A stretch of DNA of 64,000 nt from Fasciolopsis buskii (Eukaryota > Platyhelminthes > Trematoda > Plagiorchiida > Fasciolidae): the NCBI GenBank assembly GCA_008360955.1, contig LUCM01008714.1:131764-195763 (forward strand), read 5' to 3'. The notes below the pieces were generated by a model, which was not told where the DNA came from, ran no database searches, and saw only the letters and a program-made list of their open reading frames with translations. Position numbers and translations under genes: made by a program. Below, one piece after another: positions 1-64,000 of this stretch. The first letter of the stretch is position 1; every line of letters begins with the position of its first letter.

Positions 1-13
1 ACCTAGTAAGCAT

Positions 14-134
14 GTCTTGGGGGCGCGGTGGATATGCACTGCTGATGATTCCTAAAAAGGATGAAACAGCTGTACAGTGCTTCCATGGTTTCTTTATGGT
101 GAGTTGAGTGATGATATCACATGGTGAATTATTT
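14..134 (+). mobile_element. SINE copy 1 with hammerhead ribozyme (5' part missing)
   Basis: This block matches the body of the element at 32386-32573 almost base for base from about position 18 up to the shared end motif GAATTATTTCATG. The tRNA-like head seen in the 32.4 kb copy is absent or too diverged; the window edge prevents deciding. The end motif is followed by unrelated sequence, so the element probably ends at the CATG near 134-138. It contains an intact hammerhead core (separate entry). Confidence 0.75.
36..80 (+). ncRNA. hammerhead ribozyme, intact core
   Basis: Stem I is GCACTG (36-41) paired with CAGTGC (75-80), a perfect 6-bp helix. The core CTGATGA is at 42-48. Stem II is TCC (50-52) with GGA (59-61), with a T-T mismatch at the 10.1/11.1 pair. 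GAAA is at 63-66. Stem III is the palindrome ACAGCTGT (66-73). The predicted cleavage site is after GTA, between 74 and 75. All invariant hammerhead nucleotides (C3, U4, G5, A6, G8, A9, G12, A13, A14) are present. Activity is inferred, not shown. Confidence 0.8.
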
Positions 135-273
135 CATGTCTTATTTGTTTATAATCAAACTATATCAGAAAGTTAATATTATGATTGGTAAATGCGTTTG
201 CTGCCACAGGCAGAGATGAATCGACTGACATCGTAAAACCAATAGATATCACATGCTGCTTATGCATACTTAC

Positions 274-786
274 CCCGAGCAACACTTGGCGCCTGTAACA
301 ACAGGTGGTCTTAGGACTTGCCATCAGTAAGCAACTAGGAGTAGTTTCCGGTCGATCTATTTGTATAAGCACTAGCTCCCGTATTTGTATTCCATCGCCA
401 TCTTTTGTAATTTCATTCGCATCAGCTAAAATGATTGAAGTCAGGATTGGTGGCTTAATTAAACTTTGAAGCATATACATAACTGCGGTGGTCGAATAAA
501 TCATGATCGCCATCGGTCAATTTAATGGACGTTCAAATCCCAGGTCACGGAAATAATCATTTTCAATATTTTGGTGAAGACGAAGAAATTCATCGACAAC
601 ATCGACTGGAAAATTATTCTGCAAAACGTTGCACATAATAACAGAATACATTTCGGTTTTCCTAACTAAATGCGCTTCCGCTTCGAAATGAGGCTGCTTG
701 CTAAGCAACATGCCGCTTGTTTTGTACAGGTGATCGAAGACTAATACGCGACCGCAGTTGATGGCTTTCGATGATGTTCCCTCCAA
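274..786 (-). pseudogene. coding-like stretch interrupted by one in-frame TGA
   Basis: On the minus strand one reading frame runs from 786 to beyond 274 with a single TGA at 519-517. The two halves (about 89 and 80 codons) are in the same frame and both read like protein; the first ends LGFERPLN and the second starts PMAIMIYSTT after the stop. A perfect splice donor GTAAGT sits at 273-268. The 5' edge is uncertain: an in-frame TAA at 789-787 means any exon must begin after it, and the possible acceptor there has a poor pyrimidine tract. It could be a decayed exon, a TGG-to-TGA error, or a recoded TGA; no selenocysteine element was sought or seen. I recognise no family. Confidence 0.25.
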
Positions 787-3700
787 TTAACTTGTGAATA
801 TTTAATCGATTAAAGATAGTAAAATAGGATAGGCATGGTGACTCGCATTTTGTTCACTCAAGCACGTCTTTTTCACATTAGGTAGCAATCAGACCGATGA
901 ACTACATCCGTTGACACTTGAGACATGCAGGAAGTACGAACAATTAATATAAAGTCTTTCACCGTCCGTGTCTCGCTCTACGTTTGCTTGTGAAACCCTC
1001 AATCGTCAGTAATAACGGAAGTGATTCCAACGAGAATCCCGGCTTTATTTTTTCCTCAATCTTGAGAAGTTTATTGACCTAGTAAAAGTAACTTCATCAA
1101 GAGAAACTTTCATTTATTACAGCGTGCATCATTCAGAAGTTCAAAGGCAAACTTTATGACCCATAAGCTGAAGACATTGGTAGCCGGCAATCAGTTTCTG
1201 TTCTTCTCACCCAAATGATCTAGCCCACAGATTTACTGACTGTCAAGCCACAACCAAAATACCATTTTGGAGTGGAAGCGCAGAACTTTGCAGTAGATTA
1301 CAGTCAACCTTTGGTGTCAACCACATGATAAACTTTCTTATTGTTTCAAATATATCGCAAAATGTACAGCGCGAAAGAACACAAAAACATGAATAAGGCA
1401 TTCGGTTTCCCAGTTGACTTTTATTCTGAAAAGTTGAGGTAACTACAGACAGAAGTTGAGTCTGAAAGACAAAGTATCTCTCTCGATGGAGTTGTTACCG
1501 ATGGGGCCGACAAAGCTCATAACAACAAAAGAATATCAAGAAACTGATACTGGCTTCCAAACCACAAGCGCATGAAGAAACAGTATTGAAACTGTAAACT
1601 AAGTGCATACTAGCGGTTAAACAATCAAATTATTACAGAGATGCAACAAGATCATGACCAAACGATTAAGGATCTCAAAAGTTAAACGAATTTCACAAAA
1701 TTCGGTGTGGTTCAACTAATTATGGGCCGTTGAGGGAAGACTACATCTAGTGAAGGGGACTTTATCCAATTCCGGCAGCCGCAACTTTTGGTTGAACACA
1801 GTAATCATTGGGACAAGAAGATGATGAATATTTGTTCTGTCTCGTCCCATCGTTTTCTTATCCTAATATTAGTTTTGCCTTCTTCCTGGGTTGTGGGACC
1901 TTTTGAATGTAGGCACCAATGCCTGAATGCTTTCAAACTCTTGGTATCCTCCGGTCCCAGCAATTACGCATTACACCTGTAAGTGAGTGCAGAGACGACA
2001 ACATCATAAAAGAAGCCGATTTTATCAGATGACTGAATGCTTCACACGTTTGGTGCACGCTTTATTGCGTCATTGCTCCCTATCCCGTCTTTTAACCGCT
2101 CTACCTTGTGATTTGACTGAAACACGATAAATTAGTTAGCTAACCTGACATTTAATTTCATTTGGGAAGCCTAAACAGACTGAACTCAGATGGAAAGTGT
2201 TACACTGCGGGTAACGAGATTTGCGTTTGCGTCCAAGAGGTGAAACAAATGTCACTACATCTGACCCAAGTTGGGAAGTAAATGGGTTCATGAAGTCTAG
2301 GGACAATTTATTGGATTTGGTGTTTCAGTCGTCAATTGGTGATTTTCTTTTCACATGCTCATCTGTCACTATTTGCATACTCCACCAGTTAAACAGCAAT
2401 GCATCAACCAAACTCGCAGTGACTGGTGTCTTCCTATTCTCCAGCGCACAATATTCTAGGTTGTGGACTCCAGTACATCAGATATGACGCACTTGATCAA
2501 ACTGGTTTATCTGACGAACTTTGATAAAGTGATAATGACAATTTAGATCGAAAGTTTATACTTGGTTGATAACTGTGTGACGATGTTCAGTCATTCAGCT
2601 TCATAAATAACATCAGGAGCGGTTGGGCTGTCACTATTGGTTTCCTTGGTTTCGTCGTTATAACCCTTTTGGATATTTTTGACCTGGTCGAATGGCTATC
2701 CGACTGAGAACCAAACTATTTGAGTTTTAGAGGCAGAAAAGTCTGTCTGGCCAAAACAGGTTTTGTGTAATGCTTCATCAATTTGAATCATTCGAGAAGA
2801 ATTAGGACGAAATTAAATGCAGTGACAAAGATTTTTGAAAAAAATGAAAGCTTATTAGTCGCTGATTTGACTACCATTTAGTAACCTACAATAGCTTCAA
2901 AAAATCATCTGAAAATGGCACGCCAGTTATATTTCGACTCAAAACTATTAAGACTAATCTTACCCTAACATGGCCGCAATTACTACTGGTGGTTGCTTCA
3001 GGCGTAATATCACTTTCTGTTGCTTACTTTCTTGTCCCTTTAACGTTAACATCATTAGTTTAGAAACGATTCATCAAGATGTCACTGGTTCTTACACACA
3101 TTAATTGACTAGAAGTGGGTAAATTCTGGAGGTGGAGAGCAGACTGTGTTTAAATCCATAAGAGAATTTTTTACACCAAGGCTGCCGTTGAGTGGCTAGT
3201 GTTGTCTAATGTGCCGTGGTAGGTTGTGTTGTCGACTTGTAGATGTGTGCATAACGAGGTGCTTGATGCATCACGTGACAGACTTAGCTTCACGCATCCA
3301 TATTCATTGAGGCCATCAAGAATAGAAGTTCTAATGAGTAACGAACGCTTAGATGAACAACGTGTGTGGCTGATGTGCGTGTGCCCGTGCAGTAATCATG
3401 CTTTGCGTCAAGTTGTTGATTTTGCCAACTGTAATACATGTACCATCAACATCGTCCCCGTGATCGCCAACATTTGAGGAGAGTGCCAGCTTTACCAAAG
3501 ACATTCATTTTCATCAAATGACGAGATGTACATCTGTACATCTAAATAAGTGTGTGTGTGTGTGTATCCTGTTCGGCAACTGAACATACTTGTGTTTGTG
3601 TTGCCAGAATTTCCGGCGTGTTTGTGCAAGCATGCGTACGTGCATGTGCGTAAGTGAATGCTAGTGATGTATTTACCTTGCTCCACATCTGGGACCTTTC

Positions 3701-3800
3701 TGTAGCACAGGTACACAACGCCAATGTCATGCATATACACACAGGAGACTGCTCAAACACTGTCACAAGTCGATCCAACCAAATTCACTGTTTACTGTTA
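787..3800. other. no gene recognised
   Basis: AT-rich sequence with only short open frames. It contains a GT microsatellite at 3550-3565, and the open frames around 3492-3778 on the minus strand derive from that TG/CA-rich stretch. Nothing in the first 2.7 kb shows splice signals combined with a convincing frame. The last few hundred bases are upstream sequence of the gene at 3936. Confidence 0.5.
3550..3565. repeat. GT microsatellite
   Basis: Uninterrupted GT dinucleotide run of about eight units, embedded in wider TG/CA-rich sequence up to about 3660. Confidence 0.9.
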
Positions 3801-3835
3801 TGGTTAGAGGTGGAGGAGGAGAATGCCCTCCGACA

Positions 3836-3843
3836 TATAAATA
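3836..3843 (+). promoter_or_regulatory. TATA box upstream of the 3936 gene
   Basis: TATAAATA followed by GG matches the TATA consensus and lies 93 bases before the ATG at 3936. With transcription starting 25-30 bases downstream, the 5' leader would be about 65 bases. Inference from position and sequence only. Confidence 0.5.
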
Positions 3844-3935
3844 GGCTGACCAGGATCAAAGTAATAAACCGAATTCGCGTTTTGAACCAGTAGATTGTTC
3901 GTCAAAGCCTAAAGAAGACCGGACAAATCAGCGAA

Positions 3936-4949
3936 ATGCCAAAAACTCGGACGAAACGGGATTCAGATATACCACGAGGTTCACAGTATGTGGACGGTCA
4001 GCTAATTCACCTGGCCACTAACCAAAAGCTGTTCGCTCGGACTCACGTGTGCACTGTTTTTCGTGAAACGCTACGAACTTCTGACCAATTTTCCAAGCAG
4101 AATGCAGTCCGAGTAATGGAGAAAAATCTGAAGAAACGGCAAGCCCACGGCATGGCAAACATTTTGGAAGACCGATTCACTTTAGAAAAAGCCAAATCGA
4201 GTGGCAAAGAACCGTTTCGTTCATGGTTAGCGTTTCGGGAAATAGCTGATATTCAGCGGAGCAAATCCAAACCCGAATACTTTGTCATGAGCGTTGACTC
4301 TGAACTGAGTCACCAGAAATACTACGAGGTGTACAAGTGCAAATCAAAGGAAGATGCCTACAAATTCGAGTCGTTTATCAAACAAGCATTGGCCGATCCA
4401 GATTTTCGAGTCCGCGACGGGCCGGTGCTAGATGTTGTTCCGGTCAACGAGGATCCAGGCCGAGTACGTTCTATTGCACACTTGGAATTCCAAACCAGTT
4501 TGGAATCACTTCATGAGAACGAGCGAACAAGCACCATGTATCAAGCTACAAGTCCTACACCACCAATGGGGTACGATCGTGAACCTTCACCTCTACCCTC
4601 GCCATCGCCATCGCCACCACCTGTGCGAGTCCGCACTCCGATTTCACCAGTCGTACAAAGACAACCGGTTGTTATGGCTGCTGCCCCGGCCCCAGTGTAC
4701 GAACCATCACCACCGCCAAAACGCCGATCTCCGTCACCAGACTATCGGATGACCAGAACCAAGGTCGGTCTTGATGACCTAACTTACATCAGCTTTGATT
4801 CACGAACAAGGAATCCATATGAGAGCAAGGAAGGGCCCGTATACATGTATCTATCACGCCAATTGAGTCAACCGGATCTTGGCCGAGAGTCACCCAAATA
4901 TTCAACCGGCTTGTACAATGGACGTGCTTCGGGAGGCTATGCGTACTAG
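3936..4949 (+). CDS. PTB/PH-like domain protein with Pro/Ser-rich tail, single exon
   Basis: A 337-codon uninterrupted frame, by far the longest in the window. The ATG at 3936 is the first Met after an in-frame TAG fifteen codons upstream. Residues about 30-152 look like a phosphotyrosine-binding/PH-type fold: a basic, strand-rich stretch with WLAFREIADIQRSKSKPEYF (97-116), then YYEVYKCKSKEDAYKFESFI (129-148), which resembles the last strand and C-terminal helix of PTB domains. Residues about 205-270 are Pro/Ser-rich with PSPSPSPPP and KRRSPSP, suited to SH3/WW binding or phosphorylation. The last 60 residues are Tyr- and Ser-rich. No signal peptide or membrane segment, so probably a cytoplasmic adaptor. 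The absence of introns is unusual beside the rest of the window; a retrocopy or a lineage-specific intronless gene are both possible. No AATAAA was seen in the first few hundred bases after the stop. The domain call is inference from pattern; the gene call is strong. Confidence 0.85.
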   Translation: MPKTRTKRDSDIPRGSQYVDGQLIHLATNQKLFARTHVCTVFRETLRTSDQFSKQNAVRVMEKNLKKRQAHGMANILEDRFTLEKAKSSGKEPFRSWLAFREIADIQRSKSKPEYFVMSVDSELSHQKYYEVYKCKSKEDAYKFESFIKQALADPDFRVRDGPVLDVVPVNEDPGRVRSIAHLEFQTSLESLHENERTSTMYQATSPTPPMGYDREPSPLPSPSPSPPPVRVRTPISPVVQRQPVVMAAAPAPVYEPSPPPKRRSPSPDYRMTRTKVGLDDLTYISFDSRTRNPYESKEGPVYMYLSRQLSQPDLGRESPKYSTGLYNGRASGGYAY

Positions 4950-7900
4950 ACAAGTGGCAGCACACAGATTACAGCCAAAGGTGACAAGACAGACAATTTT
5001 GAAATAAGTAATGGTGTGCGGATAGAACTTTCTCCTTGATGGTACTTGGAGCTCACAAAAAGTATGTGTTCATTATTGTAGAGTAACTATCACTGCTCCA
5101 CTGGATCAGAAACTGCTCTTCCTTCGAACCAGTCCCATCAAATCAATCTGTTCAAACTATTTATATGAATACAACCATGTTTGTTTTCGTTATTCGGAAC
5201 GATCTTCAGTTTTTCTCTTCTGATTCATGTTTGTTTATCTTCGTTCATATTGAGGAATATTAGCTTTTTGGTCATTTATGCGACCTTTGGCCATGTCTAC
5301 GAGGAGGCGTAATAGTCCGTTCTAACATGACATTTTTGACAACCCCTACTGCCGTCTCCAAATACAAAATAGAACTTTTGGTAGGTCTATATAAAACCAG
5401 TTCGTAAAGCTCTCAGTTCGTTTTCCATACGATTTCAATTTGTTATTCTTACGAGTTATCAACTCAGAGTCCAAGTGCTTTAAGTATATGAGCATTGGAC
5501 ATTGACACCGTCCCTTACCTACCTTCTCATGAAGGAGTGTGTTCGAAAGTTTCGTATAACTTGTTTGACGATTTCGTATAACAGCTCATTTGTTCGAGCA
5601 GTACGCACCTCACGAATAACCTCACTTATTGCTTACCCATCAAAATGCTTTGAGTATATTACCTCACACCACTTGTATCCACCAGTAAATGAAGAAACAT
5701 TACACCCATCTCTTGAGTTCTTCTGATTAACCCCCAATTTTTTCTAACTGTAAATTGATATAAATTCATGCATACATAAATCCATTTTATCAGCGTAAAG
5801 CAGTTGCGTCAGCAAGAATAACGACAATATCTCAAAGTGAAATTTCTTTCCACCCATTAAACTAAGTAGATAGAAGACCAGTCGATTCATATCGGCCAAC
5901 TATATTCCTTGCAGAGGGCTAGTTCCTTTAGAAAGCAAAAAATTGTGTTGTTTATCAGACACATGTTTTGAAATTGTGCACGACTACCCAAATTAAGATA
6001 TTACATCGCAAATTACTAGGCAGGGAAAAGGGCTAGTTCAAATACATTGCTAGTAATACTAAAACTGCCTGCCTGATCATAAGACCACAATATAACATTA
6101 ATAAACGCATGGCTGAAAAGAGGCAGTCTGACTTATTGCGAATCGTGTGCCCAGAATAAACGTTAGGATTCTCATAGAGAAATACCCAAAAGTGAGGGTT
6201 GTAAATGGCGGCAGATAAAGCCGTATTATGACTTCTCACCTTCAGAATTGCTCGCATCCAGAAAAGCGATGCCTGGATGAACTTTTGCTGAGAGTAAACG
6301 TTAAACCTGAGCACTTTGTATGGTTATAAAAAGGCCAGTCAAGTTTGCTTTTGTTCTGTAATCCAGGAGGATTGATCAGCAGTTTACAAACAGTCACCAA
6401 ACTGTCAGTACCTGGGTAATTCGTTTCCCATTTCTGTGTGATGGAATCATCCATAAAAGAAAATGGAAGCTAATAATCTGTATTTCAAATAGATGAAGAA
6501 ATAATTTAATAGATTTGTGCATGCGACCGTGACATTAATCCGTGGTGTCCAATAAATTAAAGCACCCAGTGTACTGACCTCCCATCAAAATGAACAGCAT
6601 TTCCCGATCGTTGGTCTCAAACGATGCTAATGTCATCCATTAAACACCTGCATACGTCTCTCAGCAGCCAGCCTTCTAGGATGTCGAACTAAAGGGAGTT
6701 CGTGACTAAATCTGGATTAGAAAATCACAGGCCAGAGAGCTTTTATTAGCCCATTTATTCTTTCCAAGGTAATCCTATTTCGTAGTGGAATTTAAGGTGA
6801 TGAAAAATGTGCTTATCAAGGGTAGCTGTCCTTCAAATGACAGATCATTAGGGAAACCATTTAAAGATGACTTATTTCTTCCAAACAGCAAGCTTTGTTA
6901 AAAAAACAGGCAGTGGCAGATGAATGTCACATTATTTCCTGGTTAATATGAAATGTATCACCCCACATGTTGTCGTCTGTATGGTAAACAAACCGAGGTA
7001 AGTAACGTTTCGGATTTTGCCGCTTCGCCATTGCTTCGTCATTCCATGGGAAAATAGTTTCGAATGTCATTGTTTAGAGTGGATGGTTTGATATAGGAAT
7101 CCCTACCGTGATAGCGTATAGCTAACGCTTGTACCACGGCGAATGACAAGCAAGCGCTGTGATATATGAGTTTTTGACTTAGCGGTTCACTTTTGGGACC
7201 CAAATGTCACTGTCTATGGTCAATGAAGCCATGACTATGATTTACATAGACAAACTGAATTGTAGGAAGCTCGTAGAATATTGCGCAAAGTCTGAGGTGG
7301 TCTAATCCAAAAGGCGTGATTAAGGAACCTTAGCGAATGAATCGCTTGAAGAATAAAACGTCAAGCTGATAAACCGATTCCTTCAAGGTAAAAACATTAG
7401 AAAGAAAAAAACAGAGTGAAAATCTTTCGCTGAATTTAATAGGTGCTAACCTAGGGGCAAACAAATTAGCGTCGGATCGGCGGTCTGATGTTGCTGGATG
7501 GGACGAAAGAAATTTGCATGAATTGGAATAACGATTCTGAGAGATTAGAAAACCACAGATTGGACTGTGCAATCCAATTATGACTTATGAAGTTTTCGTG
7601 GGACTGTTTTCTTAAAAAAGAGCATTTTGATACTAGCTGAATGTGATCGGGACAGCAGCCCCAAACTATAGGCGTGATTGGGTCAATAAAGCCAGGGCAG
7701 TCAGAATGTCGGAATATCCCAAGGTATCTGCGAGTGAAATGCGACTGCATTTTGTAAAACTTCCTATTAGCACTGTCAGTCAGACAACAGAAACTGAGAT
7801 TTCAGTCAATGAACTACCCTGCAGAGGTGTGCTCAGCTTATGCAAGTAAAAATATAACGCAGAAGACTGACTTTTATCCTTCTTTTGGTTTATTTCAATA

Positions 7901-8234
7901 CATTGTTTCTACTTGGTAAATGTTATTATGACTGCTACTAGTTGATTACAAATTAATGGATGCGGCCCATTTTTATAATGAACATTACCTGTTCGATTTA
8001 GTTCGTTTCTTACAAGTATTCGAGAGAAAATTCAGAATACGAATGCGAGAATGATTTAAAATGTTCTGATCTACACCCATTCATTCCAGAACATTTCACT
8101 TTAATCTGTATGATGGCATCCCTGTCATCCCATATCATTACACTTTTGTAAGCAAAATAACAGGAAAACCATAAAGCTCATTAGTGACATTTACCTTCAA
8201 ACTATTGTCCAGTATCCAACACGACCTCGATGAG
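4950..8234. other. 3' flank of the 3936 gene, then no gene recognised
   Basis: No clear polyadenylation signal and no convincing exon. Open frames at 5502-5726, 6033-6454 and 7330-7849 are short, lack credible splice contexts and have no recognisable content. Confidence 0.4.
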
Positions 8235-8410
8235 TTACACCTCCACTCCCTTGGTTGGACCCTTTACAGTGCATTCTAAAGTAATTTCGATTCGAAGAGT
8301 GCTACTGGATGCTTGGCCTGAAAGCAGCTGACCCCGTAGGGAGGTATTCTTACCCTTTGGATAAACATTTACGTCGATTAGAATTATAACAATTTCGCTC
8401 GAGGTTCCAC
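8235..8410 (-). CDS. candidate terminal exon
   Basis: The minus-strand frame opens after an acceptor-like AG at 8412-8411, preceded by a moderately pyrimidine-rich tract, and runs about 58 codons to a stop at 8235. The peptide is Ser/Thr- and beta-strand-like (TLRIEITLECTVKGPTKG near its end), as in an extracellular or Ig-like fold, but no family is recognisable. Its GC content is above the flanking sequence. No partner exon was found. Confidence 0.2.
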
Positions 8411-8417
8411 CTATCAA

Positions 8418-9120
8418 GATTGTGATGTCTCTCGTGTCTTACAAATTGCTCACCCTAACACAGTGCACATAAGTTGAAGCTAAGATTGCAGTACTCTTCC
8501 CGGCCGTCAACTTCCAGTGCGACACTTTTAGACACAGTAAAATCAAAGTTCCCCCAGAGTTTTCAGAAATCCGAATATAAACACAATGTGGTAGGCCTTC
8601 CACCAGCCAAATATGCAAGAAATCGAGCTACATAGTAGAGAAGTAAGGGCTTGTTTACAGACGAGACCACAGGCGATTAACTCTGAGACACCTGAGATCA
8701 CTCTGTTTGGTAAACTTTATTGAGTTCAGCGCCGAATTTCAGAATGAAGTCCGAAACATTAAGCTGAGCCATTTTTAAAAAATGCCTTTGGAGCTGTATT
8801 TTGAATGTAGTATTCTTTTTCTACTCTAACGAGGTCGGCAAAAATTTCGTAAGGCTGATTCATGTTGATGAAATACATTTCTTAAGTATGATTGTCGATT
8901 ATGAGAATGCGGAGGTAGTCGGTTGAAGACATGGTGATTTAACTTCCGTTGGATTTCATTGTATTTCTTAATGAGAAATTACTACATAAAAGTGTACGGT
9001 TAGACTTATAACGATGACGTGTATCCAGTATAGAATATTACTATCCGGAGGTGGGGAACAATGTGATAAGGATGGTCGTTATTAAACACTGATGGAAAAT
9101 TGTGACAAGAACAATATATT
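8418..9120. other. no gene recognised
   Basis: AT-rich spacer with no usable frames or repeats seen. Confidence 0.4.
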
Positions 9121-9126
9121 ACGCGA

Positions 9127-9230
9127 ATAAAATGCGATATTATTATATCATTCACAATAAAAACCAATACATGGCGCATCGATTTTTCGATACACTCCTT
9201 ACGTCGTTTGGTCCGGATAAAATGCGATAT
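9127..9230. repeat. fragment of the foldback-element flank, bounded by 14-bp direct repeats
   Basis: The stretch from 9142 (ATTATATCATTCACAA) through the hairpin ATCGATTTTTCGAT to about 9216 matches the end of the right arm and the right flank of the foldback element at 22388-22465, with scattered mismatches. It is bracketed by two copies of ATAAAATGCGATAT (9127-9140 and 9217-9230), which could be a target-site duplication around a 76-base insertion or an internal duplication. Confidence 0.6.
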
Positions 9231-9239
9231 CGTTTAGCG

Positions 9240-12200
9240 GAAATGGGAAGCTGCACTAAATTTCTGCTTAATAGCGCTGTGGTTCTCAGAGCGGACACTT
9301 GCGACTGTGAGCCGAAGAACCAAACTTTGTGAGTTCATCTTTTTCCTTTTGGGGTTTTCAGGCGATTAGGAAGATGTAATTCTTGATTGTTATGGTTAAT
9401 TGTCATTCTGAAGTGTAGGTAGAAAAAAAAGCCTCGTCTACATTAGCAAAACAGTTCGATTATGTAAGCTGAATGGCTTTTGGAGCTTGGTTCTACCTAT
9501 TTATCTTGTGTTCGGTGAAATTCTTTGCTGTGCTTCCATCTGATTGGACAGTTTTCTAGCAGTCCAATCTGTGTAGCATATTCTATAGCTGATATTAAAT
9601 TGAAATATGCGATCACTAGTAGAATCCCCAGCCAGATTTTCTTACGACGCAAAACGTTTTGCTACTGCATCAGAAATGAACCGGTGCCTAAGTTCATAAA
9701 TATCTGAGGAATATATACAAGTACAAATGCATACAGGATAGTTCACTTAGGATGCAACTTGAGACTGGCGATGACAAAGCAGAGAATGGTGCATGTGGTC
9801 TGCCAACTAGGACGCAGGTGGCGGCTTCAAATCACTATTTGGTTTACCAAATACTTGCATTTTTGGGACTAAGGAAATAGAAGATTCGATGAAAGACCGA
9901 AAATTGCCTCAAGCAAAATGTACTGCATAGCAATTAGCTGCCTGCTATATAAAAAGTAGCCTTTCCTTTTAAAAAAACGAAAGACATGACCAATTCGTTC
10001 ATCCGACAGGGAAACGAATAAGCAGTTAAAATTCTGCAAATAACAGAACACTCATTGTCAAAATGTAATCATCTGTGAAGGGATTGTAGCCCTTAGGAAC
10101 AAAGAAGATCACAGATTCGTATCTGTTGGAGCTGCTTGTGTTTGCAAACCTGAGTGTTTCATGTTTTATCCGGCGATTGTGTAGACCTTCCGTGTTATGC
10201 AAAACAAAGTGCATTTATTTTCCTCGTGCTGATTTCTGGACCGATCAACGGAAGGGCCTAAAAATCGCTCAGAACTATCTACTGAGCAATGCATTGGAAG
10301 CATCAATTTCTCTACCTTAGCAACTGTTTTCGAGTGCATGTTTCGTTAAACCTCAAGAAAGTCATGGAAAAGAGAATCTCTAATATGATTGTTTAAAAGT
10401 ATGACGTGACAAAGCAGCGCCTAGATGACTTAGCCTAAATTACAATAAGGCTGGTACACTTTATTTCCCTCGGCAACATATTTTCAAACTGCTTAAATAG
10501 AAACCCAGAAGATCGGATATTATAATTAATAGTGAAAAGACCCACCCTTGACTAAGATTAGTCTCGAGCATGGACCTCGTAGAGTCTGGAACAAACGACA
10601 AACCAGTTGAATAAAGACACGGATGATGAGTGACTACACAAGTTAAACGAATCCACCGTTCTCTCAGGTGCTAACTGTAAACCGGGTCAATAAGTTACGA
10701 GACTTGGCCAATATGACCATGTCAATTCGCTAGCCCATAGCTGATGAAATTCACAGCTTGTTGGGTGAGTCTTCCTTTATTACTTCCTAAGTAATGCCCA
10801 GAGAACACTCAGTTTTACCCGTGGAAAAGTACTGCTACCAAATTGTAATGATCTAACCGCTGCCATGTGTATCTTTCAAAAGGCGTTCATCTCTGGCTAT
10901 AACAGCCAAAACCCTTTACAGTGACGGGAAAGCGTTGGAAAAAGCACCAATAAACTACTTGGTGTCAAGCCCCATTCAGAAATATTGTCTCTTACATGCA
11001 TGATAAAAGCTTCCTTAGGCACTTTGTGTTATGGAATTCGATTATAATCTTCCATTCAAAGGGAGCACGGTGCTGTTTCTTCTTTACCTCTGGGCTGTGA
11101 AATAAAATCACTTTGTCCTATTGTGGTCTAGTTGTGCTGCTTTTCCATTCGTTTTGTTACGTGAATTGTTTTCCACTCTCTCAGTCAGTTAAATGCTTCA
11201 CGGAACCAAAACAAAAAACCCCACCAGTGCAATCGGTTTCCTAATTTACGTTTACACTTCACGCTGAGGAGTATTTTCAGATAGTCAGCATTCATGTTTG
11301 TCTAACTGCCTCGTTCTTTTGAAGATATTTGAACAAAGCAAAACTATTGGTAATGTTTTGTCTTTTTTAGTAGAATCCCATCCGAATGTATCTAGCGTAT
11401 GCAAGCGTAGACTAGGAATAATGTGTACGGAGTGTAATTCTAAAAGGTAGGCTGGACTTACGAACAGTGAACTTAGCCGATTCTGCCAGTGAAACTGAAA
11501 GTGATCAATACATTGTAATTCACTGGCCAGAAAAAACGTTTGCTTATAACTAGCTGATATATATCAAGCAAAATTTGATGAAACGAATTTACGCAGATAC
11601 CATTCACGAAAGTGTTGTATTTTCGCAATCGACCGGTGGCCTTTTACGACAGTTAATGGTTAAGTGATCAATTCCGTCGCGCGTTTACTTGAAGTATGGT
11701 ATTTCCGTTCCGGACATTGACGAACACTTTATCAGCGGGCAAACATTCAACTAATGTTGTTGCCAAAATTTTCACTTATTCTAACATTTTGCCACAAATT
11801 AATCTTGACATGTCCGGTTATTTTCTGATGGCCGAATCGCAAACGCTTTCATTGTGTGGCATCAGATATCTGTAGCACCCGGCCGGAAGACAACCGCATG
11901 GTCAGATTATCACAAAGCAAAGTAAATTCAAAATTCGTTTCACTCTTTTTTGGAATACTTAAATAGGCCGGATTATCTTTGATATGGGTCTCTAGATTTG
12001 TCCTTTGACTTATACACGTAGTGCCATTGTTCACTTCAGAATTTTAGACAGCCATCGATTTTAAGGTGTGATATCCCCTACCAGAACAAATGGGCAGCTT
12101 CAGTCATAGTGTATGCTTGAATGGTGAACGGTTGCACGGAGTTTCATCCTCACCGTTCTTCCCGAATATTCTCCGGTGCTCGTTCAAATCATGTTCACTG

Positions 12201-13380
12201 CAATCAGAATAACTGTTAAATCACATGTAGCTTAATCCTCTAAGATATTGCAGTGAAATGTATATCTAATCAAATCTTGAGGGAATCCTTGGTAAATCCG
12301 AAGATGTATACCTCAGGGAGTTTTCATTCCTAGCCACAATTTGCAGACATTTTTCTGGTTCCCTTATATTTTAATGTACACTTGCAAATGTTTTAAAGTA
12401 CTAAATGAAATGCCCTGGAGGCCAAATCAATACAAGTCGGTTCAAGTCGTGTAGTTCCAGGCTTTATCCATTCAAACGGGTAAGCCGAATTAAGGCCGTA
12501 TTCACTGTCGAAAATCAGATTGGGAAAGAGTCACTTTTTATCAGTTCGGACTCATTTTGGTTACCAGTGGATATCACTAAGCACTGTTCCTATTTTAAAG
12601 GACATTCGTTGTTTCGTACATGCTGGTTGAAGGCGCGCCCAAAAGTAGACAATACAATTGGGCAAACTTATTGTTGGCTTCACTCCAATATTCTTCTCGA
12701 AATTCAAACATCGGAAAGGTGACAACTAAGTTTTTTCGCGAATCGCGAAATCCCCTGATTGTTAAAAGAGTAGCACATGCCCCTCCAAGTACTCTAATTT
12801 AAATATGACGATTTTCCTCAACCTCGGTCATTTGCCCGGAAGTTTATGGTTGCATCAGCACCTGTGACTACATTCTGTCAAGATGCATTTAGTATTTATG
12901 ATCATATTCAGGTTTCCTTTTCAGATTTAATTTAAAAGTCCTTGTGTGCAGTCATAAACTGCCTGGATATAGAATTTTCACTGAAGACGTTCCCATTATT
13001 ATCAGGGTAAATGATTCATTTAAGTTCGCCTCAACATACAATTAGCAGGTTCAGCAAGGCCTGAGGTCTCGTGCTAATGAATCCCAAAACATTTTCTGAA
13101 GCACCAAGTAGACTGTTTCTATATGTTTTCTCGAGAGGTAACGGTTCTTTATTTCCTACATTTGTGGTCGAAAACTGGTAGAATAAATGAAAGCAGTAGC
13201 TTGTAATTTTGATTGGATCACATCTTGCGGGTTGACTCAGTGATGAACCACGAAGTGCAAGTGTAGGCCAAACAATTGCTCTTATCTACTGACGTATGTT
13301 GGACTCGATGGAGGTCCTACTGGAGATAAATTGTTTCATTCTGTTGTTCACAACGCGTACCTCGATAGTGATAAATCTTA
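9240..13380. other. no gene recognised
   Basis: Mostly AT-rich spacer. The open frames at 10126-10320 (+) and 12405-12722 (+) read moderately well, but neither has both a good acceptor and a recognisable product. A short perfect inverted repeat is noted separately at 12734-12750. Confidence 0.4.
12734..12750. repeat. 17-nt palindrome TTTCGCGA-A-TCGCGAAA
   Basis: A perfect 8-bp inverted repeat around a single A, with two CGCG cores in otherwise CpG-poor sequence. It could be a dyad binding site or chance; there is no context to decide. Confidence 0.6.
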
Positions 13381-13383
13381 ATG

Positions 13384-13536
13384 CTAGTTACTCGTACACC
13401 GACTCATGATTGCCTCATCACAGGCACTCAGGAATTGTTGCCGTCTAATCAACAGGTCAAAAGTTTGTAATCTTTCATCGGCACTGCATTGTCTCAAACA
13501 TGCAAACACGCAAGCATGCACACCACTTGGCATGAC
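13384..13536 (-). CDS. candidate terminal exon
   Basis: On the minus strand a textbook acceptor (CTTTTTCCGCTTTCAG) ends at 13537, followed by an open frame of about 50 codons to a TAG. The peptide is Cys-rich at its start (HACVFACLRQC), with a helical middle (ADERLQTFDLLIRRQQFLSA). The same frame also extends upstream to an ATG near 13599, so a small single-exon ORF of 71 codons is an alternative. The family was not recognised. Confidence 0.35.
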   Translation of the reverse strand, partial: VMPSGVHACVFACLRQCSADERLQTFDLLIRRQQFLSACDEAIMSRCTSN

Positions 13537-14039
13537 CTGAAAGCGGAAAAAGATGCATTTGGAAATTCTGTCTTGCTGGTTTTCTGTCACCATTTTCATT
13601 TTTAGTCCATTTTATCCGTGAGGCTTAATTTAATTGTTAGTTTCTGTTGCTCAGAATTGGTAAACATAATTTTACTTCAAAACAACGTTTCGACCTCTGA
13701 AGAGCAACTTTCTTAAATTAGGCTGCGGTATCGAGACATTGTGATGCCTTTGAAAGCTTTCAATAATGTCATGAAAATGTAACATAATACTACCAGAAAG
13801 CATCCAGATGAACTTGACACCATAATTCAACTCAGTCTCAGTCGAAAACGTTCTATTTTGGCAATCCAATCTGTCAGTACCACGAATTGTTGTTAAACAT
13901 AAACTAACAGGGAATCTGCCCAGGTGTATAGGTATAGTTTTGGGTTATATGATGCACACGCAATGGATACATATTGAATAGCTTGTCTACTGATGACTTC
14001 CGGAATGGCTACAGAAACTGTAAGCACTTGTCCTTCTAG

Positions 14040-14256
14040 GAATGCGCCAGCCGGTTGTTCTGGTAGGTTTCCACTTGCAAAGCTCGGAGAGGGTCAAACT
14101 GATGACGCGTTTTGCTGCTTTGAATGCTACCAGACATATAAAACAAATACAAGCAATCTAAATGCTTCTGGTGGTTCTCGATTTTTCCAATTTAGATCCG
14201 AAAATTACAGAAGACTTATTGGTGAATCCGTGATCTCAGGAAAATATCTAATCTAA
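14040..14256 (+). CDS. candidate terminal exon, Cys-containing
   Basis: Acceptor CTTGTCCTTCTAG ends at 14039, and the frame then runs about 71 codons to TAA. It contains FCCFECYQTY and the charged segment FRSENYRRLIGES. A possible donor, GTAGGT, occurs early in the block, so the exon could be much shorter. No family recognised and no neighbour exon identified. Confidence 0.25.
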
Positions 14257-14259
14257 GGG

Positions 14260-17200
14260 GTGTTTAGTACCTCTGAGTTGCCCAGGATTCTTAATTCTCC
14301 CAGTTGTATTAGAGGGTTTTATGATCAACCAAAGAGTTATTTAAAAAAACACTGCCCTGTGATGCACTTGAAAGACGACCTTTGACATCTGGTGTCTTGT
14401 TCCTTTTTCGGATCTATGCATGTGGCTATCGAGTCCTATAAATATCCAAATGGTGGCAAATCGTAAATCTCGAACGGACCTTCCACCCACTGCTTCTAGA
14501 TCGTCACGTCTCCAGATGTTTTTATTGTCAAAGAGTTGTAAAATAACTTATAATTAGACCTGAGAAGTCAAATTTAGAACTTATTCGCTCTAGAAACGTG
14601 GGAGTAGTCTAAATTAATCGACTGTACGCAGAATAATTGGTAAAAGATCAATAACGCAAAAGACTTTCTTAATGATTTATAGCATGGTGTTTCTTATGAC
14701 TCGTTTGCAGAAAGTTTTTTCAGATACAGTCACATGGTTAGCCAATTTGGTTAAGTCAACACACAGTAAAGATCAGTAATTTCTCATGCTTTAGAAGGCA
14801 CAAAAATAACTCATTTGAAATGAAACAGCCATTCAATTTGGTACAGAAAAACTGCTGATTTTTTGGGCGTAAAAATATTTCGGTGCCACAGTGGTTTCTC
14901 CAGATCCTCACTGTCACACACATGAAACACTTAAGACTATCCGTTTTTTAAATGGCTTTCTCTTTTCAGAATTTTTCATAATGGAAACAGTTATCGTGCA
15001 GTTCGCTATCTCCATAGATTTAATAAGGCAATAAGGTCAAATGGTACATCGACCAGGAAAGAATCATGAGCGACAGATGCTAAAATATGAGATGGGTGTC
15101 ATCTGTTAGCCTTACACGTCCACCGATGATGTTCATAACTCGTAATGCATGTTAGTTTTACTTTGTTTATTCAAGCACTTGAGTACCTCGTGTTGTTACC
15201 TGATGCAGAAATGTCATCTAATTCGGATGCATTCGAGGCACACAGCACGAAATTTAATGGATACTAGGATCTTCGTAGGTTCGAAGAGAATAAATGAAAC
15301 AGATTTTCAGAGATTTTATGATCTCCGTATGTGGTTTGGGTAGCGATGCTGCCTAACACAACAGTTTTAAAGTCCAGAAAAAACCAATCGGTAGTTGAGG
15401 GTAAGTGGTCAGCCTGACATTAACAACGGTTACCAGGCTGAAGGTGACCAGTTAGGATCCTCTCACCATTTCTCAGCTTCCCCACTTGGTCATCTGTCAA
15501 ACACGACTCTCTTCTTGTATTGGGCTTAGTAACACGAATAACAGATACTAGATAAAATTAAGGAAGATTTACTTCTTGAAGGGGAGTTGTTGTAGTTGGC
15601 AGCCAGCAACACGAGTTAGCAAAAGAGGCAACAGGTAAAGATACAAATGACTGATATTTACTTAAGTATTCAAATTTCCTCAAACACTGAGAGGAATAAA
15701 TCGCATATGAAGCACCATTAAAGTCATGCTTTTCTGAACTGAGTCTTGCTTTTTATTTCGTGCCAAGATTTGGTCATTTACCTTTTTAATCGTCAACTTG
15801 CTTTCAATTTAGAGATTAGATACAATTTGTGGCAACAAAAATGGTCTTCATAATGGAGTTTTCCGAAAGTCTGGGGAAACGAACTAGTGAATTTGCAGCT
15901 TGATTCAAACAATCCTCAAAAACACCATCAAGTACTAGAAACCCAAACAGAATTCCTCTATGTTCCATCTGTGGCTATGCTTCCTCTCTTTCGAAGTATA
16001 CCGAAAGCCATTTAATCTATACCGAACTGACAGGGATTACCGATGTTTACGCATATCTGCTAATCTAAAGTTTATTCCTGCAAACAAACGAAGATAATCG
16101 TATTGCTGTAATTCAATGAAGCTCTTCAGAATGAATCATGCAGCCTATATGGAGTATACATGGAACCAATTAAATTATGGTTACAAATGGAGCCGAATCT
16201 TTCCCAATGATAAAGCCAAAATCTCTCCAACTTTGGAAGATTTTACTTTTGGAGAATCGATTGCACATCACACCGTGTATCGCATAGTTTTGCAATCCGG
16301 GCCCCATCAATCATCTTTTGAGCAAACCTCTCTTAAAAACGATGTCATTGAATGATGTCTGCGATCAGCTTGGTGCTCTGTGTACATGTGCACATATTTC
16401 GGCGCATTCTTCAATAGATAGCGTAGGCAAAGGAGCCAAAAGTAATGCGAATACTTTTGAAGCCAGTCAAAACAATAACCAGCGGAAAGAAATCATCGAT
16501 TTTTTGTCAACTTTATGTGACATTCTTTTCTGGCAAAAGTCACGTTACGAGCGAGTAAAACGACCGCGCTTACCACAGCACAAAAGGCACTGACAGTAGA
16601 AGTAAAATTACGTATTATATATGCAAATACAGTTAGGAAGTTGAACCCCAAATGATCTTCATGAGCCTGCATCATACTTTCATCGGAAAGCCCACAGTAT
16701 GAACCCTGGTATTCGTTGCAGCACAGGGAAAGTAAACAGCATCTGATAACCGAATCATTTTATTTTAACTGTTTAAATAAGAAGCCTTAATGATGTGAAA
16801 AATGCACAGGGATGTACATCCTTTCCCAAAATATGCCAGAAAGGTTCAACAACCGGAATTACAAAAAGATCAGAGGAAATAATGAGTTTTTAGTATTTGC
16901 AGGTATGAGACAGCTACTGTAACTAACCGAATTCTTGAAAACAAGCTCGTTTTGGCGATTTTCGATCTGATGGAAAGTTGGAATTGGCCTTTCAAAACCG
17001 AAGAAACTGACTGATTGAATCGAAAAAAGGTTGGCCAATTCGTGATGTCCAAAATGTTTGACATATGCGAACAGAATGATTTAGAATGTTTGTCTTAGGT
17101 CGACCCTTCGGTTGTTCTGAATAGTCTTTTTCAGAAGAGATACCAAAACTAATGTCGAAAATTACAGGTATGGACATGCTATATGAACAAGGAAATAATG

Positions 17201-18600
17201 AACAAGTGGACAACTAGAAATACAAAAATTTCCTTCTGGTTCCGGGGATATGTGGGTTTTACCACTGTCCAGTAGCACTTACAATGGAAACTAGAACTTA
17301 GAATCACATGTTCATTTTTCTGAAAAGAGAGCAAAACGGTGGAAAATATTTCACAAGTCGCCGTTTTTGATTCACACCCAGAATGACTATCCACACATTA
17401 CTAACTACTTGAATGAAACTGTTATACTAAAGGCAATTTTCATGGATGTCTGATTCATCAAATCGAATGATCATAAATAAATCAGCTGTAAACACAAAAG
17501 GGACGAAGTGAGCTTGTGCAATGTGTACCATCAACATGTCACGTGGAAATCTGCGGATTATAGGATCTCGAGTTGACCAGTTTCTCAGCGGGGAATGTTT
17601 ACTTTTTAATGTGTAGAGGGAAGGTGAGACAAGTATTCATGATACTCTAATGTACAACTTACAAGACTCTCTGAGCGTTTGAGATGCATTCGTTGACTGT
17701 ATCGATTAAAGTGGGTTTTATTACGCAAAGCGTGCGTGCTTCCGTCACTTCAATGTGGCATCTCATCGTCAGTTTTTAAATGCAAAGGTGAGTTCAGTGT
17801 GTATAGTAATTTACGTTTTTTAATCCAAATGGTGCTGGTGGTTGAAAGGAGTATTACGGGATATAAGACCCAAAACAGCCTTTTCACCACGAATCGATAT
17901 GTGGGATTCATGATTTACGTATTCCTGTCTTCAACTTTCTGTTCACTGCATGAATAGGTAAGCGACTGGTCTTCACCGTCATTCTTTGCAAAAAATACAG
18001 TGTTAGGACTATTAATGAAGTTGGCGCGTTAAATTCACATTAACAGAACAATCAAAATGTAGAAATATTCCTTACTGATTAAGAGCCGAGCACGATTTCA
18101 AATATTGGAAGAATCTTCTCAGATACTCCGCCCCGTAATCACTAATGAGAAATATTTTTACGACAGATATCTCGTGATCAGATAAAAGAAGCATACAACC
18201 GCTACTGCAAATGAGAACGGCTTACATAGGTTTGGTATGTGGGTGTGTTTTTGATTGCGTTGTCTAGAATTGCTGAATCACCAGACATTTGTTTGCACAT
18301 CGTTTACAATAGTTAAACAATTTGTGAATAGAAAATGGTTTCACAAGTCGTCGTAAAAGATATATGTGACAACTCAACGTTAGTGCAACGTAACGGGATC
18401 AGTCAGTGTCCGGGAACTTATTCGTCATGGACAAAAGACAACGTCAGATAATCAGTTTTCTTGAGTTCCTTTTTGGTGAGGGGCAATAAATTCTGTGATC
18501 GAGTTCAGGAGGATAATGATCACGTTAACTTACCCACGGAATCTGTTTAATCGGGTGCATAGGCATTCAGCCAAACAGCTTACGAGATTCTGATGAAAAA
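14260..18600. other. no gene recognised
   Basis: Spacer or intron. Two overlapping plus-strand frames at 16116-16355 and 16318-16593 read somewhat like protein but overlap out of frame and have no supporting splice sites. No repeats recognised. Confidence 0.4.
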
Positions 18601-21600
18601 CGAGATATTTTGATGTCTGGAGAATTTAGCTCTTGTTTAGAAATCCGACTGGCTTTCATACTCAGGAGGGTACCAGGTACTGATGCATACCAAAATGTTA
18701 TTCCACCTCAAAAAGACATACTTGCTGGCTGCCAGGTTGCTGTAGAAAGCAGCACTCCGATCAAGGTGTCCATTTCGGGATTGCTTAGCAGCAACATCCT
18801 CCCTGCTCAGGGACTTATCCTACCTATCTTTCGTACTTCTATCACCACTTTCAGATCAAATTGCTTAATTTGCAAACAAGAATAGTGGCCAAATCTAAAT
18901 GCTGAGACCTCGCTCGCATCGATCGTTATCTTCATACCAAATACGCAAATCAGAATTCCTAACAAGAAGCTATGGCGCGGCTGCATTCAAGAACTTCCCC
19001 TGCTTTGGCAAGTCTGGGGTGATTTAAGCATATTGCTCAAACGGCACTGACTCCCTGAAAACGCAATGCTCTCCCGAGGTTTCTGTTCAAAACCATGTGA
19101 TTATAACGAACATATACATTGTTTCTTCTAAAAGCTCTCAATGATTTTCCAACAGCTTCCCTTTTATTCTTACACAAGTCAGTTTACCGACTAACAGATC
19201 TAATTTTTGGGATGCTTTTTCTCTCATCCGATCGGCCAACACATTTAGCGGTCGCTCGAAAATTCAGAACTACATCCAAGTGCTCATTCTGTGAAATATT
19301 CAGACGGTATTAGTGACAAAACCAGAAGTGGATTTCTCACATCTTCTTTTGTGTAAAGTATCTTGAGTGATTGTGTTTTCAGATCAGAAAGCTCCTACAT
19401 TGCAAGAGCACCGTCTGCGGTTCTGTATACCAATGAATTTGTTTAATCCATCTTTTCTGTTCTCTTGGTACCTTCGCAGTCTCGCATAAGATAGAATTTA
19501 AAATTTTCCTCTAGGGACTGTCCGTTTTTAGCCATGTGCTATTCATTTAATTAGATGAATCGTCCGTTAAATTGTAGTATCGTTTCTTATCCATATGTGT
19601 CATGTTTGACCACAAAAGTCTCCCATATCCCGCTCATCCTTTATACGACGACATCTCAAAGTGCCGTCCTCGTATTTCAACACACAACCTACATTTCTTC
19701 CCATGTCCTCGTGAATCAACATCTACGTGAACTCCACTGTTCCTCATTTGACCGACTTCCTGAACAGTTTGCCTTGAATTGTCAAATAACTCATTCATCA
19801 CTGATTTCTTTCCAGTGCCCCCTTTCTTCTTTTTCAAAACCAGTAAGTGGAACTGTTATTTTCACCGAAATGGGGAGTTTATATGCGCAGATGTCTGCGG
19901 TGTACATTCTTAATTACTAAAATGAAGAAATTCTAGACAGTAATGCAGTTACGAAAGTTTTTCAAAGGTCCTTACACCCACTAATATTTTCAGAATTAAG
20001 GAAGTTAAAGTGCTTTATAAATCAAGTCATTTAGAAATTGCAGATTACTACGACTAAAATAGCTTCCCTTTAAAGTAGTTCTGACATAGATAAAATGCCA
20101 CGGGTGCCTTTCCCGTGCACAAAAGCTGATATTAGTTATTTTCATCAGCTCGTTGCAATGTGCTGTGGTCATGCAATCTGAACATTGTCATTGTTTTACG
20201 CATTCACTGTGGTCTGTGCTAGACGGATCATAGTGGAATTGTGAAAATATTCATCATTAACTGTGACCATTCTAGTCTTATCAGGAAGCGAGAAGCCCAA
20301 ATTGACATCAAAAACGGCTAACAAGGGAAAGTAAACTATGCAACTGGGTTCGAGAATATCTCGATTTTCCATTTTTTCAACTTTCCGCAAAAGAGCAAAT
20401 AGGTTACTGATTAAGTTGCTACATCACTTCGATGCGGTTGAAGTTGAAATTTTTGGGAAAATAGAACAGCTTAGTTGAATGTCGCTGTTAGTCCAATCAC
20501 ATCGCACCTGCACCGACTTCGTCCTGTCTACTTTGACGGGGTCTAAACATCCAATCTAACCACCTGACATGTGAAAGTTATCAACGTGCCTACTTGCTGA
20601 AACTAACTACAATGGATAATCTTTCCGATCTGCCTTGGGTCTTTCTGTGTCCAATTTGGTCCTTTTCTTCCAAAAAATGCTACATCAGAAAAGCACAATT
20701 GAATCAAATATATTTAGTCGCTGACAAAATTGAACTGGCTGAAATCGCCGTAGGTTCTAGAAGCATGGAAAACTCCAATTGTATCTCGGTAACTCAAGAC
20801 TGAAAGGAGCTGCCCTGTCCCTTAAATCATTCAGATTTCTCTGGCTGAATTAAAATTCATCATTCTGCCAAAGAGGAAAGGTCTGTGCGTTTAAGGGTAG
20901 GCACTACTGCTACTACTGTTCCCGATGTTGAGTACTTCTTGTTTCTTCTCCACTCATTCTAAACTGCCGCAAACATCTAGCATACAACCTAGGGGGAACG
21001 AAAAAAGTGACGGGAAATTAGCTTTATAACCCTGATGCGGTTTGAGGAGTTTTTTGAAGAACATTGACAAATGTGGATGTCACATAGTGGCACGTAGTAA
21101 GCTGCCGTATATGACGTCGTGAACAGTCTTATCGTCCATTACTTGGTGCGAGTCTTTCGATCATTGGAGTTCACTAACTGGATATTTTAATTTGAAAAAC
21201 CTACAGTACTTCCTGCATTATTTCTGAATTATGTAAAAATTATTTGGATTTATGTCAAACTTATTGGGACTTTTGCAAGAACGCCCTCTATTTCACAAGA
21301 CTTATCAAGAGTAGATCTGTTTATAGTTTGTACAGCAATGCATAGATAATCAATGCACCTTACATTGAGTATACACAATTGTGCCCAGGAAAAATGGATC
21401 GTACATAAGATCTGTAAGAACAAGTTAATAATAACGCAGCTGAAAGACATTTCCGAATCTTTCTGACATAATTCCGACTAATTTGAGGTTACTTTTGAAA
21501 TAGTTTGGAGAATGTCATAATAGGTACTGCAAAGCCAGTAGCATCTTGCTGCTGGTGACAAACTGAGTTGTTAAATAATAGACAGTAATCATTGCATTAA

Positions 21601-21790
21601 AATGTATGCCAGCAAGTTTACTAGCCATGAAAAAATAACCAGTCACAGCAGAACACGATGTTCGCAGACAGAATTTTAGCTACGATGATGGTTACTTAGT
21701 TTAAATCTAGGAGCCAACGAATAGGGAAGATCTCGGTTTATCAAGTCCAAATGCTGACAGCGGAGCTTCATCAAGGTTCCTTGGACCTCG
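18600..21790. other. no gene recognised; weak frames on both strands
   Basis: Open frames at 18610-18885 (+), 19555-19920 (+) and 19634-19837 (-) are present. The last starts Lys-rich (KKKKGGTGKK) and includes GKKCRLCVEIRG, but it overlaps the plus-strand frame and neither has a clean splice context. I do not call a gene here. Confidence 0.4.
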
Positions 21791-21810
21791 TTTAAAGCTG
21801 CATCATTTGG

Positions 21811-22403
21811 TTGTGAATGATATAATGTTAATAACAGCGTTGTTGGTAGATGTAATGCGCCAACGTTTCCACTACCGCGGGTAGTATTTCTCAAGGCAAT
21901 TTTTGCAATCAAATGACTATGGGAACGTTCACATGCCAACTGATGTTAAGGTGTCCGTGTTTGTGAGTGTGTGTGTTTTGAACTGTTGGTCGGGTGAGTG
22001 AGTAGTTGCCCTTCACGTCATGCGTCCCCGTGTTGGTGGGGTCAACTAGCGTGGTGACCTTTTGGAATGTTTGCTTCTCCCACATGCGTCAATCGACGGA
22101 GCAGATTTCGGAGATATGGGCAGTCCTAACATCATTGAGAAACAAACATTTCAAAAGGTCACCACGCTAGTTGACCCCACCAACACGGGGACGCATGACG
22201 TGAAGGGCAACTACTCACTCACCCGACCCACAGTTCAAAACACACACTCACAAACACGGACACCTTAACATCAGTTGGCATGTGAACGTTCCCATAGTCA
22301 TTTGATTGCAAAAATTGCCTTGAGAAATACTACCCACGGTAGTCGAAACTTTGGCGCATTGCATCTACCAACAACGCTGTTATTAACATTATATCTTTCA
22401 CAA
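21811..22403. mobile_element. foldback element, about 270-bp inverted arms
   Basis: The left arm (21811-22080) and right arm (22135-22403) are reverse complements at roughly 95% identity by eye, separated by a 54-base spacer. Features shared by the arms include a TG-rich block (21959-21976), CCACCAACACGGGGACGCATG and the mini-palindrome ACTACCCACGGTAGT near the outer end. Both arms translate to the same short peptide (MACERSHSHLIAKIALRNTT at its start), which simply reflects the symmetry. No transposase is present, so this would be a non-autonomous foldback or MITE-like element. TGCATCATTTGGT occurs immediately outside the left arm (21799-21811) and again at 22446-22458. Confidence 0.85.
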
Positions 22404-22470
22404 TTAAAACCAATACATGGCGCATCGATTTTTCGATCCACTCCTTGCATCATTTGGTCCTGATATGCAT
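22404..22470. repeat. flank shared with the 9.15 kb repeat
   Basis: AAACCAATACATGGCGCATC and the following hairpin ATCGATTTTTCGAT, then a CTCCTT block and a TTTGGTCC block, recur at 9161-9216. The foldback arm is therefore part of a longer dispersed unit that continues past the arm on this side. Confidence 0.65.
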
Positions 22471-22669
22471 CATTTAGATTCCCTCCCTCTTGAACAGAGA
22501 TTCGATAACGTTACCGTAGGCATAAGTCTGGATACAACAGAAGAATAAGCAGTCCCAGAAAAACATAGTGAATCCATTTTTCTTTTATCCTTTACTTCCG
22601 CCCTTTGCTTCTGTTTATTAATGAAATACCAATGTGCAACAGAAGGCTGTCAGGTGGATCTACTACCAG

Positions 22670-22740
22670 CAGTAGGAGGACTCGAACTCACAACTTACAT
22701 GTTGAAGCACTATGATTTTCGCTGTCTAACCACCGTCATT
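22670..22740 (-). repeat. tRNA-like SINE head (second family)
   Basis: On the minus strand the sequence carries an A-box-like TGGTTAGACAGC (22734-22723) and a near-perfect B box AGTTCGAGTCC (22688-22678), at a spacing a tRNA-derived pol III promoter would have. GTTGTGAGTTCGAGTCCTCC is typical of a tRNA T-arm. The acceptor stem does not pair well, so this is a tRNA-derived repeat head rather than a functional tRNA gene. Its head and downstream sequence differ from the hammerhead SINE. Confidence 0.5.
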
Positions 22741-22744
22741 TAAT

Positions 22745-25050
22745 TTTCAGATCCCTGGAACTTTTATGTTGCAATCGTTAGAGTGCAACACGGAAGTAAC
22801 CAACCCAGAATCCATACCTTACCACTGGCGAACAGCAGAACAGGCTGATAATACGCGAGAATGAAACAACCCGAAGGAGATGTGGAATATAGGCGCATAA
22901 ATTAAAAAGTTGAAAGCATCTACAGCGACCTGTGGTGAGTATCTTAACAGGATGACGCAGGGCACTAAAATTCTTCGTTATCAAACCAGCTACCCATAAA
23001 ATGAGGAGAAAAACACAATCAGATAAGTGAACTCGCTCTTGATAATTCTTCATCATCCCAATGCATAATAGTACATGTGATTTACAGTAAATAAAAGCTG
23101 CATTATGAGTTTCCTTTCTCATAGCTAGAACCTGTCCCCTTTTGTATGCATGTTTATGTGTGTGTGTGTGCGTGTGCATCTATGGAACCATCAGATGGGG
23201 AGTTGCGATTCACACCCATAACCCAGATCTGTTTCTCAGCCCACAGTTCTATAATAGGATACGCCACTTTATTGGGTTTGACGGCTTGCTTCGAACCTTG
23301 GAGGTTATTCCGCAAGCCTCATCTCGTGCAAACACTGAGACTTCTTTGGCCCAATCGCCAGTCCCGAAAATCACCTTGACCACTTGCAAATCTGGACGAT
23401 GGACGTGAACCGCCTTCCCCATTAACCGATAAATTCACCTGTGATCCGTCACATATACACATGCTGACACCTACACATATGCGCACAACAGTGGGAAGCT
23501 TTTGGACATTAGACTGATAACCTATCATCACTGTAAATCATGTTTAATGTTACCTACTGGCTTGATTGCGATCCGCCGGAAGGGAGCTTTTTCATTGCAG
23601 TGTACTTTGTCAACAGCACTGAGATTATTCGTAAAGTTAAAACAGATCGATAAACCCTGGATAAGATGATATGAAAGGCCCATCATAATAAATTTCCTCA
23701 GGTTTCCTTGAAATTTCCAATAGTTCCAGTCAGTCACATTCGTCGAAAGTGTTTCTCTGATGACCTGTTTTGTTGTCAGCAGACTTATGGTCCAGACTTA
23801 GACTCACTTACGAAATAACGAAATGAACAATGTACAACGGTCAGCAAACAGAATTCCGTTGAGAAGTAATTATTACATTTTCACTCAGAAAGTTAATTGT
23901 TCTGTCAATCAACGGAACCCAAAACATTTTGAACAAACTTTCCTCTGAAGATTGCACGCATTTTTACTTATGTCATCAGATGAATGCATTCAGTGTGAAA
24001 TCTTTAAACCTGTTGATCCTCCATTCACCGACAAAATCAGATTACCTTGTTTCATTTGACTTTCTCAAATTGTCCCGGTATTTAGTGAGAGACCAGATTT
24101 GTACTACTAAATTCCATCTACTATGATAGTGTTCTCATCACAGAAATCGGTGAGACCGAACTCTGGGTTTGGATCTTCTGGATTTCGGCAAATGGCACAA
24201 CAAACGAGTTGCAAATACCTAGCACGATCATGCGCTCTAAGGCTATCCATCTTGTCTAATTTATCTCCACGATTGTATGTTTGTTTTCATTATGAAGTTA
24301 ATGGATGATACTAAGATGGTGTCTTGCCACTGCATGAAATCTGTTCATTACTCTAGTTATTTACAATGTGTCACGGAATTCGCTTGCTTACCACGTGGAC
24401 TTGCATGGCCGTTGGGATCTAAAACCGAAATTGATTTTTCACTGGTTTTAGGACACCAAATCCACAGCGTATTCTGGTGAACTAGTAGTGAATACAAACC
24501 TGCAAGTATGAAATATCGAAACACCCTCGAGATGTCCAGATATCGGTACATCATGGATCTTCTTTCTACAGGCTTTTCCTGGGCATTTGTATTTAAGATG
24601 AGACATGTCTACTGTGCATATCATAGGATGACATAATTTGTGACGGTTTGGGGTTGGGTAGTTTTGCTTCTCAAAATGACAAGAAATTTTCCGCAGCCTT
24701 GCAATTTTGACAATTCCCAGTAGTATTACTCTTTCTTTAGCTTTGGTAGTAAAAATTAACAATTGAGGAGCAACTGAACGCTGCTGTGGTTGCCAGGTTT
24801 TCAGTGGTATGTGAACTAATTAATTATCGCAAATTGATGGAGCCTCTAAATGGAAAAAGTATTTATGTATCCAGTGACCAGAACAACCTATTTACTTGGC
24901 TCGTCATTGGACCTAACTTATTTCAGAAATGACTGCATCGTTCTAACGATAGTGTTTAGTGAATAGTCACCCGTATCTGAATATCCTTATCATCTGCTGT
25001 TTCCTCACGGTGCAGTCTTCATAGAGCCCATTATTTATTCTTACTGTATT
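22745..25050. other. no gene recognised; GT microsatellite
   Basis: Holds the GT microsatellite at 23155-23176. The long minus-strand frame 22778-23179 begins in that repeat (His-Thr run) and is not credible as a gene. The block 23190-23410 is GC-richer and open on both strands but has no identifiable product. Confidence 0.4.
23155..23176. repeat. GT microsatellite
   Basis: TG dinucleotide run with one CG interruption. Confidence 0.85.
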
Positions 25051-25057
25051 GTAGTTC

Positions 25058-25274
25058 TTAAGGATTCTTAAATATCATAGCCAAGAACGTTGTCATCCCT
25101 TGAACGAGTACCCATTCAACCTGACTGTGTATATTAATGTCTTTTGGGGACAGGCCGATGCCGTTCATAGGTGAATACACTAAAATAACACCGCTGCCAC
25201 CTGTTGTTGATTCATTAGTCTGCTGGCCTGAGCCATCCACCGGAGCGAAAGAAAGGGTTTGTTGCATTACACGA
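25058..25274 (-). CDS. candidate exon
   Basis: The minus-strand frame opens after an AG at 25276-25275 and runs about 72 codons to a TAA, with GC clearly above the neighbourhood. The peptide alternates polar and hydrophobic residues (GGSGVILVYSPMNGIGLSPK in the middle; VEWVLVQGMTTFLAMIF near the end, possibly a buried helix). The acceptor tract is mediocre and no donor is needed if terminal. Family not recognised. Confidence 0.22.
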
Positions 25275-25670
25275 CTGCTATGAGCAGTAATTTGTGGAAT
25301 GCACAAAATTCCCTCGGAAGCAAAAGATCAGTTTCGCAGTAGTTAGACCAATATGTATCGCATTTAACAGTCGTGACAGTTTTACGAACTTATCAGCGAA
25401 GTTCCCCCAGCACACCTCTGACCACTTTCATGAGATTCTAGTCGCTTGTGGATGCACGGCTTTCAAGTGTGTGACTGACTAGATAGAAACATAGCAAGCG
25501 CACGCACGTGATGAGTGGTCATAGTAATGGAAGTGGTCTTGTGTTTCCTGCTGATGTCCATCTACCGCTTTAGGCGATAGATTTATGCGCATATTTCAAG
25601 AAGACCATGTTTTGGTAAAATTTTTCAGCAGACCAATTATTTCAACAAAATTAATTCAATCACCACAAAA

Positions 25671-25825
25671 CTAATGACGAGCGAATTTAGTTCTCAGCCC
25701 ACCTATTCCGACATCAAGATAAAAATTATTCTTCTTAAATTCGTCCGCAGCGCAAAATGGCCTGCTGGTATCCAACCATACAAAGGATAACTTTTTCATC
25801 ACGATATCTACAGATTGAATGATTC
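25671..25825 (-). CDS. candidate terminal exon
   Basis: A long pyrimidine-rich tract on the minus strand ends in an AG at 25827-25826; the frame then runs about 50 codons to a TAG at 25671. The peptide includes KKLSFVWLDTSRPFCAADEF and FYLDVGIGGLRTKF. It cannot be in the same transcript as an internal exon of the block at 25058-25274, since it ends in a stop. Family unknown. Confidence 0.22.
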
Positions 25826-25879
25826 CTTCAGAATTGGGAATGTGCACAACAGAAACAAAATTTGCATCCAAACACAAGA

Positions 25880-28800
25880 GGAATCGTTATCCAGCTGCGA
25901 ACCTTAAATAAACAGTAAGGCTTTATAGAAAGCGCTCTCTACGGTTGTTCATTTAGCAGTTGTGAGATTGAATCCCTCGGCTTTGGGCTTTCTCAAACGA
26001 TTGGTAATATGAAATACCACATGGAAATGAATGAGTTTTCATAATTTACTCGACTCGGTAAAGTTCACCTTCCCTAATGAAATTAGAAGACTTTGACTTG
26101 TTATTTACTCACAATCATTGGCAAAAGGCGTTTTATTATAGAGTAACCCAAATTCCTTTCGAAAAGAGAGTTGTGAAGTGTTATGTACCCCCTAATTGGT
26201 ATATCAGATACCGATCAGTAAAATGACTTGTTTAATACTCACTGTCCATTATTACATGTATTCTCAGAAATCAACTTCAACTCAACAGCCTGTTGGTATT
26301 TTGATTTGACAGGTGTGGTGGAAAGCCATTACTAACAGTGAGTTCGCGGCGACTGTCTACTTTATCACTCGTCCACTGGAATGTACATATCGCATAGTGA
26401 CAGTGCCGCTGTTAGCTGAGGCATCGGAGAAACCATCGATTGAGCTTCTGTTAACTAATTGCAAAACGTAGAAAACATTTTAGTAGCTTCCGCTGTTCAG
26501 GGACCCGTGTAAGTTTAACGAGAACACTAGAAGAATTCGTCCTGAAATCACATTTTAAGAGGGTGACCATACAAAGAGACTTTATGCTTGCTAGAGAGCT
26601 TGCGCTCTTACTGAATTGCCATAGGGCACGCTAGAAAACGAACGCAACATGACGTATAATCACCTTCTCTGTTATTCCCACCCACAACGACGACTTACAA
26701 TAACTGAAGGGAAAACACCAGCTTACAATTCAAGAGCAATAAATCTATCTTTTGGAGTGGGCAAGTGAAAGTATTAACGGTCTGGAAATTTTTACACATA
26801 TGAAGTGATGTACAGGTTATCAATAAACCAGAGGAGATATTTTTGACAGGTAGAGCTACAGTCAGTTATTCTTTTTCTGATTTACTGAAAGCCAAATCCT
26901 TATTCTTCAGAGTGGATGCTTGACCCCCCCCCCCAAAAAAAAAAGTCTATTTATCCCCCAACCCAATGAATAGAATTGTCAGATTGAAAAACCAATTAAA
27001 AAGGCAAAGGGAGCTCGGGTTTTCCTCGAAACGCAGGATTCCGGTAACTGTTGTTTACGGTTGTGTAATCCTTGTGAACGAATTACCTGTGGTCTGTCTA
27101 AAGCTTTAGCTCACCGAGACCCGCGTTGGTCTGAAATGATGCTATCGTGTTAATCTTTAAAATAAAAAGGCTCAGTGCCATTATTTTACCTGTCAGCACA
27201 GGAAACAAACTAATCTCGTGTAGCTATAAGAAAACATCAGAAATATTACTCAGCCTTAATGATGGCTTAAACAGGGTAGGTAGATGAATCACGAGGGCGA
27301 CAGAAAGCCATTAAACGGATTTCTTTGCAATTACTATCTTTTATCGATTCCCTGAAATCATGATCAAATGGTTGATTCAGGTGACAGTAGATCATAGTGG
27401 GCGCATCAGATGCGTTCTGAAAAAGAAGGACTCGTGAACGGTAGATGAAAGTGGTTTGGAATTGCACTAAGATCGTAACATTAGTTCCGAAAGGACAGAG
27501 TTACAAGTGCGGTCAAACTGAATTCATCTGGGGGTAAAGAATAAAATTTGGAGCTAAATATTGCAACAAGAATGGTGAAGAAATGCGTATAACTGGTTAG
27601 GGAACAAAACGTCAAGCAAATGGCACCAAGAAATTTCTCGGAGATCATTCAGGTATAGTATATGTCATTTCACAAAGGAATTCTACTGGAAAAGAATGAA
27701 TGTATTTACGTAGACACTGTTGAAAGTGTAACTTTATTAGCGAAGGTATTTGTAAGTAATACAAAGTGAATTAGAACTTCAATAGAAGAAAATTATGAAC
27801 AGAAATATACGTGCAGAAGTTTTCATAATAATGGATAAGTCTGCAAGCGCTCCTGTCTGACGTGCAACACGAGTAGTGTAAACAACGTTTCATGACAGAG
27901 GAAGCTGCGCCAGAGTACGCACCGAAGAAATATTGATGAACACCAAACACACTAAATTATTCGCAATTTTCGGCCTGGCTATGATAATAAAATGCTTTCT
28001 CGCTACTTTTCTCCAACATTTTCTCAAACGTATACCGGTTCCCATCAATCGACTTGTTGGACGTCCTATGTAATTAGCACGTTTCTAAAACAAGAAACAT
28101 ACAAGACGAAACAAGTGAGAGGAAGTCAGTAGGGAAGAATTAAGTGTACAAATGGTTTTTATTGGAAAGTATAAGTAAGGCTACTTTTATAAATAAATCC
28201 TACTTCAACTCTGACATAATCCAGGCTTAGTAAGGAGTGCTGTCATGAAGTATTCCCCTAATGTTCTTACGTTCGAAAACTAAGTTTACCACATACTATG
28301 GCAGTAGGCAACAAATGATTGTCACCCTCCTATTCACTACATTTGACCTAAGAAGAACTTTCTTGGTCTTACGGCTCTTCAATGTTTCGGAAGGCGGTTG
28401 TCGTTTCTTTCCGATTATTCTGTGACATGACTGCTGACTGAATTAATGAACAATACTATAGTGAAGATAACTGAAAATGGTCATCATTTTTACTCCGCAG
28501 TCAGAAGCAATTAAAAAATAAGGACTGACATCTGTCAGGGTGAATGTATAAGCACTTGTTTTTCGGATTATTACGACCTTGTTGAAACCTAAACTGCTCT
28601 AGCTGCATTAATTCAGAAAGTCTCAGATGTCGATATGATAAGCTTTCTGTAGTATTCCAGGGAATGCCTAAGTGGAATAACTTGAAAGCATGTCCGAATA
28701 AGATATTACTGCACACCAACTGATAGCTCCCAGTATTTTGCCGTACAGAGCATCCAATAGCAAAACAAAGAATACTGATACAGGAGTATGTTGCTCTGTA

Positions 28801-29270
28801 TTTGTGCGTCTATGCAGTATATTTGGGACCTAACCCGTGCGCAATTCTCCAGTCAAAATAAATGAAAGCTAAGGCTTATTGAAAGGAACACAGTTATTGA
28901 TCGCTGCTCTGACGGGGTGAGAATAATTAACATCAAACCGTATACGTCAGCATTAGGTGTGGTATTACTATCAGGTTCCACATAAAACCTAGGTTATCAG
29001 TGATCGATTAACCATAATACCGCCTAACTACTCAAGCATGCATCTAACCTCCCAGATGTTGTGCGGTAGTCACGTGGAATTTAATGGTATCCAAAATATG
29101 ACACATTAAACAATAAAATGTGACTTGGATTCTTATTCCATGTTTCGTCATCTTCCTCCTGAATTCGTTTGATACTGTATCATAAAGCATATTACCTTTA
29201 TAAGCGACACGCCAGCTCGTGCTACTGACACTCTGTGAGTAGCTAGAAGTGGGTTGCGTAATCACTAACT
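25880..29270. other. no gene recognised; short homopolymer junction
   Basis: AT-rich spacer with few open frames of any length. A run of 11 C followed by 10 A lies at 26924-26944. A B-box-like GAGATTGAATCCC near 25966 lacks an A box. Confidence 0.45.
26924..26944. repeat. C11-A10 homopolymer junction
   Basis: Eleven C followed by ten A. Such runs are prone to length error in sequencing and to slippage in the genome. Confidence 0.9.
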
Positions 29271-29276
29271 ACAGCC

Positions 29277-29519
29277 TTATGCTACGCTAAAAATTTCGGA
29301 TAGAAAAATGTCTGCAGTTAATGGGCTAACTTTCCGCCAGGTCCGTAATGAGCTGGCAACAACTAACGGAAGCTGTAGGAGATCAGCTTTCAGGTGGCTT
29401 TTCTTCTCCGAAATCCGCCTGATTTCCTGGCGCACCCATGCTGAATTCCAAGTTGTCGCAGTTTTACTCAGCCTGTTCGAGATTTTCCTCCAGGTATGAT
29501 TGTTCGGCGTAAGGAACAA
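29277..29519. other. GC-richer block open on both strands
   Basis: The plus frame 29308-29499 (ending FEIFLQV) is followed by CTCCAG-GTATGA, a fair donor. The minus frame 29519-29277 is open over the same bases. The composition is exon-like but strand and function cannot be decided. If plus, it would be a first or internal exon with Met at 29308. Confidence 0.2.
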
Positions 29520-29614
29520 AGGTTCTCAGTACAGTATGATCTGTTCATAAATATGTAACTCACCAAAAGTGAGCTTGACTTTAAATCAAATAGAACTAAC
29601 TTGCTTTAAAACTA

Positions 29615-29895
29615 TTAGTTTGAATCTCTCCTGTATGAGAGCCGACGATCATCACGGAGCCATAAGGTGCCACAGTATGAATACGTTCCACCGACCGTTT
29701 CCCCCTCTGGATGGGTTGAAACTAAATGTGCGGTATTCCCGGTAGAAAAGCCGCGTTCCTCCCATCTGTAGGGAGCTTTTATCAGTTCAAACGCAGTCAC
29801 CTGTGTATTTATGTTAGTCAATTTTGTCAGATCAACGTCCGAAACGAAAAGCTCATTAGCTTGGTCTTCAGCTGGGACACATGCAGTCAACCAGA
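29615..29895 (-). CDS. candidate terminal exon
   Basis: On the minus strand the acceptor-like CTACCAAAATTTTAG ends at 29896, followed by about 93 open codons to a TAA at 29615; an in-frame TGA upstream rules out a long extension. GC is well above the flanks. The peptide begins with a short hydrophobic segment (VWLTACVPAEDQANELF) and ends with a Gly/Thr/Tyr-rich stretch (TVGGTYSYCGTLWLRDDRR). No family is recognisable. One of the better isolated exon candidates by length and composition. Confidence 0.35.
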
Positions 29896-29929
29896 CTAAA
29901 ATTTTGGTAGTGAAAATCACAATGAATAA

Positions 29930-31960
29930 GCAATAATTTCAGCCCAAAGTTAAATACTTCCTTATCACCCCCTTAGTCGGGTTGTTTTATCCATTCTGTC
30001 CCAAGTTAGTTCTGACTTCAGATTTGCTGCACTAAAATGCACAATAAAACAAAATATTGATTCACCTGGGAGATCTAGACGGAATTTAAGCGCGGAAATC
30101 TGTATTCTGTAGAAGAAAACAGATCCACACATGAGCAATGATGGTTAACTAGCTTTAATAAAATTTGAGGATTGAAGTTGTACAGAAAAATTTATGCATC
30201 GCTATCCAGCAGCTGCATCCATTTCACTTAACGACCAGTTAACTTTAATGAGAAAAAAAGTATTCTCTTCGATATCCGAAGACTGAGTTTTTGACTAGCC
30301 AAGACAAACAGAAGCAACCATGATTCTGAATAGGTTAGTATTATAAACTAAACTGTTTGGATGACGGATGAAAGTTACCCGTTGCAAATTTCGTCTTTCT
30401 GTGAAGCGGATTTCAACAAGATTATATCCATGAATGGCAGTTCTTAAGAACAGTATTGCTTCACATTTTTCAAGACAGCATCGGATTTTGAAAGGGTTAT
30501 GTTCTTGTCAGATTATGTTGATTTATGCTTGCTGCTTAACGTCTTCCTAACGCCAAATGAATTTGGCTTGAATTGGGCTGGAGGAGTGTTGGTAGGAGGA
30601 AACCCATACCTTAGTTATGACGTCCTAATGCGACAATATAAGGAAAATTTCGATTACGTGGAAAAACGTTACACTTATTAAATTTAGATTCCAAATTACT
30701 TTTCGTAAGTATACAGTTGTCAGCAAAGCAAAATAAGAACTGGTATACAAAGTGGGGAAATGTCACATGCTCCGTTGAGAAATAGTGTGACATGAATGAG
30801 AGGCTTTACGACAGGCATAAGAATGTACCCAACGGGGATGGAATCCCCTAGAAAGGGTTGACTCAAGACAGGAGTGCAGCTTGACTGAAACGCACGTTCG
30901 CGTTCACCCTAAGACAGTTGTTCACCCAGGGTTGTTTGTGGGCCGACGAAAACCCGGTGAAATCAGCTGCAAACTACGGTTGGCATGTTAACATCAAAAG
31001 TCAACGTATATCGGCAACTGCTTAGTATTTTCCGCAATATTATAGCGAATTTTAGGATTTTTTGTCACTCCTCAGCTAGACGCAATCGGTACTGGATACG
31101 GTAAAGTCAGTTTCATATTTTTGTTTTAGTTTTTAACGTACATATGTGCAGAGAATAATTTTCCCAAGAGCACCACCTGAAAATGTCAAATGTCAATTAT
31201 CAACAAATCGAAACTCTTGTTGCGGAGATTTGAGGGAACTTCTAACTTGCTGAATAAACTGAAGAAATTCGATTTTTAATGCCAGCTGGTTTCGGCGAAC
31301 TGCAAGTAATATCAAAATTTAGATGTTGGTACCGAAGCGGATAGAAATACAAATCTCGTTTACACATAAGAAAACAAGTTCTTTGAAAGCACCTTCCTTT
31401 GAAGATTTTGAAATACAAAAAGCACAGCGCGATCGAGGAGGTTTGCGATGAGCCAACAATCGATTGAAAAGGCGTATCGAAAGGTGTTAGTTAGGGTGTC
31501 GGAAAAGTCAGCTCGTCACGAAGAACATTCTCGTTCAAGCTGCTTTTCCTAGCTTTCAAAATCCTCGAATAACATCACATGGAGCATCTCTCTTTATTCT
31601 AGTCCGGGATACATTCGGTTCCAGTATATCGAATTCCTATAGCTATGACCTTTTTATGCTTAGATAGTAGGTAGATAAATACTTCAAACCAAAGCGGAGG
31701 TTTCCGTGATGCATTCCAAAGGTGAAACCGTTTGTGCAGTTTTTCCTCGTTTATTTCTGGCATAAGATAACTGTTTCATTATACACTGCCTATTGTGAAG
31801 TATTACGGTGTTCAGTGGGGCAATGAAATTGAAAAATAAAGTAAATTGTGACTTTTACTTTGTCATGGGAAAAGTAAGTCGACAACTGCTTCATCTTGAT
31901 ACCAAAAAACAGTTATTATTTCATTTTAGCAACGGCCTCAAGCTCATCTCATCAAAGACA
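29930..31960. other. no gene recognised
   Basis: Spacer. The plus frame 30499-30681 (VLVGGNPYLSYDVLMRQY in the middle) reads reasonably but lacks an acceptor. Positions 30810-30980 are GC-richer without an open frame and may be an old repeat. Confidence 0.4.
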
Positions 31961-32004
31961 ACTGTATCCTTGATGCATTTTAGTAGTAGGAGATTGAATG
32001 TTTA

Positions 32005-32177
32005 CATGAAATAATTCACCATGCGATATGATCGCTCAACTCACCATAAAGAAACCATGGAAGCACTGTACAGCTGTTTCATCCTTGTTAGGAATCATGA
32101 GCAGTGCATATGGACCGAGCCCGAACTGGGACGCTAACCCGGGACGAACGATTCTGAGTCGCACGTCATTACGCTAC
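32005..32177 (-). mobile_element. SINE copy 2, inverted, hammerhead inactivated
   Basis: The reverse complement matches the forward copy at 32386-32573 from GGTAGCGTAATG (A box) through the B box (GGTTAGCGTCC, 32139-32129), hammerhead region and GAATTATTTCATG end. It lacks the first eight or so bases of the head. The B box has a mismatch (A for C) relative to the other copy, consistent with an old, silent insertion. Confidence 0.8.
32063..32107 (-). ncRNA. hammerhead ribozyme, mutated core
   Basis: Stem I (GCACTG with CAGTGC), stem II and palindromic stem III are all kept, but the core reads CTCATGA rather than CTGATGA (32101-32095). This changes invariant G5, which is essential for hammerhead cleavage, so the copy should be inactive. 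Confidence 0.75.
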
Positions 32178-32395
32178 CATGTAAACATTCTATCTCCCAC
32201 TACTAAAATGTATCAAGTAATCAAGCTCTGTAGGTCATATCCAAAGCCGTCGTCGTACTTAGGCTACCTGCACAGAATTCATCTATCAGTAGGGGTCGAT
32301 CGCTGTGAGCTAACGGACAGTAACCGTGCAAACCAGTGACGGATAGGTGCAACATCATGTGGTGAAGTTCAACAAACCGTTCACAGCCTGCCCGG

Positions 32396-32449
32396 TAGCG
32401 TAATGGCTAAGGCGTTTGACTCACAATCGTTCGTCCCGGGTTCGCGTCC
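32396..32449 (+). promoter_or_regulatory. internal pol III promoter (A and B boxes)
   Basis: A box TAGCGTAATGG and B box GGTTCGCGTCC, 32 bases apart. The B box has one deviation from GGTTCGANTCC. The spacing is as in tRNA genes. Confidence 0.65.
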
Positions 32450-32470
32450 CAGTTGGGGCGCGGTGGATAT

Positions 32471-32515
32471 GCACTGCTGATGATTCCTGACAAGGATGAA
32501 ACAGCTGTACAGTGC
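32471..32515 (+). ncRNA. hammerhead ribozyme, intact core
   Basis: Stem I GCACTG (32471-32476) with CAGTGC (32510-32515); core CTGATGA (32477-32483); stem II TCC/GGA with a 6-nt loop TGACAA; GAAA at 32498-32501; palindromic stem III ACAGCTGT; cleavage expected between 32509 and 32510 after GTA. It differs from copy 1 only in the stem II loop, as expected of a structure under constraint or of a recent common source. Confidence 0.8.
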
Positions 32516-32618
32516 TTCCACGGTTTCTTTATGTTGAGTTGGGCGATCATATCACATGGTGAATTATTTCATGAAAACATTCAATCTCCTACTACTAACA
32601 TGTACCAAAATAAGTATC

Positions 32619-32648
32619 GTTTATGTTAATGTTAATGTTTATGTTAAT
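32619..32648. repeat. TTAATG/TTTATG hexamer microsatellite
   Basis: About five units of GTTAAT/GTTTAT directly downstream of the 3' tail of SINE copy 3. It may be the element's simple-repeat tail, as seen at the 3' ends of many SINEs. Confidence 0.6.
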
Positions 32649-32649
32649 T

Positions 32650-33395
32650 TCACTGGCATGAAGGATGTCTCCACCTTCTTGTGATTTAACAGAAAAGTTG
32701 TTGTTCCGTACCGAATAGTTCAGCCGACAGTGTTCCAAATGGCTGCTGCTTCATTCAATCATCTATTGACTAGGTTGATTAGTTTACCTCTCGCTTGACC
32801 CCGCGGGTTAACTGGCCATTCATACAGATTCTGTATTTGACAGTACATGTTGCTTCCAGTTAATGCTGCAACAAATACCATTGCAATTGTCACGTGATCG
32901 CAAATATGGTGCGAACAATTCGAAAAGGACTACAGGTACTTTGAATCAAGCAACCAGAACCACACTGAAATCATCTTTCCGCAGAAAATTTTGTTTGCAC
33001 TGTTGGAAGTATGTTGCCATTATATTGATTACTGACGACCCTTTGTTTTTTGCTGGACTACAGGAGTTTCGCTCTTTTGCTATTGCGACATCATTGCGTT
33101 GTATCGCGCTGTGTGTACGCCATCGCATCTTCGCCGGCTCTCGGTGATCAATGCTCAGAGGCAACGATGCGTAAGTTTTCAAGAATTCTGAAGAAATTTT
33201 GTTCACTCATCCAGATACTAATTCGAATTTATATCTATTCTCTGTGCATTCTGCCCTCGTTATTGACGCTGGCTCATCACATATCACAAACAATTATCCA
33301 CGAATCACAATTCTCAGTCTTCTGTGGACTCTTCAAACAACAGCTTCCATACACACTTCTGACACTATAAATTAGATTCAAGTGCGATATATGAT
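32650..33395. other. no gene recognised
   Basis: Overlapping open frames on both strands at 32863-33370, none with a convincing splice context or product. Confidence 0.4.
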
Positions 33396-33398
33396 GTT

Positions 33399-33539
33399 AT
33401 TGGTTTATCCGCTGAGCTGGGCACTTCGATTCCAGACTTTCATCACCATCCAGGGCGACATCGTCCGCGCTATGATTTTCACCTCGCCAGGTGATGAAAC
33501 TTTTGGAATCAAACTGCCCAGCTCAGCGAACAAACCAAT
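33399..33539. repeat. short foldback repeat (50-bp arms)
   Basis: The left arm (33399-33447) and right arm (33490-33539) are reverse complements with a handful of mismatches: ATTGGTTTATCCGCTGAGCT opens the left arm and AGCTCAGCGAACAAACCAAT closes the right. The 42-base loop is GC-richer than its surroundings and carries several CpGs. Probably a MITE-like or foldback repeat; no coding capacity. Confidence 0.8.
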
Positions 33540-33544
33540 ACCAC

Positions 33545-34890
33545 CATGTTGAACCTAAGCTACGAAAAACAACATTCTCTAATCTGATAGCTACTCTATT
33601 CTAAATGTTCACGTCATCAACTATTTGTCCGGATTATTGATTCCTCTATGGGCTGGGTATCACGCAGTTGCCCAAAACTTAGTAGAGGGGATATGGATAT
33701 GCAAATATATTTGAATATTTTATATAACATGCCAACTATATGAGAAAAAATTGTTGTCTGCTTAATTCTGGTTTCTGTACAAAATTTTTTTGACAGCCTT
33801 GATTAGGCTGAATTTAAAACGAGGACCTTGTGATGACAGATTTTTCCTACTGATGTCCAGGCCGCTTATTATGATATCTAAACAGACAGCCGCTAGTTAT
33901 TAGCACTCGCAATTCGGAGATTCGCATAACGAAGATAGCATGCTGTCGTTGTCCGACCGCTATTAACTGCATGTCACCAAGGATGTTCCTTTTGGTGGGA
34001 CATGTCTCAGAAAACGTCTTGAACGTCTCACTTGGCGGGCTGAATAAATGCTGTTCCAGTTATTCATTCCAATGGAAGACTGTATTTGACAACCATGTCT
34101 GTGAATTTAAAAATCATAAGTGTGGCTGTCCAAAGGCAATCAGATATCAGGGTCTTTGAAACTGTTTCTTAAATCCACAAAGGGATTCAGCATCTTTGAG
34201 TTAGTAGTAGCCCATGTTAGTGGAAAATCTGTAATGGCCTAAACTAAAATTGCACGAATCCACACCAACAAAAATTACCCAAAAGGAAGCAACCTGTGAA
34301 GCAACTTATTAAGCTTCATCCGTGCTCAACTTCAAATCAGTAACTTTTGGAACATTAGTGCTGTTACTTCTTTATGAGGAACTTCATGCATACTTAGTGC
34401 ATAGGATATGAAAAGTAAACCTAGAATGTTTAGCTTTCATAGAAGCATGACACCCACCAAATTATCCAGACTTAGTCTTACAGAATTTCTGACTATTCGT
34501 GTTTTTTTAAGTAGCATCCATTACACTTCCGGTTTGCGAAATCACACTGATGACCGTCTATTATGAATGAGTTTTGTTTGTAATTGCGGTTAGGCCAATA
34601 ACCAATAAGATTTGATTAGTATGTTCTTTCAAGGAACAGGATATAAACTTCCCGGTGATTTGTCCTTCTTCTCGGGCCACAAGTTTCTGTTTGTACATCA
34701 AACCCTGTTTGCATACAAGCATAAATGTGAAAAATCAGTGAGCACTATGCAAACACAACGATATTATGCATTTTAATGAGTTGTCTCTTTTTGCCCGCAA
34801 TTTTTGAAGCTGTGAAAACGAATGCTGATAGTGAACGACACTATGTCTTAAATGTGTTCGGATTTGCCTGGTGTTCACACTATGCATTGC
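33545..34890. other. no gene recognised
   Basis: AT-rich spacer; the frame at 33971-34159 has no support beyond its length. Confidence 0.45.
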
Positions 34891-34893
34891 AAG

Positions 34894-35074
34894 TCAACGA
34901 AAATGGCCATTTCCGGAAATTTTGGTAGCAATAAAAACAGATCACAGCCGTCTATTCTTAGTGGGCCTGTCTGTTTTTGTCCAAATATACACCAGTTTCA
35001 TTATCTGCTCTTTGTGCGACCTCGCATATGTGCTGGTTTTGATTGCTCTTTTGGCATTGTTCGCCCTTAAATAA
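34894..35074 (+). CDS. candidate terminal exon of a membrane protein
   Basis: After an acceptor-like AG at 34892-34893, about 60 codons run to a TAA. The C-terminal two thirds is strongly hydrophobic and looks like two membrane helices: LFLVGLSVFVQIYTSFIICS and LAYVLVLIALLALFALK, separated by a short polar turn, with the basic start RKWPFPEIL. A second frame is open over most of the same bases but reads less well. Could be the end of a small multi-pass membrane protein; no family assigned. Confidence 0.35.
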
Positions 35075-35079
35075 GTGGA

Positions 35080-36130
35080 AACGTAGCAATTATTCTCTAG
35101 TTATTGTTGGATTATTGGGATCGCGCCTGCGTACAAAACCAACAACTACTGAAATCCATAATTTTCTGTTCTGAGCACAATGATGCGCAAGTTCTACTGT
35201 TGATTCGGACAGCTTTTACTCAGTCTTCTGTATAAACCTTGTAACTGCACCATTCTTCGACTTATCAGCTGTATTCGTTCTGCTTTCTGAATGTCTGCGT
35301 GCTTAGGTCTATCCAGTGCCAGATTTGGTTCCACTTATACGATGCTATGGCTATACTATATAGATTTTCACTAACCAGTTAGCATCAGCCACGAAGTATA
35401 ACTGATAAGCAATTTTACCTGGACCACGGTCTTGTGGTCAGACGACACACTACCAAACTGGCTTGGTTTATCACCGTACTCGTCATGCCACGTGAGTACA
35501 CACCTCTACATCTACCAAAGCAAAAGTATAAATAGGAATAAAGCTTTGGTTACCCATGTCGAATAATTATTCGTATGTGCATCGGCGCTTGTAGCCTAGG
35601 TTTTCAATTTGATTTCCCAGTCCAGTAAGTGAGGATAGAAATTGAAAACACGAAAATACGAGTGGCTCACTCCATAGTTGACACATCCACATTATTCCCC
35701 TTGTTAATTCTGAAAACACGAAATAACGGATGACACGTTTATTCGAATCATTCTAGTCAAACAATACGTGTATGGTCTCTGAATTCTGGATTTTGTCTTA
35801 AGTAGACCAGTACGACTGAAAAACGGGGCCCTGCAAAGATTTTGATCTAAAACTTACTGTGCCAACTTTTTTAAATAACTCGTCAAGCTTACATTGAATG
35901 ATTGATAGCGAATAGAATCAAAGTCTCCGTCGTTATTTTACAACGAACAACAGCGCCAGAATTCCATACATTTTGCCAAGTAGCCATATAGTCATGTTGA
36001 TCACCACCTTATTCATCTGCTAGCTGGTATTCAGATCACCAAGTTGAACAACAAGAATTCTGCCTTGATGTAATAACACTACACACGTGAAATGCGGGTA
36101 GGTTTTCCACTAACCCGAGAGAATACGCAA
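35080..36130. other. no gene recognised
   Basis: Spacer without usable frames. Confidence 0.45.
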
Positions 36131-36136
36131 GCTTAC

Positions 36137-36345
36137 CGCGTGGGGTGCTGGGGTTCGTGCGAATGTGTCAGACAGTTCATTGATTCGCTTACGTGGACCC
36201 CGGAATTCTGGCGCACGTGCACGCTTGTCTGCCTTTCTTAATTTTGGAACAGAATTTTGTTTTGATCTTTCAACTTGTTGTTTTAGAAAAGAATTTGTTT
36301 GCCCGTGAGCATGTGTGCATGCGTTGGTACGCGAACCTTTGACAC
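36137..36345 (-). CDS. candidate internal exon, Lys/Arg-rich
   Basis: On the minus strand it is bounded by an acceptor (ATTTTATTCAAAG, AG at 36347-36346) and a good donor GTAAGC (36136-36131), 209 bases apart, with an open frame throughout. The peptide is basic and low in hydrophobics (VERSKQNSVPKLRKADKRAR in the middle), as in a disordered or nucleic-acid-binding segment. Having both splice sites makes this one of the better exon candidates, though the acceptor tract is only fair. Confidence 0.35.
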
Positions 36346-36399
36346 CTTTGAATAAAATCTGCTCTAAATGAATACCTCCCCCGTAGCACAATGGTCGGG

Positions 36400-37420
36400 T
36401 AAAAAATGACTAGGCATTGAACACGGTTGTTACAAATAAACCCTCACCAGGTATTGATTAGTCGGTGTTCCAACTAATGAGCACAAATTTTTAGATCGGT
36501 ATATGGAAACAGGACTGTCCACCAAGGAAACGAAAGTTTGTTTTCAAAAAGGGAAAAAGAAAGGGAAGAGGTTGAGCTTCCCACGCAGATCATCCAAACC
36601 GGAGGAGAAATATCTGAAGATAAAAATTGCAGAAGGATTTATTGTTCATGGATTTATTATTGTGAGGAAGAACAGATGCCAAACATTTTTGATTTATTGA
36701 TCTGTTTCCGTAGTTATTCGATTAGCCAGTGAATTGTAGGCAGAACGCCTAATTAGTCGGTCTGTTGAATACTCAGCTGTTCCATATGAAGCTGCTGTTT
36801 TATTTTTGATTCGCCAATAACAATCTAATTCAGTGCTCCGCATCAGACATACAATTCTGTTCTGTTGCAAGAAGCAGCTGATAATGTTGATACCGCTGAA
36901 ATGGGAGATAACAACTGAATATTTAACTTGTAATGCAAACAGGCAACATTTACTATATCCAAAAATTACTTAAGGAGACGTTGACAGAGTACGCGAACTA
37001 TATCATTTAGACGCATTCATTGTAAATGTGAGAAGTCAAGGAAAACATTATGAGAATGGTAATCAGACCGGGAACAGGGTGTGGACAGTTATTGTGATAA
37101 CTACTAACACGAAAACAACTTCAAGGTCATTCGTACGGAGTTCCACTGATACTGCAACAATCAAATCGATATAAATTTGAACAGCAAACCACATGGGGTC
37201 CAGTGTTACAGAAAACAAGAGAGGCAATAAAAGGGAAAAGAAATGTATAAAACTAGTTGCTAGGGGGAGAAGCCTTGGTGGAAATTCCTAAAGTAACTTT
37301 GACCATGACCAAACTGAGGACTTCTATTTTACTTCCATGATGAGGAATCTACCGTTTCCTAGACAATAAACCAGTACAAACGGCTTCCAAATTAGTTGGA
37401 TTTTGTGTCAAATTACAACA
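36400..37420. other. no gene recognised
   Basis: The overlapping Lys/Glu-rich frames at 36503-36732 lie in purine-rich sequence and have no splice support. An A-box-like GTAGCACAATGG near 36378 has no B box. Confidence 0.4.
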
Positions 37421-37427
37421 ACTATAG

Positions 37428-37585
37428 ACACGGGAAAAAAGATGGCACACGCTCAAATTATTGTTCGTGTAGGACCAACGACATTCCAAGGTGACGTGAC
37501 ACGCATGCAAGCTGAAGAAATGGTAACATTCATTCGACTCAATTCTCGCCAGCTACATGTTGGCCGCGGATCGCATTTACAATAG
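37428..37585 (+). CDS. candidate terminal exon
   Basis: After an AG at 37426-37427, the frame continues about 52 codons to a TAG. The peptide HAQIIVRVGPTTFQGDVTRM is compact and globular-looking, followed by EEMVTFIRLNSRQLHVGRG. Composition is exon-like. The family was not recognised, and a weak pyrimidine tract lowers confidence. Confidence 0.28.
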
Positions 37586-37589
37586 TCAA

Positions 37590-40500
37590 CTGCCTCCGCA
37601 ATTTCTCTTGTAAACGATCGGTTCCTTTCCACTCTCAGCCATCATTCTGAAGCACAGACGATTGCCTGTGAACAGTTAATTTTGATGACGGGTCAAGAAA
37701 TAGCCGGAATATGAACCCGGAATAGGTTACTTGTCCTACAAAAGCTCGGTCATGGTGCAAGGTCCATGTGGCCTGCAGGTTACATTTCAACTCGTCCGTT
37801 AAACTGCCTCATTAATATGTTGCCTGGTTGGAACTCACGTTCTCAATTTTGTGAAATTAGCAAGAATTATTCTTTGTCCTATAAAGTTTTTCTTTCCTTA
37901 GCAGCAGTTTGCTATGGCCTCTATCGAGTAACGCCTAGAGTCGAATAGATAACAGAAGGAACTTTCCGAGAAAGCTCCTAGAGAAACGTGTGTATTCCCG
38001 TTAGTTTTCTGATCATCATCTGCGACTTATCAGCACAGAACTAACTTCAGTTCCTATTAGTGCCATCTGTTGAAAGACACATGATAATTCAATCCTCGGT
38101 AAAAAACGTAAGCTGAAAAACTCCGTGTCGACTTCATTAGACGGCATTAACCGAATGTTCGTTCACGTCGGCCGTTCGATTGTGAAACAAAACTCTCAAA
38201 CTCAAGCAGAACGTGGTAATGTTTCGCACAATCATTATGATAATGGGAAGGCTACCTCAGGAGCTACATCAGCCCCATTAGTCTGCCGAATTTAGGTTGG
38301 ACTCAGTATTTTCTCCCAATCCCTTATAATAAGTTCATTCCTGACCTTAGTTATTATGGCAATGTGCTATCTGCAACCGTAAGCTGAAATATAGCCGTGA
38401 TGAATGCTGATATAAAGTACCACTCAACTACAAAATTCCAACATTTTCATTACAAATATGATCTAAACTGTCGAAATGCAAAGAAATTTGTACCTTCCGA
38501 AAGCGTGTGCACTATTATTGACGTAGCACCATCATTTGGATATTGCAAAGATGCTTCACGACTGTCATTTCACGAACTGGATTGGACCTTGGGTAATGCA
38601 AATTAATCATTTTGGTTTGGAATCTGATGATTTTGGTACGCCTGTTGACAGATAATATGTAAATATACTTGATAAATTCCTCTTTCTTGATGGTATTAGT
38701 AATCAGCGTTCGTTCTGATTACCACAGGGAGACTTTCCAGTAGTTTTCAATCAAATGACTCAGGTCAACAACAACCGCAGAAATGGTTGTCTGTAACATC
38801 CACCGACAAAGCTGTAAGTAGCTAAGTGCATGATTAGTTGCAGCACCTCATGTGACGTAACATCTCTATTATGGAACAACTGCGTTTTTCGGATCTGCTG
38901 TTGTGAACTTATCAATGGGACATAGTGAAGCTGGCAACTCACGTGCGGTTCAATTTAGGAAAGAGAAATGTAGCGACTGCAGTTGCCTAGCGCCAGTAGC
39001 AAACAGAGGAAAGGTTTTGCTTATATCTTTGGATAATGAACAGTCCTCCGATGTTTTATGCATCACTGCTCATCGGAAGCATTGTTGCAAAAGTAACAAA
39101 GCGAAACACCCCAAAAGCCATACCTGTTAGCGCATTCAGTGAAAGTAATGAATAGGACGTGGGTTTTATTTGATTATTTTTAAAACGTGAATCACTGCAT
39201 CTTACGAGTAAGTTTTATTTAAGCTAACATGACGAACGAGATGAATGCAAAATAACGGAACAACTTTTTTGATTTTTTGACGCTAAATTCTCTGTCTCTT
39301 CCAGAATCATGCCATTTTGAGCATGTGACCAACTACCAACACTCGTCTGATTTTTACGTGCGCGCCCGACGGTCACGTTCAGGTTACAAAGGAGAGCCGA
39401 AAACTTAGTGCTGCTATTGAGAGATACAAGTGAATTTTAAAAATTGTGCTTTGTCTAATTAGTTTGAAGCCCAAAACTACCTTTCTTTCTGTGACGCTTT
39501 ACTCCTAGTTCCAGCGACTCCACGGCACACTGTCACATTGTTGGTAAACATTATACAAATGATTCTCTAAACCTTTCCATTCCAGTTTCATTATTTTTCG
39601 TGCATTTCACAGAGAAAGTTGATTCGTCGTTCGGGCAAGGCTTACTCTCAGGATGAGGGCACAAGTCACGGAAGCATGCGGATGGATGAACTGGCGAGTA
39701 CCCATTCGATTCTTAAATGGATTTATCATTTATTGAAGTTCTTAACGGTTTAAATGAGTTTCATTTGAGAAACAAATAAAGGAACGCACAAGTATAATTG
39801 TCGCTTTACATAAGTTCATGGAATACGTGAACCTAACAAGGGGAAACGACCGCGAGACCTCTCATGTTCTTCCGCAGAAATTTCGCCCATCCACACGTTT
39901 ACACAACATATTACTGACAACAAGAACCCATACATGTGATTTCTCCACAAATCATGAACCTCAATAAACTTCTGTGAACCAAATTTTGCAGGATAATGCA
40001 AAGCGCAGAAGTAAAATCAAATAAAATTTGGTTCTTTTATTGACTGCCTTCAGTCATTTGTCTCAACAGTTATTGACATTGAATATCGATTTCAATCTTC
40101 TCCGGATCAATAATATGACTCACATAATCATCACATATGAATTAGATGAATCGCCGCTGCTTCCTTTCTTTCCGATACAGAATGATTTCGACGGAGATGG
40201 CTAGCGTAGACCTGTTGTGAACATATCTCATGCTGTTCATCGGTTTCAAAGTCGATTTGTTCAACTAACTACTTGTGCCATCCAAGTAGCGCAAAAACTG
40301 TCAAAAATCGTCCTGAGGGTGTGTATGGATGGTCAACAAATCTTAGAAGCACATGATGATTTGCCAGGTACATTTCGTCGGTGAGGTAGCAGAAACGGTC
40401 TTGTGTCGAGTTTTTAGGGTTAGGCGGCTTTGGAAGACTTTGGACAAATTACCAGTGATTCATATGTGGATTCATATTCTATGCGCCCTCCCTAGAGGTT

Positions 40501-40720
40501 CTAGTCCCTGCCAAACAAAGGAGTATACAATTATAAGGCTGCCTGAACGGCAGGGTAGCGAGTAACCACACTCGAATAGCAAGAATATCACCAAACATTT
40601 TGTGTGCCTGATAGGAACTTTGCTCTCCAAAAGAAAGCCGAAGATATTGTTTACAACATAAAATCGCATGCGAATTATGATAACGGCAAGTGTGGCATGA
40701 AGAATGTGTCTGGAGTCAAC
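37590..40720. other. no gene recognised
   Basis: Spacer or intron; short frames at 37766-37948, 38397-38606 and 38903-39130 have no supporting signals. Confidence 0.4.
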
Positions 40721-40724
40721 ATAC

Positions 40725-41012
40725 CCCATCCCTTTTTGAGGCTGTAGGGCGCTACCAGCTGTCGTTAAAAACAACATCTGCACGAACTCAGATTGGTAGT
40801 TCTGGTTGGCCTGGACGGAAACCGGTGACACAGTGATAATAAGTACTCCTTCCAGTTGGAAAGATCGAGTTTATAGCCAGAATACGATAAGGGACAGGCA
40901 CCACGGGTGGGCTCCAGTGACAGTGAAACTCAAATTTTGTGCTTTCAAAGTGCACAACCGACAGGAAGACCGGAAGTTTGTGTGTGAAACTGGAAGTCCT
41001 AAAGACAGTCAC
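40725..41012 (-). CDS. candidate exon(s), faintly fibronectin type III-like
   Basis: On the minus strand, 41012-40788 reads HCHWSPPVVPVPYRILAINS, then STYYHCVTGFRPGQ; the continuation ANQNYQSEFVQMLFLTTAGS lies in another frame from 40810 to 40725. The order (WSPP motif, YRI strand, G-x-x-PGQ turn, F/G-strand-like end with TTAGSA) resembles an FN3 domain with a one-base shift in the middle. Alternatively 40810-40725 is an 86-base exon of its own: it has a very good acceptor (GTCACCGGTTTCCGTCCAG) and a donor GTATGT. The plus strand is also open over 40806-41054, so the strand is not certain. Could be a decayed or misread receptor/adhesion gene. Confidence 0.3.
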
Positions 41013-41059
41013 TCAAAAATAGGAATACCACTCTCAAATCCCACTCACAAGTAATTGTG

Positions 41060-41860
41060 AGTGATACAAGCATCAGCCAGAAATAGCTGAATGCAACTGG
41101 AATAAAATTAAAAATACCCTTTAGGTGATGCAATAGAAAAAGGGAACGAAAAGTCCAGATACCACAGGATTCTTCCCCAGGCCCATTTTGACATATACTA
41201 TCAATATTTCTGGAAACTACAAGGACCTTGTACTTGATGAATTGCTAACATAGTGTAATCTAGAATGTGTGTAATAAGCCAACGTTTCTATTGTTATGGG
41301 TAAACATTTCAAGGCAGATTTAGAATCAAATGACTTTCCTCGGATCTTTCGTCTGTACATGTGCCTTAAAAAGACTACCTAAGTTACTGGAAACAGCGGC
41401 TTGTTACAAATATTTCCAATCACGTTGTGTTTTCGCATCTTAAAAATTGAAAAATTGATGTTCCATTGAAATCTAATTCCATATACACTTTAATTTCAAG
41501 GCCGACTATGTGAAGTGGCATAGAAATGATACTGAAAAACCTCGACGGCTAGACGGATTTGCACTCCCACTCTCAGCAGTCAGTTAGTGACACGCTCGTT
41601 TCATTTGAACGAAAATGGAGGCTGTGAAGCAAGTAAAAGGGTGTGAATTCATTTCTTGCCAACACTGCGCTTGCAAATATATTTCCAGATTGTGCAATTC
41701 AGGCTCGAGTGGCACATGACAAATAAACTTTTTTCCACACTACAAAGGTAAGTGACGGTCGGAATATAAAGAGTGCACTGATTCGTTTTTCACATGCATT
41801 AACGTGACGTCAGAAAAAAGCTGTTTTTGTATCATATTCCTAAAATCATTTTATTTGTTG
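41060..41860. other. no gene recognised; probable intron of the 41864 exon
   Basis: AT-rich sequence ending in a long pyrimidine-rich tract directly before 41864. Confidence 0.4.
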
Positions 41861-41863
41861 TAG

Positions 41864-42033
41864 CCCGCGCTTATTTTGCTTTGTTCTTCCATAACTGGCA
41901 CCGTTCCAAACCAACCGGCTGGATTTCAGCAGAGCTCAAGCTGGATACAGATGTTCTTGATTCAAATCAAAAAGATTTTGTCACTTGTCCATCTGTCAAT
42001 TTTGGACTTCCTACAATTAACCTACTGAAATAA
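41864..42033 (+). CDS. candidate terminal exon with overlapping poly(A) signal
   Basis: A strong acceptor (CATTTTATTTGTTGTAG, ending 41863) leads into about 56 codons ending in TAA at 42031-42033. AATAAA at 42032-42037 overlaps the stop, giving a plausible polyadenylation signal. The peptide begins ARAYFALFFHNWHRSKPTGW and continues acidic to VNFGLPTINLLK. No family recognised. The next candidate exon, 42207-42372, is on the opposite strand and also ends in a stop, so two genes may converge here. Confidence 0.42.
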
Positions 42034-42206
42034 TAAAACTGGCCCATGGTGATCAATAGAAGCAAATGGTTATTACTATTCAAAATGGAAAATCGACTAT
42101 GCGTCCTCCGGTTTACAGAGCAGGTACAACATTAAGGTAGCTCAGCCACAGAATCTCTGTCTAGAAAATTAGCCTCGCTTTTCTCTGACACATCTAGCAC
42201 CTCATC

Positions 42207-42372
42207 TCAGTCAGACCACTTGAAGTAAACACCATAGTTATTACCGCCGTTGGTAGAGTCAGTATTGTTGATAGCAAGCTGTCCGGCTTGCGCCGGTTGG
42301 TGTGACATTTTAGTTCCCAAGTTTGCCTCTGCGAACCAAGCAGTCTCCTTGGTCCCAGCCAGGGGTTTAAGG
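42207..42372 (-). CDS. candidate terminal exon
   Basis: Minus-strand acceptor (CGCTTTTCATATGCTAG, AG at 42374-42373) followed by about 54 codons to a TGA. GC is near 50%, well above the spacer. The peptide has few hydrophobic runs and ends GGNNYGVYFKWSD; the middle is KMSHQPAQAGQLAINNTDST. The sequence reads as a genuine protein C-terminus, but I cannot name the family. No AATAAA is visible on the minus strand in the next 170 bases. The plus frame over the same bases reads less naturally. Confidence 0.42.
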
Positions 42373-42469
42373 CTAGCATATGAAAAGCGTTTCACAAAAA
42401 GTACTCCATATCATGAATCTTTCCACAAAGCACTCAGGACTAACTTTTATCTAGTTACCCAATAAGATA

Positions 42470-42653
42470 TCAAAAAAGAAACAGTAAACTGTTAACACCT
42501 TGTCTCTGCAGAATGTAGAAGAAACCATTTTCCCTTAGGTGAATGTGACTTGTGTGCAAGATGTGACGAAAACAGCATGCGGCAAAGGACAGCCAGCGTA
42601 TTAAAACTGACTCCTTCACTCCGAATATAATGGCAAGCAGATCACCTGCAATC
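42470..42653 (-). CDS. weak candidate exon, hydrophobic
   Basis: Upstream on the minus strand of the 42207-42372 exon, an acceptor-like GGGGTTTCGATTGCAG precedes DLLAIIFGVKESVLIRWLSF and a Cys/His segment. No good donor is present before the frame closes, so it cannot be joined to the downstream exon with confidence. Confidence 0.15.
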
Positions 42654-42689
42654 GAAACCCCTAAAACTAATGAACTCATGTGTTTCTGA

Positions 42690-45600
42690 CGGAAAGTCGA
42701 TTAGAATAGCGCGTCCATGTGGTTCTATGAATCACCAATCGCTCTCAGAGATGTTCAGAGTGCTCAGATGTTCACGAATTGGTTCAGGTAAATAATGTTC
42801 CCAGTGGGCGTTTTATTTTTCGCTCTTCACTCTGTTACGAGAACTTGAGGCTAAAGTGAAGATTGTTCTGTAACTCTTAATACCGTTAAACCAGACCGAT
42901 CACCGTACTCTTTTTCAAGGTCTGTGGTGGAGTTATGGTATTGGATTTCACCGCTCTACTGAAACCAAACTAGAAAAAGAGCAGACCAATCAAACCCGGG
43001 GATCATAATGTTTTGCAAGAAGGGCGATAGACCTTTCTGGGAAAAACAACGAGCTAATTTAGTACAGTTTTTATCTGAAGGAATCAATGGCATTATTCTC
43101 TGAACCCGCAAGTCTCGCGACATTTGTGCGTTTGAGGGCTATGCATCTTTACTCCAAGTCAGAAATACTATGGCTAATAAGGCTTCCTCATGTACACGAT
43201 CAAAGTTGTCCTGGATCAATGAGCATTGTTTGACTCAGTCAAACATTAAGCTCCCTATTGGTATTTCTTGCCAACAAACAACCTAATCCTTGCACCTTTA
43301 TAAGGCAACCTTTAACCCGCGTCATCAGGAGTGATAATCTCTGGGAAAGATCCCCCACCTTTCCTTTCTAACTTATAACTGAGGCGACCACAAAATTGCC
43401 TCAATCATATGTTAGTAGTGGCACTGACGTTAGCTTATACGCGAAACTGTCCCGATGATATTACGCGAACGATTTCTCGCCTTCCAATGAAATTTATCTA
43501 ACTGCAGTATAGTACGGGGAAGGGCTTTACTTTCAAAAGAATTTGATGAACTAGATAAACCCTGTTCATAGAGCAGGTAAGCCTCACTTATGCACATCTG
43601 ACGGATCAATGTCACTGGGTGACTTGAAGGCCCGAAAGATCGACTGTAGGCTATAACAGTTAGATCATTCGTCCTAGGTAACTCAGATGCCCGTAGAAGA
43701 TATTAGTAGATTGTCAGCGCCTAACAATGCTGTTTCAGTAATATTGCTCATATATGGTGAGTTACTTCCAATTGTAATACTACGGTTATATCACACAAAA
43801 CACTCCTTATCTCAAATTGTTAAGTGACTAAGGCGTGTTATCCACGGATTACATATAGACTCTTGGCTTTATGCGGATTTCTCAGGTAGGCATCAATGGA
43901 AAGATAAGCTAACGCGATAGATCTTTTCGTGAAATAGCGAAATTACTTAAAACCTTCTGCCCATGGGCCGCCTTAAAAAGGCGGAATTACACTGTTCTAA
44001 TGAAGGTTAAGTGATCGAGACACGAGATAACTGGAGGTGGCGAGTAAAATGGTTAGGAATGACGGTCAATGGTGTGATGGCAATTAAAACAAGGCACTTT
44101 TATTTATTAAACTGAGTTGTTTTTTGTTTGGAGTTGCTTCCACTCTGATAAATGTGCTGGAAAATACTGGAACAAATAAATACCATAGGATGTGTTTAAT
44201 TAAAAAGTATTGACTAAGCGGTTATGTTGAAAGGTACGTATATTTACGCCTTTAAAGACCGAAAGGCAAGAAAAGCGAAAGTTGTTCTGGCATTCCAGAA
44301 GTGAATCTCATAAAAATAATCACGGGTCATGAAGAGCTGATATAGTTTCGAACCTGGAAAATCCAGACACACTTTCATCCGCTTATGCATTTTATCAGAA
44401 TATTCACCATTATGAAGGGATACAAACATACTCTTGTAAATGGAGTGATTAAGTAGTTAAGTTATCGAATCGGTAACTATCCATCAAAAATGTATGAGAG
44501 CACAACATAGCCACTTCCTCTATGCTGGGGATAGTCAGCCGACCGCAATCCTCGCGCTCAAGCGCAAGACACTAGGTCGTCGCTGGAATAATCGAGCTAG
44601 GTTTTCCCGGTATATTAAATTTCACAAGTAAATAATGCACAATTCATTTGTCGCTGGCTTTACGTAACCAAAGGCCGCTGGTCGTGAACATCTACCAATA
44701 AGAAAAATGTAAGTACCTGGTACTGCCGACAAATTTTTTGATACTTCATCCACTGATTCCCAGTCAAAACCTTCGATTTACTTATGCTCTGTACAGCAAA
44801 TTCCACCCCTGTTCACAAAGTCGATTTGTCGGGACCACGCATGTTCTTTTAATCTGCGAGAGATCTTAAATAATGCACACTGATTGGGCTGAACGGAATC
44901 TCTATCAAAAATTGCAGTTACATCGACCAGCAAATGTTCAGATGTGAACGAATTGCTGAACAGCAAACTCTCGTTCATAATGTCCGTCTTCAAAGGTCCA
45001 TAGGTTACCCACCTTAGATCCATTTTTAGGCATCATTTTTCAGGCTGCTTGAACCAGATAGGATCGATCTGATACAGTGAACGCTGAGAGGATTTGTATC
45101 GCACCGCAGAGTATTAGCTCGCAGGTACATCACAAGGCTAAGCATCTTTAACCGTGCGGCAAGCTGAATGAAATTTCGTGTTCTTTCCCAAAGCAAAATG
45201 CATGAAAAATGTTGGTGGACTTGCGAGAGACAAAAAACGCAAGCAAGGCATTTAGAACTGAATAAATCAGGCACAACGTACTCATAAAAGACGAATAGAC
45301 AGGAAAAATGCGGTTAGTGCATATTTAGCAAGCACCGCTTAGTTACATACCTGCCAAGGTGAGCAGTAATTATTCTTTGCTGACAATCCTAAATCAGTGT
45401 AACCGAAATTATTTTGACTATATCCACTATTCTAAGCACCCTGGATTGTTGGAATTGTATTCACTGCATGTTGATCTAATGATAAATGAAAGTCTGCGCT
45501 AATCGATTAATCTTTCTAATCGTTTTCAGTCAAAAACAGACCATCAGCCATTTGTCGGATGATTTTTTCTACTCAGGCTTCACCAATCACACAGCACAAA

Positions 45601-46650
45601 ATAAAGTCACGTCCAAATAAGTTCTACAATACAGTAGCTAATTGTTTTTCGTTTTTACGCTACCTAAAGGCCCATTAAGTACTGTTTTCGCCGACGGGGT
45701 CCCCTAGTCATTTCTAGGCTTAGTGATCAGCTGAGGAACGGAGTTGTTACAATTTGTCAAACAACCCATGACTTTAGCCCCGAGAGCTGGGTACTTCACG
45801 AACTACCGTATTCACGAGTACAACATAGGAAATGGGCTCCGAGATGAAGTTGTTCAATCTGAAATTTGCAGTGCACACCAGTTTTTTCTTCATCCACTCG
45901 CCAAACATAGTTAATGAGACTAACTTGGTAGGTCTTTTCATGAAACTGACTAATCAATAAACACGAATTTTATTAGACTCTCTGAAGTCAGGGAAAACAG
46001 TGTGGATGAGGGGATAATTAGTACACTCCGAAGGACGCTTAGGTTTCGAATGATTTTTTCTCTTGTAACTTGTCCCCACACTTCCTACGCATGTTACTGA
46101 TATGGCACGCGAAACAGTGTTAACATCGCCCAGTCTTTCTGCCATTCTGCCCAATCCTAGTCACCTGTGATTGTGAAACGTCATATTTCGACGGTTCCAT
46201 TCATCACTGAACTGACTGCATAGAAAATCTTGAATCACTGATAAATTTAATCAATTTATCCTGTAAGCGCTTGCTTTACTGATATGAAATTCCACCAAAC
46301 GTTAATGAGAATGACAAGTGAAACAACAACGCTATTAGGAAATGCGATGCACTTCATCGCTGAATGACTGGTAACCTCATTACCAAGATGCTATGAGAAA
46401 TAAAGGTAAATATATCAATTGATTATGTGTGATATTTGCGTACCGAACACCTAGTATTTTCCATCGTATGGAATTCTGAACCCTGAATGGCCTAATATGC
46501 GTTCAGTGGTAAGATTAGGGTTATGAAAACCCGTTCTGTTGTTAGGAAATCGTTTCTGGTGAGGAGATTTCTGAGGCCATTGGAAGATGAGTGAAATTCA
46601 ATGTCTTGAAAGGACAACCGATTGCATATTTTCTTTTTAAAACGGCTGAC
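42690..46650. other. no gene recognised
   Basis: AT-rich spacer. A short perfect hairpin, CCGCCTT-AAA-AAGGCGG, occurs near 43971. The minus-strand frames at 44778-45023 and 45026-45274 are open but lack recognisable content. Confidence 0.4.
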
Positions 46651-46656
46651 TTTCAG

Positions 46657-46791
46657 TGTCTTTCTATGGAGGTGGCAATCCAAGCTACTACGGTTCCTAA
46701 AATGGGGATTATACGATCAGGGTTCGACCTGCTCCTCAGTGCATCTTGTCAGTGGCACAAAAGTCTATCAGTCCTGTCTAGATCAAACTAA
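46657..46791 (+). CDS. weak candidate exon
   Basis: A good acceptor (AACGGCTGACTTTCAG, ending 46656) is followed by about 44 open codons. All three plus frames are nearly open here, so frame choice is not certain; one reads YGGGNPSYYGS before a stop. Family unknown. Confidence 0.2.
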   Translation, partial: CLSMEVAIQATTVPKMGIIRSGFDLLLSASCQWHKSLSVLSRSN

Positions 46792-46829
46792 TTTTCGAAT
46801 CAGAATGTTGAATAACTCGAAATAAAGTT

Positions 46830-47515
46830 TCCTCACCGCTACACCTTGGAAGATTTCTATCAGTCAACCGAAGTATTATCATCTTTCATTATCAAAAGCC
46901 AAAGCGAATACTTTCAGCCAGGGTAAATGCCACCAGATAATGCTCATTTGTATCTTTTCTTGTTTTCATGCATGTTTAGCTGGGTTAGTTACATTGTTCT
47001 CCAGTCTTCACCTGGTCGGCCTGGATATATATTTCTGAACGTCGCGCTACTTCCTTCCGACGCATGGACTTAGTACCATCGACTGATTCGAATTATTCTC
47101 GTCGGTCTAGTATGTTTAATGCAAAAGCGCCATGTAGTTATTCTTGTATATTTACTAAATCTGATTCAAGCAGTCCAGAACATAGCAAAATCTTCTTCAT
47201 GCGGCAAATGGCAGACAGCTGATGGTCACCCGACTGTCTGTGGTGCTTGACTTTTGCCAGTGATCATGCTGAATGGGAACGTAAATGGACGTTACACAAG
47301 TAGATATAATTGAGTGTGGACTAATGTACATCAAAGATCGGAACTTTTTCTACTGATATCGTCATTCCAATAGTTGTTCATGGTTGTTATGCCTGCATTT
47401 CGCCTCACAGAAATGCCTTTTCTGAGATAACTCAACTGAGATTGACGATAATTCATATTTTTCTACGGATTCCCAAATCCCACATTCATAACTTTCAGCT
47501 ACCTTGGAGTGTTTC
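46830..47515. other. no gene recognised
   Basis: Spacer ending in a pyrimidine-rich acceptor-like tract before 47520. Confidence 0.4.
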
Positions 47516-47519
47516 ACAG

Positions 47520-47767
47520 GAAAGGGTAGAGTTGATATCTTTCCTCACATTTCGTACTTAAAGGGCGTCCATATTTCAAGTGCTGACGGTGACGTAGATA
47601 GCAGTATTGGTCTTCATTGCGTGAACTTGTTTTTCCATTTAATTGCCTATGGATTGAAGATAAGTTTTATGTTTACTATCTCGTGGTCTGGCAGAATGAA
47701 ACACACGGCTGAATGCCACAGGGTTTTGTCAGTTACCATTGAAACTATGAGGGTATCTAAGGTATGA
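47520..47767 (+). CDS. weak candidate exon
   Basis: Acceptor-like GGAGTGTTTCACAG ends at 47519; about 82 codons follow to a TGA. The first part (VDIFPHISYLKGVHISSADG) reads better than the rest. No product recognised. Confidence 0.2.
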
Positions 47768-47769
47768 CT

Positions 47770-48970
47770 TGGGCCGAATTAAAGTGAATAACGTTTTATT
47801 TTTCGGTTGCATATCGTCAGCATTTTGTGACAACCCATTTCTACAAGCCCCAAGTTCCCTCAGAATCTCTTTTCCTTTCGACAGCCGGTCCATCATTTTG
47901 GAATAACAGAGATTGTTTAGCTGGGGGTGGCTACAGATTCTGTTTGGATGGTCTTACACAAGCAGACACTAAGACTATGATCCTATGACATAAACTTTTT
48001 GTATGAATTCAATGTAATTCTCACATGAGGCCTTCGCATGTCATGAGGATCTGACAGAATCACAGCTGCAGATACCTGTGATTCGCATGGCAGTGCGACG
48101 ATACCGACAGGTGTCTATATGCCAGCGGCTGTCTTTCAACCATCGGCTATTTATTTTTGCAAATAATTCTGCTCACGTGTCAGAATTCTTTTAGATGGCA
48201 GCTGATTCGAAAATAGAAACCACTAGGTTCTTTTCATATGTCATAATGGTATAGTAAACTGAAAGGGTTTGTTAGCTACTGTCAGTTTAATCTACTTACT
48301 TCAAGTCAGACCGTTACGTTAAATGATTACTGCGATAGCAAGGAAATTGACTGCGGAATGGGAAACCGGAAGAGTTGTTGAATTTTGAGCATCGTGCACT
48401 GCATGCTTGCCGACCCAATGTGCGACATTTATTCAGACTAAATCTTGAGTTTGCTTTCAACAAGAGATGCGCAACGGATGGTTTTCCGAGTTACTCTTGA
48501 TACAGATCTAATTCCCATCCAGTAGTCAGTGTGCACGGTGCTGAATTTCCGGTTAGAGGCACGATTTGGTGTGCACATCACTTTACACTCCACTTTTGTT
48601 GTGCGAACATTGAGTAAAAGCTACGGATTCTCAAAGGAAAGAACGGTTATTTTCTTAGTTCCTAATCTAGATTTTGTTGGACAATCACTGTTCACAGAAA
48701 TAACCATATTGTTCCAAATCAGGGGAAATATGATTGACTGGAATTATTATACTTAATTGCAATCCACGATAATTACTGTGTTGCCTTAGAAAAAAACGAT
48801 ATTTTGAACGACCGAATCGCATTAAAATAGAGCACATCTTTTTGTAGTAACTGGAAAATTCCTCCCGAACGAACAGCTCGTAGCTTTGTCCGTGCAGTTT
48901 TATAGCCTTTCTGTGATTGAAACATAATTTTTATCACTTTCTTCTTCGAAGGAAATTATTTTTGCTGTTT
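47770..48970. other. no gene recognised
   Basis: The plus frame 48529-48756 is open and moderately protein-like but its acceptor is poor; otherwise spacer. Confidence 0.35.
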
Positions 48971-48978
48971 TGCCTAAG

Positions 48979-49123
48979 TCAGTTGACCTCCAAAGTACTT
49001 AGTGAATTTTTAGGGAATCGAAAATCTTTCACTTTGAAAGTACACTTCCGGCCAATTTCCGGGCCGAATTACGTGTATGCAGTTTTGCCCACAGCCGATT
49101 TATTAAGGGTTCACTGGGGGTAA
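48979..49123 (+). CDS. candidate terminal exon
   Basis: A strong pyrimidine tract and acceptor (TTTTTGCTGTTTTGCCTAAG, ending 48978) followed by about 48 codons to a TAA. The peptide SQLTSKVLSEFLGNRKSFTL is followed by KVHFRPISGPNYVYAVLP. Composition and splice context are good; family unknown. Confidence 0.33.
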
Positions 49124-49129
49124 CTTTCG

Positions 49130-51010
49130 GTTAGCAGTTGATGGTTATATGAAGCGTCCCCACCTAGCATACAAGCAGAGGTAGGTGGAAGGCGAGAAGG
49201 CAAGAATGATTCACAGTGATCCATTATTCTCCATATGAATGTTTATAACAATTTTAATGAAATCGACTGTCAAATTTTGCGCATACTCGGTGACACAACA
49301 ATTTATTCTATATCGGAGAATCATAATTTGACACAGTTGACTTTCTCTGGTTGTCCTTTACGGAGGCGGAGATGCTATTTTCAGGGCCATTTTAGAAAGT
49401 TATGCCGGAAGGCAATCACAACCAACTCGGCAGGTGGTCCCCAAGGGAAATGGAAATTTCAAATATTTCTTTCATTATATCCTGATGTCTACGCTCCTTT
49501 TTGGTATGTCATAATTTCATATTATTTAATTTGCTTCAACGCTTGACACATAAGTCCAGCTACATTATTGGCGTTTGGTTTCCTTACTACTGCATAGCTG
49601 GAGATCTATTTGCAAGTAATAAGGGTATTCTTGTGACTTCTAAGTTGATCACTGTAGATCCAGTGACGCCTGACGTATGAAGATTTTCAGGTAGTAAACT
49701 GAAAAATTTCAGTGATGAAGCGAGACGAGTAACAAATCTGGATATAAAAACTTTTACGATAAGTGAAATGAGAGGATTTCTTTCCACAATAAAAGGCTCA
49801 CCAGAAGTGATTTGATTAGTAATAATGAATCAGACAGAGTTTGGCGTTCAGTTAGTTGCAAACATCAAAAAGAAATTCTACGTTAGCGCTTTACGCTTCG
49901 CTGCATACCCAAGTAACCACTTCAAGACTAGGCCATCATACGATACTCCGAAGCAATCAGTCGTCATAAGAAACAGTACCAAAGATTCAAGAAATCTTTT
50001 CTGAATAACCCTCGTAGCATGGAAGGAGAACAGTAATGGGTGGCAGGCAATGTAAAGCACTTTGCGAAAGTGATGTTAACAGAAAGCATGGCACGGACTG
50101 TCTCAGCACTCTAGTTTGATAAGACGAACATGCTGTTTTCGTACAGTGATCTGGTATTCAAGGATCATTGAAGATTATTTCGCAATCCAACATCGAGATA
50201 TTCTGCACGGTTAATGCGCAAAAGAATATTACTGTTACTGGGTTATAGTGTCTCTTCGAAAAACAGGTACCACTTAGAGGGAAAATTTACTCAGGCCCTT
50301 TATCATTAAGTAACAAAATGACCAAGTTCTGAAAATGTCATATATTTATAATCAGTTCATCAGTGTCATACTAACTTAGTACAAACTGAGCATGAACGCT
50401 GTCATCAAATGTGTGGAGGCTAGCAGGTAGGAAATAATGAAAGTAGCAACGTATTTAGTCTTATTTGAGTCCTTTGCACAATCACGTTAACGAGGCGTTG
50501 TGATTTCATCCTTTTTGTAACCCCTTTCAACGCCTTCTGTTTATCATTTTCGAGATACACACCTGTCCCAAAATCAGATTCTACTCGAGTATTGCTTTTA
50601 TTGATGTTTGCATAATTTGTTCCGAATTTCCAAAGTTTGCGCCATAATTACATAAGTATTTTGTTTCCCTAAAGGTGTCAGGTTAGCAAATGTATTCCAC
50701 CTGAATATTTCGCTTGCTTCTCATGCAGAAAGGCCACGGGCGTCAAATTCTTCAACTCCGTAATAAGGTCATACCTGTACCTGTTTGATGCTGCTTTTCA
50801 TGAGTAGATTTGTCGATTAATTTTGATGTAAATGCAGTTTGAAAGAACTGACACTACACAAAGCGAGCTGCGTTCGTAGCCCGTAGAATCCAAAGATTAT
50901 CACCAGAATGGGATTTAGAACTAGTTGTTCACACAAGTGACCACTTTCCCGCAAACTGACTCACGTTAGAGAAGATTGCTCATCCAGAAGCACCCTGCTG
51001 CAAGCCACAC
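49130..51010. other. no gene recognised
   Basis: The plus frame 49235-49546 is 103 codons without splice support. Otherwise AT-rich spacer. Confidence 0.4.
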
Positions 51011-51015
51011 GGGTG

Positions 51016-52075
51016 GAATTTATCAGGCCATTTTAGCTTGCATCGACGTCGCCAAAACTCCAATGGTTTCCCTTACTATAAAGTTTATACCACATTAATA
51101 AGTAGGTTTGTAATTTGATATCAGGAAATCAGTCAATTAAACATTTCCTCTCCAGCTATCGTTTTTTGAGTCCATGAAATCTTCAGTGAAAAGTAATTTG
51201 ATTCACATTATGAAATGACCGTTAAAAACCAGATGCAAAAATTATTCACCTGATTAAGTATTAGACGAATCGCTGTTGGCAGTCTGATACCATCAGCCGT
51301 GGATTTTTCGGGTCAAAATAATTTTGCGAATGATATGATGTTAATAACACAGCGTTGTTGGTAGATGTAATGCGCCAACGTTTCGACTACCGTGGGTAGT
51401 CTTTCTCAAGGCAAGTTTGATTGTAAACTGCATTCAATTCAGAAATCGCTCAATGTGACTTTGTGTATGGGGTCCCTTCTTAGGTATCTCAAAAGCGCCC
51501 GCTTTGTATGGAAATTGATTTGGCTGCATCAGTTCGTGTTCCACAATAATCATACTTTTCATACACACGATCAACAATAAGCAGTTTCAAAACTTTCAAG
51601 TCTTAAGGAGCTCAGCCTTACTCGGATATAGGTGTCTGGGATTTACCGTAAACCTAACGAGGCTTCAAAGCAAAATATGACTACGCAGTTTACAGCATTT
51701 ATGTATGCAGCAATAGTGCACACGACTAACATCTCTGTTTTCGTAGTATTTTAAAAAAGTGAAAATGAACAAGTATTCTATTGTCAAAAGCAAATTGCAA
51801 CCGGAAAAATGTTCAGAATAAAGACAGCGAATACTATAGCAATGCTGAGAGATACCCTGGCGATTGCTTTTATCGTCATCATTGCGGCTGATGCTTTTCT
51901 TCCCCCCCCTCACCTAAGTATACCTCTTGTATTTTATAACTCAATAATCAAAGAACCACTGACTCGTAAATTACTTCAATCCCATGATTCTTAATGTCTG
52001 GTAGAGTTTTGTTCTTAAATACAGGTTTAGCTTATTTTGGCAACCCTGAAAATGTCTTGGCCTCACTCAGTCTCT
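51016..52075. repeat. copy A of a duplicated block at an assembly gap
   Basis: This 1,060-base block matches 52099-53157. By eye there are five substitutions (for example A/C and G/A at 51281-51282) and one homopolymer difference (8 versus 7 C near 51902). Its right end abuts the N run exactly. Confidence 0.95.
51333..51416. repeat. single arm fragment of the foldback element
   Basis: From GAATGATATGATGTTAATAA through GTAGATGTAATGCGCCAACG to CTCAAGGCAA, this matches the outer about 85 bases of the arm at 21816-21900, including the ACTACC-GGTAGT mini-palindrome. It also occurs at 52416-52499 as part of the duplicated block. No opposing arm is present nearby. Confidence 0.8.
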
Positions 52076-52098
52076 NNNNNNNNNNNNNNNNNNNNNNN
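52076..52098. other. assembly gap (23 N)
   Basis: Run of N flanked on both sides by the ends of the same 1.06-kb sequence. Confidence 0.99.
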
Positions 52099-53157
52099 GA
52101 ATTTATCAGGCCATTTTAGCTTGCATCGACGTCGCCAAAACTCCAATGGTTTCCCTTACTATAAAGTTTATACCACATTAATAAGTAGGTTTGTAATTTG
52201 ATATCAGGAAATCAGTCAATTAAACATTTCCTCTCCAGCTATCGTTTTTTGAGTCCATGAAATCTTCAGTGAAAAGTAATTTGATTCACATTATGAAATG
52301 ACCGTTAAAAACCAGATGCAAAAATTATTCACCTGATTAAGTATTAGACGAATCGCTGTTGGCCATCTGATACCATCAGCCGTGGATTTTTCGGGTCAAA
52401 ATAATTTTGCGAATGATATGATGTTAATAACACAGCGTTGTTGGTAGATGTAATGCGCCAACGTTTCGACTACCGTGGGTAGTCTTTCTCAAGGCAAGTT
52501 TGATTGTAAACTGCATTCAATTCAGAAATCGCTCAATGTGACTTTGTGTATGGGGTCCCTTCTTAGGTATCTCAAAAGCGCCCGCTTCGTATGGAAATTG
52601 ATTTGGCAGCATCAGTTCGTGTTCCACAATAATCATACTTTTCATACACACGATCAACAATAAGCAGTTTCAAAACTTTCAAGTCTTAAGGAGCTCAGCC
52701 TTACTCGGATATAGGTGTCTGGGATTTACCGTAAACCTAACGAGGCTTCAAAGCAAAATATGACTACGCAGTTTACAGCATTTATGTATGCAGCAATAGT
52801 GCACACGACTAACATCTCTGTTTTCGTAGTATTTTAAAAAAGTGAAAATGAACAAGTATTCTATTGTCAAAAGCAAATTGCAACCGGAAAAATGTTCAGA
52901 ATAAAGACAGCGAATACTATAGCGATGCTGAGAGATACCCTGGCGATTGCTTTTATCGTCATCATTGCGGCTGATGCTTTTCTTCCCCCCCTCACCTAAG
53001 TATACCTCTTGTATTTTATAACTCAATAATCAAAGAACCACTGACTCGTAAATTACTTCAATCCCATGATTCTTAATGTCTGGTAGAGTTTTGTTCTTAA
53101 ATACAGGTTTAGCTTATTTTGGCAACCCTGAAAATGTCTTGGCCTCACTCAGTCTCT
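52099..53157. repeat. copy B of the duplicated block
   Basis: Begins directly after the N run with the same bases that start copy A at 51016, and continues past 53157 into unique sequence. It includes the second foldback-arm fragment (52416-52499). Confidence 0.95.
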
Positions 53158-54600
53158 GAGCACACCGGGCCCCCCTTTCAATGACCTTAAATGAATATTC
53201 ACAGTGTGGGAGATCAAAATCAGGGTTCTGGATCTACCTTCACATTTCCATCAGATACTACTATTTCACAGCAGCTGCACTTCATGAACATAGTATGAAC
53301 CCAGCACAGATTAGGAATATGTCAGTCGCTTTGAAATTTGCTCCTCATGGATTCGGACTGAATGGAATGATTAGTCAAACAACCAAAATATATGTCCGTA
53401 TAGATCGATCCATGGCTTTGCTTTACTGATGTCTGAACCATATACAACTGTCTCCGTGGTTACCAGCAACCACCAGCGGATGACCCAGAAAGTCCCAAAC
53501 TGATAATCGTTTTAATGCATAGTTGCCAAGCTAATTCCAGACCGGTTTACTAGAACAAAAAGGAATGGACAAGATTATCCCATAGGCTAACTGTAACCAT
53601 ATTAATTCAAAATATAATTGAACGACAGTAATGTAGCACCTGAAGCTGCAGGAAGCGCCAGTGGCTAATGTCAACAAACCGGGCCTAAGTTGTTTCACAG
53701 CATGGGGGATCCGGGACCGTGATTGGAAGCAACAGACGAGACGAACCAATCATAAAAAGATCCGAAAAAAAAAAACACCGATCTGACTATGTAGAAACAG
53801 GCACAGATATTCATCAGTTCGAACTATGAATGTGAGATACTTTTCATTATTAAGAAATTGTGTATGGAACTGGGGACGGGTAATTCTCATTATAATACTA
53901 TACAATAAGAGACCTTTTCATTTTACAACACTCACCAAATGCTGCATTAGGAACTCTAAAATATTTAGGCAGTTGTGTGTTCTGATCTGGGTTGAACAGA
54001 AAGATAGGAAGGTGCAACATAGGAGCTCCATATAGCTACGGATTTGCATGCGAAACCAGCTGAGCAAGAATCACAGTGGTGCCTGGTTATCTGTTTTAGA
54101 ACAATCCGTATTATATTTTGTGCAGTTTCACCTGCGATTTCACGAGGCAGAAAACAAGCAAACTCTGGAAATATCTAGTGGGCATAATTAACTACCTTGA
54201 TTGTATTTTAGAATAATGGGATTTAAAGAGTAGACATGTTATTCTTAGGTAAAGACGAAATAGTAATTGGTTTTATAAACTTGACAAAGATATAGGCATT
54301 TACGATGCACGGAAAAATTGATCCTTGTGTTTATCAGCAAAGTACTTGAGAACTCTTGACCTTGTCATCGAACAAGTTAAATCTGCACATGTCAATGCGA
54401 GAACTAGTGAAATCTGAATAATGAATAGAAACCTATAGTTGCCACTGTGTTAGGCCAAACAAAGCTAAAAGTTCTCCCTACACGTGACTTTGCCAGTGCA
54501 CTTCGCCTTACAATGTTCCCGTGATGCACACTGCGTCACTGTAACCAGACAAGGTTGCTGCCTGCTTTAGAGTATAATGCTACCAGGTACGTTTTGATGA
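53158..54600. other. no gene recognised
   Basis: The plus frame 53181-53429 is open for 82 codons, with a segment reading MSVALKFAPHGFGLNGMIS, but lacks a clear acceptor. The rest is spacer. Confidence 0.35.
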
Positions 54601-54710
54601 TTTCACTTGCTCACTCCTACACTGTCACCCTTTTCGAGTACGCCTAGTTCTGCTTCACGGTATCTAGTTCACCTAGATTCTCTCTCCCTCTCTCGTTCTC
54701 TTGAATGCAG

Positions 54711-54849
54711 GCATGCACACACGAACTGCCACTACTCATTTACGATGCGAAAACGCGAATATGTGACAGAATGTGAGATACAAGCGGAACAGAAATATCA
54801 ATATCAAACGAAAATTATCGCTCGCTCTCTTCATGCTATGTATGTATGA
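54711..54849 (+). CDS. candidate exon after a long CT tract
   Basis: The tract TCTCTCTCCCTCTCTCGTTC, then TTGAATGCAG, forms an exceptionally strong acceptor ending at 54710. About 45 codons follow to a TGA, including MRKREYVTECEIQAEQKYQY, which looks helical and charged. Terminal exon or chance; flatworms also use such acceptors for spliced-leader trans-splicing, in which case the ATG inside could be a start. Confidence 0.3.
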
Positions 54850-55106
54850 CTAAGCGGCTTGACGTAAAACAGAATAATCAGTGGTCATTTGGAGACACTG
54901 AAATGTTGGCGAAAATGAGATCTGTCCCCACGACCACTCAGATGGAGTTATAATATGCGAGTCAAGACTCCCCCGAGAGTGGATGAATGTACCCAATAAG
55001 CAGATAGATGTCCACCTCAATTTAACAAAATTAATCTCAAATTGTGGGGAATTATTGATCGAAATCAAGTAAAGACGCATGGAATTTTTGTTCATTGTGG
55101 TTTCGG
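54850..55106 (-). CDS. candidate terminal exon
   Basis: Minus-strand acceptor GACTTTTTGTATTTTTCTAG (AG at 55108-55107) with a strong pyrimidine tract; about 85 codons follow to a TAG. The peptide includes LISINNSPQFEINFVKLRWT and SHIITPSEWSWGQISFSPTF. It lies between plus-strand candidates at 54711-54849 and 55166-55368, so at most one set is likely to be real unless genes interleave. Confidence 0.3.
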
Positions 55107-55165
55107 CTAGAAAAATACAAAAAGTCACCAGGTTCTACACACAACTTTGCAATTCAATCGCTTAG

Positions 55166-55368
55166 CGAAAATTTTGTCAGAAAATACAGATTTTGTTTTC
55201 AAGAGTGATCTGACGCAAAATCCTTGTACCACAGTTGAATTTTACAGTAGTCTATCATTATTTTTGACCAATAGACTACAGAGTTTTGACGGAATACTGG
55301 GATATGGTCAAAATTTACTTATGCAAGGAATCGATCGGTTGACAGCAAGATTCAAGACATTCATTTAA
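55166..55368 (+). CDS. candidate terminal exon
   Basis: Acceptor-like CAATTCAATCGCTTAG ends at 55165; 67 codons follow to a TAA. The peptide reads well: VEFYSSLSLFLTNRLQSFDG, then GQNLLMQGIDRLTARFKTF, a helix-rich pattern. Family unknown; competes with the minus-strand candidate beside it. Confidence 0.28.
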
Positions 55369-55374
55369 AGTGCA

Positions 55375-56135
55375 ATAAGGTAGAGAGCCCACTGATAATT
55401 TACAGGAAGTAAAAATACGTTCACTTGATGGCAAATGAAAATGTCGGTAGAATGCGATAGTCCGCAAAAATACTTCGATAAATATTACCTACTGGAAGAC
55501 CTTTTTGAGAATTTTCAGGCGTATTTCAACATCCTACCGTAGATGAAACATGGATTGATTTCATTGGGCTACACTGAGTGTCTTGAACAGGAGATTTCTG
55601 TTCTTCTCGCCAAGGTAATGTGATGGCTTTTCAAGATTATTAAATCACATCTGACCTCAATTTTGAGAATAAACAATTTTTGGCATTGTGATGCCTCCGC
55701 GACTGAATTTTGTTTGCATGTAACACGTTCGAATTCAGTTACATTACACAGATAGAACTTTGACATCATCCGAGGGATGCTTGCTGTTGTGACTGAGAAA
55801 CTATACTGAACCACTCTAGAACTGAAAGTTGATGTAGGAATAAGATGTTGATTGAATTCCCGGCGTAACTGCTTGATGAATACCAAGAAAGTGCACATCC
55901 AAGAGCTTTAGAGAAGTATCTCTTCACGCTGAATAAAAAATGAGCTTCTTTATCTCGTTCAATTCAGTTAATTTCAGTTCAGTTTAGACGGTTATTAACC
56001 TTGCGCCAACATTTTCTGATTGTTGTTGCTAACTGGCAGCATCATCTGCTCACACAAAAAGTAACGGGGAATAATAAAAGACCGACTGTAGAATAGTAAG
56101 TTAAAGAGCTATATAGAAGAAAGGTTTTGAATTCA
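55375..56135. other. no gene recognised
   Basis: AT-rich spacer; the minus frame 55569-55898 has no support. Confidence 0.4.
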
Positions 56136-56139
56136 AAAA

Positions 56140-56700
56140 CGCCACTGACTTTAGCACTGGGCCATATCACCTATTGTCTCCAACCATCAATTCGGGGGAT
56201 CTTTTGGACCCCAACCCGGTAGCCTAACTACGCATACACGAGCCAGCCTACGTAGTCCCTTGTCATGGACTGCTCACTTTGAACCACCCACCAACCATCA
56301 TCTGCGTCGAACAACGGTGTACAACGAGGCAGTCATTCTGTGGGTATGCGTGAAGCAGCCGAAAGAGGTTAGCCTATGCTCATTCAGTGCTTGTTCTACA
56401 GACTAAAACCTTGGACCCAGCATCGTACTAGTAACCTCTGAGTTACTCACAAAATTCTCCACTCATTATGCCAATAATACCAACATATTAGTGTTCAAAA
56501 ACCTTAGTCTTCGTACAGCTGCTGTTCTCAGCTGCCAGGTTTCGGAGCCGTAAATCAACGCCGATCTCACTGCCGCTTCTACTAACTGACCTTTGATCGA
56601 TAACGGGATATCACGCCGGCCCACAGATGCTGAAATTTGCAAATACTAATCGGGTCTTACGTGTTCTAGAAGGCAATTCTTCCGATTTACTGCCACATTT
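56140..56700 (-). pseudogene. decayed 3' end of a non-LTR retrotransposon (LINE) ORF2
   Basis: On the minus strand, several frames in order give the C-terminal part of a LINE reverse transcriptase as known in flukes: TRKTRLVFANF, then after a frameshift RRDIPLSIKGQL, VRSALIYGSETWQLRTAAVR, LPRCTPLFDADDGWW, RLPGWGPKDPPN, WLETIGDMAQC and finally SQWR. At least two frameshifts and several stops break it, and the catalytic palm motif is not preserved on this strand upstream. It is a dead, 5'-truncated fragment. Homology is inferred from remembered family motifs. Confidence 0.75.
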
Positions 56701-56709
56701 GTTGTTTTG

Positions 56710-57150
56710 TGCGGAAGAAATGTTTTCGTCCGTTGTACGATGCGTCAGTTTCATCAAGACCCGCATATGTGAGACACTTTCAAATGGAGCGCAATATACA
56801 CTGACAAATAGGTCCAACCAACTGGAGAGCTATTACTTAATTGATAAGCATGACGAAACGTGTGGCAGAATGCTTCTGGACCCATTTCATTTTACACCAA
56901 TTTCCCTGACGGGGTCTTTTGTTCGTCTGTTTCAAAGCAACAGATCAAGTGGTGCGGCGAAATATGATCATCTTGTTTTACTCAATCAGTGACCCAAAAC
57001 GACATCATTTTGATATTAGATTCCTTTGTCAGCGAGGGTGACAAGAGGGAGACGAAATTTCCGTTATTCCGTAAACAGTACTAGTACAATGATTTTCGAG
57101 AGAACAAGAAGAAAGCATCAATTTAGAATAACTTGAACTCGGCTATTTCA
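56710..57150. other. no gene recognised
   Basis: The plus frame 56627-56992 (121 codons) partly overlaps the antisense of the LINE fragment and is not treated as a gene. The rest is spacer. Confidence 0.4.
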
Positions 57151-57284
57151 AAGTTGCTGTTTGCAAACGATGTTTGTCTGACACTAAAAAGTAGTAGTGA
57201 GCCTACCCGATCGTTTTCAAAATACTCATCTCAGAAGGTTGACAGTCCGTCTGCCGTTTCAAAGCAACAAGAATGATCACACCA
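57151..57284 (+). pseudogene. possible reverse-transcriptase motif remnant
   Basis: A plus-strand frame reads SKLLFANDVCLTLKSSSEPT. LLFANDVCL resembles the catalytic F-A-D-D box of reverse transcriptases with the first Asp changed to Asn. The surrounding about 40 codons are open but not otherwise convincing. It lies on the opposite strand to the LINE fragment at 56.1-56.7 kb, so it would be a separate element. Weak. Confidence 0.2.
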
Positions 57285-57289
57285 TCGTT

Positions 57290-58420
57290 CAAGTGTGATT
57301 CAGCTGGTTAAAATAAGTGGGTATCGGATGGATGAAATGCTTTTCCACGTCTAGTCTGAGATGGCATTACACATTTGCCACAACATAAAAGGCATTTTGT
57401 TAAAAAAGCTTAGGCATGCCAGATAATAATTTGTTGGTTTTGCTTATCACTTCAATCTGATGTAAGTAGTGTAGACTCTCGGGAGGAATTGTTTGAAAAT
57501 GACAAATAGCACATTAACAAGGCTGAAAGCCTGGCATTATTGTCAGTTGCCCCGACACCATCCGACTGAGTGAAACATACAGCGTCATCAAATGAAAAAG
57601 TGAACTATGGGATATTTCAGCTTTCCAGAGCGCCAGCTATTTGGTGATTGCAGCTTCATATGGGTATGCACAAAACTGCTTTACCAACCCTTATCTTGTC
57701 ACTAGGTAAGACTTATTTCAAGTTCCTTGACCCAGTAGTTTGTCCTTGTCGCGATGCGGTGACGAATAGTTAGTTGTTTTACACTCCCCACTGTGAAACA
57801 AAAGCTATACCTCGATCGTGCGCAAATAGCTAAACAGGAATTGGTCAAATAACTTAGTTCAGATGATCCTGTTCTGAAGTGTTTTTATACGCAGAATTAA
57901 GGGGGAAATTTCTTGGCTTCCCCAAGCCTCTTTTTTCCTGCGTCGACTGTCCGGTGAATAATAAACACAGTGGAACCTTTTCTAACACAGAACTCCAATA
58001 CTTGTCATCCATACCATCACTCGGTATTTTTTAAATTCCTTTGTGATATCTCCGCATCCATCACAAAAAAGTAAACCAATGCTGAATGTGGAAGCACGGT
58101 GCCAGCTTGAGCACCGATTTTCTACGCAAAACCAAAGTGTGTTCTGGCACTGCTGATATCTTTAATATAAGAAAATACAAAACAAATATCTAGCTATTGG
58201 TGAAGAGAGATAACAAGGCTTTACCAGTACGCCACGTTAAGGGCACTGTGCTAGCATGGTTGTCAAAAGGGGAACAGTGTCAAAGCGCTAGCTAAGGAAA
58301 TACAATTTCGACATAGTTTTTAGCCTCAGCTCATTTACCGGAAATGTAAACGACTGTGGTCGTCCACTTCAAGCGTTTCACTTACTATGGTCTACGGTCC
58401 CCGTCGATAGTGCTGTACTG
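57290..58420. other. no gene recognised
   Basis: Spacer ending in a pyrimidine-containing acceptor-like tract before 58428. Confidence 0.4.
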
Positions 58421-58427
58421 TCTGCAG

Positions 58428-58741
58428 GTTTCGATAGTGCCCGATGGTTTCTGTGCACAAACCGTTGGCCGATTTACCAAGACAGACGTTGTTTTCACTG
58501 TATTGTGCAACGATTTTCAGGTCAAGCCAGACTTGGGATACGATATGACCGAGTTCTTGCAAATGCCATGACCAACGACTTCGAATCACTGTATGGAATC
58601 TCAGCCACTAACAAAAACGGGGCTGATAACAACTTCGATATGTGTTCCAAAACACATCCACTCAAAATAAACGTTGGTGCCATTGAATACATTACGGCTG
58701 CCACAGGCATAAACACCAGGACCAGCAAGCTTGCTTCATGA
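58428..58741 (+). CDS. candidate exon, two possible acceptors
   Basis: Two acceptors occur: TGCTGTACTGTCTGCAG (ending 58427) and GTGCAACGATTTTCAG (ending 58520). From the first, a frame reads VSIVPDGFCAQTVGRFTKTD and on to a stop at 58571. From the second, another frame reads ARLGIRYDRVLANAMTNDFE and continues KINVGAIEYITAATGINTRT to a TGA at 58741. The region is GC-richer than the flanks. The minus strand is also open over 58522-58782. Real coding is plausible, but frame and strand are undecided. Confidence 0.25.
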
Positions 58742-58759
58742 GATCTTAGTGTACACATG

Positions 58760-61060
58760 TTTTTGGGTGCGAAAAACAGCACAACCCTTTCTATTACGTT
58801 TCTTTTTTTGACGGATTCCAGACTGAAATAGTCAAGTGGGGAAGCTGTGCTAAATAACCATGCGTGAACTACTGTTTAAGCGTCTAGGTCTTTCACATCC
58901 TTTGACAAAATCTTCTAAAAAATATTTGGCTACAGATGTTCCACCAAATAAATATACTAACTTAGCATTTGGTGTTCGATGGTCTACTAAAACTGTCAAG
59001 AGTGACCGGAGATTGTAATTCACTGAAACAACGACTTGTGTCAATCCATGAAGTTAGTATATTGCACAGATAGAGTGCGACCTCTGAATAGCAAAGCTGT
59101 TTATGCTAAAATGTACCGCTCTTCAAAAAATTAAAAACCGGAGCGGGCTAAATGGGATCCGAATTTTAAAAGCATGAATAGTTACGTCTTAAGTGAGAGA
59201 ACTCTAGTATTGCTTGTCACATAGCAGCTGGGCTGCAAGACCAACCCGAAAAACGTTCCACCGTTCCACATTTCTTTCTACCCGAATCCGTTAAATGCTC
59301 AAGTTATCTCTTAGCTTGAACGTTTGGAAGTTCCACGTCATGTTACGTTTTCTGTTAATATGCATGGCACATGCATGCACCGGTTACCTTAATCGTCTAT
59401 TGATTGGCCATTCATTGAACTCAGTCAGTGAGGTGATTTTCTCTGTACAAGCTTCGTTAGTTTACTTTGATTTCTGGAATTTTTAATGACAAAGTCTACC
59501 AGCAAATATACTCGGCATTATGTTATTCCTAAGCAGTTCACTTATGGATTATAAAAGCTCCATCTGATGAGATCTAGTTTAAAGTGATCGGATGCATTCG
59601 AATCATAACATCTCATCCCTGCTTGCATTTCTGAGTGCTTTTTCAGATCCCTGTGGAAGGTTATATAGTTTTGTCCTTAATAATATACTGTACATGCTTT
59701 GGTAGTATTACTAACTTCTTTGCCATCTGTTTCGTGTTGTTTATGTAGTGAAAAAAGATTTTCATTCCTGTGCACTAGGCTTTCGGACAGTAAAGCCTTG
59801 TGTGATTCGAAAGTTTGATTTCACGACACTTCAGCGCCACAGATTGACACTGTGATTATGCTGACTCCAACTCAGTTGTTATAATCCAATGCAATATCCG
59901 GCGAAATCTAGAGAACCTTACACAGTTATGTGTAATACACGAAATATATAGTTTTCCTATCCCCACTGATGAATGTTGGAAAAATTACGGCATTCGAACG
60001 CTGGTATCCGTCATTTCCGTTTCATATGTTTACCATTAACTGAATCGATTTTACTTTGGAAAACATGGCAACCCGTTTTTGGTCATCTGAAGCACAAGTC
60101 GACCATACAGATAATCAGAGCTGGGTACAAAACTAACGCCTCTTCTGATATGAATTCAACTGTCACAGAACTAATGGTGACGATATTCTCTATGTTTACC
60201 TGTTTTGCCGACATGCACCTTTGAGGTCAGTTTACATGCAAAACGTGATGTTTGCATTGATTTATTCAAATGCGAACATAAAATTCTAACAACGCACCCA
60301 GTTCTGTCAGGCTCTTTGTTTCATATGATCAGAAGATCCCGAGGTATAATTGTCCATCATTCCGGATACCAGACAAATTTTGTTTTGCTTTTGAAGACTG
60401 ATTTAAATAAAGCAATCGGCCATCACCTTGCCTAATGCCATTGACGAAAATCAGGTTCAGGTTGTTCTTTTGGGGTTTGTGACTTTACCGAAAAATTTAA
60501 CAATCATCCGCTTCTGATGATGAACTTGAGATATTCATTGATGCAACCTTAATGCGAGCTTGCATGCATGACAAACTATTGCTGGATCAGACTTCCAGAT
60601 TCGTCTTAAATGGTAACGGAACAAAGTCTAATAATCACGGGATTTGAAAGTGACTGGAAATGACCAGTGCAAACAATTTAAACTCAAATCAACGGATGAA
60701 CACCAGGCTTAGGAAGAATTACGGTAGATCAGCGGGAATTCAGATACCTTTCGAAGTTTATTCAAATCTCGAATCGCCATGCAATCCCTACCATAACAAA
60801 AGGAAGACAAATATGTAACTATGCCAGTGGAGAGAATTTAGACGCAATCAACGAAGAATTGCTGCTGGCTTCTGAAAAGAGTTTTGAAGAAGCTCGCCCT
60901 TTTTCTGGTTCAGGTTGTGATTTCAACAAATTCATTAAGTGCCTATCAGAAAAATAGATGCACCTAATCACTTTTTTATAGCTGATCGTCTAATCGTTTG
61001 TAGCTGATGTTTTTTATTCTATTTGTTTTAATCTGATGCACTGGTTACCAACCAAACAGA
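58760..61060. other. no gene recognised
   Basis: Spacer. The plus frames 59295-59486 and 59973-60224 are open without splice support. Confidence 0.4.
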
Positions 61061-61061
61061 A

Positions 61062-61346
61062 CTAAATTCTGAAAAGAAAATATTGAAAATGTCCAAAATA
61101 TTGCGTCAGCAATTGAAACGAACGGAAATGGATGATGAACGTCTTAGTGGCTTCTGGTTCATGCACCCCGACATAAAATTTATAACAACTTGACAGTTCG
61201 TCACAGTCGGCACTCTCACCAGTAAGTAATTGGACAACACCCGAAAGATGTGATGTACAATTCGTATTTGGATCGGTGGCAACACAAAAGAACCGCTTTA
61301 CAAGCGAAAGCTTCTCAATGTGATTTTTTGATATTGTGAACACCAA
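61062..61346 (-). CDS. candidate exon
   Basis: A 94-codon minus-strand frame containing KRFFCVATDPNTNCTSHLSG and SADCDELSSCYKFYVGVHEP, with several Cys residues as in a secreted or extracellular fold. An internal GTGAGA after LLTG is a possible donor, which would shorten it. The pyrimidine tract and AG near its low-coordinate end could be the acceptor of a following exon. Family unknown. Confidence 0.27.
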   Translation of the reverse strand: MVFTISKNHIEKLSLVKRFFCVATDPNTNCTSHLSGVVQLLTGESADCDELSSCYKFYVGVHEPEATKTFIIHFRSFQLLTQYFGHFQYFLFRI

Positions 61347-61349
61347 TTT

Positions 61350-61660
61350 TAGTAAGTTTGTGACGTCAGAGGAGTTGCTTTATTAAATTTAAAGTAACAA
61401 TATTTTGGATAATTCATTTCTTTAAACCACATATTAGCTGGTCTTGGATTTATGAGCTCCAAGTTCGTCCACGGTTTAAAAACGTGAACCTTAAGAACCA
61501 AGGATAACCAAAAAACCCATTCCGTACTCTGATGATTCGAGCCTGTGAAGATTCATTTGTGAATAAACCACGAATTTTAGATCGTTGTTTAACTGAGCTC
61601 ATCAGAAATTCTACTGATGAAATCTGTTAGTAATTTGTGGCTTCATTTCTGCCTTGGTTC
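61350..61660. other. probable intron before the 61667 candidate exon
   Basis: AT-rich sequence ending in a strong pyrimidine-rich acceptor. Confidence 0.3.
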
Positions 61661-61666
61661 TCACAG

Positions 61667-61861
61667 GGTAGTGTTCCAATACCCAAAGTCGATTTTCCGG
61701 TTCAGAAATCTGCGGACTTCAGCCTCCCGCAATGGATGGGAGTGTTGTACTTTGTAGTTTTCTTGTTCACAGCTGCTGCCCACAGCCTGCCGGGATATCA
61801 TTTCAACAATGATGTTCATATTTTCGAGGTTTGGTCGCCGTTTAACCGAATGCGCGTCTAG
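61667..61861 (+). CDS. candidate terminal exon with a membrane segment
   Basis: A strong acceptor (TTCTGCCTTGGTTCTCACAG, ending 61666) leads into 64 codons ending in TAG at 61861. The peptide has a polar start (GSVPIPKVDFPVQKSADFSL), a probable membrane helix (MGVLYFVVFLFTAAAHSL) and a polar end. A weak donor-like GAG-GTTTGG occurs before the stop. Composition is exon-like; family unknown. Confidence 0.38.
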   Translation, partial: GSVPIPKVDFPVQKSADFSLPQWMGVLYFVVFLFTAAAHSLPGYHFNNDVHIFEVWSPFNRMRV

Positions 61862-61864
61862 AAC

Positions 61865-64000
61865 TTGGTAACTCTATTCCATGTGTCAGCGAATAAGTCA
61901 CGTTTTCCCATATTACTGCATTGAGAAACAAGTATTTGTCAGATAAATAGTTTTATTCAAGTCAAAATGACTAAACGATTTTGGCCGTCAAACGTGAATC
62001 AGAATTTTTAAAATTATCTGCCGCTAGATAAAACGGAGAGCGGCATGTCATCAATCCTGACACTTTTGAGTAATGTGGAGACACTTGTGTCACGATTCCA
62101 GAGTTCCTCTTTCTCCTGTTTTCAAGATACATGACTTTATATGCATCTGGACAGAAATTAATGTATAATGCTTGCTTGAGAGAGTTTTTAATAAGTAAAT
62201 GACAGCTCCGCTACAGTAGCCAAAGAAAGTTAGACTTTACTTGACCCTCATTACTCTGCCGCGATTATTTGCTCATAGAAAACGTTTTAAAAATATGCAT
62301 TTAGTCACATTGTTGATGGAATACCACTGGCTCCAATTTTATTGCATTTACTGGAATCGCTAGCGCTAGTCCTGCAAAAGGCTTTCCGCATTCAATTAAA
62401 GAAAGCATATGATAAACCCTAGTGGGTCCAGACAATTTTGTCTATTTCACCTTACTCTCAAATATGTGTGTTTATGTGTGTGTGTGTGTGCTCGGCTGTT
62501 CTTGGGCAGGTCAAGGCTGATGTGTATCGATTCAGCTAGCCAGTCACGGTATCCTAGTGATTCGGTAGTCTACAGATTTCTCTGAATAACAACGTACAAA
62601 TGAATAACTAAAACAGACTGTTTGGGTCACGTTTTCCGTGCTGGTATGTGTTTGGCAGTCATCCAGTGAAATACCCAGCCAGCCAGTTAGCCAAGCGACC
62701 AGCTAGATAACTACCCAACTAACACAACGAACAGTAATTGGTCATCAAACGCCTTGCGGTGTAGGAAGAACAGTGCATACCAGTCTTTAAAAATGGTGAG
62801 AAGGTTGCAAACTCGCAGTTCCACCGGAGAGCACAAGAAAAAAAGGCTGCAGTCAGTTGATGGCATTCCAATGAATAATGGTTGTGTCGATAAGGTGATA
62901 TATGCCTAGAAGGTGTTGTTTTTGCTTGTCACATGTACACACTGATTGCAAGTTAAACAAAGTTCAGCAACTTTTGCTAAAGTTCTTCATTTAACAAGTT
63001 GTTTTGGAACTTTATTGGATGACATACTCGGTCAGAAAATTCCACAACTGAATTTTCAAATTTATAAGACGTTTTCAATATTAATTTGTCAAGCATATGG
63101 GTTTCGATAGTGCACTAGAAAGTAACGGACTTCAACAGTACACTGCCGAAACTAGAAAGCCGAAAGGTTTATCCACAGTAAAAACCACCAACCTGAAGGC
63201 CTATCCACAAATAGTATGATTATTTTTATTCAATCTAATGAATATCAAGTAAGCCGAGGTCGGCATTTTGAATAGTTTATGCAAATTAAGTTGAGCAAGT
63301 AATTTTGAACCATTTATCGTGCCTCTTTTCGTAGCCTTACTGCACTACGTTGAGTTCATCGTTTACCTTTTAAAACAGCCTAAAGGTGCAGACAATGCTC
63401 AAACCTCAATTACACTGCCTCGATTACCCAGCCTATGATGTTAATCCTTGGACGGAACAGTTTGCGTCGATTAGGGACTCGTTTTTCATGGACTCATTTT
63501 CCATCTCAGGAAGATATAAACCAGCATGGATTTTTATGTTTACTATTGTAAGATGCTGGTGATAAGTTGTCTTTTCAATGGTTCTGTAATTCGCCACCAA
63601 CTACGTCACCTTCGACGTCTTTTCTCAAAAAGATCAGCAAACAAATAACTGAGAGAGTGGGCATGAAGCAATGGATTGCGTATTTTCCTGTGTTCATTTC
63701 AAAGCACTGATCTGTAAGTTCGATTGACTGATACAGTATCTGAAACCCAGTCATCCTGGTTGCGAATCACTGGTAGCGATATCTGCTAATTCTGTGACAT
63801 TTGAAAGATTTGATGCAAACCAAACAAAGACAACAGATTAAATCCATCCGGAATTGTGTAGATCACCCATCTCTGTGGTAATTAGAAAACTGAAGGAGAA
63901 TTGCTGCATTAACCAGATTTTGGAGTGACGGTAATTTGAAATGCCCTCCTACTAGGGCCACAGATCCAGTCAGCTAGCAAAATCAAGTCACGTTTGTGAA
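61865..64000. other. no gene recognised; GT microsatellite
   Basis: AT-rich spacer to the window end, with a GT microsatellite at 62464-62490 and a run of CCAGCCAGCCAGTTAGCC-like short repeats near 62670-62710. No exon candidate stands out. Confidence 0.4.
62464..62490. repeat. GT microsatellite
   Basis: TG repeat interrupted once by TTTA. Confidence 0.9.

Follow-up and report, generated by a model that had tools for sequence, protein, structure and literature searches.

The window analysed here, a stretch of 64,000 nt of the Fasciolopsis buskii genome, contains on its forward strand a tRNA-like region that has both an A and a B box and, downstream of it, a type I hammerhead ribozyme motif. 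The 188-bp stretch at 32386-32573, which an earlier note on this DNA had delimited as a tRNA-derived SINE carrying a hammerhead ribozyme, turned out to be part of a 392-bp repeat unit (400 bp in some arrays); those bounds did not hold, as sequence of the unit covers 32178-32608 and position 32573 is the end site of many copies. Positions in the unit (u) are counted along a reference unit taken from a tandem array elsewhere in the genome (locus L009, 2136-2527). The features in the window are the following:

20-139 (+): copy C (u146-265), with 99% identity to the unit and an intact hammerhead core, ending at site 1
31969-32178 (−): copy B, u85-300, inverted, 90% identical to the unit, head-to-head with the copy A side
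32178-32309 (+): linker portion of the unit (u261-392), immediately preceding copy A, 94.7% in a BLAST search with the 392-bp unit
32311-32608 (+): copy A, u2-299, 97.0% identical to the L009 tandem unit
32386-32460 (+): tRNA-like region, with boxes read in the sequence and an Rfam tRNA match of 19.5 bits at 32390-32460, below the gathering score of 29
32396-32406 (+): A box, TAGCGTAATGG, read in the sequence
32439-32449 (+): B box, GGTTCGCGTCC, read in the sequence
32471-32515 (+): type I hammerhead motif, from the motif search, sub-threshold Rfam matches and the alignment
32471-32476 / 32510-32515 (+): hammerhead stem I, 6 perfect pairs
32477-32483 (+): hammerhead core CTGATGA, read in the sequence
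32485-32488 / 32493-32496 (+): hammerhead stem II, read in the sequence
32498-32501 (+): hammerhead GAAA, read in the sequence
32501-32508 (+): hammerhead stem III, the palindrome ACAGCTGT, read in the sequence
32509/32510 (+): predicted cut, at a GTA cleavage site read in the sequence
32570-32573 (+): site 1, CATG, u261-264, the end of most single-orientation insertions and of one arm of most inverted pairs
32574-32608 (+): A/C-rich tail, u265-299, whose end is site 2 (u287-295 in most other loci)

Along the unit, the tRNA-like part starts at u77, the A box at u87, the B box at u130 and CTGATGA at u168, the predicted cut follows u200, and beyond the CATG of site 1 the linker extends to u392. 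The linker sequence at 32178-32309 begins at the head-to-head junction with copy B, and an assembly gap lies just upstream of copy C. We also considered a DNA transposon bounded by the 40-bp inverted repeats 31969-32008 and 32178-32217 and rejected it; these repeats are the tails and linkers of the head-to-head copies. Elsewhere in the window, at 3936-4949 (+), there is an intact reading frame of a trematode PH-like family (PF25356), the product of which is 82% identical to a protein of Fasciola hepatica and 81% to one of Echinostoma caproni, which makes an echinostomatoid fluke and not Schistosoma the most likely host; single further flukes, Calicophoron daubneyi for example, have several related proteins.

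The tRNA-like part and the hammerhead motif

The A and B boxes, the stems, CTGATGA, GAAA, the palindrome, the GTA and the cut at 32509/32510 were all found where the earlier note had placed them, and with every named part present the hammerhead motif of the window is confirmed as a genuine observation. CTGANGA, GAAA, an NUH site and three stems with stem I open form the type I pattern at 32471-32515, from which the window copy departs at the base of stem II, where U faces U (32484/32497, pair 10.1-11.1). Since the perfect palindrome of stem III leaves no space for a loop, the hammerhead is expected to fold well only between two copies; in RNAfold the monomer preferred another structure, and the two-strand fold gave stems I and II with stem III formed between the strands. 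The tRNA homology with both A and B boxes that characterizes a tRNA-derived SINE is present, the B box differing from the consensus at a single position. The tRNA-Val label given earlier did not survive, as the anticodon loop differs among members (CTCACAA in the window copy versus CTCAAAA in L079). ARAGORN detected no tRNA, either in the window or in eight other loci, and the Rfam tRNA model scored 23.7 bits in the unit and 34.8 bits in L079 (gathering 29).

In the Rfam check that the earlier note had proposed, nothing in the whole window reached a gathering score; below it lay Hammerhead_HH9 with 21.6 bits (E 0.012, gathering 52) and, antisense to the tRNA-like part, Plastid-ycf2 with 27.1 bits (gathering 65.7). 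Against the gathering score of 34, Hammerhead_1 gave 26.7 bits in each of four tandem units and 33.9 bits in five members of the same family (L074-L078) in which G replaces U at the stem II base to give a G.U pair. These five belong to the eight matches of a genome search with this model, in which 73 of 111,921 first-look candidates were scored; two others (L079 and L080, 33.8 and 33.0 bits) are older members of the family, and the matches of family members at 33-33.9 bits have E values of 4.5e-6 to 8.5e-6. Only the eighth, L073, passed the gathering score, with 35.4 bits. It is a different, sister element, 74% identical over 39 bases, with the B box GGTTCAAATCC, CTCGAG as the palindrome of stem III and a GTC cleavage site.

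In an alignment of 12 sequences (8 distinct), 94.6% of the cells in the stems were paired, and five pairs were changed on both sides, distributed over all three helices; shuffled controls had 1.0 such pairs on average, with 1 of 500 reaching five, and slid controls had none. Eight of the 12 sequences (L073-L080) had been chosen with the structure model, and the alignment leans towards the structure to that extent. Without L073, seven distinct rows remained, with 94 of 98 cells paired and one double-changed pair (in L080). Because the five double-changed pairs thus drop to one, the covariation lies between the family and its sister L073 and not within the family.

A hammerhead-like motif arisen by chance, with no ribozyme behind it, would agree with the sub-gathering scores of the window, with the U.U mismatch that the window copies have at the stem II base and with the single double-changed pair of the family proper, the others coming from the sister. 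We hold it to be very improbable: the strict motif occurs twice on the forward strand of the window (and not on the reverse strand) versus five times in 12,253 simulated Markov-1 windows searched on both strands, other family members score far closer to the gathering score and L073 exceeds it, and with L073 included compensated changes fall in three stems. The hammerhead of an axolotl retrozyme is, moreover, reported to have a U.U at its helix II base (PMC7229834, available in part).

Two further relatives were seen. An old relative at L011:3745-3860 (−), 74% identical, has the stem II strands TTTC/GAAA with a U-A pair at the base. L073 itself (L073:120-250, that is, G000:C888:33769-33899) is a second tRNA-plus-hammerhead element with TTG in the anticodon-loop region, resembling tRNA-Gln; SM-alpha is reported to be tRNA-Gln-TTG-like (PMC2770079, available in part). 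It is possibly the fluke counterpart of SM-alpha, with one copy seen.

Copies of the unit and the state of the ribozyme core

We searched the assembly (703 Mb, 6974 contigs) with the 188-bp stretch, which yielded 45 stretches of 92-100% identity (best 40 of 3364 first-look candidates scored), and with copy B, which yielded 46 stretches (best 40 of 2994 candidates scored); the window's contig was the only one common to both. Both samples consist of best-scoring copies, not random ones, and give no copy number. The unit occurs in tandem arrays, as single pieces and in head-to-head inverted pairs: several matches of the first search belong to inverted clusters or to tandem arrays whose units are spaced at 392 bp, and some arrays of the second search have a spacing of 400 bp (contigs C6344 and C2990). 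In L009, three units and a partial fourth follow one another and differ only by one base and a 3-base insertion. The full units of each array in L010, L011 and L012 have a common set of variants, in L012 on both arms, and some of these variants are present in other loci too; the units of L015 differ from one another.

The longest stop-free stretch listed in a unit has 62 codons, with no coding region for a reverse transcriptase or a GIY-YIG endonuclease, and the unit is therefore not an autonomous Penelope-like element (PLE). The antisense translation of the element had three short relatives in a protein collection, and an exact pattern of the element had no match in viral or in prokaryote contigs, each searched with one pattern. 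Neither A nor T runs exceed 3 in the unit; there is thus no simple Pol III terminator inside an array, a lack that base content could produce by chance.

The conservation of the core residues on which the earlier note's reading depended was borne out among the copies closest to the query and failed beyond them. In the first sample, which is made up of those closest copies, the hammerhead was identical in 34 of 41 copies, with 2 mismatches in 598 positions over 13 core letters. In the second sample, mismatches amounted to 18/298 in the core versus 14/721 in the hammerhead stems and 297/6362 in the rest of the unit. The fifth core position, which is essential in hammerheads, is changed from G to C in 8 of 19 copies, from 6 of 12 loci (L063, L064, L065, L066, L071, L072), and the eighth is likewise changed from G to C in 5 of 19 copies from three loci (L061, L066, L072). 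A change of G8 to C reportedly abolishes hammerhead cleavage (PMC11167929). The cores in L061, L063-L066, L071 and L072 accordingly read CTCATGA, CTGATCA or CTCATCA, many of them with GGTCC in place of GGTGG, and their stems persist; copy B of the window has CTCATGA as well (32063-32107, −).

That identical changes occur at separate loci, and in copy B of the window as well, suggests that the element was mobile in a core-mutated state, with changes after insertion as a further possibility. The two arms of a single insertion may also differ: L061, L063 and L064 each have CTGATGA on one arm alone, and the arms may therefore derive from different units or RNAs. As core-mutated copies lie in several loci and none of the 15 single-orientation insertions described below begins at the cut, cutting by the ribozyme need not be essential to mobility.

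Target-site duplications and paired 3′ ends

The insertions of the element are accompanied by target-site duplications. Direct repeats of at least 9 bp flank 17 of the 28 composites of the first sample, one of them (L022) being a match inside the element, which leaves 16, compared with 19 of 756 mismatched flanks combined from different loci. The duplications are about 8-13 bp long, and 17 that were trimmed by hand have a mean of 10.4 bp and an A+T content of 78.5%. In L009, the three units and the partial fourth lie together inside a single duplication, TATTCTAG.

Copies end mainly at one or the other of two sites. Site 1 lies about 64 nt past the predicted cut and site 2 about 87-95 nt past it, a distance of 23-31 bp between them. 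Of 15 single-orientation composites, 12 end near site 1 (L010 less exactly) and three in the tail (L013, L026, L028). Their 5′ ends are scattered over the unit, those of L010 and L011 adjoining an N, and with 0 of 15 at the cut the insertions lend no support to the earlier suggestion that self-cleaved monomers serve as the template for retrotransposition.

In the inverted pairs, most outer edges are 3′ ends of the unit and fall into two classes, about u258-268 and u285-305. Twelve of the 16 pairs with a duplication have one arm of each class and none has two of a kind (permutation P 0.0009; arm classes assigned by hand, with the short tail arm of L021 and the duplication of L062 judged by eye, and a second-sample query that carried the tail and favours tail arms); in the remaining four (L012, L030, L033, L067) one arm ends elsewhere. 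L065 (an adapter chimera), L066 (which runs off its locus) and L069 (broken up) were excluded from the pairs. The pattern is also present in the first sample alone (8 of 11 pairs, P 0.011) and without the adapter-bearing L021 (11 of 15, P 0.0018). Several composites contain N, namely long runs in L014 and L018 and one N each in L012 and L015. In the cleanest subset, without L021, L012, L014 and L018, 9 of 12 pairs have one of each (P 0.006), or 9 of 13 with the window pair added (P 0.017). Both arms of the window composite (copies A and B) bear the tail, and its edges lack a clean duplication; among the other pairs lacking a duplication, L071 has one of each, and one arm of L072 and of L017 ends elsewhere. 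When these four are added, 13 of 20 pairs have one of each and one has two of a kind (P 0.0013). L021:1730-1748 and L065:584-622 contain sequencing-adapter sequence (CTGTCTCTTATACACATCT and its reverse), which marks chimeric joins of the assembly.

This structure, with two 3′ end sites, one of each in inverted pairs and short duplications, is that of Penelope-like insertions. Penelope insertions have inverted pLTRs, an optional 31-bp tail on one inverted pLTR and duplications of 8-10 bp (PMC3846280, available in part). In the PLE of the anole, both target strands are cut and extended, and the tail corresponds to the sequence that separates two start sites; reverse transcription begins internally, in an AC-rich stem-loop of the RNA located 111-118 nt into the ORF, and the hammerhead cut is at +26 (PMC11167929). 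Its start thus lies 85-92 nt past the cut, compared with the 64 and 87-95 nt of the fluke unit.

A GIY-YIG search of the F. buskii genome gave two matches, of which L038 (Pfam GIY-YIG, 28.5 bits) reads, from its sequence, as a putative PLE endonuclease; other GIY-YIG matches with very long open frames (C6925, C1416) were discarded as assembly gaps. The L038-type family had 150 matches among 150 scored of 3541 first-look candidates. Its 3′ ends lie 53 bp apart, with 10 distinct short, 12 distinct long and 3 elsewhere as counted from the fetched loci, and three of the four head-to-head pairs visible in those loci have one of each (C6338, C4434, C4953); in the fourth, L048, one arm is short and the other stops far short. 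As read by eye, a hammerhead-like CTGACGA...GAAA is located about 40 nt before the short end, and Rfam gave nothing at E <= 1 on three PLE loci, this motif included. The PLE loci L040-L058 often end beside TA microsatellites and carry CTGACGA...GAAACGT before the two end sites (for example L051:2073-2200), and an ATG in GATGAAAC starts an open frame at the hammerhead-like motif. A second CTGATGA...GAAA, on the strand opposite the endonuclease, was set aside as coding-region sequence.

BLAST of the unit against 20 loci of this one PLE family gave nothing at E <= 1. The alignment of the tail with the PLE tail was matched by 12 of 1000 shuffles, and that of the longer stretch from hammerhead to tail by 65 of 400, which is not significant. 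The tRNA-hammerhead unit and the PLE family examined have a common way of ending and no common sequence.

Candidate machinery and relation to known elements

We consider it likely that the element is a non-autonomous metazoan retrozyme with SM-alpha-like logic and a Pol III-type promoter, copied in trans by PLE machinery. Pol III or read-through transcription of arrays would give multi-unit RNA, part of which the hammerhead may trim or circularise. A PLE enzyme, with its reverse transcriptase and GIY-YIG endonuclease, might bind the RNA downstream of the ribozyme and cut both strands of an AT-rich target, and reverse transcription would begin at two fixed internal sites, site 1 and site 2. Priming on one strand would produce single-orientation insertions, mostly ending at site 1, and priming on both strands would produce head-to-head inverted pairs with one arm per site. 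We infer transcription, cutting, circularisation and the PLE identity of the machinery from the anatomy of the copies and from work on retrozymes (PMC7229834, available in part), and the observations beneath them are the unit, the motif, tandem and inverted insertions with duplications, the paired end sites and the same signature in a PLE family.

Other routes share part of this evidence. An ordinary tRNA-derived SINE moved by a LINE would account for the tRNA-like head with A and B boxes and for the scattered 5′ ends, as well as for duplications of a length within the range of LINE target-site duplications; the inversions would then be due to twin priming, the arrays to unequal crossing-over or satellite-like amplification, and the hammerhead would be a passenger. 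Twin priming, however, produces an inverted 5′ segment that starts inside the template and not at a second fixed 3′ site, whereas both outer edges of the fluke pairs are mostly 3′ ends of the unit, paired one of each; with a whole tandem array inside one duplication in L009 and no A run over 3, we regard this explanation as unlikely. Circular RNA could also be involved, 392-nt monomers being cut, ligated and copied by rolling reverse transcription into identical tandem units, a route compatible with PLE machinery. The near identity of the L009 units, the common variants of the L010, L011 and L012 arrays and the 5′ ends located anywhere in the unit agree with it, and animal retrozymes of about 170-400 nt occur as circular RNA (PMC7229834, available in part). 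Yet a tandem-array transcript would yield an identical picture without circles, a single circle predicts arms alike in their cores, unlike those of L061, L063 and L064 unless they mutated later, the L015 units differ, core-mutated copies occur in several loci, and hammerhead mutants of the anole PLE insert without change in vitro (PMC11167929); we think such circles possible, with a probability well below even.

The unit might instead be an internally deleted PLE that inherited hammerhead, tail and ORF start from an autonomous PLE of the genome and acquired a tRNA promoter. The order of a hammerhead followed by two end sites is as in PLEs, the ATG in GATGAAAC is equally placed in the hammerhead of the unit and that of the PLE (read by eye), and an open frame with one stop runs from the hammerhead into the linker, but no DNA similarity was found to the one PLE family examined, and we view this origin as possible and rather doubtful.

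The preferred reading, a retrozyme copied by PLE machinery, places the unit among several known elements. SM-alpha reportedly has a tRNA-like promoter ahead of its hammerhead, and the SM-alpha-like logic that the earlier note had recognized is borne out by the architecture of promoter and type I hammerhead. SM-alpha and Sj-alpha are SINE-like trematode elements with a type I hammerhead and a high copy number (PMC2770079, PMC8490949, both available in part), to which the fluke unit is alike in being a SINE-like trematode element with such a hammerhead; by description it is set apart by the other fluke group, the loopless palindromic stem III, the GTA cut and the 392/400-bp unit. The earlier description as a SINE with a ribozyme was right in placing a type I hammerhead and a tRNA-like promoter of Pol III type on one element, but it is not a simple SINE, being a 392/400-bp tandem and inverted unit with PLE-type ends. 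Its standing as a possibly new family fits the lack of any name for it in the open-licence literature searched.

Metazoan non-LTR retrozymes consist of tandem units 150-450 bp long that are non-coding, low in G+C and equipped with a type I hammerhead; their duplications exceed 4 bp, and platyhelminths are among the reported hosts (PMC7229834, available in part). The fluke unit is likewise a tandem non-coding unit of such length, each with a type I hammerhead, and has insertion duplications. Retrozymes have been described, in the available part of PMC7761336, as without a promoter and without a conserved motif that would indicate a partner, in contrast to the tRNA-like promoter and PLE-type ends of the fluke unit. 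With Penelope/Poseidon elements that have a GIY-YIG domain it shares tandem and head-to-head arrangements, an optional tail on one arm, short AT-rich duplications and a hammerhead 5′ of the starts, and it differs from them in lacking reverse transcriptase and endonuclease coding, in its tRNA-like promoter and in the lack of a match to the one PLE family. Helenus and Ajax also are non-LINE retroelements with small-RNA-gene-like sequence, but these are LTR retrotransposons (PMC10886601, available in part). In the open-licence literature we found neither a retrozyme or SM-alpha-type element that shows the end signature of PLEs nor a hammerhead SINE in Fasciola or Echinostoma.

PLEs have been named, on indirect grounds, as strong candidates for the mover of animal retrozymes (Cervera and de la Pena 2020, PMC7229834, available in part); the fluke insertions carry a mark that points to the machinery. 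Going beyond this genome, we tentatively propose, at somewhat less than even probability, that animal hammerhead retrozymes, including those of the SM-alpha type, are parasites of PLEs, in which a tRNA-derived Pol III promoter is joined to a PLE-recognised module of hammerhead plus start site, the ribozyme being an inherited recognition part that acts as a fold more than as a cutter. Such a role would explain why the stems are better conserved than the core in the second sample. If this is true, inverted insertions record the two fixed start sites as one short and one long arm, a signature that can be searched for in any genome with retrozymes or SM-alpha. The finding connects the SINE-like hammerheads with those of PLEs, two sets usually treated apart, and offers many natural insertions in which the start of PLE reverse transcription can be studied.
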